Assembly: GCF_023715885.1 (NCBI RefSeq)
Contig: NZ_JAMBOY010000001.1
Location: 310,001 to 374,000, forward strand
Source of the DNA: Microbacterium hydrocarbonoxydans
GTDB taxonomy: Bacteria; Actinomycetota; Actinomycetes; Actinomycetales; Microbacteriaceae
Direction: 5' to 3'
DNA: 64,000 nucleotides
The notes under the pieces are model-generated. The model ran no database searches, was not told the origin of the DNA, and saw only the letters and a list, made by a program, of their open reading frames with translations. Position 1 is the stretch's first letter; each line of letters opens with the position of its first letter. This document shows, in pieces, positions 1 to 64,000 of this stretch. A program made the translations under genes and the position numbers.

Positions 1-587
1 TGCCGCATCCGCAGCACCGCCGCAGCATTGGCCACGGGATCGGCGTCGTCGGCGCGCGGCAGATGCCCCATCACTCCCACGACCCGGATGCGGTCGCTCG
101 CCGCGCGTGCCGCGCGCAGCAGCTCCGCCCAGTCATCGAGCGGCACCCCGCCGCGCGTCATGCCGGTGTCCAGATGCAGGTGCACACGCAGCAGGGGCGC
201 CCCCGGCACCGTGTCGGCGACCAGCTGACGGAGCTCGTCCAACGATCCGACGGCGATGTCGATGCGGTCGGCGGCGGCCTGCGCGGCATCCACCCCCGCA
301 GGGTTCAGCCAGGCGAGGATCGGCGCCTCGATCCCGGCCGCGCGCAGAGCGCCGCCGTCCAGGGCATCCGTCACTCCGAGCCAGTCGGCCCCGGCCGCGA
401 GCGCTGCCCTCGCCACGGTCAGGGCGCCGAGTCCGTAGCCGTCCGCCTTCACGACGGCCATGATGCGGGAGCGCGTCGAGGTGCGCATCCGGGTGACGTT
501 CGCCGCGACCGCCGCCGGGATCGTCTCGAGCGTCGGAGCGTGCAGGCGAGAGAGCGTGAGGCGCGCGACCGGCGCGGCCAGCGTCAT
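1..587 (-). CDS. alr: Alanine racemase, N-terminal part (cut by window edge)
   Basis: PLP-dependent enzyme that interconverts L- and D-alanine for peptidoglycan synthesis. The visible 195 residues include the PLP-lysine motif AVVKADGYG, with the Schiff-base lysine at residue 47, and the HLHLDTGMTRGG stretch typical of the Alr TIM barrel. The C-terminal domain lies outside the window. The ATG at 587 overlaps the TGA of the upstream carboxypeptidase gene (ATGA), so the two are probably co-transcribed and translationally coupled. Because it sits beside a VanY-like peptidase and a two-component system, it could be a dedicated racemase of a resistance locus (compare VanT) rather than the housekeeping copy; no VanT-type membrane domain is visible before it. 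Confidence 0.9.
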   Translation of the reverse strand, partial: MTLAAPVARLTLSRLHAPTLETIPAAVAANVTRMRTSTRSRIMAVVKADGYGLGALTVARAALAAGADWLGVTDALDGGALRAAGIEAPILAWLNPAGVDAAQAAADRIDIAVGSLDELRQLVADTVPGAPLLRVHLHLDTGMTRGGVPLDDWAELLRAARAASDRIRVVGVMGHLPRADDADPVANAAAVLRMR

Positions 588-1189
588 CGCTGCACCCGCG
601 GGTCAGCGGTCGGGTCGGCGTACATGAGCGGACAGCCGTTCGCGACGGCGCCCGGCCGCAGTTCGAAGTGCCAGCGCTCGTTGGCGTAGATCTGGCAGAG
701 GCCGAACTCCGCACCGTGCTGCGACAGCCAGTCCTGCGCGGCCACGGGGCCCAGGTCGACGGCATCTCCCGACACGTGCTCGGAGTTCTCGGGCGTCGCC
801 ACCCAGCGCGCGGCCTCCTGCTCGGAGCCGTACTGCGCGACGGCATCGTGGCGCAGCTGCTGTTGGTAGGCGGCCGAGCGCCACCCGCTGTTGACGTGCA
901 TCGTCACGCCGTCTCGCTCGGCGGCAGCCGTCGCCGCTGCGCGGACGGCCGTCAGCAGGTCGGCGTCGAGGTTCGACACCGCCGGCACGTCGTCGAACAC
1001 CGACACGGCCCCCTCTTCGCGGATCAGACCGTCGGCCTCGGTCACGGGTCCGGAGGCGAGGGAGGTGGATGCCGCGGCGAGCGACTGCTGTCCGATCAGC
1101 GCCGCCGAGCCGGCGATCACGGCGGCGAGCAGCACGGCGCCGATCGCCGTCACGCGGCGGCGCTGTCTGAGAGGGAGGGGAGTGTTCAT
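584..1189 (-). CDS. VanY-like D-alanyl-D-alanine carboxypeptidase (peptidase M15B)
   Basis: Predicted zinc peptidase that trims terminal D-Ala from peptidoglycan stems. The 201-residue protein starts with a basic segment and a hydrophobic helix (about residues 14-33), so it is probably exported and membrane-anchored. The family motif SxHxxGxAxD is present as SEHVSGDAVD (His138, Asp145), followed by ERWHFE (catalytic Glu171, zinc His174). Its last bases overlap the start of the alanine racemase gene. Its 5' end faces the response regulator gene across a 103-bp divergent promoter region. VanY-type enzymes next to VanR/VanS-type regulators can lower glycopeptide binding by removing D-Ala; that role is inferred here. 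Confidence 0.88.
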   Translation of the reverse strand: MNTPLPLRQRRRVTAIGAVLLAAVIAGSAALIGQQSLAAASTSLASGPVTEADGLIREEGAVSVFDDVPAVSNLDADLLTAVRAAATAAAERDGVTMHVNSGWRSAAYQQQLRHDAVAQYGSEQEAARWVATPENSEHVSGDAVDLGPVAAQDWLSQHGAEFGLCQIYANERWHFELRPGAVANGCPLMYADPTADPRVQR

Positions 1190-1224
1190 GCCACTCAGTC
1201 AACGAGCGCGGCTGTTGCGAGGTC

Positions 1225-1242
1225 GTATGCGATTTTGCATAC
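1225..1242. promoter_or_regulatory. Inverted repeat in divergent promoter of vanY-like and response-regulator genes
   Basis: GTATGC at 1225-1230 and GCATAC at 1237-1242 form a perfect 6-bp inverted repeat around GATTTT, midway between the two divergent starts. It is a reasonable candidate binding site for the adjacent response regulator. Only the symmetry and position support this. Confidence 0.4.
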
Positions 1243-1292
1243 GCCCGCGATATGCCGGGGTGCGTAAGCTCTCAGCACATGGGAGTCCTGTC

Positions 1293-1982
1293 GTGCGCGT
1301 GCTGATCGTCGAGGACGAGCCGTATCTGGCCGAGGCCGTGCGAGACGGACTCCGCCTCGAGGCGATCGCCGCCGACATCGCCGGGGACGGCGACACCGCG
1401 CTCGAGCTGCTCGGCGTGAACGCATACGACATCGCCGTGCTCGACCGCGACATCCCCGGTCCCTCCGGCGACGACGTGGCCCGCTGGATCGTGGCGTCGG
1501 GCAGCGGCATCCCGATCCTCATGCTGACGGCCGCCGACCGCCTCGACGACAAGGCGACCGGGTTCGAGATCGGCGCCGACGACTACCTCACCAAACCGTT
1601 CGAGCTGCGTGAGCTGGTGCTGCGGCTGCGTGCTCTCGACCGGCGTCGTCAGCGTGCGCGCCCGCCGGTGCTCGAGATCGCGGGGCTGCGGCTCGACCCG
1701 TTCCGCCGCGAGGTCTATCGCGACGGACGCTACGTCGCCCTGACCCGCAAGCAGTTCGCGGTGCTGGAAGTGCTCGTCGATGCGGCGGGCGGCGTCGTCA
1801 GCGCCGAGGAGCTGCTCGAGCGCGCCTGGGACGAGAACGCCGACCCGTTCACCAACGCCGTGCGCATCACGGTGTCGTCGCTGCGCAAGCGCCTCGGCGA
1901 GCCGTGGCTCATCCGCACGGTGCCCGGCGTCGGGTATCGCATCGGAGCGGAGGAGACGGCGGATGCCGGCGCCGAGGCGTAG
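1293..1982 (+). CDS. OmpR/VanR-type response regulator
   Basis: Two-component transcription factor of 229 residues. The receiver domain (1-115) has the acidic pair Glu7/Asp8, the phospho-acceptor Asp51 and Lys101. A winged-helix trans_reg_C domain follows (about 125-220). I chose GTG 1293 because the receiver domain begins exactly there (VRVLIVEDEP) and GGGAG lies upstream at 1281-1285. The 3' end overlaps the kinase gene by 20 bp. The divergent VanY/Alr operon is the obvious candidate target, which would make this a cell-wall stress or glycopeptide-sensing system; specificity cannot be read from the sequence. Confidence 0.9.
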   Translation: MRVLIVEDEPYLAEAVRDGLRLEAIAADIAGDGDTALELLGVNAYDIAVLDRDIPGPSGDDVARWIVASGSGIPILMLTAADRLDDKATGFEIGADDYLTKPFELRELVLRLRALDRRRQRARPPVLEIAGLRLDPFRREVYRDGRYVALTRKQFAVLEVLVDAAGGVVSAEELLERAWDENADPFTNAVRITVSSLRKRLGEPWLIRTVPGVGYRIGAEETADAGAEA

Positions 1983-3120
1983 ACGGCGCGGCATCAGCGC
2001 CCGCTGGAAGCTCACCCTCAGCTACGCGGGGGTCGTCGTCGTATCCGGTGTGCTGCTGCTGGCCGCCGTGGCCCTGTGGCTGCTTCGCTACATCCCCGAC
2101 ACCAACATCGTCACGCAGCTCGACCAGTGGGTGCCGAACCGCTCGGATCTCATCCGCGCATTCGTGCCCGCGGCCGTGGTGGTGATGATGGTGCTGCTGG
2201 CGATCGGCATCGGCGGCGGCTGGCTGCTGGCGGGACGGATGCTGGCGCCGCTCCACCGCATCGGCCGCGCGGCCCAGCTCGCCGCGCAGGGGTCGCTCTC
2301 GCACCGCGTCGATCTGGAGGGACCCCGCGACGAGTTCCGCGACCTCGCCGACGTGTTCGACACCATGCTCGAGAAGCTCGAGGCCCACGTGGCCGAGCAG
2401 CAGCGATTCGCGGCGAACGCGTCGCACGAGCTGCGCACCCCGCTCGCGATCTCGCAGACCATGCTCGAGGTCGCGCGCGACGACCCGCATCGCGACGTCG
2501 ACGGCCTCATCGACCGGTTGCACGAGGTGAACTCGCGCGCGATCGATCTGACCGAAGCGCTGCTGCTGCTCAGTCGCGCCGAGCGCCGCGTGTTCACGCG
2601 TGAGCCGGTCGACCTGTCGCTGCTGGCCGAGGAGTCGGTGGAGACGCTGCTCCCGCTCGCCGAGCGCCGCGGCGTGACGATCGACGAGGGAGGCGAGACC
2701 GCGAACGTCCTCGGCTCCCCCGCGCTGCTGCAGCAGCTGATCACGAACCTCGTGCACAACGCGATCGTGCACAACCTGCCGGCGGGAGGCACCGTCGTCG
2801 TGCGCACGCACGCGCTGCCCGAGGCCGTCGCGCTCGTCGTCGAGAACACGGGCGGGGAACTCGCGCCGCACGTGGTGTCGACTTTGGCCGAGCCGTTCCA
2901 GCGCGGATCGGAGCGCGTTCGCGGTGATGGCCGGGCCGGCGATCACGTCGGAGTCGGCTTGGGACTGGCCATCGTGCAGCGCATCGCCGAGGCCCACGAC
3001 GGGAGCCTGGTGCTCACCCCGCGACAGGGCGGCGGCCTGAACGTGACGGTATGGCTGCCGCATCCGTATCCTCCGTCGCGGCCGGAGTTCGGCCACTTCG
3101 GGGGCCGACACGCCACATGA
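1963..3120 (+). CDS. Sensor histidine kinase (VanS-like context)
   Basis: A 385-residue membrane kinase paired with the preceding regulator. It has two transmembrane helices (about 20-42 and 68-90) enclosing a short extracytoplasmic loop of about 25 residues, a HAMP domain (about 91-145), a HisKA box ASHELRTPLA with His155, and an HATPase_c domain with the N box (HNAIVHN) and a G box GVGLGLAI. The short sensor loop resembles intramembrane-sensing and VanS-type kinases that detect envelope stress or drug directly. The start at ATG 1963 is supported by GGAGGAG at 1949-1955. The stop codon lies inside a hairpin described separately. Confidence 0.9.
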   Translation: MPAPRRRRRGISARWKLTLSYAGVVVVSGVLLLAAVALWLLRYIPDTNIVTQLDQWVPNRSDLIRAFVPAAVVVMMVLLAIGIGGGWLLAGRMLAPLHRIGRAAQLAAQGSLSHRVDLEGPRDEFRDLADVFDTMLEKLEAHVAEQQRFAANASHELRTPLAISQTMLEVARDDPHRDVDGLIDRLHEVNSRAIDLTEALLLLSRAERRVFTREPVDLSLLAEESVETLLPLAERRGVTIDEGGETANVLGSPALLQQLITNLVHNAIVHNLPAGGTVVVRTHALPEAVALVVENTGGELAPHVVSTLAEPFQRGSERVRGDGRAGDHVGVGLGLAIVQRIAEAHDGSLVLTPRQGGGLNVTVWLPHPYPPSRPEFGHFGGRHAT

Positions 3121-3165
3121 CGGACGCACCCCCGTCGCACCGCCCGCTTCTGGCGTGTCGGCCCC
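3101..3165 (+). terminator. Hairpin overlapping the kinase stop codon
   Basis: GGGGCCGACACGCC at 3101-3114 pairs perfectly with GGCGTGTCGGCCCC at 3152-3165, enclosing a 37-nt loop that contains the kinase stop codon. A further copy of GTGTCGGCCCC follows at about 3170-3180. It probably acts in 3'-end formation together with the hairpin at 3220-3260. Confidence 0.45.
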
Positions 3166-3219
3166 CGGTGTGTCGGCCCCCTGGGCGCGTCCTCGCCGGC
3201 AACTTCTGCGGCCATGACG

Positions 3220-3260
3220 AACTTCTGCGGCCTCGATCCCCCCTCGAGGCCGCAGAAGTT
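3220..3260. terminator. Bidirectional 17-bp perfect hairpin with flanking half copies
   Basis: The arms at 3220-3236 and 3244-3260 are perfectly complementary over 17 bp with a 7-nt C-rich loop. The core word AACTTCTGCGGCC also occurs just upstream (from about 3200), and its inverse occurs at about 3268-3279, giving two direct and two inverted copies. The element lies between the convergent kinase and azoreductase genes, so a bidirectional terminator is likely. Confidence 0.6.
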
Positions 3261-3302
3261 GCGATGGGCCGCAGAAGTCGCTGTCCGAACGGACGCAGCC
3301 CG

Positions 3303-3959
3303 TCAGGCGACCTCCGACCCCCGCAGCGCCGCGAGTTCGCGGCCGTAGGTGCGCGCGTCGGACTCGGCGTTCTCCTTGAGCTCGCGCGCGGTGTCTGTGA
3401 AGGCGTCGAGCGCCGGGTTCACGCCCACGAGCGTGAACGGACGCTGCACGACCCGCAGGTCGAGGCCCCAGACGTCCTCGAGCACGCGGCGCAGCCATCC
3501 GGTGGAGTGGTCCCAGCCCTCCTTGGGGGTGCCGGAAGCGTAGTTGCCGCCGAGCACCGTCACGAGTGTGGCGGGCTTGCCGCGCAGCGCGGTGCCCTGC
3601 GGGTCGATGCGCGGGTCGGTGTAGGCCAGGTCGAACCAGGTCTTGAAGTGCTGCGAGACGCCGTAGTTGTAGAGCGGCACGGCGAAGAGCAGCGCGTCGG
3701 CGCCGATGAGCTCGTCGGCGAATGCGGTCGCGAGAGCGCGGGCCTCGACCTGCGCGGGGGTGCGCTGTGCCTCGTCGACGAAGCCGCCGGTGACGGCATC
3801 CGCCCAGGCGGTGGCGGGCACGGGATCGGCGGCCAGGTCGCGGCGGGTCACGGTGGAGTCGGGGTGGGATGCCGTCCACTCGGCCTCGACGAGGTCGGCG
3901 AGCGATCGGCTGGCGGACGACGCGGGAAGGATGCTGGCATCCAGGCGGAACAGAGACAT
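3303..3959 (-). CDS. azoR: FMN-dependent NADH-azoreductase family protein
   Basis: A 218-residue flavodoxin-fold oxidoreductase of the AzoR/AcpD type, which uses FMN and NAD(P)H to reduce quinones or azo compounds in the cytoplasm. Visible family features are the N-terminal LDASILPASSASRSLAD phosphate-binding segment, the FAVPLYNYGVSQHFKTWFD stretch around the flavin, and the VLGGNYASGTP loop. It is divergent from an HxlR regulator (74 bp apart), the usual partner for redox-responsive quinone or azo reductases. Natural substrates cannot be assigned. Confidence 0.87.
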   Translation of the reverse strand: MSLFRLDASILPASSASRSLADLVEAEWTASHPDSTVTRRDLAADPVPATAWADAVTGGFVDEAQRTPAQVEARALATAFADELIGADALLFAVPLYNYGVSQHFKTWFDLAYTDPRIDPQGTALRGKPATLVTVLGGNYASGTPKEGWDHSTGWLRRVLEDVWGLDLRVVQRPFTLVGVNPALDAFTDTARELKENAESDARTYGRELAALRGSEVA

Positions 3960-3980
3960 GTGGGACCTTTCGTTTTTCGT

Positions 3981-4005
3981 AGTCGCTCTGTTTTTCTTAG
4001 CGACT
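3981..4005. promoter_or_regulatory. Inverted repeat between azoR and hxlR genes
   Basis: AGTCGCT at 3981-3987 and AGCGACT at 3999-4005 form a 7-bp inverted repeat with an 11-nt T-rich spacer in the divergent promoter region. It is a candidate HxlR operator, supported by position and symmetry only. Confidence 0.4.
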
Positions 4006-4033
4006 CGCGTTAACGTAGCACAGGTAGAATGGC

Positions 4034-4375
4034 GTGGTGTCCGAGACAGCTCACGAGATCCAGCGGTGCGACGCCGCCGTGACCCTCGCGTTCAGCGTGC
4101 TCGGCAAGCGGTGGAACGGCATGATCGTGTCGACCCTCGGCGGGGGGCCGTCGACGTTCGTCGCCCTGCGCCGCGCGGTCGCGGGCATCAGCGACACCGT
4201 GCTCTCCGATCGTCTCGGCGAACTGGCCGACGCCGGCCTCGTCGAACGGTCGGTCGACGCCGGCCCACCCGTCACGGTCTCCTACGCGCTCACCGACGGC
4301 GGACGAGGACTGCTCCCGATCCTCGACCAGCTCGGCGAGTGGGCCTCCGCGAACCTCGCGGTGCGGGCGCACTAG
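4034..4375 (+). CDS. HxlR-family transcriptional regulator
   Basis: A 113-residue winged-helix regulator. The family signature is clear: a cysteine near the N terminus (RCDAAVTLAFSVLGKRW, Cys11), then LRRAVAGISDTVLSDRL and LVERSVDAGPPVTVSYALT, corresponding to the recognition helix and wing. HxlR proteins such as YodB and HypR sense quinones or electrophiles through that N-terminal cysteine, which fits the divergent azoreductase. The start is one of two adjacent GTG codons (4034 or 4037). No gene is seen in the 153 bp that follow. Confidence 0.9.
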   Translation: MVSETAHEIQRCDAAVTLAFSVLGKRWNGMIVSTLGGGPSTFVALRRAVAGISDTVLSDRLGELADAGLVERSVDAGPPVTVSYALTDGGRGLLPILDQLGEWASANLAVRAH

Positions 4376-4528
4376 CCCCCCCCCCGGGCATCCGCTGCCC
4401 GCGGCATTCGCCCGCCGTCTCATCCGCCGGAGGTCTCATCCGGCTGGCCGAAGCCCGTTGGGCCGTCGACACGCCGCGGAATTACCAGCCATCCGGGGAA
4501 TGGTCAGCCATCTGACCCGCCCCGGCCG

Positions 4529-6049
4529 TCACCAGGGGCTGGGCTCGTAGTCCTTGAGGAACACGCCCTGGATGTCTTCGCCGGCCTCACCGCGCACGAT
4601 CGGGTCGTACACGCGGGCGGCTCCGTCGACGAGGTCGAGCGGGGCGTGGAATCCCTCCTCCGCGAGGCGCACCTTCGTGTAGTGCGGTCGCTCGTCGGTG
4701 ATCCAGCCGGTGTCGACGGCGGTCATGAGAATGCCGTCGGTCTCGAGCATCTCCCCCGCGCTCGTGCGAGTGAGCATGTTGAGCGCGGCCTTCGCCATGT
4801 TCGTGTGCGGGTGGCCGGGACCCTTGTAGCGGCGGGAGAACTGCCCCTCCATCGCCGACACGTTCACGACGTATTTGCGGCGGGCGGGCGACGCCGCCAT
4901 CGACGCGCGCAGGCGGCTGATGAGCAGGAACGGCGCCGTCGTGTTGGCGAGCTGCACCTCGAGCATCTCGAGCGGATCGACCTGATCGACCGACTGCACC
5001 CAGCTGTTCACACGGTTCACGTCGGGCACGAGTCCCCCGGCGTCGATGGCAGTGCCGTCGGCGTGCTTCTCCAGCGACGACGACCCGGGGGCCATGGCGA
5101 GACGGGCGAGGTCCTCGGCGGTGAGCGCCTGCCCGCCCTGCTCGGCGACGGTGCCGCCGAGAGCGGCGACCGAGAGGAGCGGATGCGCGTCGACCGACGC
5201 CTGCAGCGCCTGGGGATGCGGGTCGGCGGTGTGCCCGAAGGTCTCCATCTCGGGCAGCGGACCGTCGGGGAGCGGCTGCAGCTCGGCATCCGCCAGCAGC
5301 GAATACGCACCCGGCGAGCGCCGCACGGTCTGGGCGGCGTTGTTGATGAGGATGTCGAGGGGACCTTGAGCGGCGACCGAGTCGGCGAGCCCGATGACCT
5401 GGGCGGGATCGCGCAGATCGATGCCGACGACGCGCAAGCGGTGCAGCCAGTCGGCGGCATCCGGCAGCGCCGAGAAGCGCCGTACGGCATCACGCGGGAA
5501 GCGCGTCGTGATCGTGGTGTGCGCACCGTCACGGAGCAGCCGCAGCGCGATGTGCATGCCGATCTTCGCGCGGCCACCGGTGAGCAGCGCGCGCTTGCCG
5601 GTGAGGTCGGTCCGAGCGTTGCGCTTGCCGTGGCTGAACCGGGCGCAGTCGGGGCAGAGCTGGTGGTAGAAGGCGTCGACGAGCGTGTACGGCTGCTTGC
5701 AGATGTAGCAGTTGCGCGGCTTGAGCAGCTCGCCCGCGATCGGGGCGTCGACGACGCTCGAGGCGAGGTCGTTGCCACGGGTCTCGTCATCGATGCGATC
5801 CGGGGCACCGGTCGCGGTGCGCGCGACGACGGCCTTGTCGGCCTCGGCGATCGCGTCGCGGATCTGCTTGCGACGCACGCGCTTGACGTCTTTGAACATC
5901 GCGGCGGTCGCCTGGCGCACGGCGATGAAGTCGGGATGCTCGTTGTCGATCGTGTGCAGCTCGCGCAGCACGCGCAGCGTCGTGGCGAGGTCTGCGGGGT
6001 CGATGCCGGATCCGAGGTCGGGTGAGGCGTCGGAGGTGGCATCGGTCAT
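4529..6049 (-). CDS. SDR-like oxidoreductase with N-terminal zinc-ribbon module
   Basis: A 506-residue protein. Residues 1-110 form a charged helical region. Residues 114-135 contain two CxxC pairs (Cys114/117, Cys132/135), a likely zinc ribbon. A Rossmann SDR domain starts near 150, with TGGRAKIG and the NNAA motif at 236-239. About 100 extra residues separate NNAA from the active-site region. The catalytic serine is probably Ser398 and the lysine Lys420, but the usual YxxxK tyrosine is a threonine (Thr416, TNMAK). The protein may therefore be a non-classical SDR or have lost reductase activity. It is single, flanked by a divergent metallopeptidase gene, and the start is ATG 6049. Substrate unknown. 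Confidence 0.78.
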   Translation of the reverse strand: MTDATSDASPDLGSGIDPADLATTLRVLRELHTIDNEHPDFIAVRQATAAMFKDVKRVRRKQIRDAIAEADKAVVARTATGAPDRIDDETRGNDLASSVVDAPIAGELLKPRNCYICKQPYTLVDAFYHQLCPDCARFSHGKRNARTDLTGKRALLTGGRAKIGMHIALRLLRDGAHTTITTRFPRDAVRRFSALPDAADWLHRLRVVGIDLRDPAQVIGLADSVAAQGPLDILINNAAQTVRRSPGAYSLLADAELQPLPDGPLPEMETFGHTADPHPQALQASVDAHPLLSVAALGGTVAEQGGQALTAEDLARLAMAPGSSSLEKHADGTAIDAGGLVPDVNRVNSWVQSVDQVDPLEMLEVQLANTTAPFLLISRLRASMAASPARRKYVVNVSAMEGQFSRRYKGPGHPHTNMAKAALNMLTRTSAGEMLETDGILMTAVDTGWITDERPHYTKVRLAEEGFHAPLDLVDGAARVYDPIVRGEAGEDIQGVFLKDYEPSPW

Positions 6050-6103
6050 TGGGCCGATTTTACGCGAGCGACCTGGGCATCCGCCCGCGGCGCGTCCGTC
6101 GGG

Positions 6104-6234
6104 CACGTCCGCCCCGTTCGCACGGCATCCCTGCCCCGTTTGAGTGGCACCCCCGCCCCGTTCGCTTCGCACGTCCGCCCCGTTCGCACGGCATCCTGCC
6201 CCGCTTGAGAGGCACCCCCGCCCCGTTCGCTTGG
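6104..6234. repeat. Two tandem 66-bp imperfect repeats
   Basis: Unit 1 (6104-6169) and unit 2 (6170-6234) are nearly identical, differing at a few bases and one deletion. Each contains GCCCCGTTCGCACGGCATC and a second CCGCCCCGTTCGCTT word. They lie in the 304-bp divergent region between the SDR gene and the M4 protease gene; no gene is apparent in that region. Confidence 0.75.
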
Positions 6235-6279
6235 CACTTCTTGCGGGAATCCGCGCGGAATTCCCGCGGGAGGTGCCAA
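6231..6279. other. Long hairpin upstream of M4 protease gene
   Basis: The arms at 6231-6250 and 6260-6279 can form a 20-bp stem with three G-U wobbles when read on the plus strand, and a 9-nt loop. It starts where the tandem repeat ends. Being between two divergent genes it is not an ordinary terminator; it may be in the 5' leader of the protease mRNA. Confidence 0.5.
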
Positions 6280-6353
6280 CCGAATCGCGCGCGAGGATGC
6301 CGAACACCCACGGCCCGCGACCCGACGTCCGACCCCCGGCGTAGGGTCGGAGC

Positions 6354-7418
6354 ATGAGCAGCCACGTCGCATCCCCCGGAGTCGTCCCGTCCTACCTGCT
6401 CGCGCGCCTGGCCGAGTCGGGTCGCTACCCGCGCGCGGCCGCCGCCGCGCGGCAGACCCTCACGGCCGGGCGACCGCCGTTCCGCGCCCGCATCGACCTG
6501 TCGATCGACGAGAACGGCGACCTCGTGGCGCAGCTCTCCGACGCGCCGAACCGCACGATCAGCGACGCCGGCAACACGCAGAACCTGCCGGGCGCGGTGG
6601 TCCGAAGCGAAGACGAGCCGCCGGTCGACGACTCCTCGGTGAACGAGGCCCACGACGGGCTCGGGGCGACTTTCGAGATGCTGCTCGCGGCGTTCGCGCG
6701 CAACTCCCTCGACGACGCCGGTGCGCCGCTCGACGCGACCGTGCACTACGGGGTCGACTACGACAACGCGTTCTGGGACGGTCAGCGCATGGTGTTCGGC
6801 GACGGCGACGGCGAGGTGTTCACCGGGTTCACGCGATCGACCACCGTGATCGGCCACGAGCTCGCGCACGGCGTCGTGCAGTTCACCGCGAACCTCGAGT
6901 ACCAGGGGCAGCCGGGCGCACTGAACGAATCGATCGCCGACGTGTTCGGTGTGCTGACCGAGCAGTACCTCCTCGGCCAGACCGCCGACGAGGCGACCTG
7001 GCTCGTCGGCGCCGAGATCTTCACGGATGCCGTCGAGGGCGTGGCGCTGCGGTCGATGATCGCTCCCGGCACGGCCTACGACGACGACGAGCTCGGCAAG
7101 GACCCGCAGCCCGACCACATGAGCGGCTTCGTGCGCACCACGGAAGACAACGGAGGCGTGCACATCAACTCCGGCATCCCCAATCGGGCGTTCGCCGTCT
7201 TCGCGACCGACCTCGGCGGCAATGCCTGGGAGACCGCTGGCACGGTCTGGTATCGCGCGCTCACGGGCGGCCTGTCGAGCACCGCGGACTTCACGGAGTT
7301 CGCCGACGCGACAGTCGCCGCCGCCGCCGAGATCGACGAGGCCACGGAGGCTGCCGCTCGACGCGCGTGGACGACCGTGGGAGTCTATGGAGATGAGCGA
7401 GTCCCCTCGACAGACTGA
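6354..7418 (+). CDS. Protealysin-like M4 metallopeptidase
   Basis: Zinc endopeptidase of the thermolysin family, 354 residues. The catalytic core has HELAH (His168, Glu169, His172) and the third zinc ligand Glu192 in ALNESIADVFG; the C-terminal helical domain contains the conserved GGVHINSGIPNRAF segment. There is no signal peptide and only a short N-terminal propeptide carrying VVPSYLLARLA, similar to the PxYxL motif of protealysin-type precursors. It is therefore probably intracellular or secreted by a non-Sec route. The next gene overlaps it and encodes the likely inhibitor. Confidence 0.93.
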   Translation: MSSHVASPGVVPSYLLARLAESGRYPRAAAAARQTLTAGRPPFRARIDLSIDENGDLVAQLSDAPNRTISDAGNTQNLPGAVVRSEDEPPVDDSSVNEAHDGLGATFEMLLAAFARNSLDDAGAPLDATVHYGVDYDNAFWDGQRMVFGDGDGEVFTGFTRSTTVIGHELAHGVVQFTANLEYQGQPGALNESIADVFGVLTEQYLLGQTADEATWLVGAEIFTDAVEGVALRSMIAPGTAYDDDELGKDPQPDHMSGFVRTTEDNGGVHINSGIPNRAFAVFATDLGGNAWETAGTVWYRALTGGLSSTADFTEFADATVAAAAEIDEATEAAARRAWTTVGVYGDERVPSTD

Positions 7419-7698
7419 CGGTCCCGTCGTCATCGCGGTGGTGCGCACCGGCGGAATCGCCGGCATCCGTCGTCAGTGGCAGGTCGAACCCGAGCCCGAC
7501 GAGGCGCCCCGGTGGATCACCATGGTCGAGCGCCTGCCCTGGGACGACGACACGGATGCCGGGCGCGGCGCCGACCGCTTCGTCTGGCTGATCCGCGTGC
7601 GGACGCCGTCGGAGCGCCGCGAACGCGAACTCCCCGACTCGGCTCTCGACGGCCCGTGGCGCGAGCTGGTCGACGCCGTACGCGAAGCATCCCGCTGA
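7393..7698 (+). CDS. Emfourin-like protealysin inhibitor
   Basis: A 101-residue protein resembling emfourin, the slow tight-binding inhibitor encoded next to protealysin-like M4 proteases. Supporting features are its size, the VVRTGGIAGIRRQW segment close to the family's N-terminal GG(F/I)AG motif, and the overlap with the protease gene. ATG 7393 is preferred over ATG 7387 because GGGAG at 7379-7383 is then 9 nt away. Co-translation would keep the intracellular protease in check. Confidence in the family comes from the pattern and context, not from an alignment. Confidence 0.82.
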   Translation: MSESPRQTDGPVVIAVVRTGGIAGIRRQWQVEPEPDEAPRWITMVERLPWDDDTDAGRGADRFVWLIRVRTPSERRERELPDSALDGPWRELVDAVREASR

Positions 7699-7713
7699 CC
7701 CCTCGCGATCCGA

Positions 7714-8766
7714 TCAGTCGGCGGCGTCCCCCGCGCCGATGCTGACGCGCGTGCGCGGCAGCGCTTCGGGGTGCTCGCGCTGCAGCCACGTCATCATCTG
7801 CTCGCGCACCTCGCAGCGCAGATCCCACTGGTCCGAGGAGTCTTTCGACGACATCACGAAACGCACGGTCACGTACCCTCCCTGCGAGTCGGTCACCAGC
7901 GCGCTCGACGAGCGGCCGTCCCATGCCGGAGAAGCCTCGATGATCCGCTGGAACTCGGCACGCACCTCCGCCATCGGCACGCGCCAATCGAGATCCATGT
8001 AGACCGTGCCGAGGATCGCATCGGACTTTCGTGTCCAGGTCTCGATCGGCGTGGTCGTGAAGTAGTTGCACGGCACGACCAGCCGCCGCTCATCCCAGAT
8101 GTAGACGACGACGTACGAGAGGTTGATCTCTCCGATCCGCCCCCACTCTCCCTCGACCACGACGACGTCTCCGACTCGGATCGCGTCGGTGAAGGCGACC
8201 TGCACGCCCGCGATGAGATTGCCGAGGATCGACTGCGCCGCCAGGCCGGCGATGATGCTGACGATCCCGGCCGACGCGAGAAGACTCGTGCCGACCGCGC
8301 GCATCTCGGGGAACGTGGCCAGCACCGTACCCAACGCCAGCACCGCGATGGCCACGAGGAGCAGGCGATGGATCACGAGCAGTTGCGTACGGCGGCGGCG
8401 CGCGTCAGGACCGACAAGGTGCGTCTCCTCGCGAGCCATGAGCCTCTCGAACCCGAAGGAGACCACGGCTCCGAGCAACCAGGACCCCGCGAGGATCGTC
8501 GCGATCAGGAACACGCGCGAGAGCGACGGCCACCACTGCGCTGTCGCCGGCTCTGACACCGCGCAGGCAATCCAGACGGCCACCACCGCCACCGTCGTGA
8601 GAAGCGCGCTGCGCGAGCGGCGAGCGATGTCGCGCACCCAGGCGACCTTGCGACTGATCAGCGCTGTGACGAGTGCTGTCAGCCCGAGGGCAGCGGCGGC
8701 GATGACGAGTGCGATGCCGATCGCCGCGACAGTACCAATCCAGGATTCCCATACGATTCCGGCCAT
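7714..8766 (-). CDS. MscS-family mechanosensitive channel
   Basis: Inner-membrane channel that opens under tension to release solutes during hypo-osmotic shock. About 350 residues with four predicted helices in the first 160 residues, then the MscS pore helix and beta domain: SAGIVSIIAGLAAQSILGN and GVQVAFTDAIRVGDVVVVEG, with the C-terminal vestibule domain after that. Start ATG 8766; a GTG lies one codon upstream. It ends 15 bp from the convergent emfourin gene. Confidence 0.92.
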   Translation of the reverse strand: MAGIVWESWIGTVAAIGIALVIAAAALGLTALVTALISRKVAWVRDIARRSRSALLTTVAVVAVWIACAVSEPATAQWWPSLSRVFLIATILAGSWLLGAVVSFGFERLMAREETHLVGPDARRRRTQLLVIHRLLLVAIAVLALGTVLATFPEMRAVGTSLLASAGIVSIIAGLAAQSILGNLIAGVQVAFTDAIRVGDVVVVEGEWGRIGEINLSYVVVYIWDERRLVVPCNYFTTTPIETWTRKSDAILGTVYMDLDWRVPMAEVRAEFQRIIEASPAWDGRSSSALVTDSQGGYVTVRFVMSSKDSSDQWDLRCEVREQMMTWLQREHPEALPRTRVSIGAGDAAD

Positions 8767-8878
8767 CACCCCACCCTAGGCGCGGCGCTCTGACCGGCGG
8801 CTGGGCGGCGCCCCGGCACACCGCATGCATCGCGGGCCGACCGAACGGGACCATGCGCCGCGGGGCGAGAATGGACGC

Positions 8879-9118
8879 ATGGGACTGTTCCAGCAACGAC
8901 CCGAAGAAGAAGAGAAGCAGTGGGCGCTGCCCTCCGAGCCGCTCGAGCGCGGTGAGTCGGAGGTGCTCGACACGGCGCCTGAGATCGACCCGCTGTCGAT
9001 CGGCCTCGGCGCCGAGACCGGCGGGAGTGTGAGTTCGATCGTCTTCCCGGTCGCGCCGCCGGCGCCGTCGGCCGAGTCGACCGAGGGCCGCGAGCCCGAG
9101 CCCGAGCCCGAGGACTGA
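8879..9118 (+). CDS. Small acidic hypothetical protein
   Basis: A 79-residue acidic protein (MGLFQQRPEEEEKQWALP...), with a Glu/Pro-rich N terminus, a GLGAETGG centre and a Pro-Glu repeat C terminus (EPEPEPED). No known domain recognised and no membrane segment. Probably intrinsically disordered. It starts at ATG 8879, divergent from the MscS gene. The 119 bp after it are rich in short TGCGAC words and hold no gene. Confidence 0.5.
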   Translation: MGLFQQRPEEEEKQWALPSEPLERGESEVLDTAPEIDPLSIGLGAETGGSVSSIVFPVAPPAPSAESTEGREPEPEPED

Positions 9119-9237
9119 CCCCGACGTCGCAGTTTCGCGTCGTCGTCGCACGTTCGCGCGGCCGACCTGCGACGCCGCTGCGATTCTGCGACACGGCTGC
9201 AGCGGGCACTGTCGCCCGCCGCGGCTACGGTGGAGGG

Positions 9238-10074
9238 ATGACGATCACCGCCGCGGCAGACGGTTCCGCCCTGGGCAATCCCGGCCCCAACGGCTGGGCC
9301 TGGTACATCGACGACGCGAACTGGGCAGCCGGCGGATCCCCGCACGGCACCAACAACCAGGGCGAGCTGCAAGCGGTGCTCGAGCTGCTGCGCGCGACGG
9401 CGGGCACGAACGAGAAGCTCCTCATCGAGTGCGACAGCCGCTACGTGATCGACTCGGTGACCAAGTGGATGCCGGGGTGGAAGCGCAAGGGCTGGCGCAA
9501 GTCCGACGGCGGCCCGGTGCTCAACCGCGACCTGCTCGAAGGCATCGACGAGGCGATCCGCGGCCGTGACGTCGAATTCTCGTGGGTCAAAGGCCACGCC
9601 GGGCACCCCCTCAACGAGGCCGCTGACGAGCGGGCGAACGCCGCCGCGAAGGCGTACCAGCAGAAGCAGGATCCGCGCCGCGGCCCGGGTTTCACGATGG
9701 CGACGGATGCCGGGGCGGCCGTCGCCGCATCCGCACCGATCGCGGCGAACGCCGGCACCTGGACATCCTCCGACGATGACGCCGCCCGGGCGGATGCGGT
9801 CGAAGCCGACACCGCGCGGGTCGGGACAGAGGACGGCGCGAGTGCGCCGCTCGCCGCCGCCGCGGCATCCGCTCCGTCTCCCGCCGCCGCGGCATCGCTC
9901 GCCGAGCCGCTGTGGGCCGAGGCTCCCGACCTGTTCGACGGTTTCGACGACGAGCCCTCAACCGATCCGATCGAGCTGCGCGTGCAGTTGTCGGGCGAGG
10001 AGCACGCGCGTCTCGCCGACCGCGCCGACGCGCAGGGCGTCTCGCTCGAGGAGGCCCTTCGCCGCCTCATCTGA
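9238..10074 (+). CDS. rnhA: RNase HI with Ala-rich linker and C-terminal helix motif
   Basis: Endonuclease that cleaves RNA in RNA:DNA hybrids. The RNase H fold occupies residues 1-142 with the catalytic acids in ADGSALGNPG (Asp8), NNQGELQAV, IECDSRYV and NEAADERAN. A 95-residue Ala/Asp-rich low-complexity linker follows, then a conserved-looking end (PIELRVQLSGEEHARLADRA... EEALRRLI) that resembles a ribbon-helix-helix or CopG-like segment. Typical RNase HI is about 150 residues, so the 278-residue length is unusual. GGAGGG directly precedes the ATG. Confidence 0.92.
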   Translation: MTITAAADGSALGNPGPNGWAWYIDDANWAAGGSPHGTNNQGELQAVLELLRATAGTNEKLLIECDSRYVIDSVTKWMPGWKRKGWRKSDGGPVLNRDLLEGIDEAIRGRDVEFSWVKGHAGHPLNEAADERANAAAKAYQQKQDPRRGPGFTMATDAGAAVAASAPIAANAGTWTSSDDDAARADAVEADTARVGTEDGASAPLAAAAASAPSPAAAASLAEPLWAEAPDLFDGFDDEPSTDPIELRVQLSGEEHARLADRADAQGVSLEEALRRLI

Positions 10075-10109
10075 GCGGGACCGAGAGCACTGCGGCGTAG
10101 ACTCGCGCC

Positions 10110-10499
10110 ATGTCGACACCTGCGCGCACGATCGGCCGCCTGTTCCTCGGATCCTCCCTCGTCTTCGCGGGCGTCTCGCACCTGACGTTCGCGCGAGACG
10201 AGTTCCAGGCGCAGGTGCCGGAATCGCTGCCGCTCGACCCGGACACGACCGTGCTCGCCTCGGGTGTCGTCGAGGTCGGGCTCGGCACCGCGCTGCTGTT
10301 CGCCAAGAAGCGACGCGGCCTGGTCGGAGTGATCGCCGCACTGTTCTTCATCGCGGTCTTTCCCGGCAACCTCGCCCAGTGGGTCCACCACCGCGACGGT
10401 TTCGGACTCGACACCGAGATCAAGCGGTTCGCACGGCTGTTCTTCCAGCCCGCGCTCGTCGCGCTCGCCCTCTGGTCGACGCGCGAGCCACGGCGCTGA
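10110..10499 (+). CDS. DoxX-like small membrane protein
   Basis: A 129-residue integral membrane protein with four hydrophobic segments, including IGRLFLGSSLVFAGVSHLTF near the N terminus and FFIAVFPGNLAQWVHH in the third segment, which resemble DoxX-type proteins. Function is not established. It follows rnhA by 35 bp and may be co-transcribed with it. Confidence 0.65.
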   Translation: MSTPARTIGRLFLGSSLVFAGVSHLTFARDEFQAQVPESLPLDPDTTVLASGVVEVGLGTALLFAKKRRGLVGVIAALFFIAVFPGNLAQWVHHRDGFGLDTEIKRFARLFFQPALVALALWSTREPRR

Positions 10500-10502
10500 C
10501 GA

Positions 10503-10537
10503 CGAACCGGCCAGCCCCGAGGGAGCCGGCCGGTTCG
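10503..10537. terminator. Convergent-gene hairpin terminator
   Basis: CGAACCGGCC (10503-10512) pairs with GGCCGGTTCG (10528-10537) around a 15-nt loop, 3 bp after the DoxX-like gene and before the 3' end of the convergent SRPBCC gene. Probably works in both directions. Confidence 0.6.
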
Positions 10538-10554
10538 AGTCGGAGTCGTGAACC

Positions 10555-11532
10555 TCAGACCGTCAGCAGTTCCCGCTCGAGGCGGTCGTACGACGCCTCC
10601 ATGCCGTCGGCCATGCCGGTGGCGAGGATCATGTCGCGCGTCTCCTTGTCGGGGTACTCGATGAAGAGCGTGATGAGGGTCGCGCCGTCCTCCTCGTAGA
10701 GGTTGAGGTCGTTCAGCGTCTCGACCGGCATCCCGATCATCCGCTCGGTCTGCACCGACCTGCGCGGGGCGTCGATCACGAGCGCCTCGCCCTCGAAGCC
10801 GAACGGCTCGCCCTCGGTGTCGCCGACCGGAGCCCACGAGTTGCGATACGTCTGGCCGACCTCGGTCGCGACCACGCACTCGGTCATCTCCCACCCGTCG
10901 GGTCCGAGCAGCCACTTCTTCATGAGCTCGGGCTCGTTGTGCGCCCGCCAGACCAGGTCGCGCGGTCCGTTCACAAGCCGGGTGATGCGCACGTGCGTGT
11001 CGTCGAGGATGTCGACGACGGTGCCCTTGCCCTGCGCGTAGTCGCGGAGATCCTGCAGCACCGCGTCGAGCTGGCTCATCGCCATGCGGATGCCCTCGAC
11101 CTGGCCCATCTCGACCACCTGCTCGAGCGCCTCGACCGAATCGAAGTGGCTCGTCGTGACCATGCGGGTGCCGTCGGCCGTGGACTCGAACGCGAACGAC
11201 ATGCGCTGCGCGGGGAAGCCCTCGAGCGGCTTGCCATCGGCATCCGCGAACGAGTCGAGCACCTCGAAGCCGCGCGGCTCGTCGATCGACAGGAACTCCC
11301 ACGAGCCGGAGGACGACTCGCCGCGAGGTCCGTTCATCGTGTAGTTCGCGCGTCCGCCGACCGTGTGGTCCCAGGCGGTGAACGTCGCCGGCCATCCGGG
11401 AGGTCCCCAGAAGCGCTCGAGCTGGCGCGGATCGCTGTACGCGCTCCAGACCCGCTCGATCGGCGCCGCGAAGTCCGCGACGACGGTCATGGTGAGGTTG
11501 TCGGCATCGGTGGTGATGTCGGTGACAGGCAT
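10555..11532 (-). CDS. SRPBCC protein with two AHSA1 domains
   Basis: A 325-residue tandem START-like (SRPBCC, AHSA1/CalC type) protein. Domain 1 (about 8-150) begins TVVADFAAPIERVWSAYSDP and contains RFWGPPGW; domain 2 (about 165-320) begins HVRITRLVNGPRDLVWRAHNEP with KKWLLGPDGW. Each has the hydrophobic ligand-cavity signature. Such proteins are usually downstream of an ArsR-type repressor, as here: only 2 nt separate the genes. The ligand or substrate is unknown. Confidence 0.9.
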   Translation of the reverse strand: MPVTDITTDADNLTMTVVADFAAPIERVWSAYSDPRQLERFWGPPGWPATFTAWDHTVGGRANYTMNGPRGESSSGSWEFLSIDEPRGFEVLDSFADADGKPLEGFPAQRMSFAFESTADGTRMVTTSHFDSVEALEQVVEMGQVEGIRMAMSQLDAVLQDLRDYAQGKGTVVDILDDTHVRITRLVNGPRDLVWRAHNEPELMKKWLLGPDGWEMTECVVATEVGQTYRNSWAPVGDTEGEPFGFEGEALVIDAPRRSVQTERMIGMPVETLNDLNLYEEDGATLITLFIEYPDKETRDMILATGMADGMEASYDRLERELLTV

Positions 11533-11534
11533 GA

Positions 11535-11933
11535 TCAGTTCCCTTCTTCGGTTCGTGAGGTGCTGCTGTTGTCGATGGTGTCGGATGCGGTCGGGCGCGA
11601 CGGCTCGGCCAGCAGGTCGTCGAGGCGGGCGATGCGCGACCGCCACAGCTCTTCGTATCGGGCGAGGAGCGCCCTGGCGCGGGCGATCATCTCGGGGTTC
11701 GCGCGGACGAGCCGCTCGCGTCCCTCGGCGCGCTTGACGATGAGGTTCGCCGCTTCGAGCACGGACACGTGCTTCTGGACCGCGGCGAACGACATCTCGT
11801 ATTCGGAGGCGAGGGTCGAGACGGACTGCTCCCGCTCGATCGTCCGACGCAGGATGTCGCGCCGGGTCGACGTCGCCAATGCGTGGAATACACGGTCGAC
11901 CTCCGCTTCGCTCAGTTCTCGTTGTGCAACCAT
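11535..11933 (-). CDS. ArsR-family repressor of SRPBCC operon
   Basis: A 132-residue winged-helix repressor: FHALATSTRRDILRRTI, then the recognition helix MSFAAVQKHVSVLEAA and the wing NLIVKRAEGRERLVR. No metal-binding cysteines, so it belongs to the SdpR/SRPBCC-linked subgroup rather than metal sensors. Its own start codon is inside a strong palindrome (11924-11942), which suggests tight autorepression of this two-gene operon. Confidence 0.9.
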   Translation of the reverse strand: MVAQRELSEAEVDRVFHALATSTRRDILRRTIEREQSVSTLASEYEMSFAAVQKHVSVLEAANLIVKRAEGRERLVRANPEMIARARALLARYEELWRSRIARLDDLLAEPSRPTASDTIDNSSTSRTEEGN

Positions 11934-11942
11934 TTGGTTGTA
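11924..11942. promoter_or_regulatory. Operator-like palindrome over the ArsR start codon
   Basis: GTGCAACCA and TGGTTGTAC flank a TT centre and are inverted repeats with one mismatch. The ATG of the ArsR gene (11933) is inside the left half-site. It is the most likely autoregulatory operator. Confidence 0.65.
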
Positions 11943-12016
11943 CGTTAGACCCGGGTGAAGGGGGTGTCAAGGATGTTGTCGTTGCTCGGGGCCCGAGGGT
12001 GCGCGAGAGCCGAGTC

Positions 12017-14200
12017 CTACTCGGTGGTGATCCGGTAGATCACCACATGTTCCGGGAACGATCCAGGCAGGTGCACCCCGGCGGAGGCGAGCGCGCGACC
12101 GCTGAGCACCACTCCCGATCCGTCGTCGCCGTACCACGCGGGGTCGGCGCGACCGTCGTCGGGCGTCCCCACACTGACGGGCGCGACGCGGTACCGTCGG
12201 TCGGGGTCGAGCCCGGGGATGGTGAACCTGCCGCGCGGCGACACCGTCGGACGGTCGAGGAACGCGAGGAACACGAGCGCCTCCGACCGGTCCTGCGCGA
12301 TCGCGCCGGTGACCTGAACGGCAGGGTCGATCGTGTCGGCCCGCATCATGTCGCCCGAGTGCAGCAGCCCGCGATGCGCCTTGTAGACGTCGATCCAGGC
12401 AGCCAGGTCGGCGCTCTCGCGCGCGGTGGCCTTCGCGAGGTCCCACTCTATGCCGAAGTGGCCGAACAGCGCCGTGGCGGCGCGGAACGACAGCTCATGC
12501 GTGCGACCGGTGGTGTGGTTCACGGTCGCGCCGATGTGCGAGCCGAGCAGCTCGGCGGGCATCAACTGCATCGTCCACCGCATCATCTGCTGACGCTCGA
12601 GCGGGTCGATGCAATCGCTGACCCACACGCGGTCGGTGCGCTCAATGACGCCGAGGTCGACCCGCGCGCCGCCGGACGAGCACGATTCGATCTCGAGGTC
12701 GGGGAACCGGCGCTTCAGCTCGTCCATCAGCCGGTAGGCGGCGAGCGTCTGCTCATGCACCCCGGCGGCTCCGGAGGGCGCAGTCCCCGCGTCGATGAGA
12801 TCGCGGTTGTGATCCCACTTGATGTACGCGATGTCGTGCGCTTCCAGGATCGCCGTCATGTCGGCGAGCACGTGCTCGAACGCCGCCGGAATGCCGAGGT
12901 TCAGCACCTGCTGGTTCCGACCCCGGATCGGGAGCCGCCCTCCGGTCTGCATCATCCACTCGGGGTGAGCCCGCGCGAGCTCGCTCTCCTCGTTCACCAT
13001 CTCCGGCTCGAACCAGAGCCCGAACTCCATGCCGAGCGCTGTCACCCGCTCGACGAGGGGCCCGAGACCGTCGGGCCAGACGTCGCGGTCGACCGTCCAG
13101 TCGCCGAGACCGATCGTGTCGTCGCGCCGCCCGAGGAACCAGCCGTCGTCGAGCACGAATCGCTCGACCCCGAGTGCCGCGGCACGGTCGGCGAGGTCGA
13201 GCAGACGCAGCACGTCGTGGTCGAAGTACACCGCTTCCCAGACGTTCAACGTCACCGGACGCGGCCTCGTCGGGTGACTCGCCCGGGCGCGGAGGAAGCG
13301 ATGGAAGCGGTGCGCCTGGGCGTCGAGGCCGTCACCGTAGGCGGCGTACACCCACGGCGAACGGTAGCTCTCGCCCTGCGCGAGACGCACTTCGCCGGGC
13401 AGCAGGAGCTCTCCCCCGCCGATGACCGGCGACCCCGTGGAGAGCTGTTCCACGTAGTGGCGGTGGTTGCCGCTGAAGCCGACGTGCACCCCCCACACCT
13501 CACCGGAGGAGAACTCGAAGCCGCGGGTGCCGACGCTCAGGACCGTCGCGGCATCCGGACCGGTGCGCCCCTTGCGACCCTCGCGCTCGTGGATGCCGAC
13601 CACGAGGTCATGACGCTGCGGCACCCGCTCGCGACTCCAGCGGCCGGCGAAGTCGAGTACCTCGCGGGCTCGGACGGGCACGGGGAACGCGAGGTTCACG
13701 TCGCCGACCGTGTAGACGCGCGCGACGTCGTTGCGCAGGTCCGCCCGCGCTCGGAGCAGACCGCTCTCGAGCAGCTCCAGTTCCAGGGTGAGACTCAGTC
13801 CCGCGACCGGGTCGTGCGCGTGGACGGCGACGAGCGCCGCACCCGCCTCGATCAGTCCGCCGCCGACGGTCGCGCCGTCGAGCTCGATGCGGTGAACGGC
13901 GAATCGCGGCGACCACGCCGTACCGTCGCGATGGCCGACGATGCCCGGCTTGCCCTCCCATCCGGCATGATGTTCGGGCACGACGGCCACGCGCACGGCG
14001 CCGTCGACGACGTTGCCGCTCGACGGTTCGACGCCGGCGAGCGCGAGGGCGGCGACGTCGTCGATGGTCTGTGCTCCGAGGTCTGCGCCCCAGTGCACGA
14101 TCGAGGGCAGACGCTGCTCCGTCACATCCAGCACCAGGCTCACGCCGGCGGCGGAGAGGTGGATGAACGTATCGGCCACGACGCCGTCGGCCGGCGTCAT
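12017..14200 (-). CDS. GH36 alpha-galactosidase
   Basis: Retaining glycoside hydrolase of 727 residues that removes alpha-linked galactose from oligosaccharides such as melibiose or raffinose. GH36 hallmarks are [10 protein letters not shown] in the barrel, the nucleophile Asp463 in [18 protein letters not shown], and the acid/base Asp529 in VSDCIDP. There is no signal peptide, so it acts on imported sugars. It is the last gene of a six-gene minus-strand operon (substrate-binding protein, two permeases, dehydrogenase, ThuA protein, this gene), overlapping the ThuA gene by 4 bp. Confidence 0.94.
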
Positions 14201-15030
14201 GCTCCCGCGTCCCGCGGCTCGATGAGCTCGCGCGTGTAGTAGTCGATCAACCCGTCCGGGCCGGTCAGCACCGGACGATCGAAGTCGCCTGACAGGTACA
14301 TCGGCGTCACGAGATACGACTCGCGCGGGTGCGTCGGCCGCGCCCAGCGCACGCCGTTGGCGATCACGCGCTGCACGTCGGGATGATGGTAGACCGGATA
14401 GATCTCGTCGCCGGGGCTGAAGTAGAAGACCCGACCGTGTCCGCGCCGGTAGGTGATGCCGCTGCGGAACACCTCGCCGCCCGAGAAGCTGCTGATGAAG
14501 ATCAGCTCATCCGGTTCGGGGATGTCGAAATACTCGCCGTACATCTCCTGGCCGGGGATGATCAGCGGCTGCGGCACGCCTTCGGCGATCGGATGCCGGG
14601 GGTCGACGGTCCACACCAGCTCGCGGTCGTTGTCGTTGCGCCAGCGCAGACTGCACGTCGTGCCCATGAGCCGACGGAAGATCTTCGAGTGGTGGCCGGA
14701 GTGCAGAACGATGATGCCCATACCCTCGAGGACGTGGCGCTGGATGCGCTCGACGACCTCGTCGGAGACCTCCTCGTGCGCGGTGTGACCCCACCACAGC
14801 AGCACGTCGGTCGCCGAGAGGGTCTCTTCGGTCATGCCGTGCTCCGGCTCGTCGAGCACCCGGGTCGACACCGTCACGTCTTCGCCGAGCAGGCGGGTGA
14901 TGCCCTCGGCGATCGTCGAATGCATGCCGTCGGGGTAGATCCCCTGCACGACGGGATTCACCTGCTCGTGACGGTTCTCACCCCAGACGACGACGCGGAT
15001 CGGCTCGGAAGTACTTGCGGTGGGGGTCAT
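14197..15030 (-). CDS. ThuA-like (trehalose utilisation) domain protein
   Basis: A 277-residue protein with a class-I glutamine-amidotransferase-like ThuA fold: [11 protein letters not shown] at the N terminus, [26 protein letters not shown] and [17 protein letters not shown]. In rhizobia ThuA acts with the dehydrogenase ThuB on 3-keto-sugar intermediates. Here a Gfo/Idh/MocA dehydrogenase gene is directly upstream with a 4-bp overlap, so a 3-keto-glycoside route is a plausible inference. GGAGG precedes the ATG at 15030. Confidence 0.87.
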
Positions 15031-16193
15031 CGGGCGCCTCCTGACGCGTGTGGGACGGACTGCGGGGACGTTCCCCAGGGCGGGGTGGCGATGGCTTCGG
15101 CTGCACTCGGCCACGAGCGCAGCACCTCGACGACGTCGCCGCTCCGCTCGTCGGCGATGGCCTGGGCGAGGGACTCCTCCAGCAGGTCCGCGAGCACGAC
15201 CCGGTCGCCCCCGCGTTCGCTGCTGCGGATGGCGCCCTCGACCATCGCGAGGGTCATGACGTTCGTGCGCACCTCGTTCTGCGGCGTGTTGCCGGTCGCG
15301 AGGGCGCCGACGAACTCCTCCAGCGCCCCCTCGATGCCTTCGCTGGACTCGCCGACCTCGACGGCGACGCCGGCGGCATCCGCCTGCACGAGATGATCGC
15401 CGTCCCAGTGAGCGGCCCCCGCCTCGCCGTAGACGTGCCAGTCGGCGTTCCACGAGGTCTGCAGACCCGGGGTGCAGCGGCTGCCGGAGTAGACGAAGCG
15501 CGCACCCGAGGCGAGGTCGAAGGTCGCGGTCGCCGCGGCGTCGCCGGCGAACCAGCTCCACGGCGGGTTCCAGGAGTCGCAGCGCACCGACACGGGCTCG
15601 TCGACCGTGAGGTAGCGCAGCATGTCGAAGTGGTGGACCGACATGTCGACCAGGAGCGGATGCGCCATCTGCTCGCGGAAGCCGGGCTCGTGGTCTTCAT
15701 GGAAGAACTGGGCGTGCACCGCGCCGAGGGCGCCGAGCTGCGCGGCGGCATCGCGGAACGCGGCGAGGTGGCGGAAGTACCGACGGGACTGGCTCGCCAT
15801 GAGCAGTCCGCCGGTGAGATCGGCCAGCGCGACCTGGCGGAGCGCCTCCGAGACGGTCGGAGCCAGCGGCTTCTCGCACAGCACGGGGAGGCCGGAACGC
15901 ATCGCCTCCTCGTTGACCACGCGGTGCGCCTGCGGCACCGTCACGTTGATCACCGCCCTGGCCCCTGACCGTTTCACGACGTCGGCGAGCGACGAGCCGA
16001 CAACCGCGTCCGCCAGTCCGATCGACGACACGGTGCGCGTCGCGAGATCGACGTCGAGGTCGACGACGCCCACGGGCTCCGCATGCGCGGAGCGCGCCAG
16101 CATCCGCAGCCACTCGCCGCCCATGGCGCCGGCGCCCACGACGACGACGCGCAGCCTCTCGTCCGGCGACTCTGATCCGCTCATCCCGGTCAT
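15027..16193 (-). CDS. Gfo/Idh/MocA-family sugar dehydrogenase
   Basis: NAD(P)-dependent oxidoreductase of 388 residues. The N-terminal Rossmann domain has [13 protein letters not shown] and the family motif EKP ([10 protein letters not shown]); the C-terminal alpha/beta domain has [13 protein letters not shown]. Likely oxidises a hydroxyl of a sugar or sugar derivative imported by the adjacent ABC transporter. Start ATG 16193 overlaps the permease stop codon (ATGA); a second ATG three codons later is possible. Not assigned as inositol dehydrogenase, because it belongs to the galactoside operon rather than the iol cluster. Confidence 0.88.
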
Positions 16194-17083
16194 CCCTTGA
16201 TCGCGCCGCCGAGGCTCGTGCGCAGCAGGTGTTTGCGCACGAACACGTAGAGAACGGCGGGTGGTACGAGGTACACGATCGCACTCGCGGCGAGCAGGCC
16301 CCAGTCGACCTGGTTGTACTCGCTGAAGGCTCGGAAGAGTCCGATGGAAAGCGGGTACAGATCCGCGTTCTGCAGCAGCACGAGCGGCGTCAGGAAGTCG
16401 CCCCACACGCCCATGAAGCTCAGCATCGCCGCAGCGCCCAGCCCCGGTCCGACCAGAGGGAGCACGACTCGCCAGATGGCCTGGAGGCGGGAGTTGCCGT
16501 CGATCCAGGCGGCCTCTTCGAGCTCGATCGGCACGGCGGCGATCGTGCCGGCGAGCAGCCAGAGCGTGACCGGCAGCTGGAACGCCGCCTCGACGATGAT
16601 GAGGCCGAACAGGCTGTTCGAGAGTCCGATGTTCACCATGATGAGGTACAGCGCGACGATCGTGGCCGGCGCCGGGATCACCCGGATGAGGAGGATGCCG
16701 AACATGAAGAATCGGCGGCCCTTGAACCGGTAGCGTGCGAGCGCGTACCCACCGGCGAGACCGAGCGCGAGGTTGAGCACGGTGGCGCTGACGCCGATGA
16801 TGAGGCTGTTCACGAGCAGCTGCGGCGTCGCGGCATCCGTGAAGAACTTCACGAAGTTCTCCATCGCGAAGGTCGGCCACTGCACTGTCGGCCCCGCCTC
16901 GGAGTCGACTGCGCTCAGCACCACCCAGGCGAACGGCACGAGGCAGAAAAGCGCCATCAGCGAGATGAGGATGTAGCCGAGCGTCCGCTGCACGGCCGCG
17001 ATCGGCGTCAGGGGGCGCCGCCGCATCTTCTGCGCTGGTGCCTCGGCGACCGCGACGGGCGCGGTGGAGATCACGGATGTCAT
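16190..17083 (-). CDS. ABC sugar transporter permease (MalG type)
   Basis: A 297-residue inner-membrane permease with six predicted helices. The EAA loop that contacts the ATPase is EEAAWIDGNSRLQAIWRVVLP. It forms the transport pore with the MalF-type partner; one nucleotide separates the two genes. No ATPase gene is in this operon, so a shared MsiK-type ATPase is probably used, as is common in actinobacteria. Confidence 0.92.
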   Translation of the reverse strand: MTSVISTAPVAVAEAPAQKMRRRPLTPIAAVQRTLGYILISLMALFCLVPFAWVVLSAVDSEAGPTVQWPTFAMENFVKFFTDAATPQLLVNSLIIGVSATVLNLALGLAGGYALARYRFKGRRFFMFGILLIRVIPAPATIVALYLIMVNIGLSNSLFGLIIVEAAFQLPVTLWLLAGTIAAVPIELEEAAWIDGNSRLQAIWRVVLPLVGPGLGAAAMLSFMGVWGDFLTPLVLLQNADLYPLSIGLFRAFSEYNQVDWGLLAASAIVYLVPPAVLYVFVRKHLLRTSLGGAIKG

Positions 17084-17084
17084 G

Positions 17085-18020
17085 TCAGACCTCCACTTTC
17101 GCCAGGCGCACGTAGACGACGCCGAGGACGAGAACGATGACGAGCAGGATGATGGATGCCGCGCTGCCGATCCCGATCTGCGAGAACTGCAGAGCGCGCT
17201 CGTAGATGTAGATCGCGGCGAGCCGCGTCTGGCCTCCCGGTCCGCCCTGCGTGAGGAAGTAGACGAGGCCGAAGACGCCGATCGTGCTGATGGTCGTCAG
17301 GAGGAGATAGAGGAAGACCGGGCCGCGGATGAGCGGGAGAGTGACGTGGCGGAACACCTGGGTGGCGCTCGCACCGTCGATGCGTGCCGCCTCGATGAGC
17401 TCGGCTGGCACGTCTTCCAGCGCGGCTTGGAACATGATCATCGCGAACGCCACGCCTCGCCAGATGTTGACGATGATGATCGAGGTCAGCGGCACGACCT
17501 GCAGCCACGAGGTCGGCTCCGCGCCGAACAGGCCGGTCAGCCGGTTCAGCGTTCCCTCGACGCTGTTCGAGAGCACGCTCGCCCAGGCCAGCGAGGCGAC
17601 GACCTCGGGCACGACCATCGGCATCAACACGGCCGCGCCGAAGAAGCCCTTGCCCCGCAGCCACGGGCGGCTGAGGAGGATCGCAGCGACCATGCCGAGC
17701 ACGGTCTGGCCGATGATCGCGCTCCACAGCGTGAAGGTCGCCGTCTGTCCGAGCGATCCGAGGAAGTCGGCGTTGTTCAGCAGGTAGACGAAGTTGTCGA
17801 TGCCGACGAACTGCGGATCCCGAGCCGCGAAGCCGGTGAGCTGCGTGTTGGTGAACGCCAGATAGATGCTGTATCCGGCGGGGACGAGGATGAACAGGAA
17901 GATCAGCGCGAACGAGGGCCCGAGCAGGAGCAGGATCAGTGGCCAGTTGCGGGCGCGACGCCGTGTCGGCGACGGCCCGGAGGCCGCCGCCGACATGGAC
18001 GCGGGAAGCGTGGAGGTCAC
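17085..18020 (-). CDS. ABC sugar transporter permease (MalF/UgpA type)
   Basis: A 311-residue permease with six helices and the EAA loop IEAARIDGASATQVFRHVTLP. Start GTG 18020 is chosen because it overlaps the stop of the substrate-binding protein gene (GTGA); an ATG nine codons in is an alternative. Partner of the MalG-type subunit. Confidence 0.91.
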   Translation of the reverse strand: MTSTLPASMSAAASGPSPTRRRARNWPLILLLLGPSFALIFLFILVPAGYSIYLAFTNTQLTGFAARDPQFVGIDNFVYLLNNADFLGSLGQTATFTLWSAIIGQTVLGMVAAILLSRPWLRGKGFFGAAVLMPMVVPEVVASLAWASVLSNSVEGTLNRLTGLFGAEPTSWLQVVPLTSIIIVNIWRGVAFAMIMFQAALEDVPAELIEAARIDGASATQVFRHVTLPLIRGPVFLYLLLTTISTIGVFGLVYFLTQGGPGGQTRLAAIYIYERALQFSQIGIGSAASIILLVIVLVLGVVYVRLAKVEV

Positions 18021-19360
18021 TTCTTCACCAGGTTGGGCCCCAGGAGGTCCGTCGCATCGGCGACGAACGCGTCGTACGCCTCCTGGCCGCTCGCGCCGCT
18101 GAGGATCATCTCGGTCGCGGTCGACACGGCCTGCGCGATCTGCGAGGCGCCGTCGCCGGTCACCACGAAGACGCTGTCCGCGAGGTCCTCGCCCGCCTGC
18201 AGCAGCTGCGGCTCCTCCGAGTACGGAGCGACGTCGTCGAGGTCATCGCGGGCGGAGGCCGCACCCGACGCCACGAGCTGCTCGGCGAGCGGCTTGCCGC
18301 TCGAGAGGTACTTGATGAACTCGAACGCGGCGTCCTTGTTCTCGGAGTCGGCGTTGATGGCGTACCCGCCACCGGTGCTGCTCCAGCCGTAGGGCTCGTC
18401 ACCCTCACGCAGGCCCGGCCACTGCCACGTGGCGACGCGCTCGGTGAGGCCGTCGATGGGAGCCGCGCCCTCGGGGCCCCAGTCGAACTTCCAACCCCAC
18501 GTGCCCTGCGCGGCGACCTGGATGTCGCCCTCGGGGAACTTCGTGTACTTGGTCGGCTCCCACGGGTTCGGGTTCTGCAGGTCTTGGATGGGCAGCAGGT
18601 CCTTCTCCACGAGCTCGGCGTAGAGGTTGAACACGGCCAGCCACCCGGGGCTCTGCAGATCCCACGTGGCCGTCTCCGAATCGTAGTAGCCCCTGTCGGT
18701 GCCGCCGAGCAGCGGCTGGAAGCCCTCGCCCCACGTGCCACCGCCCCACGCGGTCCCGGCCGGAACGACGAGCGGAGTGCCACCGGTCGCGTCCTTCACG
18801 GCGACGAGCCGCTCGATCAGATCGTCCCACGTCGCCGGCTGCGACGTGTCGATGCCGAGCTCGGTCAGGATGTCCTTGCGGTAGAACAGGTTCAGGACTC
18901 CGGCGCCGGAGGGGATGCTGTAGATCTGGCCGTCTTGGCGGGTCATCGCCTCTTTGACCGCCGGGTAGTAGTGCTCGAACCCGTCCCACGCCTCGAGCTG
19001 CTCGTCGAGGGGCGCCAGATAACCGGCGGCGGACCACGAGATCGCCATGTTCTCACCGATGTCGAGCACGTCGGGCGCCTGGCCGGCGGCGAGCTGCTGG
19101 GTCATCTTCGTCATGAACTGCTCGTCGGTCAGCTTGTCGGCGATCAGCTCGACCTTGATGTCCTTGCCCTGCTCGGCCATCGCGGCCTCGAAGCCGGGGA
19201 TCTCCTTGCCGATCGCGTCGATGTTGGTCTGCTTGGTCTCCATGATCGTGATGGTCACGGGCCCGTCGCTGTCGTCGCCTCCGCCCGCGGAGCAGCCGGC
19301 CAGACCGGTCGCGGCGACTGCGGTGGCCGTGAACGCAGCGACAAGATACTTACGCTTCAT
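18017..19360 (-). CDS. Extracellular sugar-binding lipoprotein of ABC transporter
   Basis: A 447-residue solute-binding protein. The lipoprotein signal peptide ends in the lipobox LAGC (Cys23), so it is anchored to the outer face of the membrane. The body has the type-1 SBP pattern (APDVLDIGENMA, WGGGTWGEGFQPL, INADSENKDAAFEFIKYLSSG). First gene of the operon. The ligand is probably an alpha-galactoside or related oligosaccharide, judged from the GH36 enzyme in the operon. A good promoter and overlapping repressor-type motifs precede it. Confidence 0.92.
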   Translation of the reverse strand: MKRKYLVAAFTATAVAATGLAGCSAGGGDDSDGPVTITIMETKQTNIDAIGKEIPGFEAAMAEQGKDIKVELIADKLTDEQFMTKMTQQLAAGQAPDVLDIGENMAISWSAAGYLAPLDEQLEAWDGFEHYYPAVKEAMTRQDGQIYSIPSGAGVLNLFYRKDILTELGIDTSQPATWDDLIERLVAVKDATGGTPLVVPAGTAWGGGTWGEGFQPLLGGTDRGYYDSETATWDLQSPGWLAVFNLYAELVEKDLLPIQDLQNPNPWEPTKYTKFPEGDIQVAAQGTWGWKFDWGPEGAAPIDGLTERVATWQWPGLREGDEPYGWSSTGGGYAINADSENKDAAFEFIKYLSSGKPLAEQLVASGAASARDDLDDVAPYSEEPQLLQAGEDLADSVFVVTGDGASQIAQAVSTATEMILSGASGQEAYDAFVADATDLLGPNLVKK

Positions 19361-19426
19361 TGCGATGCCTCTCCAGGGCCCACCCCGCCGGCTGCTTTGC
19401 CGATCCGTCAGCTGATCCCCCCCTTC

Positions 19427-19455
19427 ATGTTAGGACATACGGGAATTGTCGTCAA
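19427..19455 (-). promoter_or_regulatory. Promoter of the sugar ABC operon
   Basis: On the minus strand a -35 box TTGACG (19450-19455) and a -10 box TAACAT (19427-19432) are separated by 17 bp. The -10 lies within ATGT-N4-ACAT (19427-19438), and GACATAC recurs at 19434-19440 and 19483-19489. This is what a repressor-controlled sugar promoter would look like. Confidence 0.65.
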
Positions 19456-19481
19456 CGATTTCTCCCGACTTTGTACTAACA

Positions 19482-19503
19482 TGACATACACCCCGTCATG
19501 TCA
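19482..19503. promoter_or_regulatory. TGACAT/ATGTCA inverted repeat before GntR gene
   Basis: TGACAT (19482-19487) and ATGTCA (19498-19503) are inverted repeats 24 bp upstream of the GntR start. Candidate operator for GntR autoregulation and for the divergent transporter operon. Confidence 0.5.
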
Positions 19504-19526
19504 GATGAAATGAGGAAGGAGGCCGC

Positions 19527-20303
19527 ATGAGCGACGGAGGACAGACCGTGGTGCTCCCGGTCGAGCAGCTGCTGCCCGAGACCGCGCAACCGTCTCCGCT
19601 CTGGGTGCGGCTGTCCGCCGGACTCGAGAAGGCGATCGCGACCGGCGCCCTGCCGCCGGGGGCCCGCCTCGAGAACGAGGTGTCGATCAGCGAGCGCCTC
19701 TCGCTCTCGCGGCCGACCGTGCGGAGGGCGATCCAGGAGCTCGTCGACAAAGGGCTCCTGGTGCGCCGTCGCGGCATCGGCACGCAGGTGGTGCACGGAT
19801 CCGTGGCGCGCCAGATCGACCTCACGAGTCTGCACGACGACCTCGAGCGCTCCGGTCGGGTGCCGTCCACCCGGGTGCTCGACGTCACCCTGGCCCACGC
19901 GGCGCCCGAGATCGCCGCCCAGCTCGGGGTCTCCCCCGATGCCAGGGTCCTCAAGATCCGCCGCGTCCGTTTCGCCGACGCGGCCCCGATCGCCGTACTC
20001 GAGAACTACTTGCCCGACACGTTCGCCGACATCACCGCCGAGACCCTCCGCGACGGAGGGCTGTATCACGCGCTCCGCGATCGCGGAGTGACGCTGCGTG
20101 TGGCCCGTCAGCGCATCGGGGCCCGTCGGGCAACGGTCGACGAGGGACAGCTCCTCGACATCGGTCGCGGGGCACCCGTGCTCACGATGGACCGCACTGC
20201 GTACGACGCCGACGGCGCCGCCGTCGAATACGGTCACCACTGCTACCGCCCCGACCTGTACGGCTTCGAGATGACGCTCGTCGACCGGGGCCCGCTGCCG
20301 TGA
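19527..20303 (+). CDS. GntR/HutC-type transcriptional regulator (UTRA domain)
   Basis: A 258-residue regulator with an N-terminal winged helix (LENEVSISERLSLSRPTVRRAIQELVDKG region, about 50-90) and a C-terminal UTRA effector domain (about 105-255). AAGGAGG precedes the ATG at good spacing. Divergent from the sugar ABC operon and overlapping the LacI gene by 4 bp (GTGA). Likely senses a sugar phosphate or related catabolite and represses the transporter operon. Confidence 0.9.
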   Translation: MSDGGQTVVLPVEQLLPETAQPSPLWVRLSAGLEKAIATGALPPGARLENEVSISERLSLSRPTVRRAIQELVDKGLLVRRRGIGTQVVHGSVARQIDLTSLHDDLERSGRVPSTRVLDVTLAHAAPEIAAQLGVSPDARVLKIRRVRFADAAPIAVLENYLPDTFADITAETLRDGGLYHALRDRGVTLRVARQRIGARRATVDEGQLLDIGRGAPVLTMDRTAYDADGAAVEYGHHCYRPDLYGFEMTLVDRGPLP

Positions 20304-21304
20304 CCGTGACGCTGCAGGACGTGGCCGCAGTGGCCGGCGTGTCGATGAAGACCGTGTCGAACGTGGTGCGCGGCTATCGCCACGTGAGCCCGTCGACGCG
20401 GGCGAAGGTACAGCAGGCGATCGATCATCTCGGGTACGTGCCCCACAGCGGGGCCCGACGCCTGGCGACCGGCCGGACGGGCATGGTCGCGTTCGCGCTG
20501 CCGGCGATCGAGGCGCCGTACTTCGCCGAGATGGCCGCCCTCATGTCGACGGAGGTCGACGGCTTCGACTACCGCCTGCTGATCGAGCAGACCGCGAGCG
20601 GCGTCGAAGAGGAGCGCGCGGTCCTGCGCGGTCGCGAGCAGGGACTCATCGACGGGCTGGTCTTCCAGCCGACCCTGCTGTCGGCCCCCGACATCGAGAC
20701 GCTGCGGGGCACGACCCCGCTGGTGCTGCTGGGCGAGATCCCGCCGCCTGCGACGGTCGATCATGTGATGGTCGACAACCTCGCCGCGGCACGGACAGCG
20801 ACCATGCATCTGCTGCAGTCGGGGCGTACCAGGGTGGCTTTCCTCGGCCGCAATCACGACGTCGGACACGTCACCGCGACCCTCCGCCTGGAGGGCTATC
20901 GCGCTGCGGTCGACGAGTTCGGCGGCGTCCGCAGCGACGACCTGCTGATCCCGATGACCCAGTTCGGCGCGTTCGCCGCCGAAGCAGCGGTCACCGACGC
21001 GCTCAAGGCCGGCGCACGGTTCGACGGCCTGATCTGCTTCGATGACCTCTCCGCGATCGGCGCCATGAAGGCGCTCTCCCTGAGCGGTCGCGCGGTCCCG
21101 GACGACGTCGCCGTCGTCGGGTGGGACGACATCCTGATGACGCAGTTCACCTCTCCGGCGCTCACGACCATCAGGCCCGACAAGGCGACACTTGTGCAGA
21201 CCGCCTTCTCTTTCCTCCGCGATCGGATGGGCGGCGAGCGCGGCGAAGGACGCCACGCGCTCGTCGGATTCGACCTCGTGGTGCGCGGGAGTACCGCCAC
21301 GTAA
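20300..21304 (+). CDS. LacI-family transcriptional regulator
   Basis: A 334-residue repressor. The DNA-binding helix-turn-helix and hinge are clear (TLQDVAAVAGVSMKTVSNVV, then HLGYVPHSGARRLATG), followed by a periplasmic-binding-type effector domain (about 60-330). GTG start overlaps the GntR stop. Having both a GntR and a LacI regulator in one operon suggests two inducers or two target promoters (transporter operon and downstream GH2 gene). Confidence 0.92.
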   Translation: MTVTLQDVAAVAGVSMKTVSNVVRGYRHVSPSTRAKVQQAIDHLGYVPHSGARRLATGRTGMVAFALPAIEAPYFAEMAALMSTEVDGFDYRLLIEQTASGVEEERAVLRGREQGLIDGLVFQPTLLSAPDIETLRGTTPLVLLGEIPPPATVDHVMVDNLAAARTATMHLLQSGRTRVAFLGRNHDVGHVTATLRLEGYRAAVDEFGGVRSDDLLIPMTQFGAFAAEAAVTDALKAGARFDGLICFDDLSAIGAMKALSLSGRAVPDDVAVVGWDDILMTQFTSPALTTIRPDKATLVQTAFSFLRDRMGGERGEGRHALVGFDLVVRGSTAT

Positions 21305-21323
21305 ATTTGCAGCGCTGGAAAAT

Positions 21324-21343
21324 ATGCGCCACAGTATGCGCAT
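21324..21343. promoter_or_regulatory. ATGCGC-N8-GCGCAT palindrome at GH2 start region
   Basis: ATGCGC (21324-21329) and GCGCAT (21338-21343) are perfect inverted repeats in the 46 bp between the LacI and GH2 genes, overlapping several possible start codons. It may be a LacI operator, or coding sequence if the longest start is used. Confidence 0.4.
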
Positions 21344-21350
21344 GGACACA

Positions 21351-23150
21351 ATGACGTCATCCGCATCCGATCTCCTCGGCACGTACCCACGCCCGCAACT
21401 GCGCAGGCCCGCCTGGCACAGCCTCGACGGTGCGTGGGGCTTCGCCTACGACGACGACGAGGTCGGCATGTCGCAGAGGTGGTTCCGCCACGGCGACTTC
21501 GAGCAGACGATCGCGGTGCCTTACCCGCCGGAGTCGCCGGCCTCCGGCATCGGAGACCCCTCGTACCACCCGGTCGTCTGGTATTCGCGCACCCTGACCG
21601 CCGCCGAGACGGCCCACGACGACGACGCGCGGGTCGTCCTCCACTTCGGCGCGGTCGACTACGCCGCCACCGTGTGGGTGAACGGCTGTCAGGTCGCTGC
21701 ACACGCGGGAGGGCAGTCGCCCTTCTCCGCCGACATCACCGACTACCTCGACGGCGACGACCTCGTCGTGGTGCGCGCCGTCGACCGCCCGCTCGACGTG
21801 AGTCAGCCTCGTGGCAAGCAGGAATGGCTGCCCGAGCCGCACGAGATCTGGTACCGCCGCACGACGGGAATCTGGCAGCCGGTGTGGATCGAGGAAGTCG
21901 CGGCGACGCACCTCACCGAGCTCTCCTGGCGCGTGGGTCGCAGCACCGACAGCGTCGAGCTCGAGATGCAGACCAACCGACCCCTCGCGCCCGGCTCCAC
22001 GGTGGAGGTCGAGCTGAGCTACGAGGGCAGCCCCCTCGCCCGCGTCTCCACGACCGTGCACAGCACCGGCGCGCCCGTCATCGAGATCCCCCTGCGCGAC
22101 CAGCGCAACGGCCAGCACTACGAGAAGCTGACCTGGTCGCCCGAGAACCCCCGCCTCATCGACGCGACCGTGGTGGTCACCGACGGCGACTCCGTCGACA
22201 CCGTCGCCTCGTACCTCGGCCTGCGCACGGTCGGCACCGCGGGAGGGCGCTTCCTGCTCAACGACCGCCCCTACTTCGTGCGCGCCGTGCTCGAACAGGG
22301 CTACTGGCCCGAGTCGCACCTCGCCGCGCCGAGCGCCGACGCCCTGCGCGCCGAGGTGCAGCTCATCAAAGACATGGGCTTCAACACCGCCCGCATCCAC
22401 CAGAAGGCCGAGGACCCGAGATTCCTCTACTGGGCCGACCGCCTCGGTCTGCTGCTGTGGGGCGAGGCGCCCGCGGCCTTCGAATTCACCACCAGCGCCG
22501 TCGTCGACCTCACCCGCGAATGGATCGAACTCGTGCGCCGAGACCGCTCCCACCCCTCCGTGGTCACCTGGGTGCCGTTCAACGAGAGCTGGGGCATCCG
22601 CGACGTGCTGACGGACGCTCCGCATCGCGCGTTCTCCCGCGGACTCGCCGACCTCACCCGCGCGCTCGACCCGACCCGACCCGTCATCTCGAACGACGGG
22701 TGGGAGCACACGAAGTCCGACATCCTCACGGTGCACGACTACGACGGCGACCCCGAGACGTTCGCGCGGCGATACGCCGACCACGAGGCGCTGGCTGCCC
22801 TCTTCGCGGGCTACGGACCCTCGCACCGGATGCTGATGGCGGAGGGCGAGGCCGATACCCGGGGCCTGCCGGTGATGGTCACCGAATTCGGCGGCATCAA
22901 GTACGAGACGGTGCCGGCCGAGCCCGCGTGGGGGTATTCGACGAGCAGCACGGTCGAGGAGCTGGAGGCCCACCTACGGGGTGTCTTCGGAGCGCTGCTC
23001 CAGAGCACGGTGCTGTCGGGCTTCTGCTACACGCAGATCACCGACACCATGCAGGAGGCGAACGGACTCGCCGACGAGAACCGCGTGCCGAAGCTGCCGA
23101 TCGAGGTCATCCACTCGATCGTGGCGGCCGAATCGCACTCGAAGCCCTGA
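21351..23150 (+). CDS. GH2 glycoside hydrolase (beta-galactosidase/glucuronidase type)
   Basis: A retaining exo-glycosidase of about 599 residues: sugar-binding domain (about 1-175), immunoglobulin-like domain (about 176-285) and TIM barrel. The acid/base glutamate is Glu412 in VPFNESWG and the nucleophile is Glu512 in VTEFGG. It is shorter than LacZ, and nearer in size to GH2 enzymes of unknown sugar specificity. No signal peptide. In-frame ATGs at 21324, 21336 and 21342 are also possible; similarity to the family begins at LLGTYPRPQL, so I chose 21351. Likely regulated with the adjacent LacI gene. Confidence 0.9.
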   Translation: MTSSASDLLGTYPRPQLRRPAWHSLDGAWGFAYDDDEVGMSQRWFRHGDFEQTIAVPYPPESPASGIGDPSYHPVVWYSRTLTAAETAHDDDARVVLHFGAVDYAATVWVNGCQVAAHAGGQSPFSADITDYLDGDDLVVVRAVDRPLDVSQPRGKQEWLPEPHEIWYRRTTGIWQPVWIEEVAATHLTELSWRVGRSTDSVELEMQTNRPLAPGSTVEVELSYEGSPLARVSTTVHSTGAPVIEIPLRDQRNGQHYEKLTWSPENPRLIDATVVVTDGDSVDTVASYLGLRTVGTAGGRFLLNDRPYFVRAVLEQGYWPESHLAAPSADALRAEVQLIKDMGFNTARIHQKAEDPRFLYWADRLGLLLWGEAPAAFEFTTSAVVDLTREWIELVRRDRSHPSVVTWVPFNESWGIRDVLTDAPHRAFSRGLADLTRALDPTRPVISNDGWEHTKSDILTVHDYDGDPETFARRYADHEALAALFAGYGPSHRMLMAEGEADTRGLPVMVTEFGGIKYETVPAEPAWGYSTSSTVEELEAHLRGVFGALLQSTVLSGFCYTQITDTMQEANGLADENRVPKLPIEVIHSIVAAESHSKP

Positions 23151-23160
23151 CCACCAGCGG

Positions 23161-23190
23161 AGCGGGCGGCATCCCTGGGCGCCGCCCGCT
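23161..23190. terminator. Bidirectional terminator between GH2 and iolD
   Basis: AGCGGGCGGC (23161-23170) pairs with GCCGCCCGCT (23181-23190) over a 10-nt loop and is followed by TCTCTCT. It lies between convergent gene ends. Confidence 0.7.
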
Positions 23191-23198
23191 TCTCTCTG

Positions 23199-25142
23199 TC
23201 AGCCGAGCAACGGCCGCTGGGCGGTGCGCAGATCTTCGTACTGCCCACGAGCTTCGCGTGTACTCTCGAGCGTCGAGGTCTCGGCCACCGGCACATCCCA
23301 CCAGCCACCACCGTCAGGCCCGTAGCGCAGCGGATCGGCGTCGACGTGGATGAGGGTGGTCGTGGCCGAGGCCTTCGCCCGTCGCACAGCATCCTGCAGA
23401 TCGCGCGCCGCATCGGGCCCGGGGGCGACCTCGATCACGTCGACCCCGTACGAGCGCGCGTTGGCCGCGAGATCGACGGGCACGAAGCGCTCGTCGACGA
23501 AGTCGAGCGTCTGCGGATCCTGCGCGCGGTACTTCGTGCCGAAGCGGGCCGACCCGACGGTCTCGGAGAGGTGTCCGATCGAGGCGTATCCGTGGTTCTG
23601 CACCAGCACCACGACGATCTTCAGGCCCTCGGCCACCGCTGTCACGAGCTCGGTGTGCAGCATGAGGTACGACCCGTCTCCGACGAGCACGAGCACGTCG
23701 CGATCCGGGGCGGCCCGCCGCACGCCGAGCCCGCCGGCGATCTCGTACCCCATGGTGGAGAACGCGTACTCGACGTGGTAGCCGAGCGGGTCACGCACGC
23801 GCCAGAGCTTGTGCAGGTCGCCCGGCAGCGATCCCGCGGCCTGCACGAGCACGTCGGTCGCGTCGCTCGCCGCGTGCACGGCTCCGATGATCTCGGGCTG
23901 GCCGAGCAGATCGCCTCCGGCGGGCGCGAGGGCGCGGTCGACGACGGCATCCCACCGCGCCTTCTCGTCGGCGATGCGCCGCACGTACGCCGACTCGACC
24001 CGCCACCCGTCGAGCGCCTCGCGAAGCGCGTCGACCGTGCGCCGGGCGTCGCCGACGACCGGCAGCTGCGTCCCGTGCTTGTACGCGTCGAACGGCGCGA
24101 TGTTGACGTTGACGAAGCGCACACCGGGGTGCTGGAACGCGCTGCGACTGGCCGTGGTGAAGTCGCTGTAGCGAGTGCCGACTCCGATGATCACATCCGC
24201 CTCGGCGGCGAGGGCGTTCGCCGCGGTCGTCCCCGTGGCGCCGATCGCGCCGACGTACTGCGCGTGGTCCCAGACGAGGCTCCCGACACCGGCCTGCGTC
24301 GCCCCGACCGGCACTCCTGTCGATTCGACGAGGGCGCGGAGCGCATCCTCCGCGCCCGAGTAGAGCACGCCGCCACCCGCGACGATCAGCGGGGTACGCG
24401 CCGATCGGATCGCCTCGACGGCCCGCGCGAGCTCCTCCGGTTCGGGAACGGTCCGTCGCACATGCCAGTCCCGGGGCTGCAGGAACTCGAGCGGCACATC
24501 GAAGGCTTCCGCCTGCACGTCTTCCGGCAGGGCGATCGTCACCGCCCCGGTCTCGGCGGGATCGGTGAGCACGCGCATCGCGGCGAGCGCGATCGAGAAC
24601 AGCTGCTCGGGGCGCTGCACGCGATCGAAGAAGCGCGACACGGGCCGGAACGCGTCGGTCACCTGCATCCCCGGATCGTGCGGATGCTCCAGCTGCTGCA
24701 GCACCGGATCGGCGACGCGGGTCGCGAACGTGTCGGAGGGCAGCAGCAGCACGGGTAGACGGTTGGCGGTCGCGAGAGCCGCGCCGGTGACCATGTTGGC
24801 CGCGCCGGGACCCACCGAGGCCGTCGCCGCGTACGTCGCGCGCCTCCGGCGCATCCGGGCGTAGCCGGCGGCCTGATGAACCATCGCCTGTTCGTTGCGC
24901 GCCTGGTGATACGGCATGAGGCCGGGGTCATCGGTGTGCAGCTGCAGCAGCGCCTGCCCGATGCCGGCGACGTTGCCGTGTCCGAAGATGCCGAACGTGC
25001 CGGCGATCGTGCGTTCGCGGATGTCGCCGTCGACCGTCCATTGGTTCGCGAGGAAGGTCATCAGCGCCTGTGCCACCGTCATCCGACGTGTGGTCGCGGC
25101 CGATGAGGCGGCGGGGTCGAGCCGGTCGTCCTGGTCGGTCAC
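23199..25142 (-). CDS. iolD: 3D-(3,5/4)-trihydroxycyclohexane-1,2-dione acylhydrolase
   Basis: ThDP-dependent hydrolase that opens the ring in myo-inositol catabolism, giving 5-deoxy-glucuronate. 647 residues with the three ThDP-enzyme domains: PYR domain with the catalytic glutamate region (MPYHQARNEQAMVHQAAGYA), central domain (GGGVLYSGAEDALRALVE), and PP domain with the ThDP motif GDGSYLMLHTELVTAVAEG...QNHG. GTG start at 25142 overlaps the iolB stop (GTGA). Last gene of the visible iol operon. Confidence 0.94.
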   Translation of the reverse strand: MTDQDDRLDPAASSAATTRRMTVAQALMTFLANQWTVDGDIRERTIAGTFGIFGHGNVAGIGQALLQLHTDDPGLMPYHQARNEQAMVHQAAGYARMRRRRATYAATASVGPGAANMVTGAALATANRLPVLLLPSDTFATRVADPVLQQLEHPHDPGMQVTDAFRPVSRFFDRVQRPEQLFSIALAAMRVLTDPAETGAVTIALPEDVQAEAFDVPLEFLQPRDWHVRRTVPEPEELARAVEAIRSARTPLIVAGGGVLYSGAEDALRALVESTGVPVGATQAGVGSLVWDHAQYVGAIGATGTTAANALAAEADVIIGVGTRYSDFTTASRSAFQHPGVRFVNVNIAPFDAYKHGTQLPVVGDARRTVDALREALDGWRVESAYVRRIADEKARWDAVVDRALAPAGGDLLGQPEIIGAVHAASDATDVLVQAAGSLPGDLHKLWRVRDPLGYHVEYAFSTMGYEIAGGLGVRRAAPDRDVLVLVGDGSYLMLHTELVTAVAEGLKIVVVLVQNHGYASIGHLSETVGSARFGTKYRAQDPQTLDFVDERFVPVDLAANARSYGVDVIEVAPGPDAARDLQDAVRRAKASATTTLIHVDADPLRYGPDGGGWWDVPVAETSTLESTREARGQYEDLRTAQRPLLG

Positions 25143-26026
25143 GATGCGTGCTCCTTCGCCGTGTAGGGCAGACGGGGATCGGGATGCTGCTCCGACCAGT
25201 GTCGCCGGATCCACGCCTGGGTCGGGTCGTCGGTGATGCGCCAGGCGCGTTCGGAGCCGGGGCCGGCCATGACGTTGAGGTAGTAGAGGTCGTAGCCAGG
25301 CGCCGCGACCGCGGGCCCGTGATAGCCGTGCGGCACGAGGGCGATGTCGCCCGTGCCGACCCGCGCGGCGATGTCGATCTCGCGTTCGTCGGAGGGGTAG
25401 GCGGTGAACAGCCCGAACGGTCGGGCGTCCGCCGGTGGCTCAGCCCCGCGGGTCACCGCCGCTTCGAAGTAGTAGATCTCCTCCAGCTCGCTCTCCGTCT
25501 CGCCGGCGCGGTCGTGTTTGTGCGGCGGGTACGACGACCAGTTCTCCGCGGGGGTGATGACCTCGCAGACGATCAAGCGGTCGGCTGCGAGCGCGCCCGG
25601 CACGCCGAAGTTGTGCACCTGGCGCGTCGAGCGCCCCGCCCCGCGGATCTCGACCGGAACCCCGTCCCGGTGCAGCAGCGCGGGAGGCAGGAGCGTGCGC
25701 GTCGGGGACTCGGCGATCGCGAGGCGTCCGGCGCCCTCGATCCGCGGTCCGGTCATGGCGCCGACGTAGAGCACGTCGGTCGGCCCGTCGAAGACCGAGC
25801 GGCGCCCCCTGAGCACCCAGCGATCGTCGGATGCCGCGACGGCGAAGGATCCGTGCAGCGGGACGATCATCCGCTCGACCGGCGACGAGGGCAGAGCGAT
25901 CTCGCCGTCGAACTCGGCGATGCGCAGTCCGGTGTGCGCCCATCCGGGAAGCCCTGAATCGACCACGCTCTCCCAGCGATCCACCGCCAACGAGCCCCGC
26001 GGGAACAGCCAGTCGTTCATGCTCAT
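25139..26026 (-). CDS. iolB: 5-deoxy-glucuronate isomerase
   Basis: Cupin isomerase converting 5-deoxy-glucuronate to 2-deoxy-5-keto-gluconate. 295 residues with the expected YPPHKHD and ELEEIYYFEA metal-binding segments and VPHGYHGPAVAAPGYDLYYLNVMAG near the C terminus. ATG 26026 overlaps the stop of the aldolase-like gene. Order iolC, aldolase, iolB, iolD matches the general order in corynebacterial inositol clusters. Confidence 0.94.
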   Translation of the reverse strand: MSMNDWLFPRGSLAVDRWESVVDSGLPGWAHTGLRIAEFDGEIALPSSPVERMIVPLHGSFAVAASDDRWVLRGRRSVFDGPTDVLYVGAMTGPRIEGAGRLAIAESPTRTLLPPALLHRDGVPVEIRGAGRSTRQVHNFGVPGALAADRLIVCEVITPAENWSSYPPHKHDRAGETESELEEIYYFEAAVTRGAEPPADARPFGLFTAYPSDEREIDIAARVGTGDIALVPHGYHGPAVAAPGYDLYYLNVMAGPGSERAWRITDDPTQAWIRRHWSEQHPDPRLPYTAKEHAS

Positions 26027-26928
26027 CGCGCTCTCGCCGCAGCGGCGGCACCCACCGTGCCGTGCACGAGCGAGGCCGCGATGTCGACCGCGGCGACGAC
26101 GTCGTCGTCGTGAGGGTAGAGCAGCGTGCGGCCGACGACGAGCCCGCGCATCCCGGGCAGCGCCAGCGCGTTCTGCCACGAAGCGAACACCTCGTCCTGC
26201 GCCGAGGTGGGGTCGCCTCCGAGCAGCAGGGTCGGCATGGTCGCGGCCTCCGCGACGCGCGCCATGTCGGCGACCACCGGCAGCTTGAGCCAGGTGTAGG
26301 CGGACGAATCGCCCAGTCCCGCGGCGATGGCGACCGATCGCACCACGGCATCCGTCGAGAGATCGTTCACGATCCGACCGTCGTGCCAGCAGCTCATGAA
26401 CGGCTCGAGCATCACGGGCAGGCGCTCGGCCGCCGCGGCCGACACGGCCGCAGCGGAGCTCTCGAGCACCGATGCGGTGCCGGCGTCCTGCAGATTGACC
26501 CGCACGAGGAGCTTGCCGAGGTCGATCCCATCGCGCACCATCGACGGCACCGTGTACGCGGTGAACCGGTCGTCCATCTCAAAGCTCGCGCCCTGCAGAC
26601 CGCCCCGGTTCATCGACCCCACGACGACCTTGTCGTCGAGCACGCCCATCAGCGCCAGGTCCTCGATGATGTCGGGTGTGCCGAGCACGCCGTCGACACC
26701 GGGGCGCTCGAGCGCGGCGGCGAGGCGCTCGAGCAGTGAGACGCGGCTGCCCATTGCGAAACCACGCGCACCGACGCCCAGCGAGCCCCTGGCCGGATGG
26801 TCGGCCGCGATGATGAACAGGCGGCCGTCACCACCGAGCAGGGGGCGGCGACGGCGGGTGCGCAGCGCCTCTCCGATGAGTGCGGGATCCTCCGCCCTGA
26901 TCCGGCGGATGCGATCGATGTCAGGCAT
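26023..26928 (-). CDS. Aldolase-like (beta/alpha)8 protein of the iol cluster (Cgl0158 type)
   Basis: A 301-residue TIM-barrel protein resembling the aldolase-like protein found between iolC and iolB in actinobacterial inositol clusters. Features include FIIAADHPARG near the N terminus, LPVMLEPFMS in the middle, and YTWLKLPVV, whose lysine is a possible Schiff-base residue. The expected step is cleavage of 2-deoxy-5-keto-gluconate 6-phosphate, the job of IolJ in bacilli; this is inferred from position. It overlaps iolC by 8 bp. Confidence 0.82.
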   Translation of the reverse strand: MPDIDRIRRIRAEDPALIGEALRTRRRRPLLGGDGRLFIIAADHPARGSLGVGARGFAMGSRVSLLERLAAALERPGVDGVLGTPDIIEDLALMGVLDDKVVVGSMNRGGLQGASFEMDDRFTAYTVPSMVRDGIDLGKLLVRVNLQDAGTASVLESSAAAVSAAAAERLPVMLEPFMSCWHDGRIVNDLSTDAVVRSVAIAAGLGDSSAYTWLKLPVVADMARVAEAATMPTLLLGGDPTSAQDEVFASWQNALALPGMRGLVVGRTLLYPHDDDVVAAVDIAASLVHGTVGAAAAARAR

Positions 26929-27892
26929 GCACGACCGCCCGTCCGAGGAAGGACTCGACCTCGGCGGAGTCGGGCATCGCTGTGGAGCACTCGCGCTTCC
27001 CCGCGACGATGGCGCCGGCCGCGTTGGCCCACAGCATGGTCTTGTGCAGGTCCCACCCCTCGATGAGGCCGTGGCACAGGGCTCCGCCGAACGCGTCGCC
27101 GGCACCGAGCCCGTTCACGACGTCGACGGCGAACGGCGCGACCTCGACGCGGTCGTCCCGCGTCTTCGCGAGCACGCCCTTCGGCCCCTGCTTCACGATG
27201 GCGATCTCCACTCCCCGCTCCAGGAGTGCGTCGGCCGCTCGGTCCGGGTCTGTCTCGCCCACGGCGATCTCGCACTCCTCGCGATTGCCGACGGCCACGG
27301 TGACGTGGTCGAGCGCTTGCGCCACCTGTTCGCGCGCCGCATCCGGACTCTCCCAGAACATCGCGCGGTAGTCGAGGTCGAGCACCGTCAGCGGTCGGCG
27401 CCCCCGGGCCTGCCAGGCGGCATGATGGGCGGCGCGGCTCGGTTCGCGACTCAATCCGGTCACGGTCGACCAGTAGAGCCGCGCGCCGATCACGGCCTCG
27501 ACGTCGATCTCGTCGGGGTGGATGATGAGGTCGGGGGCGATCGGGTCGCGGTAGAAGTACAGGGGGAAGTCATCGGGCGGGAAGATCTCGCAGAACGTGA
27601 TGGGGGTGTGCAGCTCCGCGACGACGCCTACGAATTCGCTCGAGACACCCAATCGCTGCAGCTCCCGCCGCACGAAGATCCCGAACGGATCGTCCCCGGT
27701 GCGGCTGATGAGCGCGGCGGTCGATCCGTGCCTCGCAGCCGCGACGGCGACGTTGGCCGCCGATCCGCCGAGGTACTTGCCGAAAGTCGTCACGTCTTCG
27801 AGGCCGACCCCGTCCTGCAACGGATACAGGTCGACGCCGACCCTCCCGATGGCGAGGACGTCGATGGGCGCAGAGTGCGGAGAAGGGCTCAA
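26921..27892 (-). CDS. iolC: 5-dehydro-2-deoxygluconokinase
   Basis: PfkB-family sugar kinase, 323 residues, phosphorylating 2-deoxy-5-keto-gluconate. The N terminus is DVLAIGRVGVDLYP, with GGSAANVAVAAARHG and the PfkB signature DVVNGLGAGDAFGGAL containing the catalytic aspartate. No ATG or GTG fits the domain start; a TTG at 27892 does, and AGAGGA lies 6 nt before it. First gene of the operon. The palindrome at 27922-27937 probably controls it. Confidence 0.92.
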   Translation of the reverse strand: MSPSPHSAPIDVLAIGRVGVDLYPLQDGVGLEDVTTFGKYLGGSAANVAVAAARHGSTAALISRTGDDPFGIFVRRELQRLGVSSEFVGVVAELHTPITFCEIFPPDDFPLYFYRDPIAPDLIIHPDEIDVEAVIGARLYWSTVTGLSREPSRAAHHAAWQARGRRPLTVLDLDYRAMFWESPDAAREQVAQALDHVTVAVGNREECEIAVGETDPDRAADALLERGVEIAIVKQGPKGVLAKTRDDRVEVAPFAVDVVNGLGAGDAFGGALCHGLIEGWDLHKTMLWANAAGAIVAGKRECSTAMPDSAEVESFLGRAVVHA

Positions 27893-27921
27893 GGGTGATC
27901 CTCTTCGATCAGGGGAACCGA

Positions 27922-27937
27922 CTTTGTTCTTACAAAG
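27922..27937. promoter_or_regulatory. Operator-like palindrome upstream of iolC
   Basis: CTTTGT-TCTT-ACAAAG is a perfect 6-bp inverted repeat 30 bp upstream of the iolC start. Candidate binding site for an inositol regulator (IolR), which is not encoded in this window. Confidence 0.5.
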
Positions 27938-28075
27938 ATCGTAGGCCGTGCGCTCCCCGTACGCAAACAATCCGTCCTGACAGCGCCCTTCGACGAGACC
28001 CGCGATCCGCTCGCCACGGTCATGCACGACTGAGCGACGCAGGGCGAGCCGGTCGGACCCGCCCGACGATCCGGA

Positions 28076-28393
28076 TCAGAGGGACTCGGCGATGTCCTTG
28101 ATCGCGGCGAGGCGGCGGTCCCACGTCCGGCCGATCTCATCGAGGCGCCGCGCGGTCGCGGCGAGTTCGGCGCCCACCGCGCGGAACCGCACTTCTCGCC
28201 CGACGCGCACCGACTCGACCAGCCCGACCTCCTGCAGCACCGAGAGATGCCGCGCGATGGCCTGGCGGGTCACCGGCATCCGCTGGGCGAGAGCGGATGC
28301 CGAGGCATCCTCGCGTCCGAGCTCCGTCAGGATGCTCCAGCGCGTCTCGTCGGCGAGAGCCGAGAGCACGGGCATGAGGGTGTCCGTGCTCAT
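28076..28393 (-). CDS. ArsR-family regulator (SRPBCC partner)
   Basis: A 105-residue winged-helix repressor: LSALADETRWSILTEL, recognition helix MPVTRQAIARHLSVLQEVGL and wing ESVRVGREVRFR. No metal ligands. It is the second gene of a two-gene operon, overlapping the SRPBCC gene (ATGA), the reverse order of the similar pair at 10.6-11.9 kb. Confidence 0.9.
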   Translation of the reverse strand: MSTDTLMPVLSALADETRWSILTELGREDASASALAQRMPVTRQAIARHLSVLQEVGLVESVRVGREVRFRAVGAELAATARRLDEIGRTWDRRLAAIKDIAESL

Positions 28394-28866
28394 GCCTCGG
28401 CCTCGACGAGCGCGACGAGCTTGTCGAGCTCGGCATCCCATCCGGTGCGGTGGTACTCCATGTTCGCCGCAGGATCGGAGGTCCGCTCGAAGCCGCTTTC
28501 GACCACGGTCAGCAGAGTCCCGCCGTCGACATCCTCGAGCGTGAAGGTGAATACGGTCGACGTCTGCTCGTCGAGTCCTTCGGGGCGGTACCCGAGGGCG
28601 TCGTCGTTGCTCCACCGATACGTGATCGATCGCAGCTCGTTGACGCTCTCGACGCGCAGCGGGATGACGTCGGCGGGCCCGAACGTCATGGTGCCGCTCG
28701 CGCCGGCACCCGCCCCGTCGAGCTCGAGCGCGCCGAACCAGCGCGAGACGTGCGTGGGCTCGGTGACCGCGCGCCACACCTTCTCGATCGGGGCCTGGGT
28801 GCGGATCGCCCGCTGCACCGCGAATCGATCGCTGTCGATGACGGCGCCTTCTCGGATGACGACCAT
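28390..28866 (-). CDS. SRPBCC/AHSA1 domain protein
   Basis: A 158-residue single START-like domain: FAVQRAIRTQAPIEKVWRAV, RWFGALELD, and C-terminal MEYHRTGWDAELDKLVALV. ATG 28866 is chosen because AAGGAG lies just upstream and the domain starts there. Function unknown; members bind hydrophobic ligands. Overlaps the ArsR gene by 4 bp. Confidence 0.88.
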   Translation of the reverse strand: MVVIREGAVIDSDRFAVQRAIRTQAPIEKVWRAVTEPTHVSRWFGALELDGAGAGASGTMTFGPADVIPLRVESVNELRSITYRWSNDDALGYRPEGLDEQTSTVFTFTLEDVDGGTLLTVVESGFERTSDPAANMEYHRTGWDAELDKLVALVEAEA

Positions 28867-28889
28867 GGTCGCACTCCTTTCATTTGACA

Positions 28890-28945
28890 TGCAACTACAG
28901 AATTGCACGTATCGATCTGCGGCGCAACCCTGAAGTTGCACTTCA
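28890..28945. promoter_or_regulatory. Repeats in SRPBCC/ArsR promoter
   Basis: TGAAGT-TGC-ACTTCA (28931-28945) is a perfect palindrome; TGCAACT (28890-28896) is the inverse of AGTTGCA inside it, and TTGCA recurs at 28903-28907. These are probable ArsR sites upstream of the minus-strand operon. Confidence 0.5.
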
Positions 28946-28987
28946 CCCGCTCTTCGCTCGCTCACGGCGACGACGCCCCTGCTCGTC

Positions 28988-29050
28988 GCCGACGCCCCTG
29001 CTGAGCGACGTCATCCAGCAGGGGCGTGGGCGCTCAGCAGGGGCGTCGGC
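28988..29050. terminator. 20-bp perfect hairpin downstream of MFS gene
   Basis: The arms at 28988-29007 and 29031-29050 are perfectly complementary over 20 bp; the 23-nt loop contains another CAGCAGGGGCGT copy. GACGCCCCTGCT also occurs at about 28967. It lies at the 3' side of the minus-strand MFS gene. Confidence 0.6.
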
Positions 29051-29114
29051 GCGCAACTCGGACCGCCGCGACCGCCGGGCGCGACGGTCGGGCGAGGATG
29101 CCGAAGGCAGCGCG

Positions 29115-30338
29115 TCACTCGCGAGGCTTGCGCCCCTCGAGCACGCCGGCCAACAGCACCGCGACGAGCGCGGCGGCGGGAGCGACGACCAGTCCGACGC
29201 GCAGGCTCTCGGTCTCGGCGAGGAAGCCGACGAACGGCGGCGAGAGCAGGAACCCGAGGCGCAGCAGCCACGAGACGACCGTGAGCCCGGCACCGGCGCG
29301 GAGTCCCGGGAGCTCGTCCGCAGCGTGCATCGCGGCGGGGATGAGCGTGGCGATGCCGAACCCGACGGCCGCGAATCCGGCAATGGTGCCCGGAACGCTC
29401 GGGAACAGCAGCGCGAGCGTCATGCCCACGGCGGCGATGAGTCCGCCGACGCGGGCGACCGCGCGCTGGCCGAACCGGTCGGTCATGCCGTCGCCCAGCA
29501 TCCGTCCGACGAACTGCGCGCCGACGAGGGCGATGAAGCCGAGTGGAGCGACGGCTGCCGCGGCACCGAGCGACTCCGAGAGGTACAGGGTCGCCCAGGA
29601 GTTCCCGGCATCCTCGGCGATCGCGCCGGCCATCGCGATGAGCGTGAGAGCGATGAGGATCATCACGAGACGCGGGGTGACGCGCCGGCGCACGGCCGTC
29701 GCCACTTCGCCGGGATCCGCGGTCGCCTCGGCATCCGCCTCCTCATCGCGACCGGGCAGGCAGAACACGAGAGCCACGAGTGCGACGATCACGAAGAGGG
29801 CGGTCGAGATGCCCAGATGCACGCCGAGCGGCAGCTGCAGCGCGATGGCCGCCGCAGCCATGCCGCCGCCGAGGACGGCGCCGATCGACCAGATCGCGTG
29901 GAAGGAGTTGATGATCGACCGCCCGTAGCGCCGCTGCACGCGCAGCCCGTGCGCGTTCTGCGCGACATCGGTGATCGCGTCGGACGCGCCGCCGATCAGC
30001 AGAGCGACGGCGAACAGGATGCCGGAGGGCGCCAACGCCGCGGCGAGCAGCCCGAGTCCCGTTGCGATCGTTCCGAAGACCGCCATGCGGGCCGAACCGA
30101 AGCGGCGGATGAGCACGGCGGCGAGGAGACCGGCCGCGATGGCCCCGGCGGGGAAGGCGGCGATCGCGAGGCCATAACCGACGTTGTCGAGACCGAGGCT
30201 CGCCTTGATCTCGGGGTAGCGGGGCAGGATGTTCGCGAACAGTGCCCCGTTCGTGAGGAACAGCGCCGATACGGCGATGCGCGCACGACGGACAGCTTGT
30301 TCGGGCGTGGTACGTCGAATCGTTTCGGCGGAGGTCAT
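29115..30338 (-). CDS. MFS transporter (FucP/YbjJ-like)
   Basis: A 407-residue major facilitator with 12 predicted helices, a central charged loop (PGRDEEADAEATADP), and RRFGSARMAVFG in the loop 2-3 position. Features such as SDAITDVAQNAHGLRVQRRYG suggest the YbjJ-like group of predicted efflux or sugar transporters; substrate unknown. Start ATG 30338 is at the edge of a 12-bp palindrome. Confidence 0.85.
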   Translation of the reverse strand: MTSAETIRRTTPEQAVRRARIAVSALFLTNGALFANILPRYPEIKASLGLDNVGYGLAIAAFPAGAIAAGLLAAVLIRRFGSARMAVFGTIATGLGLLAAALAPSGILFAVALLIGGASDAITDVAQNAHGLRVQRRYGRSIINSFHAIWSIGAVLGGGMAAAAIALQLPLGVHLGISTALFVIVALVALVFCLPGRDEEADAEATADPGEVATAVRRRVTPRLVMILIALTLIAMAGAIAEDAGNSWATLYLSESLGAAAAVAPLGFIALVGAQFVGRMLGDGMTDRFGQRAVARVGGLIAAVGMTLALLFPSVPGTIAGFAAVGFGIATLIPAAMHAADELPGLRAGAGLTVVSWLLRLGFLLSPPFVGFLAETESLRVGLVVAPAAALVAVLLAGVLEGRKPRE

Positions 30339-30340
30339 GC

Positions 30341-30352
30341 GTACGATCGTAC
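30341..30352. promoter_or_regulatory. GTACGATCGTAC palindrome abutting MFS start
   Basis: A perfect 12-bp palindrome 2 bp from the minus-strand ATG at 30338, in the 73-bp divergent region with the GNAT gene. It contains TACGAT, a possible -10 box placed 7 nt from ATG, so the MFS mRNA may be leaderless and directly repressible here. Confidence 0.45.
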
Positions 30353-30411
30353 AGGTCCGAGAACCGTGCGCACGTACGGGGCGCGATGGTCGTGGCCCTA
30401 GGCTCGACGGC

Positions 30412-30921
30412 ATGAGCGCCGAGGTCGAGATCCGCCCAGCCGTCGAGGACGACTGGCCGGGTATCTGGCGCGCGCTCGAACCCGCGTTCCGCGCCGGCGA
30501 GACCTACACGTATCCCCGCGACATCACCGAGGACGACGCGCGCCGCGCCTGGCTCGAGGCGCCCGGCGCACGCGTTCTCGTCGCCGTGGGTGCCGTCGAT
30601 GACGACCGGAAGGTCCTCGGAACGGCCAAGTATCTTCCGAACCATCCAGGAGCCGGCGCGCACGTCGCGAACGCGAGCTTCGTCGTCGGTCCTGCCGGCG
30701 CCGGGCGAGGGATCGGGCGGATGCTCGGTGCCGCCGTGCTCGCCGCCGCTCGCGCCGACGGCTATCGAGCCATGCAGTTCAACGCCGTCGTCGAGACGAA
30801 CGAGCGGGCGGTGCACCTCTGGCAGTCTCTCGGGTTCGAGATCCTCGCCACCGCCCCCGAGGCGTTCGACCACCCGAGACACGGGCTCGTCGGGCTGCAC
30901 ATCATGTTCCGGAGACTCTGA
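30412..30921 (+). CDS. GNAT-family N-acetyltransferase
   Basis: A 169-residue acetyltransferase using acetyl-CoA. The pyrophosphate-binding motif is VGPAGAGRGIGRMLG and the C-terminal motif is VVETNERAVHLWQSLGFE, typical of GNAT enzymes acting on small molecules or amines. Divergent from the MFS gene. Substrate unknown. Confidence 0.9.
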   Translation: MSAEVEIRPAVEDDWPGIWRALEPAFRAGETYTYPRDITEDDARRAWLEAPGARVLVAVGAVDDDRKVLGTAKYLPNHPGAGAHVANASFVVGPAGAGRGIGRMLGAAVLAAARADGYRAMQFNAVVETNERAVHLWQSLGFEILATAPEAFDHPRHGLVGLHIMFRRL

Positions 30922-30970
30922 ACCGGATCGACCTCAGCCCGGCCGGCCGTTCCCGCGCACGAGAGACCCG

Positions 30971-31249
30971 TCAGCCGACGAGCGGTCCGACCGCCCCGGA
31001 TCGAGAGGATGCCGCGACGGCGGCCTTCGCGTCATCCAGGTCAGAGAAGACTCCGATCACGTCGGACCGAGGTCCGGAGGCTTCAAAGCCCCGACCGGGG
31101 ACGACCGTGATCGATCCGAGGTACTGCAGCCCGTCGTTGCCGACGTGGAAGCCGGGCTCGACCTCGACCCACAGCCCGCGCGGCGTGGCGACCGCACGAG
31201 TGCGTGCTCCTGCCGCGGCGCGTGCCGCGACTCCGATCCGCTTCGACAT
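30971..31249 (-). CDS. Small hypothetical protein next to DUF7882 gene
   Basis: A 92-residue protein with a basic N terminus, a central LWVEVEPGFHVGNDGLQYLGSI and a helical C terminus rich in Ala/Ser. No family recognised; the middle looks like a small beta domain. It follows the DUF7882 gene with 2 nt between them, so the two are probably expressed together. Confidence 0.55.
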   Translation of the reverse strand: MSKRIGVAARAAAGARTRAVATPRGLWVEVEPGFHVGNDGLQYLGSITVVPGRGFEASGPRSDVIGVFSDLDDAKAAVAASSRSGAVGPLVG

Positions 31250-31251
31250 CG

Positions 31252-31575
31252 TCAGGCGCTCATGGCGTGGAGCTGCGGGGCAGCCGCCACCTCCGCGAAC
31301 TCGGCACGGGTGAGGTCGAGACCGCCCGAGGAGTTCGCGGCGTTCATCATCTTGACGAGCAGCGCGCGATCGATGGGCGACTCCTCCTCCATGACGAATC
31401 GCAGCGGGATGGCCGCCTGCACCCACAGCGTCTCGACGCCGGCGGGAGTGTGAAGCGTGAGTGCGAACGACTCGTTGCGTCGGAGCTTGGTCAGCGTGAC
31501 GGCTCGGACGTGCGTCAGAGTCTCGTCCTCGACGTCGATCGCCAGTGTCGAGTTCCCGTAGGTCAGGTGTCCCAT
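31252..31575 (-). CDS. DUF7882-like protein
   Basis: A 107-residue protein of a family common in Microbacteriaceae, sometimes misannotated as an ATP-dependent DNA ligase. Family-like features: MGHLTYGNSTLAIDVEDETL at the start, the ESFALTLHTPAGVETLWVQ strand pair and MMNAANSSGGLDL near the end. ATG 31575 is preferred over 31587 because GGGAG lies 6 nt upstream. It has the CTAG-N5-CTAG palindrome in its promoter. Function unknown. Confidence 0.75.
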   Translation of the reverse strand: MGHLTYGNSTLAIDVEDETLTHVRAVTLTKLRRNESFALTLHTPAGVETLWVQAAIPLRFVMEEESPIDRALLVKMMNAANSSGGLDLTRAEFAEVAAAPQLHAMSA

Positions 31576-31614
31576 CGTGTCTCCCATCCCGTGGTTGCTT
31601 CGACGTTTAGATTA

Positions 31615-31627
31615 CTAGGTAACCTAG
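31615..31627. promoter_or_regulatory. CTAG-N5-CTAG site 1
   Basis: CTAGGTAACCTAG, a perfect palindrome 40 bp upstream of the DUF7882 start and close to the 3' end of the neighbouring MarR gene. Same architecture as sites at 32153 and 35192. Candidate MarR operator. Confidence 0.6.
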
Positions 31628-31655
31628 CTAAATGCCAGCGGAGGGAAATTTCGGG

Positions 31656-32108
31656 TCACGACAGGTCGCTGATCTCCTCCGTCAACCGACGCAGGAAGCG
31701 AGAGACGACATCGCTCTGCTCGGGCGTGAACTCGCTCGCGATGTCTTCGATGCGCTGCGTAAGGTCGTCGACCGGAGCGTTCGCGTCGCGCAGCGACGGC
31801 CGGAGCACCTTCGACCGGGCGTCCTGCGGGTGCGGTGCGACGACGACCTGTTCCCGCTCTTGCAGACGGCGGAGGATGCTGGTCACCGCGGCGGTGCTGA
31901 CGTTGAGATGCGCGGCGAGATCACCGGGCGTTGCCGGCGAGTCCGCCGGCGCCTCGGAGATGAAGCGCATGGCCTCACGGTCGGTGTCGTTGGGCGCCCG
32001 GCGCAGAGACAGTCTGCGGGCGAGCTGCGACTCGGCACGACGGAGATCGTCGACACGATCCACCAGCTCGCGCGTGGTCACCTGCGTCGCGTCCTTGATA
32101 TCGGTCAT
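31656..32108 (-). CDS. MarR-family regulator 1
   Basis: A 150-residue winged-helix regulator: helix LRRAESQLARRLSL, the HTH TPGDLAAHLNVSTAAVTSIL and the wing LQEREQVVVAPHPQDARSKVL. Start ATG 32108 after a GGGGGTGA stretch. Divergent from a small-protein/MarR2 operon. The CTAG-type palindrome at 32153 lies between them, and site 1 is just beyond its 3' end. Probably controls this local set. Confidence 0.9.
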   Translation of the reverse strand: MTDIKDATQVTTRELVDRVDDLRRAESQLARRLSLRRAPNDTDREAMRFISEAPADSPATPGDLAAHLNVSTAAVTSILRRLQEREQVVVAPHPQDARSKVLRPSLRDANAPVDDLTQRIEDIASEFTPEQSDVVSRFLRRLTEEISDLS

Positions 32109-32152
32109 TCCGTCACCCCCTGACGCGACAATTCTACAAGAGAACCACGTAA

Positions 32153-32165
32153 CCAGGCAGGCTAG
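32153..32165. promoter_or_regulatory. CTAG-N5-CTAG site 2 (one mismatch)
   Basis: CCAGGCAGGCTAG between the divergent MarR1 and small-protein/MarR2 genes fits CTAG-N5-CTAG with one change in the left half. Likely autoregulatory operator. Confidence 0.5.
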
Positions 32166-32229
32166 TGATATGAGATGCACGGCACGTCGTTAACGGGTGA
32201 GAGGATGGACTCCTGTCGGAAGGGACGCC

Positions 32230-32469
32230 ATGGGAAAGCGATTCACGCCCGAAGACGCCGGATACATCCTGTACTCCGACGTCATCGAGCGTCTGCGCGC
32301 GCAGTTCCCGACGGTTCCCGAGTGGCGTCTCGAGCAGATCGTCACCGCCGAGAACGAGGCGATCACCGGAGGGATGCTGAGCATCGTCCCCGAGGAGGTC
32401 GAAACCGGAGCTGTCGAGATGCTCACGCGCGAGGAGAATCGCATGAGTGACGACGACGAGGTGGCCTGA
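32230..32469 (+). CDS. Small helical protein ahead of MarR2
   Basis: A 79-residue helical protein; YILYSDVIERLRAQFPTVPEWRLEQIV resembles the three-helix-bundle dimerisation domain found in small actinobacterial proteins. GGAAGGGA precedes ATG 32230. Its TGA overlaps the MarR2 ATG (TGATG), so it is translationally coupled to that regulator. Role unknown. Confidence 0.6.
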   Translation: MGKRFTPEDAGYILYSDVIERLRAQFPTVPEWRLEQIVTAENEAITGGMLSIVPEEVETGAVEMLTREENRMSDDDEVA

Positions 32470-33029
32470 TGTCCCAGTCTCCCGAGGAATTCACCCGGTC
32501 GGGTTACTGGTATCCCGACGCCGAGTCAGCGAGCACCGTCGACGTGCTCAATCTGCTGCGCCGCTATCGATCGGCCGAGACCGCGATGCGTGCGCGCACT
32601 CGTGCATCGATGAAGATGAACGAGACAGACCTCGTCGCGCTGCGGTTCCTGCTGCGCGAGCAGCGCGCCGGCCGCATCGTGCGCCCCATCGACATCGCCC
32701 GGATGCTCGACATCTCCACGGCATCCACCACCACCCTCATCGACCGTCTCGAGAAGGGAGGTCACGTGCGCCGTGAAGCGCACCCGACCGACCGCCGCGC
32801 GGGCGTGGTCGTGCCGACCGTGAGCAGCGACGACGAGGTGCGCGAGACCCTCGGCGCCATGCACCGCCGCATGCTCGCCCTCGTCGACGAGATGAGCGAT
32901 AAGGAGCGCGCGGTCGTGACACGGTTCCTCGCCGGCATGACGTCGGCGATCGAGGAGGCCTCCGACCTCGATCAGGAGTTGCGCGATGTCATCCGCGACC
33001 ACGAGGAATCGGAGTCGTCGGGCGAATAG
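32469..33029 (+). CDS. MarR-family regulator 2
   Basis: A 186-residue MarR protein: the HTH RPIDIARMLDISTASTTTLIDRLEKGGHV and wing RREAHPTDRRAGVVVP are clear. It has an extra 25-residue N terminus and an acidic C terminus. Together with MarR1 it brackets the palindrome at 32153; either or both could bind it. It ends 10 bp from the convergent ProP-like gene. Confidence 0.9.
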   Translation: MSQSPEEFTRSGYWYPDAESASTVDVLNLLRRYRSAETAMRARTRASMKMNETDLVALRFLLREQRAGRIVRPIDIARMLDISTASTTTLIDRLEKGGHVRREAHPTDRRAGVVVPTVSSDDEVRETLGAMHRRMLALVDEMSDKERAVVTRFLAGMTSAIEEASDLDQELRDVIRDHEESESSGE

Positions 33030-33038
33030 CGCCCGACC

Positions 33039-34583
33039 TCAGGCTTTCTCTGGCTGCTGCTCGTCGGACTCCACCCGCTCCGGGAAGAGCTCGTCGAGGT
33101 CGAGGTCGGGGTTCTCGTCCTGTGTCTCCACGAGCGCGATCGCCTCTTCCTCGGTCTGCACGCTGGGCATCGCGCCAGGCAGCGGTCGACGGGCGGACTC
33201 CTTCAGCACGACGACAGCGATGAATCCGGCGATCGAGGTGCCGATCACGTAGAAGGCGGGCGCCAGCGACGAACCGGTCCACTGCACCAGCGCCTCCATC
33301 ACGACCGGCGCCGTGCCGGCGAAAAGCGCCACTGCGAGGTTATAGGAGATGCCCATACCGCCGTACCGCGAGGAGGTCGGGAACAGCGCGGGCAGGGAAG
33401 ACGCGAGGTTCGCGACGTAGAACGTGACGGGGAAGGCGAGCAGCACGAGGCCGAGCACGGTCGACCAGATCGCCCCGTGCATCATGAACAGGAACGCGGG
33501 CACGGCGAAGACGATCGCCGAGACGGAGCCGATGAAGAGCACCTTCCGCCGACCGATGCGATCGGAGAGGCGACCGGTCAGGGGGATGCACAGCGCCATC
33601 GCTACGAGCACCGGCAGCGTCAGCAGGGTGCCGTGCACCTCGTCGTAGCCGAGTGTGCCGGTGAGGTACGTGGGCATGTAGGACGTCAGGGCATAGCCGA
33701 CGGTGTTGGCGGCGGCGACGAGCACGAACGCCGTCAGCAGCTCGCGCCAGTACGAGCGGATCAGAGCGATGACACCCTTCGGCGCGTCGGGTGAGGCCTG
33801 GGCTTCGTCGGCCGCGCGCTTCGCCGAGTCCTGAGCTTCCTGGAAGGCGGGGGTGTCCTCGATCTTGAGCCGGAAGTAGATCGCGACCGCGCCCAGCGGC
33901 AGGGCGACGAGGAACGGGACGCGCCATGCGAACCCCTGCATGACGTCGGCGGAGAGGGTGAGCTGCAGGATCGAGACGAACGCCGCACCCACCGCGAAGC
34001 CCATGTACGAGCCGAGGTCGAGCAGTGACGCGTAGAAGCCGCGGCGGCGGTCGGGGGCGTATTCCGTGATGAAGGTCGTGGCACCGGCGTACTCCCCTCC
34101 GGTGGAGAAGCCCTGCGCGAGCTTGAGGACGATGAGCAGGATCGGCGCCCAGACGCCGATGACCGAGTAATCGGGCAGCACGCCGATGAGGAAGGTGGCC
34201 GCCGCCATCATGATCAGGGTGAACGCGAGGATGCGCTGGCGCCCCAGGCGATCGCCGAGCTGGCCGAGCACGATGCCGCCCAGCGGACGCGCGACGAACG
34301 TGACGGCGAACACGCCGAGCGAGAACAGCGACTGCGCACCCGCCGACGCGTCGGGGAGGAAGGCGCGACCGATGATCACGGCGAGGTAGCCGTACACGCC
34401 GATGTCGTACCACTCCATGAGGTTGCCGACCACGGTGCCTGCGACAGCTCGCCGCAGCATCGGGCGGTCGACCACGGTGACGTCGTCGACGGTGAGCCGA
34501 CGGGGCTCCTCGGCGTCTTTCACGAGGCCGAAGCGACGGCCCAGCCGACGCCACAGCGATTCGCTCTTCACGGATTCCGACAT
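33039..34583 (-). CDS. MFS metabolite/H+ symporter (ProP-like)
   Basis: A 514-residue transporter of the metabolite:H+ symporter family, which includes ProP (glycine betaine/proline) and ShiA. Signature motifs: GNLMEWYDIGVYGYLA in helix 1, GQLGDRLGRQRIL in loop 2-3, and LKLAQGFSTGGEYAGATTFI. A 60-residue acidic cytoplasmic tail (PDLDLDELFPE) follows the last helix. Context with CsbD and a BCCT carrier supports osmolyte uptake, but the exact substrate is uncertain. Confidence 0.88.
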   Translation of the reverse strand: MSESVKSESLWRRLGRRFGLVKDAEEPRRLTVDDVTVVDRPMLRRAVAGTVVGNLMEWYDIGVYGYLAVIIGRAFLPDASAGAQSLFSLGVFAVTFVARPLGGIVLGQLGDRLGRQRILAFTLIMMAAATFLIGVLPDYSVIGVWAPILLIVLKLAQGFSTGGEYAGATTFITEYAPDRRRGFYASLLDLGSYMGFAVGAAFVSILQLTLSADVMQGFAWRVPFLVALPLGAVAIYFRLKIEDTPAFQEAQDSAKRAADEAQASPDAPKGVIALIRSYWRELLTAFVLVAAANTVGYALTSYMPTYLTGTLGYDEVHGTLLTLPVLVAMALCIPLTGRLSDRIGRRKVLFIGSVSAIVFAVPAFLFMMHGAIWSTVLGLVLLAFPVTFYVANLASSLPALFPTSSRYGGMGISYNLAVALFAGTAPVVMEALVQWTGSSLAPAFYVIGTSIAGFIAVVVLKESARRPLPGAMPSVQTEEEAIALVETQDENPDLDLDELFPERVESDEQQPEKA

Positions 34584-34642
34584 GATGCTCTTCTCTCGTT
34601 CTCCCCCGGGCCCGCGCGCCCATCACGCGCGGAAAAAGCAGA

Positions 34643-34670
34643 CGGGGAGGCGGCTCGCGCCGCCTCCCCG
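34643..34670 (-). terminator. Intrinsic terminator of csbD-like gene
   Basis: CGGGGAGGCGG (34643-34653) pairs with CCGCCTCCCCG (34660-34670) around a 6-nt loop. On the minus strand it is followed by CTGCTTTTT, a proper U-tract. It sits 16 bp after the csbD-like stop. Confidence 0.85.
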
Positions 34671-34685
34671 CACTGTGCGTCCGCC

Positions 34686-34859
34686 TCAGTTCTTGAAGGC
34701 GTCCTTGACGTTCTCGCCGGCCTTCTTGGCATCGGCCTTGACCTGGTCGGCCTTGCCCTCGGCCTCGAGCTTCTCGTTGTCGGTCAGCTTGCCGACCGCT
34801 TCCTTTGCCTTGCCGGAGATGTCCTGCGCGGCGTTCTTGATCTTGTCATCGAGTCCCAT
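34686..34859 (-). CDS. CsbD-like stress protein
   Basis: A 57-residue CsbD-type protein (MGLDDKIKNAAQDISGKAKEAVG), Lys/Ala/Glu-rich and predicted helical and unstructured in solution. Relatives are general-stress proteins. Start ATG 34859 with GGGAAG upstream. It has its own terminator. Located between the ProP-like carrier gene and a small membrane protein gene. Confidence 0.9.
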   Translation of the reverse strand: MGLDDKIKNAAQDISGKAKEAVGKLTDNEKLEAEGKADQVKADAKKAGENVKDAFKN

Positions 34860-34904
34860 GAGGGCTTCCCTTCTCTCTTCCAACGGTGGCCTGCGGCCTG
34901 CAGT

Positions 34905-35168
34905 TCACTGCTGCAGAAGCTGTGTGACGATGACGGTCATCAGCGGCGCGGATGCCGCGGCGACGAGCACCATGAGCCCTGCCGCGCCGAGGATCTCGCG
35001 CGGCGGGCGAGCGGAGACGAGGGACGCGCGATCGATCCCGATCACGCGTCCCACGGCCTCGCTGGCGGGGAGCGGCGCGAGGCTGGCCGCATCCGTGAGC
35101 GTCGACGTCGCGTCATGTGGGGCCGTATCGACGCGAGCGGGGGAATTCGCTGCTCCGGACATATCCAT
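34905..35168 (-). CDS. Small membrane protein
   Basis: An 87-residue protein with a polar N-terminal 60 residues and one hydrophobic C-terminal helix (ILGAAGLMVLVAAASAPLMTVIV). No family recognised. It starts 24 bp from the CTAG-N5-CTAG palindrome at 35192, so it may belong to the same regulon. It precedes csbD-like by 45 bp. Confidence 0.55.
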   Translation of the reverse strand: MDMSGAANSPARVDTAPHDATSTLTDAASLAPLPASEAVGRVIGIDRASLVSARPPREILGAAGLMVLVAAASAPLMTVIVTQLLQQ

Positions 35169-35191
35169 CACCTACCTTCGATGGCAGGTTA

Positions 35192-35204
35192 CTAGATGAA
35201 CTAG
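35192..35204. promoter_or_regulatory. CTAG-N5-CTAG site 3
   Basis: CTAGATGAACTAG between the small membrane protein gene (minus) and the SDR/DUF2867 gene (plus); another CTAG half-site follows at 35217-35220. Same spacing as sites 1 and 2. Confidence 0.6.
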
Positions 35205-35255
35205 TGATTTGGAAGCCTAGTGATCTTTCGGCATCCTCGGCATACCCTCGGAAGC

Positions 35256-36839
35256 ATGACGGAGCTCACCCAGCCCACCGGCCACGAAGAAGCGCTGCGC
35301 GCCGTCCTGCGCGAAGACGGATCAATGCCCCGAGCGCTGGTCCTCGGAGCCACCGGATACATCGGCGGGCGTCTCACCCCGCGACTCCTGAACGCCGGCT
35401 ACCGCGTGCGCATTCTGGCGCGCGACGCGGCGCGCGCGGCATCCTTCCCCTGGGGATCCGACTCCGAGATCGTCGAAGGATCCGCCGATGACGAGGATGC
35501 CGTCCGCGAGGCCATGCGCGACGTCGACGTCGTGTACTACCTGATCCACTCGATGTCGGCGGGCAAGGGCTTCGAGGAGAGCGATGAGCGCGCAGCGCAG
35601 ACGGTGGCGGATGCCGCGGCGGCCGCCGGCGTGCGTCGCATCGTGTACCTCGGCGGACTGCATCCCGACGACGTGAAGCTCTCGGCGCACCTGCGGTCCC
35701 GAGTGCATGTGGGCGAGATCTTCCTGCGGTCGGGCGTCCCGACGCTGGTGCTGCAGGCCGGTGTCGTGATCGGCTCCGGGTCGGCGTCGTTCGAGATGAT
35801 CCGCCACCTGACCGAGGTGCTGCCGTATATGCCGGCGCCGAAGTGGGTGCGCAACCGCATCCAGCCGATCGCGGTGCGCGACGTGCTGCACTACCTGCTC
35901 GGCGCCGCCCGCGTCGACGACGACGTGAACCGCGCCGTCGACATCGGCGGACCCGACGTGCTGCGTTACGGCCAGATGATGAACGGCTATGCCGTCGAGG
36001 CGGGCCTCCCCCAGCGCGCGATCGCCGCGCTGCCGGTGCTGACTCCCGGCCTTGCCTCGCACTGGGTGAACCTCGTCACCCCCGTGCCGCGCTCGATCGC
36101 CCGGCCGCTCGTGGCGTCGCTGCAGAACGAGTGCATCGTCAAGGACCGCGCCGTCGACGACCTCATCCCCCGCCCCGAGGGTGGACTCACGCCGTACCGT
36201 CAGGCCGTGCGGGCGGCCCTCGGGCGCGTGAACGCGGATGCGATCGAGACGAGCTGGCAGGACTCCGAGGTCTCCGGCGCGCCGAGCGATCCCCTGCCGA
36301 GTGACCCCGAATGGGCGGGGCGCATGGTCTTCACGGATGCGCGATCGCTGAAGACGAGCGCCCCGGTCGACGGCCTGTGGCGCGTGATCATCGGCATCGG
36401 CGGAGAGAACGGGTGGTACTCGTCGCCGTTCCTCTGGGCCGTGCGCGGCTGGATGGACCGCCTCGTCGGCGGTGTCGGCCTGCGCCGAGGACGACGGAAC
36501 AAGGCCGCAGCGCGGGTCGGCGACGCGATCGACTTCTGGCGCGTGGAGGCCGTCGAGGAGCCGGGGCGCGACACCGAGGCGTCGGACGCGAGCGGCGGGC
36601 TCCTGCGGCTGCGGGCCGAGATGAAGGTGCCCGGCGAGGCGTGGCTCGAGCTGCGCGCACTGCCCGACGGCACCGGCGCGCGCTACGAGCAACGGGCCGT
36701 GTTCTTCCCCCGCGGACTCGCCGGCCGCCTGTACTGGTTCGCCGTGCTGCCCTTCCACGGGTTCATCTTCGCCGGCATGGCGGCGCGCATCACGGCCGCC
36801 GCGGAGAAGCCGGTCGAGACCGTCGCGCCCGGGCACTGA
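35256..36839 (+). CDS. NAD(P)H-binding SDR with DUF2867 domain
   Basis: A 527-residue two-domain protein. The N-terminal atypical-SDR Rossmann domain has ALVLGATGYIGGRL and lies between about 25 and 310. The C-terminal half (about 345-520) matches the DUF2867 pattern, including GLWRVIIGIGGENGWY and the end FAVLPFHGFIFAGMAARI. Such proteins are thought to act on membrane or small-molecule redox substrates; function is unproven. ATG 35256 chosen. It follows site 3. Confidence 0.85.
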   Translation: MTELTQPTGHEEALRAVLREDGSMPRALVLGATGYIGGRLTPRLLNAGYRVRILARDAARAASFPWGSDSEIVEGSADDEDAVREAMRDVDVVYYLIHSMSAGKGFEESDERAAQTVADAAAAAGVRRIVYLGGLHPDDVKLSAHLRSRVHVGEIFLRSGVPTLVLQAGVVIGSGSASFEMIRHLTEVLPYMPAPKWVRNRIQPIAVRDVLHYLLGAARVDDDVNRAVDIGGPDVLRYGQMMNGYAVEAGLPQRAIAALPVLTPGLASHWVNLVTPVPRSIARPLVASLQNECIVKDRAVDDLIPRPEGGLTPYRQAVRAALGRVNADAIETSWQDSEVSGAPSDPLPSDPEWAGRMVFTDARSLKTSAPVDGLWRVIIGIGGENGWYSSPFLWAVRGWMDRLVGGVGLRRGRRNKAAARVGDAIDFWRVEAVEEPGRDTEASDASGGLLRLRAEMKVPGEAWLELRALPDGTGARYEQRAVFFPRGLAGRLYWFAVLPFHGFIFAGMAARITAAAEKPVETVAPGH

Positions 36840-36870
36840 CGCGGCCGGCCGGGGCGCCGCGGCTGTCGAA

Positions 36871-36918
36871 AGATCAGAAACGCCGCGGAACGGCATCCGT
36901 CCGCGGCGTTTCTGATCT
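36871..36918. terminator. 19-bp perfect bidirectional terminator
   Basis: AGATCAGAAACGCCGCGGA (36871-36889) pairs exactly with 36900-36918 around a 10-nt loop. It sits between the convergent SDR and BCCT genes; both flanks have short A or T runs in the stem base. Confidence 0.8.
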
Positions 36919-36939
36919 CTCGTCCGGAGACCGGCGCGG

Positions 36940-38940
36940 CTAGCGCTCGGTGGGGGCGGCGCCGCCGGACTCGTCGACCGACTCGGCCGTGTCCTCCGCG
37001 AGCGCCGCGGGCGGATCGGTCGGGGCAGGGGATGCCGCAGCATCCGCCCCGGCATCCGTCTCCGCATCCGGGATGACGTCGATCGCCTCGGTGGCCGTCG
37101 CGTAGACCTCGGCGAGGCTGTCGTCGACCTCCGCCTCGTCGATCCAGGCGAGATCGTCCTCCGAGTGGTCGTACTCGACGGGGACGAGCGCGAAGTCGTC
37201 GCCGTACTCCTCGAGCCCGGCCATGACGCTGTGCCGCACGGCCATCCGCGCATAGCGCTCGCGCAGGATCATGGGGTCACGCCGCAGATCCTTCATGAAC
37301 GCGACCATCATGAACGCCATGATCACCGCGAACGGCAGCGCCGCGATGATCGTCACGTTCTGCAGCGAGCGCAGACCGCTCCCCTCCTCGCCGCTGACGA
37401 GCAGCACGGCGGCGATGACTCCGACGAGCACACCCCAGACGACCGCGACCCAGCGCGCCGGGTCGGGGCGGCCCTGCTGTGACAGCGTGCCCATCACGAG
37501 GGATGCCGAGTCGGCTCCGGTGATGAAGAAGATCGAGATCAGCAGGATCAGCAGGATGCTGGTGATCAGCGGGAACGGGAGGTTCTCGAGCACGCCGAAC
37601 AGCACCTCCTCCGGCGGGTCGACCGTGAGGCCGGCGCCGTCCATCTGCTGCTGGATGGCCGTGGTGCCGAAGATCGCGAACCAGATGAGCGAGATCGCGG
37701 CGGGCACGACGATGACGACCGAGACGAACTGGCGCAGCGTGCGGCCGCGAGAGATCTTCGCGATGAACATGCCCACGAAGGGCGACCACGAGATCCACCA
37801 CGCCCAGTAGAAGATCGTCCAGCTGGAGAGGAACATCTGCGCCTCATCGCCCTGGGATGCCGAGCGCGCGATCATCTGCGGCAGGTCGCCGAGGAACTGC
37901 ACGGCCACCGACGGGATGACGTTGAGGATCAGCAGGGTGGGGCCGACGAAGAACACGAAGAACGCGAGCACGAGGGCCGCGACCGCGTTGATGTTCGACA
38001 GCGCCTGGATGCCCTTGCTCACGCCCGAGACGGCGGAGGCGATGAAGCACGCGGTGAGCACGGCGATGACCGCGATGAGGATGCCGTTGCCCAGCGGGCC
38101 GGCTCCCGTGACGATCTCGACGCCGTGGCCGATCTGGAGGGCTCCGAGGCCCAGCGACGCCGCGGTGCCGAACAGCGTCACGATGATCGAGAAGATGTCG
38201 ATCGTGCGGCCGAGCGGTCCGGTGGTGCGGCCCTCTCCGAGCAGCGGAGCGAAGATCGACGAGATCAGCGGAGTGCGGCCGCGGCGGAAAGCTCCGTACG
38301 CGATCGCGCCGCCGACGAGCGCGTAGAAGGCCCATGCCTGCGGACCCCAGTGGTAGAGCACCTGCGCCTGAGCCGTGTGCATCGCCTCGAGTGTGTTCGC
38401 CTCGACCGTGCCCGGCGGCGGGCTCTCGAAGAACGTCAGCGGTTCGGCGGCGCCCCAGAAGACGAGGCCGATGCCCATGCCTGCGGCGAACAGCATCGAG
38501 ATCCACGAGAACATCGAGAACTCGGGCTCCTCGTCGTCGCGACCGAGCGGGATGCGTCCGTAGCGACTGAAGCCGATGAAGAGCATGAACACGAGGATGA
38601 CGGTGGCGATCGTCGTGAAGAAGAAGCCGAAGTACTCGACCACCCACGCGAGCACGGTCGACGTCGTACCCGCCAGGTTGTCGCCCGCGAACACGCCCCA
38701 CGCGATGAACGCGATGGTGAGGGATGCCGCGACACCGAAGACCAGCGGGTCGGTGCGGTACGTGCGGCCGGTCTCCTCGACCGAGACGCCTGGCACCAGG
38801 GCCGGGTGCACGCTGCGCGGCGGGACAGCGGCGATGTCGCGGACGATCTTGCCCGCCTGCATCCCGGCCTGCCGCAGGGTTCCGGTGTGGGTCTTCTGAA
38901 CGTCGGTCCGCGAGTGGGGTTTCTCGTCAGGAGTGTCCAT
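36940..38940 (-). CDS. BCCT-family betaine/choline transporter
   Basis: A 666-residue carrier with 12 predicted helices (residues about 75-555). BCCT signatures: FSMFSWISMLFAAGMGIGLV with the Na+/substrate GMGIG loop, and the FYWAWWISWSPFVGMFIA tryptophan box of helix 8. A 110-residue acidic, Ala-rich cytoplasmic tail follows, where osmotic sensing is located in BetP-like proteins. Probable substrate is glycine betaine, choline or ectoine; which one cannot be read. Start ATG 38940, an upstream ATG at 38960 being possible. Confidence 0.93.
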   Translation of the reverse strand: MDTPDEKPHSRTDVQKTHTGTLRQAGMQAGKIVRDIAAVPPRSVHPALVPGVSVEETGRTYRTDPLVFGVAASLTIAFIAWGVFAGDNLAGTTSTVLAWVVEYFGFFFTTIATVILVFMLFIGFSRYGRIPLGRDDEEPEFSMFSWISMLFAAGMGIGLVFWGAAEPLTFFESPPPGTVEANTLEAMHTAQAQVLYHWGPQAWAFYALVGGAIAYGAFRRGRTPLISSIFAPLLGEGRTTGPLGRTIDIFSIIVTLFGTAASLGLGALQIGHGVEIVTGAGPLGNGILIAVIAVLTACFIASAVSGVSKGIQALSNINAVAALVLAFFVFFVGPTLLILNVIPSVAVQFLGDLPQMIARSASQGDEAQMFLSSWTIFYWAWWISWSPFVGMFIAKISRGRTLRQFVSVVIVVPAAISLIWFAIFGTTAIQQQMDGAGLTVDPPEEVLFGVLENLPFPLITSILLILLISIFFITGADSASLVMGTLSQQGRPDPARWVAVVWGVLVGVIAAVLLVSGEEGSGLRSLQNVTIIAALPFAVIMAFMMVAFMKDLRRDPMILRERYARMAVRHSVMAGLEEYGDDFALVPVEYDHSEDDLAWIDEAEVDDSLAEVYATATEAIDVIPDAETDAGADAAASPAPTDPPAALAEDTAESVDESGGAAPTER

Positions 38941-39086
38941 GACTCCCGATTCTCCCATGCCGGAATACTGCGGTTCGTCTCGGAAAACCCAGACCACCCG
39001 CGGGATCCGCGGCGAGTCGCAGCCCGGCACGCCGAGCGGATGCCGTCGTCTCTCCGTTCTCCGGAAGTGTTTCACCCCCGAACAGG

Positions 39087-40775
39087 TCAGCGGGAGCGGC
39101 GGCCCACGCCCGCGAAGACGGCGTGCAGCAGCGGCAGCGCCGACACGCAGATCAGCGTGATGCCGAGCGGCTCGAGCGACGGCACGAGCAGCGCCCCGCC
39201 GACGAGCATCGCCGCGAACAGCACACCCGAGCCGATGCGCCGGGCGATGCCCTCGAGCCGGTCGAGGCGGCGTTCCAGGCGCGACGTGTCGAAGGTCACG
39301 GTCCCCGCGTCGACGCGCGAGATGATCGCGTCGATCCGCTTCGGCAGTCGATAGGTGATCGCGGCGGTCTCCATCGCCTGGTCGGCCATGTCGCGCATGA
39401 GGCCGCTGCTCTCCTCGCGCAGGAGTCGACCGGCGTACGGCTCCGCGGCATCCCACACGTTGAAGTCGGGGTCGAGGCTCGAGCACATTCCCGAGGTCAG
39501 CGACACCGCCCGGATGAGCAGCAGCATGTTCTCGGGCAGCTGCAGCGGGAGCGAGCGCACCATGTCGCCGAACTCGTTCGCGAAGTCGGCGAACTCGCGC
39601 GGGTCGACCTTGGCGAGCTCAGCGAATCCCATGCCTCCGAAGCGGGCGAACAGGGCGGTGAGCGCTCGTTCGAGCTCGCCCGTGTCGGCCGACGGCAGCA
39701 GCACGCCGATCTCCTGCGCGGCGGCGACGAGCCCATGGCTGTCGCGCGCGGTCACGGCGATGAGCAGCGTGCGCAGACCGGCGCGGAGGTTTGCCGGCAC
39801 CTCGGCCATCATCCCGAAGTCGATGAACGTGAGTCGGAAGCCGGCCGGCAACGACGCGTCCGGGGTGACGAAGATGTTGCCGGGGTGCGGGTCGGCGTGC
39901 ACGAAGCTGTGCGTGAACACCTGGTCGAACATGACCTCGGCGAACGCGTCCGCGACGGCGGAGGGGTCGATGCCCGCCGTGCGCAGAGCAACCGTGTCGT
40001 TGATCTTGATGGCCGTGACGTCGGAGAGGGTGAGCACGCGGCGAGTCGACCGCTCCCAGACGATCTCGGGGGCGTCGATGCGCGGATCGTCCGCGAAGTT
40101 CTCGCGGAAGCGCTCGGCGCTGCCCGCCTCGTGCAGGTAGTCGATCTCCTCGAAGCTCGTCGCCGCGAACTCCTCGACGAGGGCTGGCGCGTCGACACGG
40201 TCCGACACGAAGCGCACCCGCATCGCCCACCGCGCGACGCGGCGGAGGGCGGAGAGATCGACCGCGACGATCTCGTCGATGCCCGGCCGCTGCACCTTCA
40301 CGACGACGTCGGAGAGGCCCGTGTCCGCGGCATCCTGATCCGACAGCCGTGCGCGATGCGCCTGACCGAGGGATGCCGCGGCGACGGGCGTCTCGTCGAA
40401 CCAGGCGAAGACGCTGCTCAGCGGGGCGCCGAGCTCGGCCTCCGCCACGCGCCGGATGTCGGCGAAGGCGACGGCCGGCACCTCATCCTGGAGCCCCTCG
40501 AGCTCCTTCGTGATCTCGGGCGGCAGCACGTCGAGGCGGGACGACATGAACTGCCCGACCTTGATCATCAAGCCGCCGAGGTCGACCGCGAGTGCGTGGA
40601 ACCGTCGCGCGAAACGCTGCATGCGCGGCCCGCGGGTGCGTTCGGCGATGCGGGTGAGCCCGAACCGTGGGAGCACGAGTTCGAACCACCAGATCGCGAT
40701 GAACTCGCGGGCCGCGAACGACACGATGCGGCGGTAGCGGGCGCGATGGGCGCCCTGCGCCGCGGCATCCGTCAT
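39087..40775 (-). CDS. ABC1/UbiB-family atypical kinase
   Basis: A 562-residue protein-kinase-like (PKL) protein. The family KxGQ motif is MIKVGQFMSSRLDVLP; the Ala-rich nucleotide loop is VAAASLGQAHRA; the catalytic region is FVHADPHPGNIF and IDFGMMAEV. Two hydrophobic helices lie at the C terminus (LFAAMLVGGALLV...ITLICVSALPLLHAVF), giving membrane anchoring. UbiB relatives support quinone or isoprenoid lipid metabolism. Downstream of a PadR regulator gene by 23 bp, probably one operon. Confidence 0.91.
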   Translation of the reverse strand: MTDAAAQGAHRARYRRIVSFAAREFIAIWWFELVLPRFGLTRIAERTRGPRMQRFARRFHALAVDLGGLMIKVGQFMSSRLDVLPPEITKELEGLQDEVPAVAFADIRRVAEAELGAPLSSVFAWFDETPVAAASLGQAHRARLSDQDAADTGLSDVVVKVQRPGIDEIVAVDLSALRRVARWAMRVRFVSDRVDAPALVEEFAATSFEEIDYLHEAGSAERFRENFADDPRIDAPEIVWERSTRRVLTLSDVTAIKINDTVALRTAGIDPSAVADAFAEVMFDQVFTHSFVHADPHPGNIFVTPDASLPAGFRLTFIDFGMMAEVPANLRAGLRTLLIAVTARDSHGLVAAAQEIGVLLPSADTGELERALTALFARFGGMGFAELAKVDPREFADFANEFGDMVRSLPLQLPENMLLLIRAVSLTSGMCSSLDPDFNVWDAAEPYAGRLLREESSGLMRDMADQAMETAAITYRLPKRIDAIISRVDAGTVTFDTSRLERRLDRLEGIARRIGSGVLFAAMLVGGALLVPSLEPLGITLICVSALPLLHAVFAGVGRRSR

Positions 40776-40798
40776 CGATGGTTCCCGTTCGTTCGCGT

Positions 40799-41422
40799 TC
40801 AGTCCTGAGCGAGGATCGTGTACAGCCTACGGCGGGCCTCGTCGAGCACGTCGATGGCCTGCTGCACCTGCTCGGGGCTGCCGCTGCGGCCGACCTGGGC
40901 GGCGGCGGCCGCGAGGTCGACACCGGCCTTCGGCAGCGCGGAGAACCGCGGGTCGTTGCGGTGGCCGTCCTTGGTGGAGCTGGACACCCACGGCGCGGGC
41001 GTCTCGGTCGACTCGGCGGCGACGGCGCGACCGGCTTCGGTGAGCGAATAGGTCTTGCGACCGTTCTGCTCGTCGGCCTCGATCAGGCCCTCGTCGGCGA
41101 GCAGCTGCAGCGTCGGGTAGACGGATCCCGCGCTGGGCTTCCACGATCCGCCGCTGCGCTCGGCGATCTCGCTGATGATCTGGTAGCCGTGCATGGGCCG
41201 CTCCGCGAGGAGCGAGAGCACGGCGGTGCGGACGTCGCCGCGCGCCATGCGCGTGCCGCCGCTGGGACGCTGCTGGTCGAACGACTTGCGGAGCTGGTCG
41301 AGCGCGTCGAAGATCGCGCCGGCCGGGCCGTTGGGGCTGCCGAGTCCGCCGGATCCGAAGATGCCGCCAAGCGGGTTCTCGCCGCTGTTCGAGCCGGTGC
41401 CGAAGGGGAATGCGTTGTTCAT
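40799..41422 (-). CDS. PadR-family transcriptional regulator
   Basis: A 207-residue PadR protein. After a Gly/Asn-rich 55-residue N terminus comes the winged helix: ARGDVRTAVLSLLAERPMHGYQII and GSVYPTLQLLADEGLIEADEQNGRKTY. The C-terminal dimerisation helix is at about 175-205. ATG 41422 with GGGAGG upstream. First gene of an operon with the ABC1 kinase; a perfect palindrome lies 44 bp upstream. Confidence 0.91.
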   Translation of the reverse strand: MNNAFPFGTGSNSGENPLGGIFGSGGLGSPNGPAGAIFDALDQLRKSFDQQRPSGGTRMARGDVRTAVLSLLAERPMHGYQIISEIAERSGGSWKPSAGSVYPTLQLLADEGLIEADEQNGRKTYSLTEAGRAVAAESTETPAPWVSSSTKDGHRNDPRFSALPKAGVDLAAAAAQVGRSGSPEQVQQAIDVLDEARRRLYTILAQD

Positions 41423-41465
41423 GATGACCTCCCAGTGCTGTTGGTGGAGCCGGTGAGCGATACTC

Positions 41466-41479
41466 AACGATATATCGTT
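41466..41479. promoter_or_regulatory. AACGATATATCGTT palindrome (PadR operator candidate)
   Basis: A perfect 14-bp AT-rich palindrome upstream of the PadR/ABC1 operon, in an otherwise GC-rich region and near a possible -10 box. Position and symmetry fit PadR autorepression. Confidence 0.65.
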
Positions 41480-41550
41480 AACCCTGGGTGCGGGGTGGGA
41501 GTTTCGACGTCCCAGACGGGGCGTAGCCCATGGCATCCTGCATGCCCGAC

Positions 41551-41596
41551 GCACGGATGCAGGCCGCACAGCGCCCGAACCGCCCTGCATCCGTGC
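41551..41596. repeat. GCACGGATGCAGG inverted repeat in 305-bp gene-free stretch
   Basis: GCACGGATGCAGG (41551-41563) and its exact inverse (41584-41596) form a 13-bp stem with a 20-nt loop. Related words GCATCCTGCAT and ACCTGCAGGACG flank it. The rest of the stretch 41480-41727 between the divergent PadR and glycosyltransferase genes shows no gene. Confidence 0.5.
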
Positions 41597-41727
41597 ACCC
41601 GACCTGCAGGACGCCACGACTGAGCGTTAGGACGCGCGCGTCGCGGCAGCACGTTCCGACTGCACGTCAGGACGATCGTGGCAACCCCCGTGCGGGTCCA
41701 TAGGTGACACTGATTGACTGCTCCACG

Positions 41728-43302
41728 ATGTCGACAGTGTCCGAAGATCCCCAGTCCCCTCCCGCCGAGTCGGTGCGCGTGAGCGTGGTCGTGCCCGTGT
41801 TCAATCCGAACGAGGCGTTCGACGAGCTCATCGCCTCGCTCGACCGGCAGACCCTCGACCGCTCGCGGTTCGAGGTGCTGCTGTGCGACGACGGGTCCGA
41901 TGAGAAGACCAGGGAGCGACTGGCAACGGTCGAGAGCACGCGGCCCCACGTGCGAGTGCTGTACCTGCCGCACTCCGGATGGCCCGGGACCCCCCGCAAC
42001 GAGGGCGTCGCCGCGGCGCGCGGTCGCTACGTGCAGTTCGTCGATCAGGACGACTGGCTGTTCGAGTCAGCGCTCGAGGCCCTGTGCGACTACGCCGACG
42101 AGCACGGCTCTGACGTCGTCGTGGGCAAGGAGGTCGGGATCGGCCGCCCGCTGCCCCGCCGCATCTACCGCCGGGACGTGCCGGACGCGAAGCTCGGCGA
42201 GGACCCGCTGCTCGAGATGCTCACGCCGCACAAGATGTTCCGAACGGCGTTCCTGCGCGAGAAGCAGGTGCGCTTCCCCGACGGCAAGGTGCGGCTCGAG
42301 GATCACCTCTTCGTGATGCGCGCGTACTTCGAGGCGCGCACGATCTCGATCCTCGGAAGCGTGCCCTGCTACGCCTGGGTGAAGCGCTCGGGCAGCGCGA
42401 GCTCGTCACGGATCGACCCGGAATCGTACTTCCCCCACCTCGAGGCCGTGCTCGATCTGGTCGAGCGGTACACCGAGCCGGGGCGCCTGCGCGACCGCCT
42501 GCTGCGGCACTGGTTCCGCGGCAAGATCCTCAAGCGGGTGGCGGGCAAGCGGATGGTCGGATACCCCGCCGAGTACCGCACCCGGCTGCTCGACGCCGTG
42601 GTGCCGATCGTGCAGCGCCGGTTCGGACCGGGCGTCGACGCGGGGCTCGCCTTCCCACAGCGGATCCGCGCAGCGCTGCTGCGCGCCGATCGACGGGCCG
42701 ATCTGGTGGCGTTCGCGCGGTTCGAGAAGGAGATGGAGTGCCGGGTCGCGGTGACCTCGGCATCCTGGTCGCGCGGCGGCGGGCTGAGCCTCGGACTGCG
42801 GGTCGCGATCACCCGTGACGGCCAGGACGCGCTCGTGTTCGACGACGGCGGCACGCTCACGTCGCTGCCCGTGCCGATGGACGGGCTGCCGACCGGACTG
42901 CTCGAGGCAGGACGAGAACTGCGCAACGACCGGATCGAGCTCGTGCTTCCCGGCGAGGGCAGCTCGGTCAGGCACCTGGCGAGCGCATCGCTGCGCAAGC
43001 GGTCGACCACGACGATCGCGATCGACCCGCTGCGCGTGTTCGGACCCGACGACGAGTCCCGCGAGGCGCGGATCATCGCCAAGGTCCGCCGCGCGGGCTG
43101 GACGTTCGACGTACCCCTGACCTCGGATGCCGCGACGCTGGCCGGCGCGGGGCGCTCGCCGCTCCTCGCCGGACGCACCTGCACTCCGGTCGCGGCTCGC
43201 GGCGGCGCGGTCGAGCTGCGTCGGGTCTGGCCCGGGGGCCGGTTCAAGGATCTGGCCGGTCGGGCGGTGCGCCGGATGCGCAGCCGCGCGCACAGGCGCT
43301 GA
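41728..43302 (+). CDS. Family 2 glycosyltransferase with C-terminal extension
   Basis: A 524-residue GT-A fold transferase. The domain (about 15-260) has VSVVVPVFNPNEAFDELIASL, LLCDDGSDEKT and VQFVDQDDWL (DxD-type metal/nucleotide motif). The remaining 260 residues have no recognised family and look like a beta-rich module (DALVFDDGGTLTSLPVPMDGL). No membrane helices. It may glycosylate a wall or surface polymer; ATG 41728 chosen over an in-frame GTG 24 bp upstream. Confidence 0.88.
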   Translation: MSTVSEDPQSPPAESVRVSVVVPVFNPNEAFDELIASLDRQTLDRSRFEVLLCDDGSDEKTRERLATVESTRPHVRVLYLPHSGWPGTPRNEGVAAARGRYVQFVDQDDWLFESALEALCDYADEHGSDVVVGKEVGIGRPLPRRIYRRDVPDAKLGEDPLLEMLTPHKMFRTAFLREKQVRFPDGKVRLEDHLFVMRAYFEARTISILGSVPCYAWVKRSGSASSSRIDPESYFPHLEAVLDLVERYTEPGRLRDRLLRHWFRGKILKRVAGKRMVGYPAEYRTRLLDAVVPIVQRRFGPGVDAGLAFPQRIRAALLRADRRADLVAFARFEKEMECRVAVTSASWSRGGGLSLGLRVAITRDGQDALVFDDGGTLTSLPVPMDGLPTGLLEAGRELRNDRIELVLPGEGSSVRHLASASLRKRSTTTIAIDPLRVFGPDDESREARIIAKVRRAGWTFDVPLTSDAATLAGAGRSPLLAGRTCTPVAARGGAVELRRVWPGGRFKDLAGRAVRRMRSRAHRR

Positions 43303-43314
43303 GGAGGCGCCTGT
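43292..43314. terminator. 8-bp stem across the glycosyltransferase stop codon
   Basis: ACAGGCGC (43292-43299) pairs with GCGCCTGT (43307-43314); the loop holds the stop codon. It lies between convergent gene ends only 22 bp apart. Confidence 0.5.
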
Positions 43315-43324
43315 TCCGGCCGGG

Positions 43325-44095
43325 TCAGCGGGCGCGCGTCAGCACCTCGGCGCCGTCGTCGGTGATCGCGATGGTGTGCTCGGTGTGGGCGGTGCGGCAG
43401 CCGGTGGCGCTGCGCAGGGTCCAGCCGTCGGCGTCGACGACGAGCTCATCGGTGTCGGCCATGACCCAGGGTTCCAGCGCGAGCAGCAAGCCGGGGCGCA
43501 GTCGGTAGCCGCGACCGGGGCGTCCGTCGTTCGCGACATGCGGATCCTGATGCATGGTCGACCCGATCCCGTGGCCGCCGAACTCGAGGTTCACCGCGTA
43601 CCCGGCGTCAGTCAGCACCGAGCCGATCGCGTGCGAGAGATCGCCGATCCGCGCGTCGGGCCCGGCCGCAGCGATCCCAGCGGCGAGCGCCCGCTCGGTC
43701 GCGTCGATGAGAGCGAGATCCTCGGATGCCGCGCGCTCGCCGACCACGAAGCTGATCGCTGCGTCGGCCGCGATACCGCGGAGCTTCACGGCGAGGTCGA
43801 GCGTCAGGAGGTCGCCGTCCGCGAGGACGCGGTCGTGCGGCATTCCATGCAGGACCGCATCGTTCACGGCGGTGCAGACGTAGTGTCCGAAGGGTCCGCG
43901 GCCGAACGAGGGGGCGTAGTCGACGTAGCAGGACTCCGCTCCGGCATCCTCGATCAGCTCCTTGGTCCAGCGGTCGAGGTCGAGCAGGTTCACCCCGACA
44001 GCGGTGCGCTCTTCGAGGGTCTGCAGGATGCCGCCGACGAGCGCGCCGGTGTCGCGCGCCCGCTCGAGCTGGTCGCGATTGAGGATCTCGATCAT
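43325..44095 (-). CDS. map: Type I methionine aminopeptidase
   Basis: Removes the N-terminal methionine from new proteins. 256 residues; the metal ligands are visible as TLDLAVKL (Asp), IAADAAISF (Asp), FGGHGIGSTMHQDP (His), LALEPWV (Glu) and HTEHTI (Glu). HGMPHDRVLADGD also fits. It is unlinked from ribosomal genes, so probably an additional copy. Divergent from an XRE regulator with repeat-rich DNA between them. Confidence 0.93.
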   Translation of the reverse strand: MIEILNRDQLERARDTGALVGGILQTLEERTAVGVNLLDLDRWTKELIEDAGAESCYVDYAPSFGRGPFGHYVCTAVNDAVLHGMPHDRVLADGDLLTLDLAVKLRGIAADAAISFVVGERAASEDLALIDATERALAAGIAAAGPDARIGDLSHAIGSVLTDAGYAVNLEFGGHGIGSTMHQDPHVANDGRPGRGYRLRPGLLLALEPWVMADTDELVVDADGWTLRSATGCRTAHTEHTIAITDDGAEVLTRAR

Positions 44096-44121
44096 GTGCC
44101 GTGCCGTCCGTTGTCCCGATA

Positions 44122-44151
44122 ACTATCCCGGTAATACTATCCCGGTATTAC
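44122..44151. promoter_or_regulatory. Iterated ACTATCCCGGTA promoter/operator
   Basis: ACTATCCCGGTA occurs at 44122-44133 and 44136-44147, with a partial third copy from 44150. GTAATAC (44131-44137) and GTATTAC (44145-44151) are perfect inverted repeats. A -35 TTGTCC (44111-44116) and -10 TACTAT (44135-44140) are 18 bp apart. Probable XRE autoregulatory operator shared with map. Confidence 0.6.
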
Positions 44152-44160
44152 TATGGGTGC

Positions 44161-44436
44161 ATGATGGTCCGCCTCCCCCTGAGCGCCGCCGAGGTCGAGC
44201 GCGGCGAGCGCCTCGGCGCCCTGCTGCGTCGTGCGCGCGGCGAGCGGTCGATGCTGAGCGTCGCCCTCGACGCCGGCGTCTCGCCCGAGACGCTGCGCAA
44301 GATCGAGTCGGGTCGCGTGGCCACGCCGGCGTTCTCGACGATCGCCGCCATCGCCGGGGTGCTGCATCTGTCACTCGACGCGGTGTGGACCGAGATCGAG
44401 CCGGCGCGCGACACCCGCAGTCGGGTCGCCTCCTGA
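44161..44436 (+). CDS. XRE-family helix-turn-helix regulator
   Basis: A 91-residue Cro/CI-type DNA-binding protein: LGALLRRARGERSMLSVALDAGVSPETLRKIESGR is the HTH, followed by FSTIAAIAGVLHLSLDAVW. Start ATG 44161 (or 44164). Lies upstream of an SDR gene with one nucleotide between them, and downstream of iterated repeats that it probably binds. Confidence 0.88.
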   Translation: MMVRLPLSAAEVERGERLGALLRRARGERSMLSVALDAGVSPETLRKIESGRVATPAFSTIAAIAGVLHLSLDAVWTEIEPARDTRSRVAS

Positions 44437-44437
44437 C

Positions 44438-45196
44438 ATGGCGAACGCCCTCGTCACCGGCGCGTCGCGCGGAATCGGTCGCGCCGTGGCGCAGGAGTTC
44501 GCACGCCGCGGCGACCGCGTGGTCGTGCACTACGGCGCGGATCGCGCCGCCGCCGAGCAGACCCTCGCGTCGCTCGACGGCTCGGGCCACGCGATCGTCG
44601 GCGGAGACCTCGGCGACCCCGCGGGCGCGCGGAGCGTGGTGGATGCCGCGATCGCGGCACTCGGGTCGCTCAGCATTCTGGTGAACAACGCCGCGGTGGC
44701 GCCGAGCGCCGCGAACGAGCACCGCGTCGACTCCGCGTCGTTCGCGGACTGGCAGCGCGCGTGGTCGTCGATGGTCGCGGTGAACCTCGTCGGTGCCTCG
44801 AACGTGACGATGCTCGTCGCGCAGCACATGATCGCGCAGGGCAGCGGCGGCGCGATCGTGAACGTCGGGTCGCGCGGGGCGTTCCGGGGCGAGGCCGACC
44901 ACCCGGCCTATGCCGCGACGAAGGCGGGACTGCAGGCGCTCGGCCAGTCGCTCGCGCTCGTGCTCGCGCCGCATGGCATCGCCGTGACCTCGGTCGCCCC
45001 GGGAATGATCGCCACCGAGCGGCAGGCGCCGAAGCTCGAGGGGGCCGGCGGCGACGGCATCCGCGGGCAGAGCCCGTTCGATCGGGTGGGCACTCCCGAG
45101 GAGGTCGCCGAAGCCGTGGCCTATCTCACGTCACCCGGGGCCGTGTGGGCGTCGGGTGCGGTGCTCGATCTCAACGGAGCGTCGTACTTCCGCTGA
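44438..45196 (+). CDS. SDR-family oxidoreductase (FabG-like)
   Basis: A 252-residue classical SDR. Cofactor motif TGASRGIGRAV; NNAA motif; catalytic Ser in VNVGSRGAFRGE, Tyr and Lys in YAATK. The end DLNGASYFR departs slightly from the usual GG(x)3-5 tail. NADP(H)-dependent reductase or dehydrogenase of unknown substrate. Coupled to the XRE gene. Confidence 0.92.
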   Translation: MANALVTGASRGIGRAVAQEFARRGDRVVVHYGADRAAAEQTLASLDGSGHAIVGGDLGDPAGARSVVDAAIAALGSLSILVNNAAVAPSAANEHRVDSASFADWQRAWSSMVAVNLVGASNVTMLVAQHMIAQGSGGAIVNVGSRGAFRGEADHPAYAATKAGLQALGQSLALVLAPHGIAVTSVAPGMIATERQAPKLEGAGGDGIRGQSPFDRVGTPEEVAEAVAYLTSPGAVWASGAVLDLNGASYFR

Positions 45197-45212
45197 GGTG
45201 GGTGTTGTGCGA

Positions 45213-45309
45213 GCGCTTGCCTCGGCTTTGTGCGCTTCCCTCGGCTTTGTGCGCTTCCCTCGGCTTTGTGCGCTTCCCTCGGCTTTGTGCGCTTCCCTCG
45301 GTTGCTTTG
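45213..45309 (+). repeat. 19-bp tandem repeat (about 5 copies)
   Basis: GCGCTTCCCTCGGCTTTGT repeats with a 19-bp period at 45213, 45232, 45251 and 45270, then a degenerate copy from 45289. The inverse of its core, CCGAGGGAAGCGC, occurs once at 45340-45352. It fills the space between the convergent SDR and ArsR genes. Confidence 0.92.
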
Positions 45310-45390
45310 CCCGGATTCGGCCGCGGTAAGCGCATTTCTCCGAGGGAAGCGCACGCGCACGGCGTCGCAGGTGCGCGAGCGGATGCCGCG

Positions 45391-45696
45391 TCAGCCGCGC
45401 AGCACGGAGTCGAGGAGTCCCGGGAAGAGGGCGTCGAGATCGTCACGGCGCAGCGTCAGCACCCGTCGCCGTCCGTTGGGCTCGTTGCGGATCACTCCCG
45501 CTTCGCGCAGCACCTTCATGAAGTGCGACTTGGTCGACTTCGGCAGGTTCGGATCGGTGGCGTGGCAGGCGGCCATGTCGAGCGGGCCGTCGGCGAGCTG
45601 ACGCGCGATGGCGAGGCGCTCGGGGTCGCTGAGCGCGAAGAGCACGTCCGTGAGCTGGATGTCGGAGCGCTCGGGATGCGGCAGGTCACCTGGCAT
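45391..45696 (-). CDS. ArsR-type regulator divergent from MFS gene
   Basis: A 101-residue winged-helix protein: TDVLFALSDPERLAIARQLADG, a variant recognition region DPNLPKSTKSHFMKVLREAGVI and wing RNEPNGRRRVLTLRRDD. Probable repressor of the divergent MFS efflux gene; GGTTCGA/TCGAACC sites lie between them. Start ATG 45696. Confidence 0.87.
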   Translation of the reverse strand: MPGDLPHPERSDIQLTDVLFALSDPERLAIARQLADGPLDMAACHATDPNLPKSTKSHFMKVLREAGVIRNEPNGRRRVLTLRRDDLDALFPGLLDSVLRG

Positions 45697-45764
45697 GGTT
45701 CGAGAATAGTTGAACAATGGCGCGAGGGCGAGTACGCTCGCGAAGGTTCGATGATTCTCGAACC
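45697..45764. promoter_or_regulatory. GGTTCGA/TCGAACC operators
   Basis: GGTTCGA (45745-45751) and TCGAACC (45758-45764) are a 7-bp inverted repeat with 6-nt spacing, 14 bp before the MFS start. GGTTCGA also occurs at 45697-45703, directly at the ArsR start codon, followed by GAAC. These are the likely ArsR binding sites. Confidence 0.6.
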
Positions 45765-45777
45765 GAACAGGAGCCTC

Positions 45778-47001
45778 ATGACCACCGCGCCGATCGTCAC
45801 CTCCACGATGGATGCCGATGCCGCACCGCGCATCCGCCGCCACCGCTTCGGGTTCGCCCTCGCGATCGTCGCGCAGATCGCGATGATGACCGGCGCGAGC
45901 GCGCCGTCGCCGTTCTACCCCGTGCTGGCGGCCGAGATCGGATTCGATGCGATCGTCATCAGCGCCGTCTTCGCGGTGTATGCGATCGCTCTGCTGCTCG
46001 CGTTGCTCACGGCCGGATCCCTGTCAGACCACGTCGGCCGGCGCCCTGTCGCGATCGGCGGATTCCTGCTGCTCGCCGCAAGCATGCTGCTGTTCTGGCA
46101 TGCGGACACGGTCGTGACGCTCATGCTCGCCCGCATCCTGCAGGGAGCCGCGAGCGGCGTGCTCATCTCGACGCTCTCCGCGGCCGCCCTCGACCTCGCG
46201 CCGCGCGGACGGGCTCGGACCGCCGCGCTGTGGAACGCGCTCAGCCCCGGCATCGGACTCGCGCTGGGCGCCCTGCTCGCGGGCATCGCCCTCGACCTCA
46301 CGCGGGCCGCTCTGCTCGACGTGTTCGCTCCGCTCACGGTGGTCTACGTCACCCTCGCCGCGCTGTTCTTCGTGGCGCCGGAAACCGCACCTCTGCGGGC
46401 GGGCGCGTGGGCGTCGCTGCGGTTCCGGCTGTCGGTGCCGTCGGCCGTGCGCGGCGACTTCTGGCGCGGAGCGCCGGCGATCATCGCGGGCTGGGCCACC
46501 GGCGGGCTCTTCCTCTCGCTCGGCGCGACCATCGTGCGCAGCGAGCTCGGCGGCGAGGCGCACACGTGGCAGGGACTCTCGGTCGCGATGCTCGCGGGAG
46601 TCGGCGCGATCACGGCGTTCACGTTCCGCCATCGTTCGGCCCGCACCTCAGTGATCTTCGGCACGGCTGCGCTCACGGTCGGCACGGCGCTGTCGCTCGT
46701 GGCGCTGGCCGTCGGATCGCTGCCCTTCTACCTCGCGGTCACGGCCGTCACCGGCATGGGATTCGGCACCGCCTTCTCGGGCGTGGTCGCATCGTTGGCT
46801 CCGCGCATCCCCGCAACCGAGCGTGCCGACGCGTTCGCCGTGATCTACGTGCTCGCCTACCTCGCGTTCGCCGTTCCCGCGGTCGTCGCCGGTATGCTCG
46901 TCGGCGTCTTCGGTCTGGGAGCGGTGTGCGTCGGGTACGGCGCCGTCGTCATCGCCCTCGCCGTGACCGCGCTCGTACTGCGCGTGCGCCGGGCGGCGTA
47001 G
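45778..47001 (+). CDS. MFS transporter (drug/metabolite efflux type)
   Basis: A 407-residue transporter with 12 predicted helices. Motif A in loop 2-3 is GSLSDHVGRRPVAIGG; motif C-like sequence WNALSPGIGLALGALLAG in helix 5 supports an exporter. ATG 45778 with AGGAG 4 nt upstream is preferred over an in-frame ATG at 45751 that lies within the operator. Divergent ArsR gene is the probable regulator. Confidence 0.88.
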   Translation: MTTAPIVTSTMDADAAPRIRRHRFGFALAIVAQIAMMTGASAPSPFYPVLAAEIGFDAIVISAVFAVYAIALLLALLTAGSLSDHVGRRPVAIGGFLLLAASMLLFWHADTVVTLMLARILQGAASGVLISTLSAAALDLAPRGRARTAALWNALSPGIGLALGALLAGIALDLTRAALLDVFAPLTVVYVTLAALFFVAPETAPLRAGAWASLRFRLSVPSAVRGDFWRGAPAIIAGWATGGLFLSLGATIVRSELGGEAHTWQGLSVAMLAGVGAITAFTFRHRSARTSVIFGTAALTVGTALSLVALAVGSLPFYLAVTAVTGMGFGTAFSGVVASLAPRIPATERADAFAVIYVLAYLAFAVPAVVAGMLVGVFGLGAVCVGYGAVVIALAVTALVLRVRRAA

Positions 47002-47216
47002 GGGGTTGCGGCGCGGCATCCCCCGCGCCCGCGCGCGCACCGCAGGAGATCTCACGCAGTGCAGGAGCTTCCGCCCCGGAATCTCCTTCGTGACGCGCGA
47101 AGTCCTGCAATGCGGGTGCGAGGGATGCCACAACGGCGGCGCCCCGGCATCCACCGCCTTGCCTCATCGAACGATTAACGATAGATTCCTATTGTTCTTC
47201 GACGAGAGGGTGTGTC

Positions 47217-47705
47217 ATGGGTCGAGCGACGATCGCCGTACTGAGGGTGCTGATCGCCATCGCGCTGGTGGGGTCGGTCGCCGTGCAGGCGCTCGTGGCG
47301 CCGATGCTGTGGCTCGACCTCGCGGCCGAGGAGCTGTGGGGGCGCATCGTGATCGTCGGCCTCATCGTGCTGGGCGTCGGGACGATGCAGGTTTTCGGCG
47401 TCTGCGTCTGGATGCTGCTGACCAGAGTCCGCAAAGGGTCGATCTTCTCGGCATCCTCGTTCCGATTGGTCGACGTGATCATCGGGGCGATCCTCGTCGC
47501 GGCGGCGCTGACGTTCACGTTCTCGGCGGCGCTGGCCCCGGGCGATGCTGCGCCGGGGATCGTCGCGTTGATCGGAGGCGCCGGACTGGTGCTGTGCGGC
47601 ATGGCGCTGCTCGTCGTCGTGATGAAGGCGCTGCTGCGACAGGCGATCGACCGTGACGTCGAGGCGCGCTCACTGCGGTCCGAGCTCGACAACGAGGTGA
47701 TCTGA
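47217..47705 (+). CDS. DUF2975 membrane protein
   Basis: A 162-residue protein with four hydrophobic helices and a basic C terminus, matching the DUF2975 pattern. Such proteins are regularly encoded with a small XRE regulator (YozG type), as here: the stop overlaps the next ATG (TGATG). Function unknown. The gene-free stretch 47002-47216 holds a 7-bp TGCAGGA/TCCTGCA inverted repeat and an AT-rich promoter region (AACGATTAACGATAGATT) near 47165-47190. Confidence 0.85.
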   Translation: MGRATIAVLRVLIAIALVGSVAVQALVAPMLWLDLAAEELWGRIVIVGLIVLGVGTMQVFGVCVWMLLTRVRKGSIFSASSFRLVDVIIGAILVAAALTFTFSAALAPGDAAPGIVALIGGAGLVLCGMALLVVVMKALLRQAIDRDVEARSLRSELDNEVI

Positions 47706-47908
47706 TGCCCGTTGTGGTCGACATCGACGTGATGATGGCCCGGCGCAAGATGAGCGTCGGCGAGCTCGCCGACCGCATCGGCATCACCCCCACGAACCTG
47801 GCCGTGCTGAAGAACGGCCGCGCGAAGGCGGTGCGCTTCACGACGCTCGACGCGCTGTGCGAGGTGCTCGAGTGCCAACCCGGAGACTTGCTGCGCTGGG
47901 AACCCTGA
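47705..47908 (+). CDS. Small XRE/Cro regulator (YozG type)
   Basis: A 67-residue single-HTH protein: MSVGELADRIGITPTNLAVLKNGRAKA and FTTLDALCEVLECQPGDLL, the typical compact Cro-like form paired with DUF2975 proteins. Overlaps the DUF2975 gene by one base. Probably represses its own operon. Confidence 0.92.
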   Translation: MPVVVDIDVMMARRKMSVGELADRIGITPTNLAVLKNGRAKAVRFTTLDALCEVLECQPGDLLRWEP

Positions 47909-47930
47909 CCGCGGGTTCGTTCCCGCGGTC
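47907..47930 (+). terminator. Terminator after XRE gene
   Basis: GACCGCGGG (47907-47915) pairs with CCCGCGGTC (47922-47930) around TTCGTT, starting inside the stop codon. Confidence 0.65.
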
Positions 47931-47938
47931 GGATGCCG

Positions 47939-47975
47939 TTCGCTCGGCCACCTCCCGCGCATGCGGCCGAGCGAA
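47939..47975. terminator. TTCGCTCGGCC hairpin (repeat family)
   Basis: TTCGCTCGGCC (47939-47949) and GGCCGAGCGAA (47965-47975) form an 11-bp stem with a 15-nt loop. The same arms and loop length occur at 52754-52798. Lies between the convergent XRE and panB genes. Confidence 0.6.
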
Positions 47976-48004
47976 GGCGAAAACGCCGAGCGAACGAACG
48001 CCCG

Positions 48005-48874
48005 CTACCGCCCCGCGAGCAGCTCCCGTAACCGCGTGACCTCGGCGTCCGGCATCCCGTACCCGTGCTCGGGCGCGGGGTACTCCCCCGACCGCACCTC
48101 GTTCGCGTAGGCCGCGACTCCGGCGACCGACGCCGCCCGCACCTCGGCGTACCGCTTGACGAAGGCGGCAGCCGGCCCGTCGTAGATGCCCAGCAGGTCG
48201 TGGAAAACGAGCACTTGGCCGTCGGCATCCGCTCCGGCACCGATGCCGATCACCGGCACGCGCAGCAACGGCATGAGCGCTGCCGTGACAGCCGAGGGGA
48301 CGGCCTCGACGACGATCAGCGAGACTCCGGCATCCTGCAGCGCGACGGCGTCGTCGATCACCGCGAGCGCGGCCTCGGCGGTGCGCCCCTGCGCGCGGAA
48401 GCCGCCGAGAGCGGTCGCGGTCTGCGGGGTGAGGCCGACGTGTCCGACGACGGGGATGCCGGCGTTCACCAGTGCGCGGGCCCGGTCGACGGTCGTTCCC
48501 CCGCGCTCGATCTTGACGAGGTCGACCCCCGCCTCCTTCACGAAGCGCTGGGCTGTCTCGAGCGCGAGCGCGTCCGACGCCTCGTACGACCCGAACGGCA
48601 GGTCGCCCACGAGTAGCGGTCGCGAGAGTCCGCGGCGCACGGCCTTGGTGAGCACGAGCATCTCGTCGATCGTGACGGGCACCGTGCTGTCGTACCCGAG
48701 CACCGTCATCGCGGCGGAGTCTCCGACCAGCACCATGTCGACCCCGGCCTCCTCGACGATCCGCGCGCCGGGATGATCGTAGGCCGTGACCATGACGATG
48801 GGCTCCCCAGCATCCTTCTTCTTGGCGAGGTCGGCGATCGTCAGGCGGCGAGTGGGAGCGGCGTGCGCGCTCAT
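48005..48874 (-). CDS. panB: 3-methyl-2-oxobutanoate hydroxymethyltransferase
   Basis: First committed step of pantothenate (vitamin B5) synthesis: adds a hydroxymethyl group from methylene-tetrahydrofolate to alpha-ketoisovalerate. 289 residues with the family motifs VMVTAYDHPGARIVEEAGVD, VGDSAAMTVLGYDSTVPVT and VGHVGLTPQTATALGGFRAQG. ATG 48874 overlaps the panC stop. Confidence 0.96.
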   Translation of the reverse strand: MSAHAAPTRRLTIADLAKKKDAGEPIVMVTAYDHPGARIVEEAGVDMVLVGDSAAMTVLGYDSTVPVTIDEMLVLTKAVRRGLSRPLLVGDLPFGSYEASDALALETAQRFVKEAGVDLVKIERGGTTVDRARALVNAGIPVVGHVGLTPQTATALGGFRAQGRTAEAALAVIDDAVALQDAGVSLIVVEAVPSAVTAALMPLLRVPVIGIGAGADADGQVLVFHDLLGIYDGPAAAFVKRYAEVRAASVAGVAAYANEVRSGEYPAPEHGYGMPDAEVTRLRELLAGR

Positions 48875-49713
48875 GCGGGGATTCCCGTCAGCAGGTGGTT
48901 GTCGATCAGGCGGGCGGCGCCGACCCGGGCGGCGACGAGCAGCAGGGCGTCTCGGTCAGCGCGAGCGACGGGCTCTAGAGTCTCGGCATCCCGGAGTTCC
49001 AGGTACTCGGGCTCGATGCCCGCCTCGGCCAGCACCGCGAGGGCCGCCGGCACGATCTCGCGCCCTGCCTGGTGCGCCGCCTCCCCCGCATCCAGCGCCC
49101 GGTTCAGCGCGCCGGCCTGTGACCGAGCTTCCCTGTCGAGATAGACGTTGCGCGAGCTCAAGGCCAGTCCGTCGGATTCGCGCACGATCGGGCACGCGAC
49201 GATCCGCACGTCGAGGTCGAGGTCGCGCACGACGCGGCGCACGACGAGCACCTGCTGCGCGTCCTTCTGCCCGAAGAGCGCGACATCGGGGCGCACGATG
49301 CCGAAGAGCTTCGTCACGACGGTCGCCACGCCGTCGAAGTGATGGGGCCCGCGGCTCGCGCCGTCGAGTACCTCGGTGATGCCCGCGACGTGGATGGTCG
49401 TCGCGAAGCCGTCGGGGTAGATCTCGGCGGGCTCCGGAGCGAAGAGGATGTCGACGCCCTCCGCCGCGGCGAGCGCCGCATCACGGGCCTCGTCGCGCGG
49501 ATAGGTGCTGAGGTCTTCGTTCGGCGCGAACTGGGTCGGGTTCACGAAGAGCGAGACGACGACGAGGTCGGTCTGCTCGCGCGCCGCGCGCATCAGCGAC
49601 AGATGCCCCTCGTGGAACGCTCCCATCGTGGGGACGAGTCCGACGCTCCGGTCGGCGGCCTTCGCGTCGCCGACGGCGGCACGCACCTCGGCGATCGTGC
49701 GGACGATTCTCAT
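48871..49713 (-). CDS. panC: Pantothenate synthetase
   Basis: ATP-dependent condensation of pantoate with beta-alanine. 280 residues; nucleotide-binding HIGH-type motif is GAFHEGHLSLMRAA, KMSKS-like region ESDGLALSSRNVYLD, and FGQKDAQQVLVVRRVVRDL. Overlaps its neighbours on both sides by 4 bp, so the operon DUF2520-panC-panB is tightly coupled. Confidence 0.96.
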   Translation of the reverse strand: MRIVRTIAEVRAAVGDAKAADRSVGLVPTMGAFHEGHLSLMRAAREQTDLVVVSLFVNPTQFAPNEDLSTYPRDEARDAALAAAEGVDILFAPEPAEIYPDGFATTIHVAGITEVLDGASRGPHHFDGVATVVTKLFGIVRPDVALFGQKDAQQVLVVRRVVRDLDLDVRIVACPIVRESDGLALSSRNVYLDREARSQAGALNRALDAGEAAHQAGREIVPAALAVLAEAGIEPEYLELRDAETLEPVARADRDALLLVAARVGAARLIDNHLLTGIPA

Positions 49714-50435
49714 GCGCCACCCTTTCTCGAGGCGATCGCGCGCGTCGCATCGGCGAGCGCGTCGAACAGCCCTCGATAGTCGTTGGATGCTGTGCGCTGC
49801 CGCGCCACCGTCTCCTCGTCGCCTCGGGCGATCGGCCCGGTCAGGGCGGATGCCGCGCCGGACACCGCCCAGTTGTCGATCGTCTGGCGGACGAGCGGTG
49901 CGAGGTGGGCGCGGTCGACACCGGCATCCTTCGCGAGGTGCTCGGCCGCGTCGAGCACGGTGAGCACGAAGGTCGAGGCGAAGGATGCGGCGGCGTGGTA
50001 CTCCGCGCGGTGGGCGTCGTCAACGTGGAACGGGTTCGCGCCCAGCGCCCGCGCCAACTGTTCCGAGACCTCGAGCGCCTCGGGAGTGCGGCCGTCAACG
50101 GCGACGCCGATGCCGCGGAACACGTCGGGCGTCTCGGTGCCGGTGAACGTCTGAAGCGGATGCAGGCTGAAGTCGACGTCGACGAGGGGTGTCGCTCCCG
50201 AGACGTGGGCGACGAGCCGCGAGTGCGGTCGAGCGGCGAAAGCCACCGCGGCGATGGCGGAATCCGGGACGCAGAGCAGGGTGATGTCGGCATCCGGAAC
50301 CCTGTCGTCGCGACGGAGGGGCCCGATGACTGTGATGCCCGCCGCGCGCAGGGCCCGAGCGAGGACGCCGCCGAGACGGCCGGCGCCGACGATGGCGATG
50401 GTCGTCTCAGGAGGGAGAGCGGGGGTGCTGTGCAT
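49710..50435 (-). CDS. Rossmann-like DUF2520 protein (pantothenate operon)
   Basis: A 241-residue protein with an N-terminal Rossmann fold (IAIVGAGRLGGVLARALRAAG) and a C-terminal helical DUF2520 domain (HRAEYHAAASFASTFVLTVLDAAEHL). It resembles ketopantoate reductase-like proteins and is regularly upstream of panC in actinobacteria. It could supply the ketopantoate reduction step (PanE/PanG role); that is inference. ATG 50435. Confidence 0.85.
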   Translation of the reverse strand: MHSTPALPPETTIAIVGAGRLGGVLARALRAAGITVIGPLRRDDRVPDADITLLCVPDSAIAAVAFAARPHSRLVAHVSGATPLVDVDFSLHPLQTFTGTETPDVFRGIGVAVDGRTPEALEVSEQLARALGANPFHVDDAHRAEYHAAASFASTFVLTVLDAAEHLAKDAGVDRAHLAPLVRQTIDNWAVSGAASALTGPIARGDEETVARQRTASNDYRGLFDALADATRAIASRKGGA

Positions 50436-50636
50436 GGTGTCGCCCGCGCGGTCGTCGTCACGGGATGCGTCGAGTATCCGCCGCAGAGGGTTCCCGCACC
50501 AAATGCAGGAGCAAGTAGACATGCTCAATCCGATTGATAATGATGTATTTGAACATTTTCTAGGCAGTTGACTTTGCATATTGCTCCAGCCGCCCCCGCC
50601 ACGACTGCTGCGCTCTGAGCGACCGGGTGAGAGTGA

Positions 50637-50665
50637 TTGACCAATCACTCCCACGCGAGTACAGT
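50637..50665 (+). promoter_or_regulatory. Strong promoter and TetR operator, leaderless
   Basis: -35 TTGACC (50637-50642), 17-bp spacer, -10 TACAGT (50660-50665). The TetR ATG at 50673 is 7 nt after the -10, so the mRNA should be leaderless. The palindrome AGTGATTG-AC-CAATCACT (50632-50649) covers the -35 box. Confidence 0.75.
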
Positions 50666-50672
50666 CGCTGAC

Positions 50673-51236
50673 ATGACCCCGCGCACTCCCGTCCTCTCCA
50701 CCGCCGACGTCCGCCGACCCCTGGTCGCGGCGGCCGCGTTGGTGGAGTTCGCTCGGGGCGGCTATTTCCGCACGACGGTCGCCGATGTCGCTCGCGAGGC
50801 GAAGATCTCGCCCGCGTACGTCTTCAAGCTGTATCCGCGCAAGGAGCAGCTGTTCGTCGCGGCGCTCGAGGCGTGCTTCGAGCGGATCGTCGAAGCTCTG
50901 GATGCCGGGGCCAACGCCGCCGAGTCCCCGACCCCCGGCGAGGTGCTGGATGCCATGGGCGAGGCGTACGCCGATCTCATCCGCGACCGGTCGTTGCTGA
51001 TGCTGCAGGTGCACGCGCAGTCGGCGGCGGAGATCCCCGAGATCGGCGACGCGCTGCGCGCCGGACTCGCGAAGGTCACCGAGTTCGTGCAGCAGCGCTC
51101 GGCCGCGAGCGACGACGCCGTACAGCGCTTCATCGCGTACGGGCAGCTGTGCCATCTGATCGTCACCGCCCGCGTCGATGAGAGCAGTGCCCCGTGGGCG
51201 AAGATCGTCGCGCACGGCATCCGTCATCCCGAATGA
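50673..51236 (+). CDS. TetR-family regulator
   Basis: A 187-residue TetR protein: HTH region AAALVEFARGGYFRTTVADVAREAKISPAYVFKLYPRKEQLF near residues 15-60, then a helical ligand-binding domain. Upstream of a DHA2 efflux gene; related AGTGA...TCACT palindromes precede both genes, so it probably represses itself and the exporter until a drug-like ligand binds. Confidence 0.92.
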   Translation: MTPRTPVLSTADVRRPLVAAAALVEFARGGYFRTTVADVAREAKISPAYVFKLYPRKEQLFVAALEACFERIVEALDAGANAAESPTPGEVLDAMGEAYADLIRDRSLLMLQVHAQSAAEIPEIGDALRAGLAKVTEFVQQRSAASDDAVQRFIAYGQLCHLIVTARVDESSAPWAKIVAHGIRHPE

Positions 51237-51279
51237 ACCATCTCGTTTCCACTCGCACTTTTTCGCGTCCTCGCGGGTG

Positions 51280-51293
51280 AGTGACCGCTCACT
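51280..51293. promoter_or_regulatory. Second TetR-type operator before MFS exporter
   Basis: AGTGA-CCGC-TCACT (51280-51293) is a perfect inverted repeat with the same half-sites as the site at 50632-50649 but a 4-nt instead of 8-nt centre. It lies 24 bp before the exporter ATG. Confidence 0.55.
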
Positions 51294-51317
51294 AACCACC
51301 CAATCAAGGAGTACATC

Positions 51318-52733
51318 ATGACCCTCACCACCCCCACACCCACCGCGACCGCGGGCAGCAACCGGCGCTGGCTCGCCCTGAGCTTTCTCGCTCTCGCGCA
51401 GTTCCTCGTCGTGCTCGACGCGTCGATCGTCAACATCGCACTGCCCGTGCTCGGGCAGCAGCTCGCCATGAGTACCGCCGCGCTCGCCTGGGTGATCACG
51501 GCGTACGTGCTCGCGTTCGGCGGACTGCTTCTGCTCGGCGGACGCCTCGCCGACCGCTACGGCCACCGCCGGATCTTCCTTGTCGGCACGGCGGGATTCG
51601 TCGCGGCATCCGCTCTGGCCGGGCTGTCGTTCTCGAGCGAGATGCTTCTCGGTGCGCGCGCTCTGCAGGGCGTGTCGGCGGCGCTGCTCGCCCCGTCGGC
51701 GCTCGCGCTGCTCACCCGGCTCTTCCCCGATGCGCGCGACCGCTCGAAGGCGCTCGGCGTGTGGGGCGGCGTGGCCGGCATCGGCTCCGCCGCCGGGGTC
51801 CTGCTCGGCGGCGTGCTCACCGGCGCCTTCGGGTGGCAGTCGGTGTTCTTCGTGAACGTCCCCGTCGGCATCGTCGTGCTCGTGGCCGTGCCGCTGTTGA
51901 TCTCGCGCGACACGGCGTCGGCGAGCGAAAAGCTCGACGTGTGGGGCGCCGTCACCATCACCGGTGCGCTGGTCGCGGTCGTCGGGGCGCTCAGTGCGGT
52001 CGAGCAGGTCGGCATCCTGCATCCGCTCCCGCTGGGCCTGCTCGTGGTCGCGGTCGCGCTCGGCGTGGCGTTCGTGATGATCGAGCGGCGCACGGTATCC
52101 CCGCTTGTGCCGCTCGGGATCTTCCGCATCCGCACCCTCGCGATCGGCAACCTCGTCGTGCTGCTCGTCGGCGCCGGGATGGTCGCGCTGTTCTTCGCCC
52201 TCTCGGTCTACATGCAGGCGGTGCTCGGCTACGACGCGCTCACCACCGGGCTCTCGCAGCTTCCCCTCGCCGGGGCGCTCGTCGTGGTCGCCGGCGTCGT
52301 GCCCGCGGTCGTGCAGCGCCTCGGCCTGACCGCCACGCTGATCGGCTCGCTGCTCGTGCTGGCCGCGGGACTCGTGTGGCTGTCGTTCGCACCCGCGGAT
52401 GCCGGATTCGTGGCGCAGCTGCTCGGCCCGACCCTGCTGATCGGCGTCGGCCTCGGCGGCGCGTTCGTCACCGCGACGCAGCTGTCGGTCGACGGGGTTG
52501 AGGGCGGCGAGGCCGGACTCGCGGGCGGACTCGTGAACACCAGCCAGCAGATCGGCGGCGCGCTCGGACTCGCGGTGCTCGGCACGGTCGCGTCGCTGCG
52601 GACGGAGGCGCTGACCGCGGCCGGGGTGTCGGCGCCGGAGGCTCTGACCGGCGGGTTCTCGTGGCTGTTCCTCGGGGCCGCGGCGGTGACCGTGGTTGGG
52701 GCGGTCGTGGCAGGGTTCGCGCGGAAGGGCTGA
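51318..52733 (+). CDS. DHA2-family MFS multidrug exporter
   Basis: A 471-residue transporter with 14 predicted helices, DHA2 (EmrB/QacA) type. Motif D1 LVVLDASIVNIALPVLGQQL in helix 1, motif A GGRLADRYGHRR, and motif C GGVAGIGSAAGVLLGGVL in helix 5 mark it as a proton-coupled exporter. Regulated by the preceding TetR gene, judged from operator placement. Confidence 0.93.
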   Translation: MTLTTPTPTATAGSNRRWLALSFLALAQFLVVLDASIVNIALPVLGQQLAMSTAALAWVITAYVLAFGGLLLLGGRLADRYGHRRIFLVGTAGFVAASALAGLSFSSEMLLGARALQGVSAALLAPSALALLTRLFPDARDRSKALGVWGGVAGIGSAAGVLLGGVLTGAFGWQSVFFVNVPVGIVVLVAVPLLISRDTASASEKLDVWGAVTITGALVAVVGALSAVEQVGILHPLPLGLLVVAVALGVAFVMIERRTVSPLVPLGIFRIRTLAIGNLVVLLVGAGMVALFFALSVYMQAVLGYDALTTGLSQLPLAGALVVVAGVVPAVVQRLGLTATLIGSLLVLAAGLVWLSFAPADAGFVAQLLGPTLLIGVGLGGAFVTATQLSVDGVEGGEAGLAGGLVNTSQQIGGALGLAVLGTVASLRTEALTAAGVSAPEALTGGFSWLFLGAAAVTVVGAVVAGFARKG

Positions 52734-52753
52734 CGTCGCGCGCTCGGTGATGT

Positions 52754-52798
52754 GCGCTTCGCTCGGCCAAATCCTGCAGATTCGGCCGAGCGAAGCGC
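52754..52798. terminator. GCGCTTCGCTCGGCC hairpin (repeat family)
   Basis: The arms at 52754-52768 and 52784-52798 pair perfectly over 15 bp, with a 15-nt loop. Inner 11 bp match the hairpin at 47939-47975. Downstream of the MFS exporter gene. Confidence 0.7.
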
Positions 52799-52923
52799 GT
52801 TTGGCCGCACGAGCAGTAGCTGGTTGAGCGAAGCGAGACGACCGCGCGGCGGCGAGCCCGCGGCATCCGCTCTACGCTGGACTGTCGGCCCCTTTTGCGT
52901 GGCCCTTCTCTGGAGCATCCCCC

Positions 52924-54426
52924 ATGTCTGCACTCACGGTCGATGATCGTGCCCGCTATCGGGCGAAGCCCTCTGTTCTCGACGCGCTGAAGAGTCCGCG
53001 GATGCTGACGCGCGAGGTCCTAGCGGGACTCGTCGTCGGGCTCGCGCTGATCCCCGAGGCGATCGCGTTCTCGGTCATCGCGGGCGTTGACCCGAAGGTG
53101 GGACTGTTCTCGTCGTTCATCATGGCGGTGTCGATCGCGTTCCTCGGCGGGCGTCCGGCGATGGTGACCGCGGCGACCGGAGCCGTCGCGCTCGTGATCG
53201 CGCCGGTCGCGCCGACGTACGGGATGGACTACTTCATCGCGACCGTGATCCTGGCGGGGATCTTCCAGGTGATCCTCGGGGTGCTCGGGGTCGCGAAGCT
53301 CATGCGGTTCATCCCGCGCAGCGTCGTGGTCGGGTTCGTGAACGCGCTGGCGATCTTCGTGTTCAGCTCGCAGTTTCCGCAGCTGATCGATGTGCCGTGG
53401 CTCGTGTATCCGCTGGTGGCGCTGGGAATCGTCGTCATGATCGTCATGCCGCGGATCACGAAGATCGTGCCGGCGCCGCTGGTGTCGGTGATCATCGTGA
53501 CCGCGGTCGTGCTGACGATGGGCATCGCGGTGCCGACGGTCGGCGATCAGGGCGAGCTGCCGCGGAGTCTGCCGTCGCTGTTCCTGCCCGACATCCCGTG
53601 GACGTGGGAGACGTTCGGCATCATCGCGCCGTTCGCTCTCGGGGTCGCACTCGTGGGACTCATGGAATCGCTGCTCACCGCGAAGCTCGTCGACGAGATC
53701 ACCGACACGCACTCGAACAAGACGCGCGAGTCGTGGGCGCAGGGCGTCGCGAACATGCTGTCGGGATTCTTCGGCGGCATGGGCGGATGCGCGGTCATCG
53801 GGCAGACCATGATCGGCGTCAAGGCGTCGGGCGCGCGCACCCGCATCTCGACGTTCTGCGCGGGGCTGTTCCTGTTCGTGCTGGTGGTCGTGTTCGGCGA
53901 CTTCGTCGGGACGATCCCGATGGCGGCGCTCGTCGCGGTCATGATCATGGTGGCGATCGGCGCCTTCGACTGGCACTCCGTGAAGCCTTCGACACTCAAG
54001 CGGATGCCGAAGAGCGAGACGTTCGTGATGGTGGCCACCGTCGTGCTCGTGCTGCTGACCCACAACCTCGCGATCGGGGTCGTCGGCGGAGTGTTGGTCG
54101 CGTCGGTGCTGTTCGTGCGGCGGGTGGCGCATTTCGTGTCGGTGTCGCGTGTTGTTTCTTCGGCTGGTGATTCTGTGACCTATGTCGTGGACGGGGAGTT
54201 GTTCTTCGCGTCGAGCAATGATCTGACGACGCTGTTCTCGTACTCGGATGATCCTGCGCGGGTGGTGGTGGATCTGTCGCGGTCGCATGTGTGGGATGCG
54301 TCGACCGTCGCCGCGCTCGATGCGATCGAGACGAAGTACGCGGCGCTGGGGAGGTCCGTGGAGATCGTCGGGATGAACGAGAGCAGTCAGCGGATGCGGG
54401 GACGGTTGACCGGCGGGTTCGAGTAG
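52924..54426 (+). CDS. SulP-family anion transporter with STAS domain
   Basis: A 500-residue carrier of the SLC26/SulP family. Ten or more helices (residues about 30-395) with [22 protein letters not shown] at the start of the transport domain, and a C-terminal STAS domain (about 415-500: [21 protein letters not shown]). Shorter than many SulP proteins. Probable substrate sulfate, bicarbonate or another anion; not resolvable from sequence alone. Confidence 0.92.
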
Positions 54427-54437
54427 GGCGACTTCCG

Positions 54438-54520
54438 GGTCGTTGAGCGAGCGGCTCCCCTCCGGTCGTTGAGCGAGCGGCGCCCCTTTCGGTCGTTGAG
54501 CGAGCGAAGCGAGACGAAAC
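54438..54520. repeat. GGTCGTTGAGCGAGCG repeat cluster
   Basis: Three copies of GGTCGTTGAGCGAGCG (from 54438, 54464 and 54491), about 26 bp apart; the last continues as AAGCGAGACGAAACG. A fourth, partial form (GGTTGAGCGAAGCGAGACG) is at about 52832-52850. This word is dispersed in Microbacteriaceae intergenic DNA. The rest of 54521-54716 shows no gene. Confidence 0.85.
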
Positions 54521-54716
54521 GCGGCAACCCCCGCAGGTGGTCGAGCGAGAGAAGCTGTCCGCACTCAGCGCGCCTTCTCGCCTGCTGTGGTCTCTGCAAG
54601 CTAGCCAGTTCGGCTGTCGATCAGTCCGGCCAGGACCGCCGGTTGCATCCGATACTCCGGAATGGGTCGATCCCCGACAGCTAGACCTCTGCCGGGAGGT
54701 CATGTCGCGCGCTAAT

Positions 54717-54734
54717 CTGTTTGTATGCAAACAG
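54717..54734. promoter_or_regulatory. Toxin-antitoxin operator across the antitoxin start
   Basis: CTGTTTG-TATG-CAAACAG is a perfect inverted repeat (7-4-7); the ATG of the antitoxin (54725) is in its centre. A -10 box TAATCT (54713-54718) is 6 nt before the ATG, suggesting a leaderless, autorepressed transcript. Confidence 0.7.
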
Positions 54735-55399
54735 GAGTGTCCGATCCGGCTCACACGACGCCGATCTACACACTGACGGAGGCGGCGCAGATCATTCACG
54801 CGCCGCCCACTTCCTTCGCGCGGTGGGCTCACGGCCACCGGTTCAGGCAGCGGCGAGCGGGCGAGTGGGGATGGAGTGAACCGATCCTCACGGGTGTTCG
54901 CGAGGGTCGCGGCTTCACCGTGCCGTTCAACGCGCTTGCCGAAGGGTTCATCGTCGAGTCCTTCCGACGGGCGGGGCTACCGATGGCCCGGATTCGACCG
55001 GCCATCGAGGTGCTTCGCAATGAGTTGGGGATCGAGAACGCGCTCCTCAGCGAAAAGCTTCGAACCGATGGCGCCGAGATCCTGATCGAGAATGGCGACC
55101 GAGAGTTGGTCGTCGTGCGCAACCATCAAGGCGTCTTCCGCGATGTCGTAGCAGAGTACTTGCAGAGCATCCGATACCGCGACGGCTTCGTCGAGTTCGT
55201 CCAGCTTCCGACGTACGAACGTGCTGAGGTGATCGTCGATCCCCGCCGCAACTCCGGGCAGCCGACGATCGCGCGGCTCGGAGTGCGAGTCGAAGACGTC
55301 GTCAGCCGGGTTCGTGCGGGCGAACCCATGCCGGAGGTTGCCGAGGATTTCGGGTTGAAGAAGTCCGAGCTGCGATCTCTGCTCGTTCAGGCGGCGTGA
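54725..55399 (+). CDS. DUF433-type antitoxin / DNA-binding protein
   Basis: A 224-residue protein. The N-terminal part looks like a MerR-type helix-turn-helix (IYTLTEAAQIIHAPPTSFARW). The C-terminal 60 residues match DUF433: GQPTIARLGVRVEDVVSRVRAGEPMPEVAEDFGLKKSELRSLL. This combination is typical of antitoxins paired with PIN-like (DUF5615-type) toxins. The next gene starts one base after the stop. The operator over its start codon supports autoregulation. Confidence 0.87.
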   Translation: MQTGVSDPAHTTPIYTLTEAAQIIHAPPTSFARWAHGHRFRQRRAGEWGWSEPILTGVREGRGFTVPFNALAEGFIVESFRRAGLPMARIRPAIEVLRNELGIENALLSEKLRTDGAEILIENGDRELVVVRNHQGVFRDVVAEYLQSIRYRDGFVEFVQLPTYERAEVIVDPRRNSGQPTIARLGVRVEDVVSRVRAGEPMPEVAEDFGLKKSELRSLLVQAA

Positions 55400-55400
55400 C

Positions 55401-55805
55401 GTGGCGCCGGCACGCTTCCTGCTCGACCGATCGGTCGGAGGAAGAGTGCTGGTTTCCCGACTTCGAGCCGCAGGTTGGGACGCGCGAACTCTTGCGGAAG
55501 AGTACGGTGACGAACGCGCCCAGCGCATGCGCGATGAAGAGTGGATCGCTGAGGGCACTCGATCGGGATTCCTGCTCCTTGCGAAGGATCACCGGATCGC
55601 GTCACGACCTCTCGAGGCTCAAGCCGTCTACCTCAACGACGCCCGCGTGATCGCGTTCGCCCGGGGAGAGCTCACGGGCTCGCAGATGAGCGACATCTGC
55701 CTCACACACGAGCGAGCGATCCATCGATTGGCCGCTGTGCGGCCACCGTTCGTGTTCTCACTGAGCGCGAGCGGATTGCGACGAAAACATCTCAACGCAC
55801 CCTGA
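55401..55805 (+). CDS. PIN-like toxin
   Basis: A 134-residue protein with the PIN-like pattern of DUF5615/VapC-type toxins: RFLLDRSVGGRV with an aspartate at the first strand, a middle acidic helix (ERAQRMRDEEWIAEG), and FLLLAKDHRIAS with the third acidic residue. A ribonuclease activity is expected from family, not shown. GTG start one base after the antitoxin stop. The C terminus is basic. Confidence 0.82.
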   Translation: MAPARFLLDRSVGGRVLVSRLRAAGWDARTLAEEYGDERAQRMRDEEWIAEGTRSGFLLLAKDHRIASRPLEAQAVYLNDARVIAFARGELTGSQMSDICLTHERAIHRLAAVRPPFVFSLSASGLRRKHLNAP

Positions 55806-55817
55806 TCGACGGAGCAA

Positions 55818-55864
55818 GCGAGCGGCCACGAGGTGCCAGCCGACCCCCGCCGGGCACCGCTCGC
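55818..55864 (+). terminator. Two-part hairpin after toxin gene
   Basis: GCGAGC (55818-55823)/GCTCGC (55859-55864) outer stem and GGTGCC (55832-55837)/GGCACC (55853-55858) inner stem can form together with an 8-nt bulge. Possible terminator. Confidence 0.4.
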
Positions 55865-55949
55865 CCGACCTGCTACCGTGTTCCCCAGCGTCGCGTGTCG
55901 GTGGCAGTCTGTGCCAGACATGGAGGCGTGGGACCCGAGGAGGACGACC

Positions 55950-55985
55950 GTGACAACGGCGATCTCTTCGCCCTCCCGTGTCTGA
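55950..55985 (+). CDS. Putative 11-codon leader ORF before hemerythrin gene
   Basis: GTG at 55950 follows a near-ideal Shine-Dalgarno (GAGGAGG at 55937-55943, 6-nt spacer). It reads 11 codons to a TGA at 55983-55985 and overlaps the hemerythrin GTG at 55978. It could be a leader peptide for coupling, or evidence that the hemerythrin reading frame starts elsewhere. Confidence 0.3.
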   Translation: MTTAISSPSRV

Positions 55986-56448
55986 GGGCGAGAAGACCAG
56001 GCTGATCGCCTGGGCGAACGAACTGCGCGCGGTGCACGGCCGCCTGCGTGCCGCATTGAAGGCAGCACAGGATGCCGTGGCATCCGGCGCTCCCGCAGAG
56101 GTCGCATCCCGCGATCTGCTGCTGTTCTGTCACGGATTCTGCGTGGCGCTGACCGGGCATCACGAGGGCGAAGACCGCACGCTGTTCCCCGCGCTCAGCG
56201 CGGCGCATCCGGAGCTGCACGAGACGATCCGCAAGCTCATGCAGGATCACTCGATGATCGGGCACCTGATCGGCGGGCTGCAGTCGGCCGTCTCGTCGGG
56301 CGCGACGACCACCGCGATGGCCTCGCATCTCGAGGGCATAGCCGCCATCATGGAGAGCCATTTCCGCCACGAGGAGCGCGAACTGCTCGATGTGCTCGAC
56401 GGTCTCGTTCTGGACGCGGATCCGGCGGAGGTTCTAGGTCCGCTCTGA
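55978..56448 (+). CDS. Hemerythrin-domain protein
   Basis: A 156-residue four-helix-bundle di-iron protein. Candidate iron ligands are spread as in the family: WANELRAVHGRLR, CHGFCVALTGHHEGEDRTLF, LMQDHSMIGHL and HFRHEERELL. Roles in oxygen, NO or peroxide binding are possible. The GTG start overlaps a small leader ORF; no other good Shine-Dalgarno is near, so coupling is likely. Confidence 0.85.
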   Translation: MSEGEKTRLIAWANELRAVHGRLRAALKAAQDAVASGAPAEVASRDLLLFCHGFCVALTGHHEGEDRTLFPALSAAHPELHETIRKLMQDHSMIGHLIGGLQSAVSSGATTTAMASHLEGIAAIMESHFRHEERELLDVLDGLVLDADPAEVLGPL

Positions 56449-56498
56449 TCTGCGAGATGCCCCCTTCCAAAGGGGGGTGGCGGCAGTAGGGTGACGCT

Positions 56499-57134
56499 GT
56501 GATCATCAGCGCGAAGGCGTTCGCTTCTCGATTCGATGTGCCGCTCGCGGAAGCTCGCCGTGTTCTGAGATCGCTGCACGGGCCCGCGCCCACGGGGAGC
56601 GATGGGTGGGATCTGAGCGAGGCGGAGGTCTCGGCCGCGCTCGCGCAGATCTCCGATCGACCCGAACGCGCATTCGCAGAAGAGCTCACATCTGATCTGC
56701 TGAGTCAGTACGCCCAGATCCTCGCGGAGCTCCGAGCGCGGGGAGTCGTGCGCACCGGAAGCGCACCGCTCGGCGACTATGCCGAGCACATGGCACTCTC
56801 GGTCTACGGTGGATCGCTGGCTCCGAACTCGGCGAAGTCCTACGACATCACCGCAGCCGACGGGCGCACGATCCAGGTCAAGGCGCGCACCGTCAGTGCA
56901 TCGACGAGTCCAAGCGCAGTGTTCTCGGTCTTCCGCTCATTTGACTTCAGCGTGGCGACTCTGCTCGTCCTCGACTCTCGGACCTACGCCGTGAAAAGCG
57001 CGCACGAGATGGATCCGGACCACGTCAGGGCGGCGTCGCGCTGGTCAGAGCACGTGCGTGGCCATCTTCTGCCGGTCAGCGCTCCGGCGAAATCCGGAGT
57101 CGACGTGACGGACCTGTTCGCCGCTTACTCCTGA
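56499..57134 (+). CDS. PD-(D/E)XK-like nuclease-fold protein (DUF6998-like)
   Basis: A 211-residue protein. The N-terminal 80 residues contain a helical region with a possible winged helix (FASRFDVPLAEARRVLRSL). The C-terminal half has an arrangement seen in PD-(D/E)XK nucleases: Glu96 (GDYAEHMAL), Asp116 (SYDITAADG) and QVK at 126-128 (IQVKART). Function is unproven; it could be a restriction-type nuclease or an inactive DNA-binding relative. Located among toxin-antitoxin, Ltp and Mrr genes. Confidence 0.6.
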   Translation: MIISAKAFASRFDVPLAEARRVLRSLHGPAPTGSDGWDLSEAEVSAALAQISDRPERAFAEELTSDLLSQYAQILAELRARGVVRTGSAPLGDYAEHMALSVYGGSLAPNSAKSYDITAADGRTIQVKARTVSASTSPSAVFSVFRSFDFSVATLLVLDSRTYAVKSAHEMDPDHVRAASRWSEHVRGHLLPVSAPAKSGVDVTDLFAAYS

Positions 57135-57139
57135 CACAC

Positions 57140-57171
57140 TCAGCCGATCGCGGCCAGGATCTGCCGGCGAG
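57140..57171 (-). pseudogene. Decayed 3' fragment of the 61240-61563 gene
   Basis: Bases 57140-57171 resemble the 3' end of the small gene at 61240: on the minus strand LAG, then after a one-base deletion QILAAIG and stop, compared with LAGQIQAAIG. No upstream part of that gene is recognisable. The rest of 57172-57357 holds nothing I can identify. Confidence 0.5.
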
Positions 57172-57357
57172 CTGGAGCGCCTTGTCGAGACCGAGCTTGC
57201 CGAACACGATCTGAGCAAATCTGCCCTCTACGTCGACGTACGGCCGAATGGCGGGAGCGGACAGCCCCCGAGCTGCGCCCCAACCTGCTCGATCGCTAGT
57301 CGCGGCTTCTGCACAGTGAGCGCAGGCTTAGCAGCTCGCATCTTCCGTGAACCGAGA

Positions 57358-57389
57358 AGCCGGGCCCCGCTCCGTTGCGGGGCCCGGCT
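57358..57389. terminator. Terminator of DUF2510-Ltp gene
   Basis: AGCCGGGCCCCGC (57358-57370) pairs with GCGGGGCCCGGCT (57377-57389) around TCCGTT, 16 bp after the minus-strand gene end. Confidence 0.75.
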
Positions 57390-57404
57390 CCTTGCCCAAC
57401 CCGA

Positions 57405-58307
57405 TCAGTAGCCGACCGCGGCGAGCCCGTACTCGATCTCTGACGGCAAGAACCCCTCGTACTCGAGCTGGCCGTAGAGGCCGTCGCGCGAGAACGACGA
57501 GAAGTCAAGATAGCTCTGTGCTTTCTCGGCAGCCTCGAGGTTCCAGTCAGCACCTGCATTGTCGACGGCGAACGTCGCGTCCTCGGTGCTGAATCCCTCA
57601 TACTCGAGCTGCCCGATGAGGCCGCTACGCGAGAAACCCGTGAAGTCGAGGTAGTTCTGCGCGGATCGGATCGCATTCTCCTGAGCCACAGTGAGCTTGG
57701 GCTTCTCCTCGAGTGTCAGCGTGATCTCCGTGCCCTCCTCAACTTCGGTTCCCGCGGCCGGACTCGTGGCGAGCACCTTTGCGAGCGGGTCTGCGAGCGT
57801 CGTCAGCACTGGCGGGTTGAGACCGGCGGCGCTCAGCGCGACCAGCGCCTCCGTTGCGGTGAGCCCGGTCACATCCGGGACGGCGACCATGACCGCGGGC
57901 TCCGGCTCTTCCACCGTCTGCTCGGCCGTCACCGTCGACGTCGACGGTTTCTCGTCGGCGACATTGTTGCTGCCTGCACCCCCGACGGCATTCGCGACGC
58001 CGCCGATGAGGATGACTCCAGCGGCGATCGAGCCGCCGATGATCCAGCCCTTCTTCTTCGACTTCTTCGCCGAGGTGCCGTCCACGGGAACCGACGCATC
58101 GACCGTTGTGGACGGACCCGCGGGGTACTCCTTCGTAGGAACATCGTTCGGCAGGGCAGCCGTCGGGACGGCGACGGTCGCCGCCTCAGGCGTCATGGGA
58201 GTGCTGGGCTGCTGCGGCTCGAGCCACTGCACCCCATCCCAGTAGCGCTGCTCGTTATTGGCGTGCGGCGCCGGGTACCACCCTGGCGCAGGATTCGGGT
58301 TCGTCAT
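57405..58307 (-). CDS. DUF2510-TM-PASTA-Ltp membrane protein
   Basis: A 300-residue protein with, in order: DUF2510 (APGWYPAP...RYWDGVQWLE, residues 8-30), a linker, a single helix (GWIIGGSIAAGVILIGGVANAVGG, about 87-110), a PASTA domain (VPDVTGLTATEALVALSAAGL), and two tandem Ltp repeats (AIRSAQNYLDFTGFSRSGL and AEKAQSYLDFSSFSRDGLYG, each with GQLEYEGF). The Ltp repeat is related to the superinfection-exclusion lipoprotein of phage TP-J34. Here it is held by a helix, not a lipid. AAAGGAA precedes ATG 58307. Role at the cell surface is inferred. Confidence 0.85.
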   Translation of the reverse strand: MTNPNPAPGWYPAPHANNEQRYWDGVQWLEPQQPSTPMTPEAATVAVPTAALPNDVPTKEYPAGPSTTVDASVPVDGTSAKKSKKKGWIIGGSIAAGVILIGGVANAVGGAGSNNVADEKPSTSTVTAEQTVEEPEPAVMVAVPDVTGLTATEALVALSAAGLNPPVLTTLADPLAKVLATSPAAGTEVEEGTEITLTLEEKPKLTVAQENAIRSAQNYLDFTGFSRSGLIGQLEYEGFSTEDATFAVDNAGADWNLEAAEKAQSYLDFSSFSRDGLYGQLEYEGFLPSEIEYGLAAVGY

Positions 58308-58422
58308 GGTCGAGTTCCTTTCGATGCGGTTGTACTGCTGTGTCGTGTTTGTGATTCGGGGGACAGCTGATCGCTCCACGAGAGCCGTCCTCGTGCTGCC
58401 CCAAGTGGTCAGATGACATGGG

Positions 58423-58442
58423 GAGCGACGCCTTCGTCGCTC
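58423..58442. terminator. Terminator after second DUF2510 gene
   Basis: GAGCGACG-CCTT-CGTCGCTC is a perfect 8-bp hairpin; outer flanks GATGAC/GTCATC add a further paired segment. It lies 14 bp beyond the minus-strand stop at 58456. Confidence 0.6.
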
Positions 58443-58455
58443 ATCACGTCATCTG

Positions 58456-59247
58456 TCAGATGGCGGAGTTCGCCACTCCTCGTGCTGCCTCCACCTGAGC
58501 TCTTACACCCTCGATGGCTGCGAGGATCGTCGGACCGTCCTGAGTCGAGACCGCGTCGGACAGGACGTCAAGCGCAGCGCCCAGCGAGGTCAGCGACGCC
58601 GGCCAGGTGTTCACGACGCCCGGGGGAACGTCCAGACCCTCCAGCTGCCCAAGGTTGAATGCTAGTTCGGCGCTATTACTCAGCAGACGCCAAAACCCTG
58701 CCTCTTGCACGGTGACGACCATGTCGTCCAGGTCCTTATTCATGTCGTCGAGATGCGATCCAGCCTGAGCGCGAAACGCGACACTATCGACGGCATCGAT
58801 CGCTGGCGCAGTTGCCGTCGGCGGCGTCGGGGTGGGCGTCGGCTCCGCCGAGGTGGGTTCTTGCGTCGCGATGGCGGCAGGGGCGGCGCTCGCCTGCTGA
58901 ACCGGTTCCCGGTTGCTTCCAGCGCCGATTGCGGTACCGACAGACCCGACGAGGATGACGGCGGCCGCGATAGCACCTCCGATGAGCCAGCGGTTCTTGC
59001 TCCTCGACGACGTCGGCGCCGAGGCTGACGACGCCGCAGGAGGCGGCGGGATCGTCGGAGTTCCGGGCTGCAGGGCGGGCGTAGCGAAGGCGGGCGCCAC
59101 GGCAATCGGTGGCGCGGACGGCCCAGGAATCGCGTCTGCAGGCGGCGTCATCGGAGCGCGATGCTCCGTCCACCGCGTGCCGTCCCAGTAGCGGCTCTGC
59201 GTCGGAGCTTCAGGATCCGGATACCATCCAGCGCGAATATCGCTCAC
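58456..59247 (-). CDS. DUF2510 single-helix membrane protein
   Basis: A 263-residue protein: DUF2510 (RAGWYPDPEAPTQSRYWDG), Pro/Ala-rich linker, one helix (WLIGGAIAAAVILVGSVGTAI, about 88-110), a Thr/Pro-rich stretch and a C-terminal helical domain (about 160-263). It shares its layout with the preceding DUF2510-Ltp protein, but the C-terminal domain is not Ltp and is not recognised. Probably an extracytoplasmic helical domain. Confidence 0.72.
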   Translation of the reverse strand: MSDIRAGWYPDPEAPTQSRYWDGTRWTEHRAPMTPPADAIPGPSAPPIAVAPAFATPALQPGTPTIPPPPAASSASAPTSSRSKNRWLIGGAIAAAVILVGSVGTAIGAGSNREPVQQASAAPAAIATQEPTSAEPTPTPTPPTATAPAIDAVDSVAFRAQAGSHLDDMNKDLDDMVVTVQEAGFWRLLSNSAELAFNLGQLEGLDVPPGVVNTWPASLTSLGAALDVLSDAVSTQDGPTILAAIEGVRAQVEAARGVANSAI

Positions 59248-59383
59248 GTCTTCCCCCAGGTGATGAAGAGCCCCCCATCTGGCTCCGATCTGACACTAGC
59301 GACTCCATGCGTTCGCATTGGTCTCGGCTTGATCACGATTGAACGACGGTGCAACCCTCGCCGTCCGCCAAACTCTTACGCGT

Positions 59384-60286
59384 CTATCGGATTCCCCGGT
59401 GCACCAGAGTCTTCGCGAGGCCGTTCATCGCTTCTAACCCGCCACGCTCAGCGTCGTAGACGAATAGCGCAATTCCCGCCGTGTCTGCAAACTCTCTCGC
59501 TCCTCGGGCGTACCCGGTGCTTGTGAAAAATAGGGCTTGGCGATGCAGAGGATCGTTGGCAGCGACTCCAGCGAGTTCGCGCACGGGGGCGACGCCCACC
59601 GATGTCGCATAATGCTTTACCTGCGCAAACGACCGACTGCCTGTCACGTCGATCCCACCGTCACCGGTGTAGCTCGTCAGCTCGGCGTCCGCTTCTCCCA
59701 GATGACGCATCCATTGGGCCACGACTTCCTCTGCCCCTCGCGCGTCCACTCCCTGAGGTCGTGGGGACGGAGGAAGGAACCCTCGCGCAGCCGAGACCTC
59801 GACCGCCATCCCGGTGCGTTGACGACGCCCGGCGAGAACGGTGATCGCCCCCTGGAAGGCGGCGTCATAGAGCGCCCGAACCGCCGTACTGTGCGCCTCT
59901 TTCGCGCGCCTGCTCGCCGCCGCAACCGCAAACGATAGCGCTATAACAACGAGGAGAAGTGCGGCAGTGACGAGGATCAGCGCCTCGCGCGGAACCGTTT
60001 CGATCAGCCCCCGCATTGTGGTCAAGGCCGGCATTGAGTCGACGGTTGCCTGCGGCAGCATCACGATCACTGTTGCTGCGAGAGCGACGACCGCGACGAA
60101 CGAGGTGAAGATCAGGAGGCCTTGCCCTGTCTCGAAAGATCTGTCCTCATCGGAGCGCTGCAGTTTGATCTGAGGGCCGATCCTTCGTCGAATCTCTTGC
60201 TTCAACACTTCATCGGGGATCCAGACATCGGAAGCATCGCGACCGATCTCGCGGCCGATCTTGTTGGCGGTGTTGACGGACCTCAC
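59384..60286 (-). CDS. Membrane-anchored Mrr-type restriction endonuclease-like protein
   Basis: A 300-residue protein with two membrane helices (about 57-79 and 102-124) and a C-terminal Mrr catalytic domain (about 180-300). The nuclease core shows GDGGIDVTG with Asp213 and QVK at 222-224, and ALFFTSTGYARGAREFADTAG. Mrr enzymes cut modified DNA; membrane tethering has been seen in other Mrr-like and cell-envelope-linked nucleases but its purpose here is unknown. Start taken as GTG 60286 with AGGA upstream. An ATG at 60379 is possible. Confidence 0.8.
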   Translation of the reverse strand: MRSVNTANKIGREIGRDASDVWIPDEVLKQEIRRRIGPQIKLQRSDEDRSFETGQGLLIFTSFVAVVALAATVIVMLPQATVDSMPALTTMRGLIETVPREALILVTAALLLVVIALSFAVAAASRRAKEAHSTAVRALYDAAFQGAITVLAGRRQRTGMAVEVSAARGFLPPSPRPQGVDARGAEEVVAQWMRHLGEADAELTSYTGDGGIDVTGSRSFAQVKHYATSVGVAPVRELAGVAANDPLHRQALFFTSTGYARGAREFADTAGIALFVYDAERGGLEAMNGLAKTLVHRGIR

Positions 60287-60493
60287 GCGCTCATCCTGGC
60301 AGAGTCCCGACGCAAAGATGCTCCGCGCAGATCGCCGAGCATCGCCTGCACGCAGAGTTGTGTGTAGCGAGAACGCCATGGAAGATGACCCGGCTGCATT
60401 GGTCGCCGCCGCGCAACCGGGATCGAGAGCCGCTACGCTCAGCCTGAGGGCATGCGGCGTGCGGTGGGGCGCGTCGAGAAAGGGACAATCGCG

Positions 60494-61018
60494 ATGAGTG
60501 CATCGACCCCGGGTTGGTACCCGAACGGGGATCAATGGGAGACCTACTGGGACGGTACCCGCTGGACGGGTCAGCACAGGGCGGTCACACCTGCGGGGAT
60601 GCCCGCTCCTCCTGCACCGCCCGCATCGGCTGTCGTCACCCCGATGCCTTCTACCGAAACGTTTACCTCGGACGGTGCGCTACTGAAATTCAAATCCCAC
60701 ATCGATGGGAAGAACGCGGACGTGGCGATATACGCCGATCGCGTCGAGTGGCTCATGGCACGCGGCGTCTCCGGCGCGAAGGTCACTGCCGGGGTATTCA
60801 CCGCCGGGCTGTCGATGCTGGCGACTGGCGTCAAGAACGGTAAGGCCGGCACAGAGATGATTCCGATGAAGTCGATCACGGGTGTCTCCACGAAGCGCGA
60901 CGGCATGATCAACACGATCGTCACCGTGACCTCCTCCAGCTCGGCCATCGGGTTTCGGGTCTCCCACAAGGAGGCCGAGCAGATGCGCCAGCTCCTGAAC
61001 CAGCTGATTCTGTCGTAA
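60494..61018 (+). CDS. DUF2510 protein with PH-like domain
   Basis: A 174-residue protein: DUF2510 at 1-30 (TPGWYPNGDQWETYWDGTRWTG), Pro/Ala linker, and a C-terminal beta-rich domain with a closing helix (about 60-174) that looks like a bacterial PH domain (MIPMKSITGVSTKRDG, ...AEQMRQLLNQLI). No membrane helix. ATG 60494 with AAAGGGA upstream. Divergent from the Mrr gene, 207 bp apart. The 221 bp after it (61019-61239) hold nothing recognised. Confidence 0.7.
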   Translation: MSASTPGWYPNGDQWETYWDGTRWTGQHRAVTPAGMPAPPAPPASAVVTPMPSTETFTSDGALLKFKSHIDGKNADVAIYADRVEWLMARGVSGAKVTAGVFTAGLSMLATGVKNGKAGTEMIPMKSITGVSTKRDGMINTIVTVTSSSSAIGFRVSHKEAEQMRQLLNQLILS

Positions 61019-61239
61019 GGCGGTGGATCAGCTCGCGCAGCTTTCGCCGGCCCACGCAATCACGACTGCGGTTCGAGCACGTTCGAAACAACTTGTCTGC
61101 CGCCCTGACACTGCGTCCGAACTCTGCGAGGCAGCCCCCATGACGACCCGGCTTCAAACGGCGTGCTGAGCCAATCGGCCGGACTTTCGAGCGCGAGCGC
61201 GAGCGCCATAACCCGACGTCGCGGGTGAAGCCCTCCCAG

Positions 61240-61563
61240 TCAGCCGATCGCAGCCTGGATCTGCCCGGCGAGCTTCTCGACGGCCTTCTTGTTCTTCACG
61301 CCGTCCATGAGTGCCGGCGGACGGTTGTGGTGCACGTTCAGCGACAGATGCACGTCGGATCCGGATGCCGCGGGCACGACGTTCGCGCGGCCGAGGAGCT
61401 CCCAGTTGAGCAGCGTCTTCTTGGTCTGGAAGTCGATCTGCGTGCCGTCAGGGCTCTGCCCGAGCACCTTGCTCTTGTTGTCGGCGAGTACGCGCTGCAC
61501 GGCAGCCGCGGTGGTCGCCGCGTCGGCGTTCGAGTGGAAAGTGGTGGTGGCTTCTGCGGACAT
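61240..61563 (-). CDS. Small hypothetical protein (intact relative of the 57140 fragment)
   Basis: A 107-residue protein (MSAEATTTFHSNADAATTAAA...), mixed alpha/beta by eye, with a central FQTKKTLLNWELLGRANV segment and a C-terminal helix KAVEKLAGQIQAAIG. No family recognised. GGAGGGGG precedes ATG 61563. A decayed piece of its 3' end is at 57140-57171, which implies a past duplication. Confidence 0.55.
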   Translation of the reverse strand: MSAEATTTFHSNADAATTAAAVQRVLADNKSKVLGQSPDGTQIDFQTKKTLLNWELLGRANVVPAASGSDVHLSLNVHHNRPPALMDGVKNKKAVEKLAGQIQAAIG

Positions 61564-61645
61564 CGTGATCCCCCTCCGGATCGTGGTGTGAGCCCTCACG
61601 CTAGCGGAGGCGACGGCGGGCGCGGCGCAGTAGTCTCAGAGGATC

Positions 61646-62299
61646 ATGACGAGCGTTTTTTGGCAGGATGCCTCTCTACGTTGGTGGGATGAGCCCCGTC
61701 CAGATGCTTGGAAGATTGCGCAGGAGTTGCCCGACCTCTTCGAGGGTGTTCTCGGCGATGTCTGGCGAAAATCCGATGTGAGCTATGAGGTCGTGACAAA
61801 GTCCGGAATCAGATTCGAGGGTCCCGACATCGTTGCGCTGCAGGAGTGGACCAATCTCCACAAAGGTCCCCTATCGTTACTGGCAGTCGCCGGTACGTAC
61901 CGATACGCCAACGACGAGAGACTCCACTCTTCTGCTCTCTTGCACTTCGACAACCGTCAAGCCGCTGCAATCAGCCTGACGTGGGCGAGTCCTCAACGAG
62001 TAGACATAGAGTCTGCTCGCTATTCGTTGAGCCAGGTCGTGGACAAGTTGAAGCGCCGTAAGTCTTGGAAGTCGGCTGAGTTTGAGTTACGCGACATCCG
62101 GATCACGACGAGTGCCAATGCGGGGGATAAGGAGAAGATAGAACCTCCAGCGGTCAAAGCCAATGGGCTTCGCCCGCGCGGGCGCCGTTGGTTCATCCGA
62201 AACCGGGACAACCTGATCATCAGTTTGGGCGGCGGATTCATCGTCAGCACCGCCATAGTCGTCCTGCAGCTTGTAGGCGCAATTCCCGTGCCTGGGTGA
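61646..62299 (+). CDS. Orphan protein with C-terminal membrane helix
   Basis: A 217-residue protein of unknown function, in DNA noticeably richer in A and T than its neighbours. The N-terminal 170 residues are soluble (SVFWQDASLRWWDEPRPDAW, HFDNRQAAAISLTWASPQRV); one hydrophobic helix near the C terminus (LIISLGGGFIVSTAIVVLQL) probably anchors it with the body in the cytoplasm. Composition suggests recent acquisition. Confidence 0.55.
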   Translation: MTSVFWQDASLRWWDEPRPDAWKIAQELPDLFEGVLGDVWRKSDVSYEVVTKSGIRFEGPDIVALQEWTNLHKGPLSLLAVAGTYRYANDERLHSSALLHFDNRQAAAISLTWASPQRVDIESARYSLSQVVDKLKRRKSWKSAEFELRDIRITTSANAGDKEKIEPPAVKANGLRPRGRRWFIRNRDNLIISLGGGFIVSTAIVVLQLVGAIPVPG

Positions 62300-62365
62300 C
62301 TGCGGCCGGAGTCGACGCCGTCCGCCGTGCGCGAGCCCGGGAGAAGTTCGATCTAAGATACCCGC

Positions 62366-63295
62366 TCACGGAATCACGATGACCTTCCCCGCGATCCGTC
62401 CCTCCGCAGCCTCGGCATGCACGGCAGGCAGCTCTTCGAGCGGAACCCGCCGCGTGACCTCAACGGTGAGCACCCCGGCATCTACCAATCCGACGAGCTC
62501 GCGCAGCTTCTCCGCGTCGCTCCGCACGAAAACGACGACCGAGCGCACGCCGCGGTCGGCGTCGTCGGGGGCGGGCATCCATGCGGTCGTGCTGACGACG
62601 ACTCCCCCGTCGCGCACGAGGCCGACCAGAGCGGTGAACTCGTCGGGCTCGATGGGGGCGAGGTTGAGCAGTAGGTCGACCTGGTCGGTCACGGCATCCC
62701 GCACCGTGGACTGCGTGTGGTCGATGATGTCGTCGGCGCCCGCTGCGCGCACGGCATCCGCACTCCGAGGGCTCGCGGTCGCGATGACGTAGGCGCCCGC
62801 GCGCTTGGCGAGGGCGATCGCGTACTTGCCGACGACTCCGCCGGCGCCGACGATGAGCACGCGCTGGCCGGCTTCGAGTCCGCCGTCGTCGAACAGCGCC
62901 TGGCGCGCGGTGAGGGCGACCGACGGGAGTGCGGCGGCATCCGCCAGCGGAACGCTCGTGGGCGCGGCGACGATCGAGTCGGAGGGGGCGACGACGTACT
63001 CGGCGGCGCCTCCGTCGTCGGTCATCGGCAGGAACCCGATCACCGGGTCGCCGACCGCGAAGCCCTCGACTCCGTCGCCGATGGCGTCGATCGTTCCGGA
63101 CACGTCGTATCCAGGGACGTGCGGGAGCTTCACCGGGATCGGCAGGAACCCGGCGCGCATGCCGTTGTCGGCGGCGTTGAAAGCGGATGCCGCGACGCGC
63201 AGCCGCACCTGACCCGCCGCCGGAGTGGGCTGCTCGATCTCCTCGGTGCGGAGCACCTCGGGACCGCCGACCTCGTGGAACCGTACTGCCTTCAT
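62366..63295 (-). CDS. NADP-dependent quinone oxidoreductase-like protein
   Basis: A 309-residue MDR-superfamily enzyme of the quinone-reductase type: GroES-like domain (VPGYDVSGTIDAIGDGVEGFAVGD) and Rossmann domain (GQRVLIVGAGGVVGKYAI). No structural zinc cysteines. Divergent from a MarR regulator (87 bp apart) with twin palindromes, an arrangement typical of quinone- or electrophile-responsive pairs. Confidence 0.9.
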   Translation of the reverse strand: MKAVRFHEVGGPEVLRTEEIEQPTPAAGQVRLRVAASAFNAADNGMRAGFLPIPVKLPHVPGYDVSGTIDAIGDGVEGFAVGDPVIGFLPMTDDGGAAEYVVAPSDSIVAAPTSVPLADAAALPSVALTARQALFDDGGLEAGQRVLIVGAGGVVGKYAIALAKRAGAYVIATASPRSADAVRAAGADDIIDHTQSTVRDAVTDQVDLLLNLAPIEPDEFTALVGLVRDGGVVVSTTAWMPAPDDADRGVRSVVVFVRSDAEKLRELVGLVDAGVLTVEVTRRVPLEELPAVHAEAAEGRIAGKVIVIP

Positions 63296-63316
63296 GACTC
63301 ATCCCTTTCGTAAGTA

Positions 63317-63366
63317 CTTCGAATTCGAAGCATATGGGAACGGTAGCACTGCTTCGAATTCGAAGC
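63317..63366. promoter_or_regulatory. Twin CTTCGAATTCGAAG operators
   Basis: The 14-bp palindrome CTTCGAATTCGAAG occurs at 63317-63330 and 63352-63365, centres 35 bp apart. The second extends to GCTTCGAATTCGAAGC. A -10 TATACT (63371-63376) precedes the MarR ATG by 6 nt. Confidence 0.85.
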
Positions 63367-63382
63367 AATCTATACTGGACCT

Positions 63383-63904
63383 ATGAGTCGCCCCGCGCAG
63401 CTGTCCCAGCTCGAGCTCTCGGCGTACTTCGCGTTCACCGAGGTCAGCAGCCTGCTGCGGCATGAGGTCGAGAAGCAGCTGCGCGACGTCGGCAAGCTCA
63501 GCTACGTGCAGTTCCAGCTGCTCGCGCGGCTTGGGGATGCTTCTGGTGGGTCACTGCGGATGACCGACCTCGCGGACGGCGTCGTCTACAGCCGGAGCGG
63601 GCTGACGTATCAGGCGCAGACGCTGGAGGAACGGGGGCTGGTCACGCGGGCGCCGTCACCGGACGATGAGCGCAGCACGATGGTGACGCTGACCGATGCG
63701 GGGCGGGCGGTGCTGGCGGAGGTGTTCCCCGGGCACATCGCAGTCGTGCGGGGGTTGCTGTTCGAGTCGTTGGATGAGGGGGATGTTGGGGTGCTGGAAC
63801 GGGTTATGACTCGGGTGAGTGGGCATCTGCGGGCAAATCCACCTCGGAGTGCTGGGGGGCGGAAGCGGAAGAGTGGCACTAGCTCACACGACTTCACCGG
63901 GTGA
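63383..63904 (+). CDS. MarR-family regulator
   Basis: A 173-residue MarR protein: helix FTEVSSLLRHEVEKQL, HTH MTDLADGVVYSRSGLTYQAQTLEERGLV, wing TRAPSPDDERSTMVTLT. A basic tail (GGRKRKSG) follows. Probably binds the two palindromes upstream and represses itself and the divergent oxidoreductase. The transcript appears leaderless. Confidence 0.93.
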   Translation: MSRPAQLSQLELSAYFAFTEVSSLLRHEVEKQLRDVGKLSYVQFQLLARLGDASGGSLRMTDLADGVVYSRSGLTYQAQTLEERGLVTRAPSPDDERSTMVTLTDAGRAVLAEVFPGHIAVVRGLLFESLDEGDVGVLERVMTRVSGHLRANPPRSAGGRKRKSGTSSHDFTG

Positions 63905-63993
63905 AGCGACGCCGTCATTCTCGGACGAAGATTGCATCTCTTGCGCCAATCGCAATACCGTGAATAGACGCCTACAAGCACATGAGGAGCGAA

Positions 63994-64000
63994 GTGTCCA
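63994..64000 (+). CDS. Possible start of next gene (cut by window edge)
   Basis: GTG at 63994 follows GAGGAG (63984-63989) with 4-nt spacing. Only seven bases are available, so this is no more than a possible start. Confidence 0.2.

Follow-up and report, generated by a model that had tools for sequence, protein, structure and literature searches.

Genes and putative operators of the locus

The locus lies in a 64-kb window, i.e. the whole stretch of Microbacterium hydrocarbonoxydans DNA that was analyzed (64,000 nucleotides, G000:C11:310001-374000), and coordinates given without a contig name refer to it. In order, it comprises a 92-aa open reading frame (ORF) and a DUF7882 gene (minus strand), site O1, the MarR1 gene (minus), site O2, a 79-aa ORF and the MarR2 gene (plus), genes for an MFS transporter, a CsbD-like protein and an 88-aa protein (minus), site O3, and a gene encoding an SDR-DUF2867 protein (plus). 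The features are as follows.

30971-31249, minus strand: 92-aa ORF downstream of DUF7882, without Pfam match; a homologue adjoins DUF7882 in part of the loci
31252-31587, minus strand: DUF7882 protein gene (PF25355, E 3.7e-26)
31609-31614, minus strand: putative -10 box TAATCT of the DUF7882 promoter, abutting an operator arm
31612-31630, no strand: putative operator O1, TTACTAGGTAACCTAGCTA (core 31615-31627, CTAGGTAACCTAG), at the DUF7882 promoter; exact CTAG-N5-CTAG, found in 22/22 homologous loci
31633-31638, minus strand: putative -35 element CTGGCA, weakly conserved; 18-bp spacer filled by the operator
31656-32108, minus strand: MarR1, over the cut-offs of Pfam MarR and MarR_2
32150-32168, no strand: putative operator O2, TAACCAGGCAGGCTAGTGA (core 32153-32165, CCAGGCAGGCTAG), between MarR1 and the 79-aa ORF; one mismatch, with one arm intact and one decayed
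32230-32469, plus strand: conserved 79-aa ORF overlapping the MarR2 start, without Pfam or NCBIfam match
32469-33029, plus strand: MarR2, over the Pfam MarR cut-off; proposed reader of the operators
33039-34583, minus strand: MFS transporter, ProP-like (metabolite:H+ symporter type); best NCBIfam match NF007927 at 468.8 bits, under its cut-off of 544; Pfam Sugar_tr
34686-34859, minus strand: CsbD-like gene (PF05532, E 3.9e-19)
34905-35171, minus strand: 88-aa small protein (memb88), probably a membrane protein, without family match; first gene of the memb88-CsbD-MFS unit
35189-35207, no strand: putative operator O3, TTACTAGATGAACTAGTGA (core 35192-35204, CTAGATGAACTAG), in the divergent memb88/SDR promoter region; exact, found in 15/22 loci
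35217-35220, no strand: third CTAG half-site beside O3, part of a degenerate second operator (35205-35223) that matches the extended pattern with two mismatches
35256-36839, plus strand: SDR-type NAD(P)-binding protein with a C-terminal DUF2867 (PF13460 and PF11066)

The 92-aa ORF is probably on the same transcript as DUF7882, and gene order and strand suggest that memb88, CsbD and MFS form an operon. The 79-aa ORF recurs alongside MarR2-like and DUF7882 genes. The "redox" role given to the SDR gene in the original prediction is deduced solely from its SDR fold. As expected of a MarR-type regulon, MarR-fold proteins are encoded at the locus itself, both over Pfam cut-offs.

The CTAG-N5-CTAG sites that had been predicted at 31615, 32153 and 35192 are all present. 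The second was described as lying between two MarR genes; it does, but the 79-aa ORF separates it from the second of them. To the third must be added the further CTAG at 35217, which the earlier description lacked. The centers of the three sites are GTAAC, ATGAA/TTCAT and GCAGG.

The sites are rare in the genome

CTAG had been described as normally rare in high-GC bacterial DNA. The window contains 21 CTAG where base composition predicts 184, an ∼9-fold under-representation, and six of the 21 are in or adjoin the three sites. The exact CTAG-N5-CTAG occurs at seven places in the 3.48-Mb genome, two of which are 31615 and 35192, whereas ∼0.4 per genome would be expected at the real CTAG frequency. 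The extended form TNACYAGNNNNNCTRGTNA, a pattern derived from the three sites, matches only these three in the whole genome when at most one mismatch is allowed, and 48 places when two are allowed. A looser pattern also matched GC-rich places (e.g. window position 36931), which were excluded from the counts.

Frequent occurrence of the motif in coding DNA elsewhere in the genome, which would speak against an operator, was not what we found. The other five exact sites lie before a TspO-like gene, before a DHA2 MFS gene, before a conserved 156-aa ORF, in a divergent start region and, for the last, away from any 90-aa ORF whose third positions look coding. Inspection of three of these (C20:580827, C22:169030 and C11:795921) revealed no link to a regulator; among 12 genomes searched, counterparts are present in G125 for the first and in G066 and G116 for the second.

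O1 is conserved in all 22 loci found with MarR1

Among 148 other genomes sampled from the genus, 14 have a close MarR1 orthologue (59-81% identity), and in each of these MarR2 lies on the divergent side. The comparison used 22 loci, consisting of 15 from these genomes and our own, and seven further contigs from a MarR1 search that returned 11 loci, all from Microbacterium (L191, L196, L198 and L199 were dropped as the same contigs as L053, L059, L055 and L066). As these loci were found with MarR1, its presence in 22/22 is by construction. An exact CTAG-N5-CTAG precedes DUF7882 in all 22 loci, ours included. Information content is 1.74 bits per column in the 25-bp O1 core versus 0.52 in its flanks, and the core is kept although the DUF7882 protein is ∼50-98% identical to that of the window across loci.

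O3 is exact in 15 of the 22 loci and missing in L060-L066. Two of the latter, L060 and L061, share another exact site, which in L061 lies 0.2 kb before CsbD; no CsbD match was found in L060. All 15 O3 regions have the third CTAG, 16 bp away. O3 carries less weight than O1, since conservation extends into its flanks (1.41 bits). As for O2, 13 loci fit a looser pattern, and the other nine have, as judged by eye, one CTAG arm and a changed second arm.

These data bear on whether the sites are a chance likeness of short AT-rich intergenic sequence. A window scan with at most one mismatch gave four matches versus 4.2 expected from dinucleotide shuffles, which is not significant alone and is what chance would give. 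Nevertheless, because the site is conserved in 22/22 homologous loci, and with seven exact sites genome-wide, we reject a chance origin, to which we give practically no credence. The motif is a conserved putative operator.

O1 and O3 are placed to cover predicted promoters

Directly after the second CTAG arm of O1, on the DUF7882 strand, there is a -10-like box, TAATCT in 19 of the 22 loci, TAATAT in two and TAACCT in one, and 18 bp upstream of it lies a weakly conserved -35-like hexamer. Likewise, the memb88-CsbD side of O3 reads CTAG-TAACCT or CTAG-TAATCT in 15/15. A local autoregulated regulon of the MarR type would have a 16-20 bp palindrome over the -10/-35 region of both target and own genes. 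Here a 19-bp palindrome abuts a -10-like box of a predicted promoter in 22/22 loci, but the site of the regulators' own genes, O2, has one decayed arm. Because the -10-like boxes adjoin operator arms, a bound operator is predicted to cover the RNA polymerase site. For the same reason, the 35192 site appears to serve mainly the memb88-CsbD-MFS side, while the SDR promoter shares O3.

Could the sites be bound by some other regulator, or be promoter elements rather than operators? They are palindromic, have a fixed spacing and in many loci accompany MarR genes, and other DUF7882 promoters do without them. We therefore consider this very improbable.

MarR2 groups with CrtR-like proteins

The original prediction did not distinguish between the two MarR proteins. 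In a tree of 82 rows (midpoint root, with the long branches L067, L136 and L141 unsure), MarR2 orthologues cluster with the MarR encoded close to DUF7882 in other Microbacterium (L073, L084, L113); this clade (support 99/95) joins a CrtR-like clade (itself 89/62) at 94/88. A 100/98 branch separates MarR1 and its relatives from MarR2 and the CrtR-like proteins. The CrtR-like protein of our own genome, L067, falls outside both the MarR2 and CrtR-like clades. Identity to the window's proteins across the same loci is 82-99% for MarR2 and 60-91% for MarR1. This kinship of MarR2 is a new point beyond the local regulon first proposed.

The recognition helices also differ. That of MarR2 is ISTASTTTLIDRL in 22/22 loci, and that of MarR1 is of the STAAVTSILRRL type. 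In the CrtR-like clade, 25 of 26 rows, as well as L067, have STASTTKLLDRL or STASTTKLIDRL, the exception being L136, with Thr. The MarR2 helix is identical to the CrtR-like helix except for a Lys to Thr change. This Lys aligns with an Arg of the E. coli MarR helix, a position that we take to be the same as that of Arg65 in SlyA. Arg65 makes the single base contact of SlyA, to a guanine (PMC5526998).

Taken together, these features make MarR2 the likelier putative reader of the operators, rather than both MarR proteins equally. Two genomes with MarR2 but no close MarR1 still have a site: G088 (L133), where it precedes CsbD, and G117 (L139), where it is exact and upstream of MarR2. G021 (L140), again with MarR2 and no close MarR1, has a decayed site before DUF7882. 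It is conceivable, if rather doubtful, that it is MarR1 (31656-32108) that reads the operators, alone or with MarR2, the two proteins then being competitors or the two inputs of one switch. MarR1 adjoins O1 and O2 in 22/22 loci (which were chosen so), G085 (L125) has a DUF7882 site beside a MarR1-like gene and no MarR2-like gene in the 5 kb read, and modules with a MarR2-like gene can lack a site (L169, L171). Against this, the architecture is common to CrtR-like proteins, with which MarR2 groups and MarR1 does not, and the recognition helix of MarR1 is different. Moderate support (94/88), the rooting and two modules that lack a site (L169 and L171) slightly lower our confidence in MarR2 as the reader and raise that in MarR1.

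Several observations speak against MarR2 as the reader: only one arm of O2 is intact, O3 is absent from 7/22 loci, L125 has no MarR2-like gene in the 5 kb read, L169 and L171 are siteless, no clear site was seen in L142 (from G092, where MarR2 is 68% identical), and L067 is outside the clades.

A wider family of CTAG-N5-CTAG sites

The pattern THRCTAGNNNNNCTAGYDA is present in 96 of 149 genus genomes, with none to four sites per genome. We read 66 of at least 75 genus sites, omitting nine in genomes with a MarR1 locus. At each of the 66, at least one gene that begins no more than 400 bp from the site and is directed away from it belongs to one of these families: MarR at 30 sites, idi (isopentenyl-diphosphate isomerase, as named by NCBIfam) at 27, MMPL at 20, DHA2 MFS at 11, DUF7882 at six, and GGPP-synthase-like and CsbD at one each. 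For idi, MMPL, DHA2, GGPP synthase and CrtR-like, the queries were themselves taken from five of the 66 loci, which match by construction. By analogy, the architecture, with other flanks, marks a putative CrtR-like carotenoid regulon in the genus. In the family at large (Microbacteriaceae), 48 of 249 genomes have the pattern, as do 27 of 85 genera, and a MarR2- or CrtR-like gene is within 1.5 kb of 19 of the 29 family sites read (one per genome, 28 from other genera).

The genome studied here has its own CrtR-like MarR gene, C21:410587, adjoining idi- and GGPP-synthase-like genes, with a site at C21:410349 in which one arm is decayed, and its DHA2 gene has an exact site at C21:44283. The CrtR-like protein might therefore read the sites of our locus as well, which would make it part of the carotenoid regulon, the architecture being the same. 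We regard this as unlikely. The base before CTAG is G in 115 of 118 arms at 59 CrtR-type sites (L136 included), whereas it is A in 29/30 O3 arms and 25/44 O1 arms, counts taken over related sequences with few independent changes. In addition, the centers of CrtR-type sites are mostly ATAAG, ATAAA or CTAAA (41/59), unlike the GTAAC or TTCAT types of the local sites.

The G in 115/118 CrtR-type arms is in line with the helix Lys as a possible guanine reader. We rejected a strict code in which a non-Lys helix goes with A before CTAG, as other genera pair non-Lys helices with TAGCTAG arms (L250, L267-L269, L278), and Microbacterium L136 combines a Thr helix with G arms. What may hold is "Lys goes with G" alone, which we put forward as a hypothesis because independent changes are few.

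Comparison with known MarR systems

CrtR of Corynebacterium glutamicum and its orthologues are MarR-type autoregulated repressors with a divergent promoter and an operator over the -10/-35 region (PMC5401885, PMC7432914, PMC6739363), a likeness that we propose for our locus. In other actinobacteria, the orthologues are encoded divergently from crt, idi or mmpL (PMC7432914). MarR2 groups with Microbacterium MarR proteins encoded beside idi, but its own neighbors are the 79-aa ORF, MarR1 and MFS, and it is another gene of this genome, C21:410587, that has the divergent crt/idi/mmpL arrangement. Moreover, the MarR2 clade (99/95) lies beside, not inside, the CrtR-like clade, which was defined from Microbacterium, not Corynebacterium, sequences. 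The targets differ too, being DUF7882, CsbD-MFS and SDR rather than carotenoid genes, as does the recognition helix (Lys to Thr).

The C. glutamicum CrtR site is described in one study as short palindromes TTAA and AAATTT, of which TTAA is essential (PMC5401885), and in another as a 52-bp footprint in which no inverted repeats were found (PMC6739363). With their centers listed above, the window sites do not show this TTAA-centered motif. For the CrtR-like repressors of the genus, this points to a sharply defined, palindromic candidate operator, in contrast to the short TTAA-centered element that is all that the Corynebacterium work describes. Classical MarR/SlyA operators, as known from SlyA (PMC5526998) and from alignment with E. 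coli MarR, are similar in being ∼19-bp palindromes over promoter elements read by a recognition helix of the same kind, and differ from those here, which have CTAG-N5-CTAG half-sites. No earlier report of a CTAG-N5-CTAG MarR operator turned up in the open-access literature that could be consulted in part.

Only one of the genome's DUF7882 genes carries the site

The genome has 12 DUF7882 matches (two being adjacent pieces at C21:1489-1774), and only the MarR-linked one has a site (0/11 for the others). Among the best 30 other DUF7882 loci of the genus, an exact site within 3 kb was found in 0/30. An operator common to all DUF7882 genes is thus rejected. Two of these 30, L169 and L171, have a MarR2-like gene and a 79-aa ORF near DUF7882, yet no site, a result against a simple rule.

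DUF7882 (PF25355) was defined in 2025 as a putative cytoplasmic transducer of CryoRhodopsins in PMC12227055, the only paper naming DUF7882 found in our literature search. The putatively regulated protein here matches PF25355 as that transducer does, but our search of this genome for rhodopsin (PF01036) found none, and so none adjoining DUF7882, and we reject a rhodopsin link in this genome. Since DUF7882 is present in 140/149 genus genomes (two to 17 matches each) and rhodopsin genes in only 4/149, it is without a rhodopsin partner in most Microbacterium. No earlier report of a DUF7882 regulator turned up in the open-access literature, as far as its text was available. One member of this large, uncharacterized Microbacterium family thus gains a candidate regulator, operator and partner genes, and hence a testable role.

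A distal site before a TspO-like gene

The exact site at C11:282110 is 76 bp upstream of a TspO-like gene, a tentative name (Pfam score 23.8, just under the cut-off of 24, with no NCBIfam match). It recurs in 8 of 30 orthologue regions, which are exactly the eight genus genomes with O3 (G000, G001, G122, G125, G126, G128, G135, G144); the other 22 regions have none, including those of the MarR1-locus genomes G023, G029, G040, G060, G066 and G116. This looks like growth of the putative regulon in one subclade, although the site may belong to CrtR instead. The regulon had been called local, but with a further site before this distant gene in the same subclade it is perhaps not only local.

Proposed regulon

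The comparative evidence (conserved sites and MarR kinship) favors the small MarR regulon originally proposed, in which DUF7882 is tied to the CsbD unit and the SDR gene. In our preferred reading, which we hold to be probable, MarR2 is a CrtR-like paralogue that putatively binds the operators and represses DUF7882, the MarR units and memb88-CsbD-MFS, with SDR and, in the subclade, perhaps the TspO-like gene as added targets. A MarR2 dimer would bind the palindrome TTACTAG-N5-CTAGYNA. O1 and O3 would fill the -35/-10 spacer and abut the -10-like box (CTAG-TAATCT), so that bound MarR2 would keep RNA polymerase off the DUF7882 and memb88-CsbD-MFS promoters; through the third half-site, the SDR promoter may be blocked too. 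Through the weaker O2, MarR1 and the 79-aa ORF-MarR2 unit would come under autoregulation. MarR2 would be released by a ligand that is probably hydrophobic or linked to stress; in CrtR orthologues, release is by geranylgeranyl pyrophosphate.

More tentatively, MarR2 could be a CrtR-like duplicate that is without the guanine-reading Lys, in which case the genus would run two parallel, hardly cross-talking CTAG-N5-CTAG regulons. One would be for carotenoids/efflux (Lys, GCTAG) and the other for membrane stress (Thr, ACTAG), comprising DUF7882, CsbD, ProP-like, SDR and TspO-like, the latter regulon being perhaps isoprenoid- or light-sensing. This one-residue (Lys/Thr) hypothesis would explain how the targets of two paralogous repressors stay separate.

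Operator position at MMPL and DHA2 genes

At the CrtR-type sites found elsewhere in the genus, the first start codon, as located by script, falls 1-3 bp after the 19-bp site (the CTAG-N5-CTAG operator with its flanks) in 17/20 MMPL loci and 10/11 DHA2 loci, a set that comprises L074, L079, L088, L119, and further sites. Because of this spacing, the sequences suggest that transcripts at the MMPL and DHA2 sites are leaderless.

Two further CTAG-N5-CTAG sites of the M. hydrocarbonoxydans genome (G000) are conserved in other Microbacterium genomes (contig positions, with positions in the fetched loci in parentheses).

G000:C22:169030 (L071, 1031), G116:C10:109991 (L217, 1492), and G066:C13:692: GC-rich CTAG-CGGCC-CTAG, divergent start region
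G000:C20:580827 (L069, 1328) and G125:C11:341309 (L214, 1510): CTAG-N5-CTAG centered on AATTA/TAATT, upstream of an ORF

The first lies between two divergent gene starts in G000 and G116, and also occurs in G066; the flanking genes presumably encode a glycosyltransferase and an SDR protein. The second, conserved in two genomes, precedes the same ORF in both, which we take to be hot-dog-like.

DUF7882 expansion and neighboring genes

DUF7882 (PF25355) is strongly expanded in Microbacterium, with 2-17 matches per genome in 140/149 genomes (12 in G000), and rhodopsin genes are absent in most cases.

Two other genes of the window were noted.

32230-32469: 79-aa ORF
about 36950-38900, minus strand: transporter gene, after the SDR gene and near the ProP-like MFS gene

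The transporter, judging by the look of its sequence, presumably resembles a BCCT betaine carrier. The 79-aa protein has no match in Pfam or NCBIfam; its ORF was found again together with MarR2-like and DUF7882 genes, including in L113, L169, and L171.
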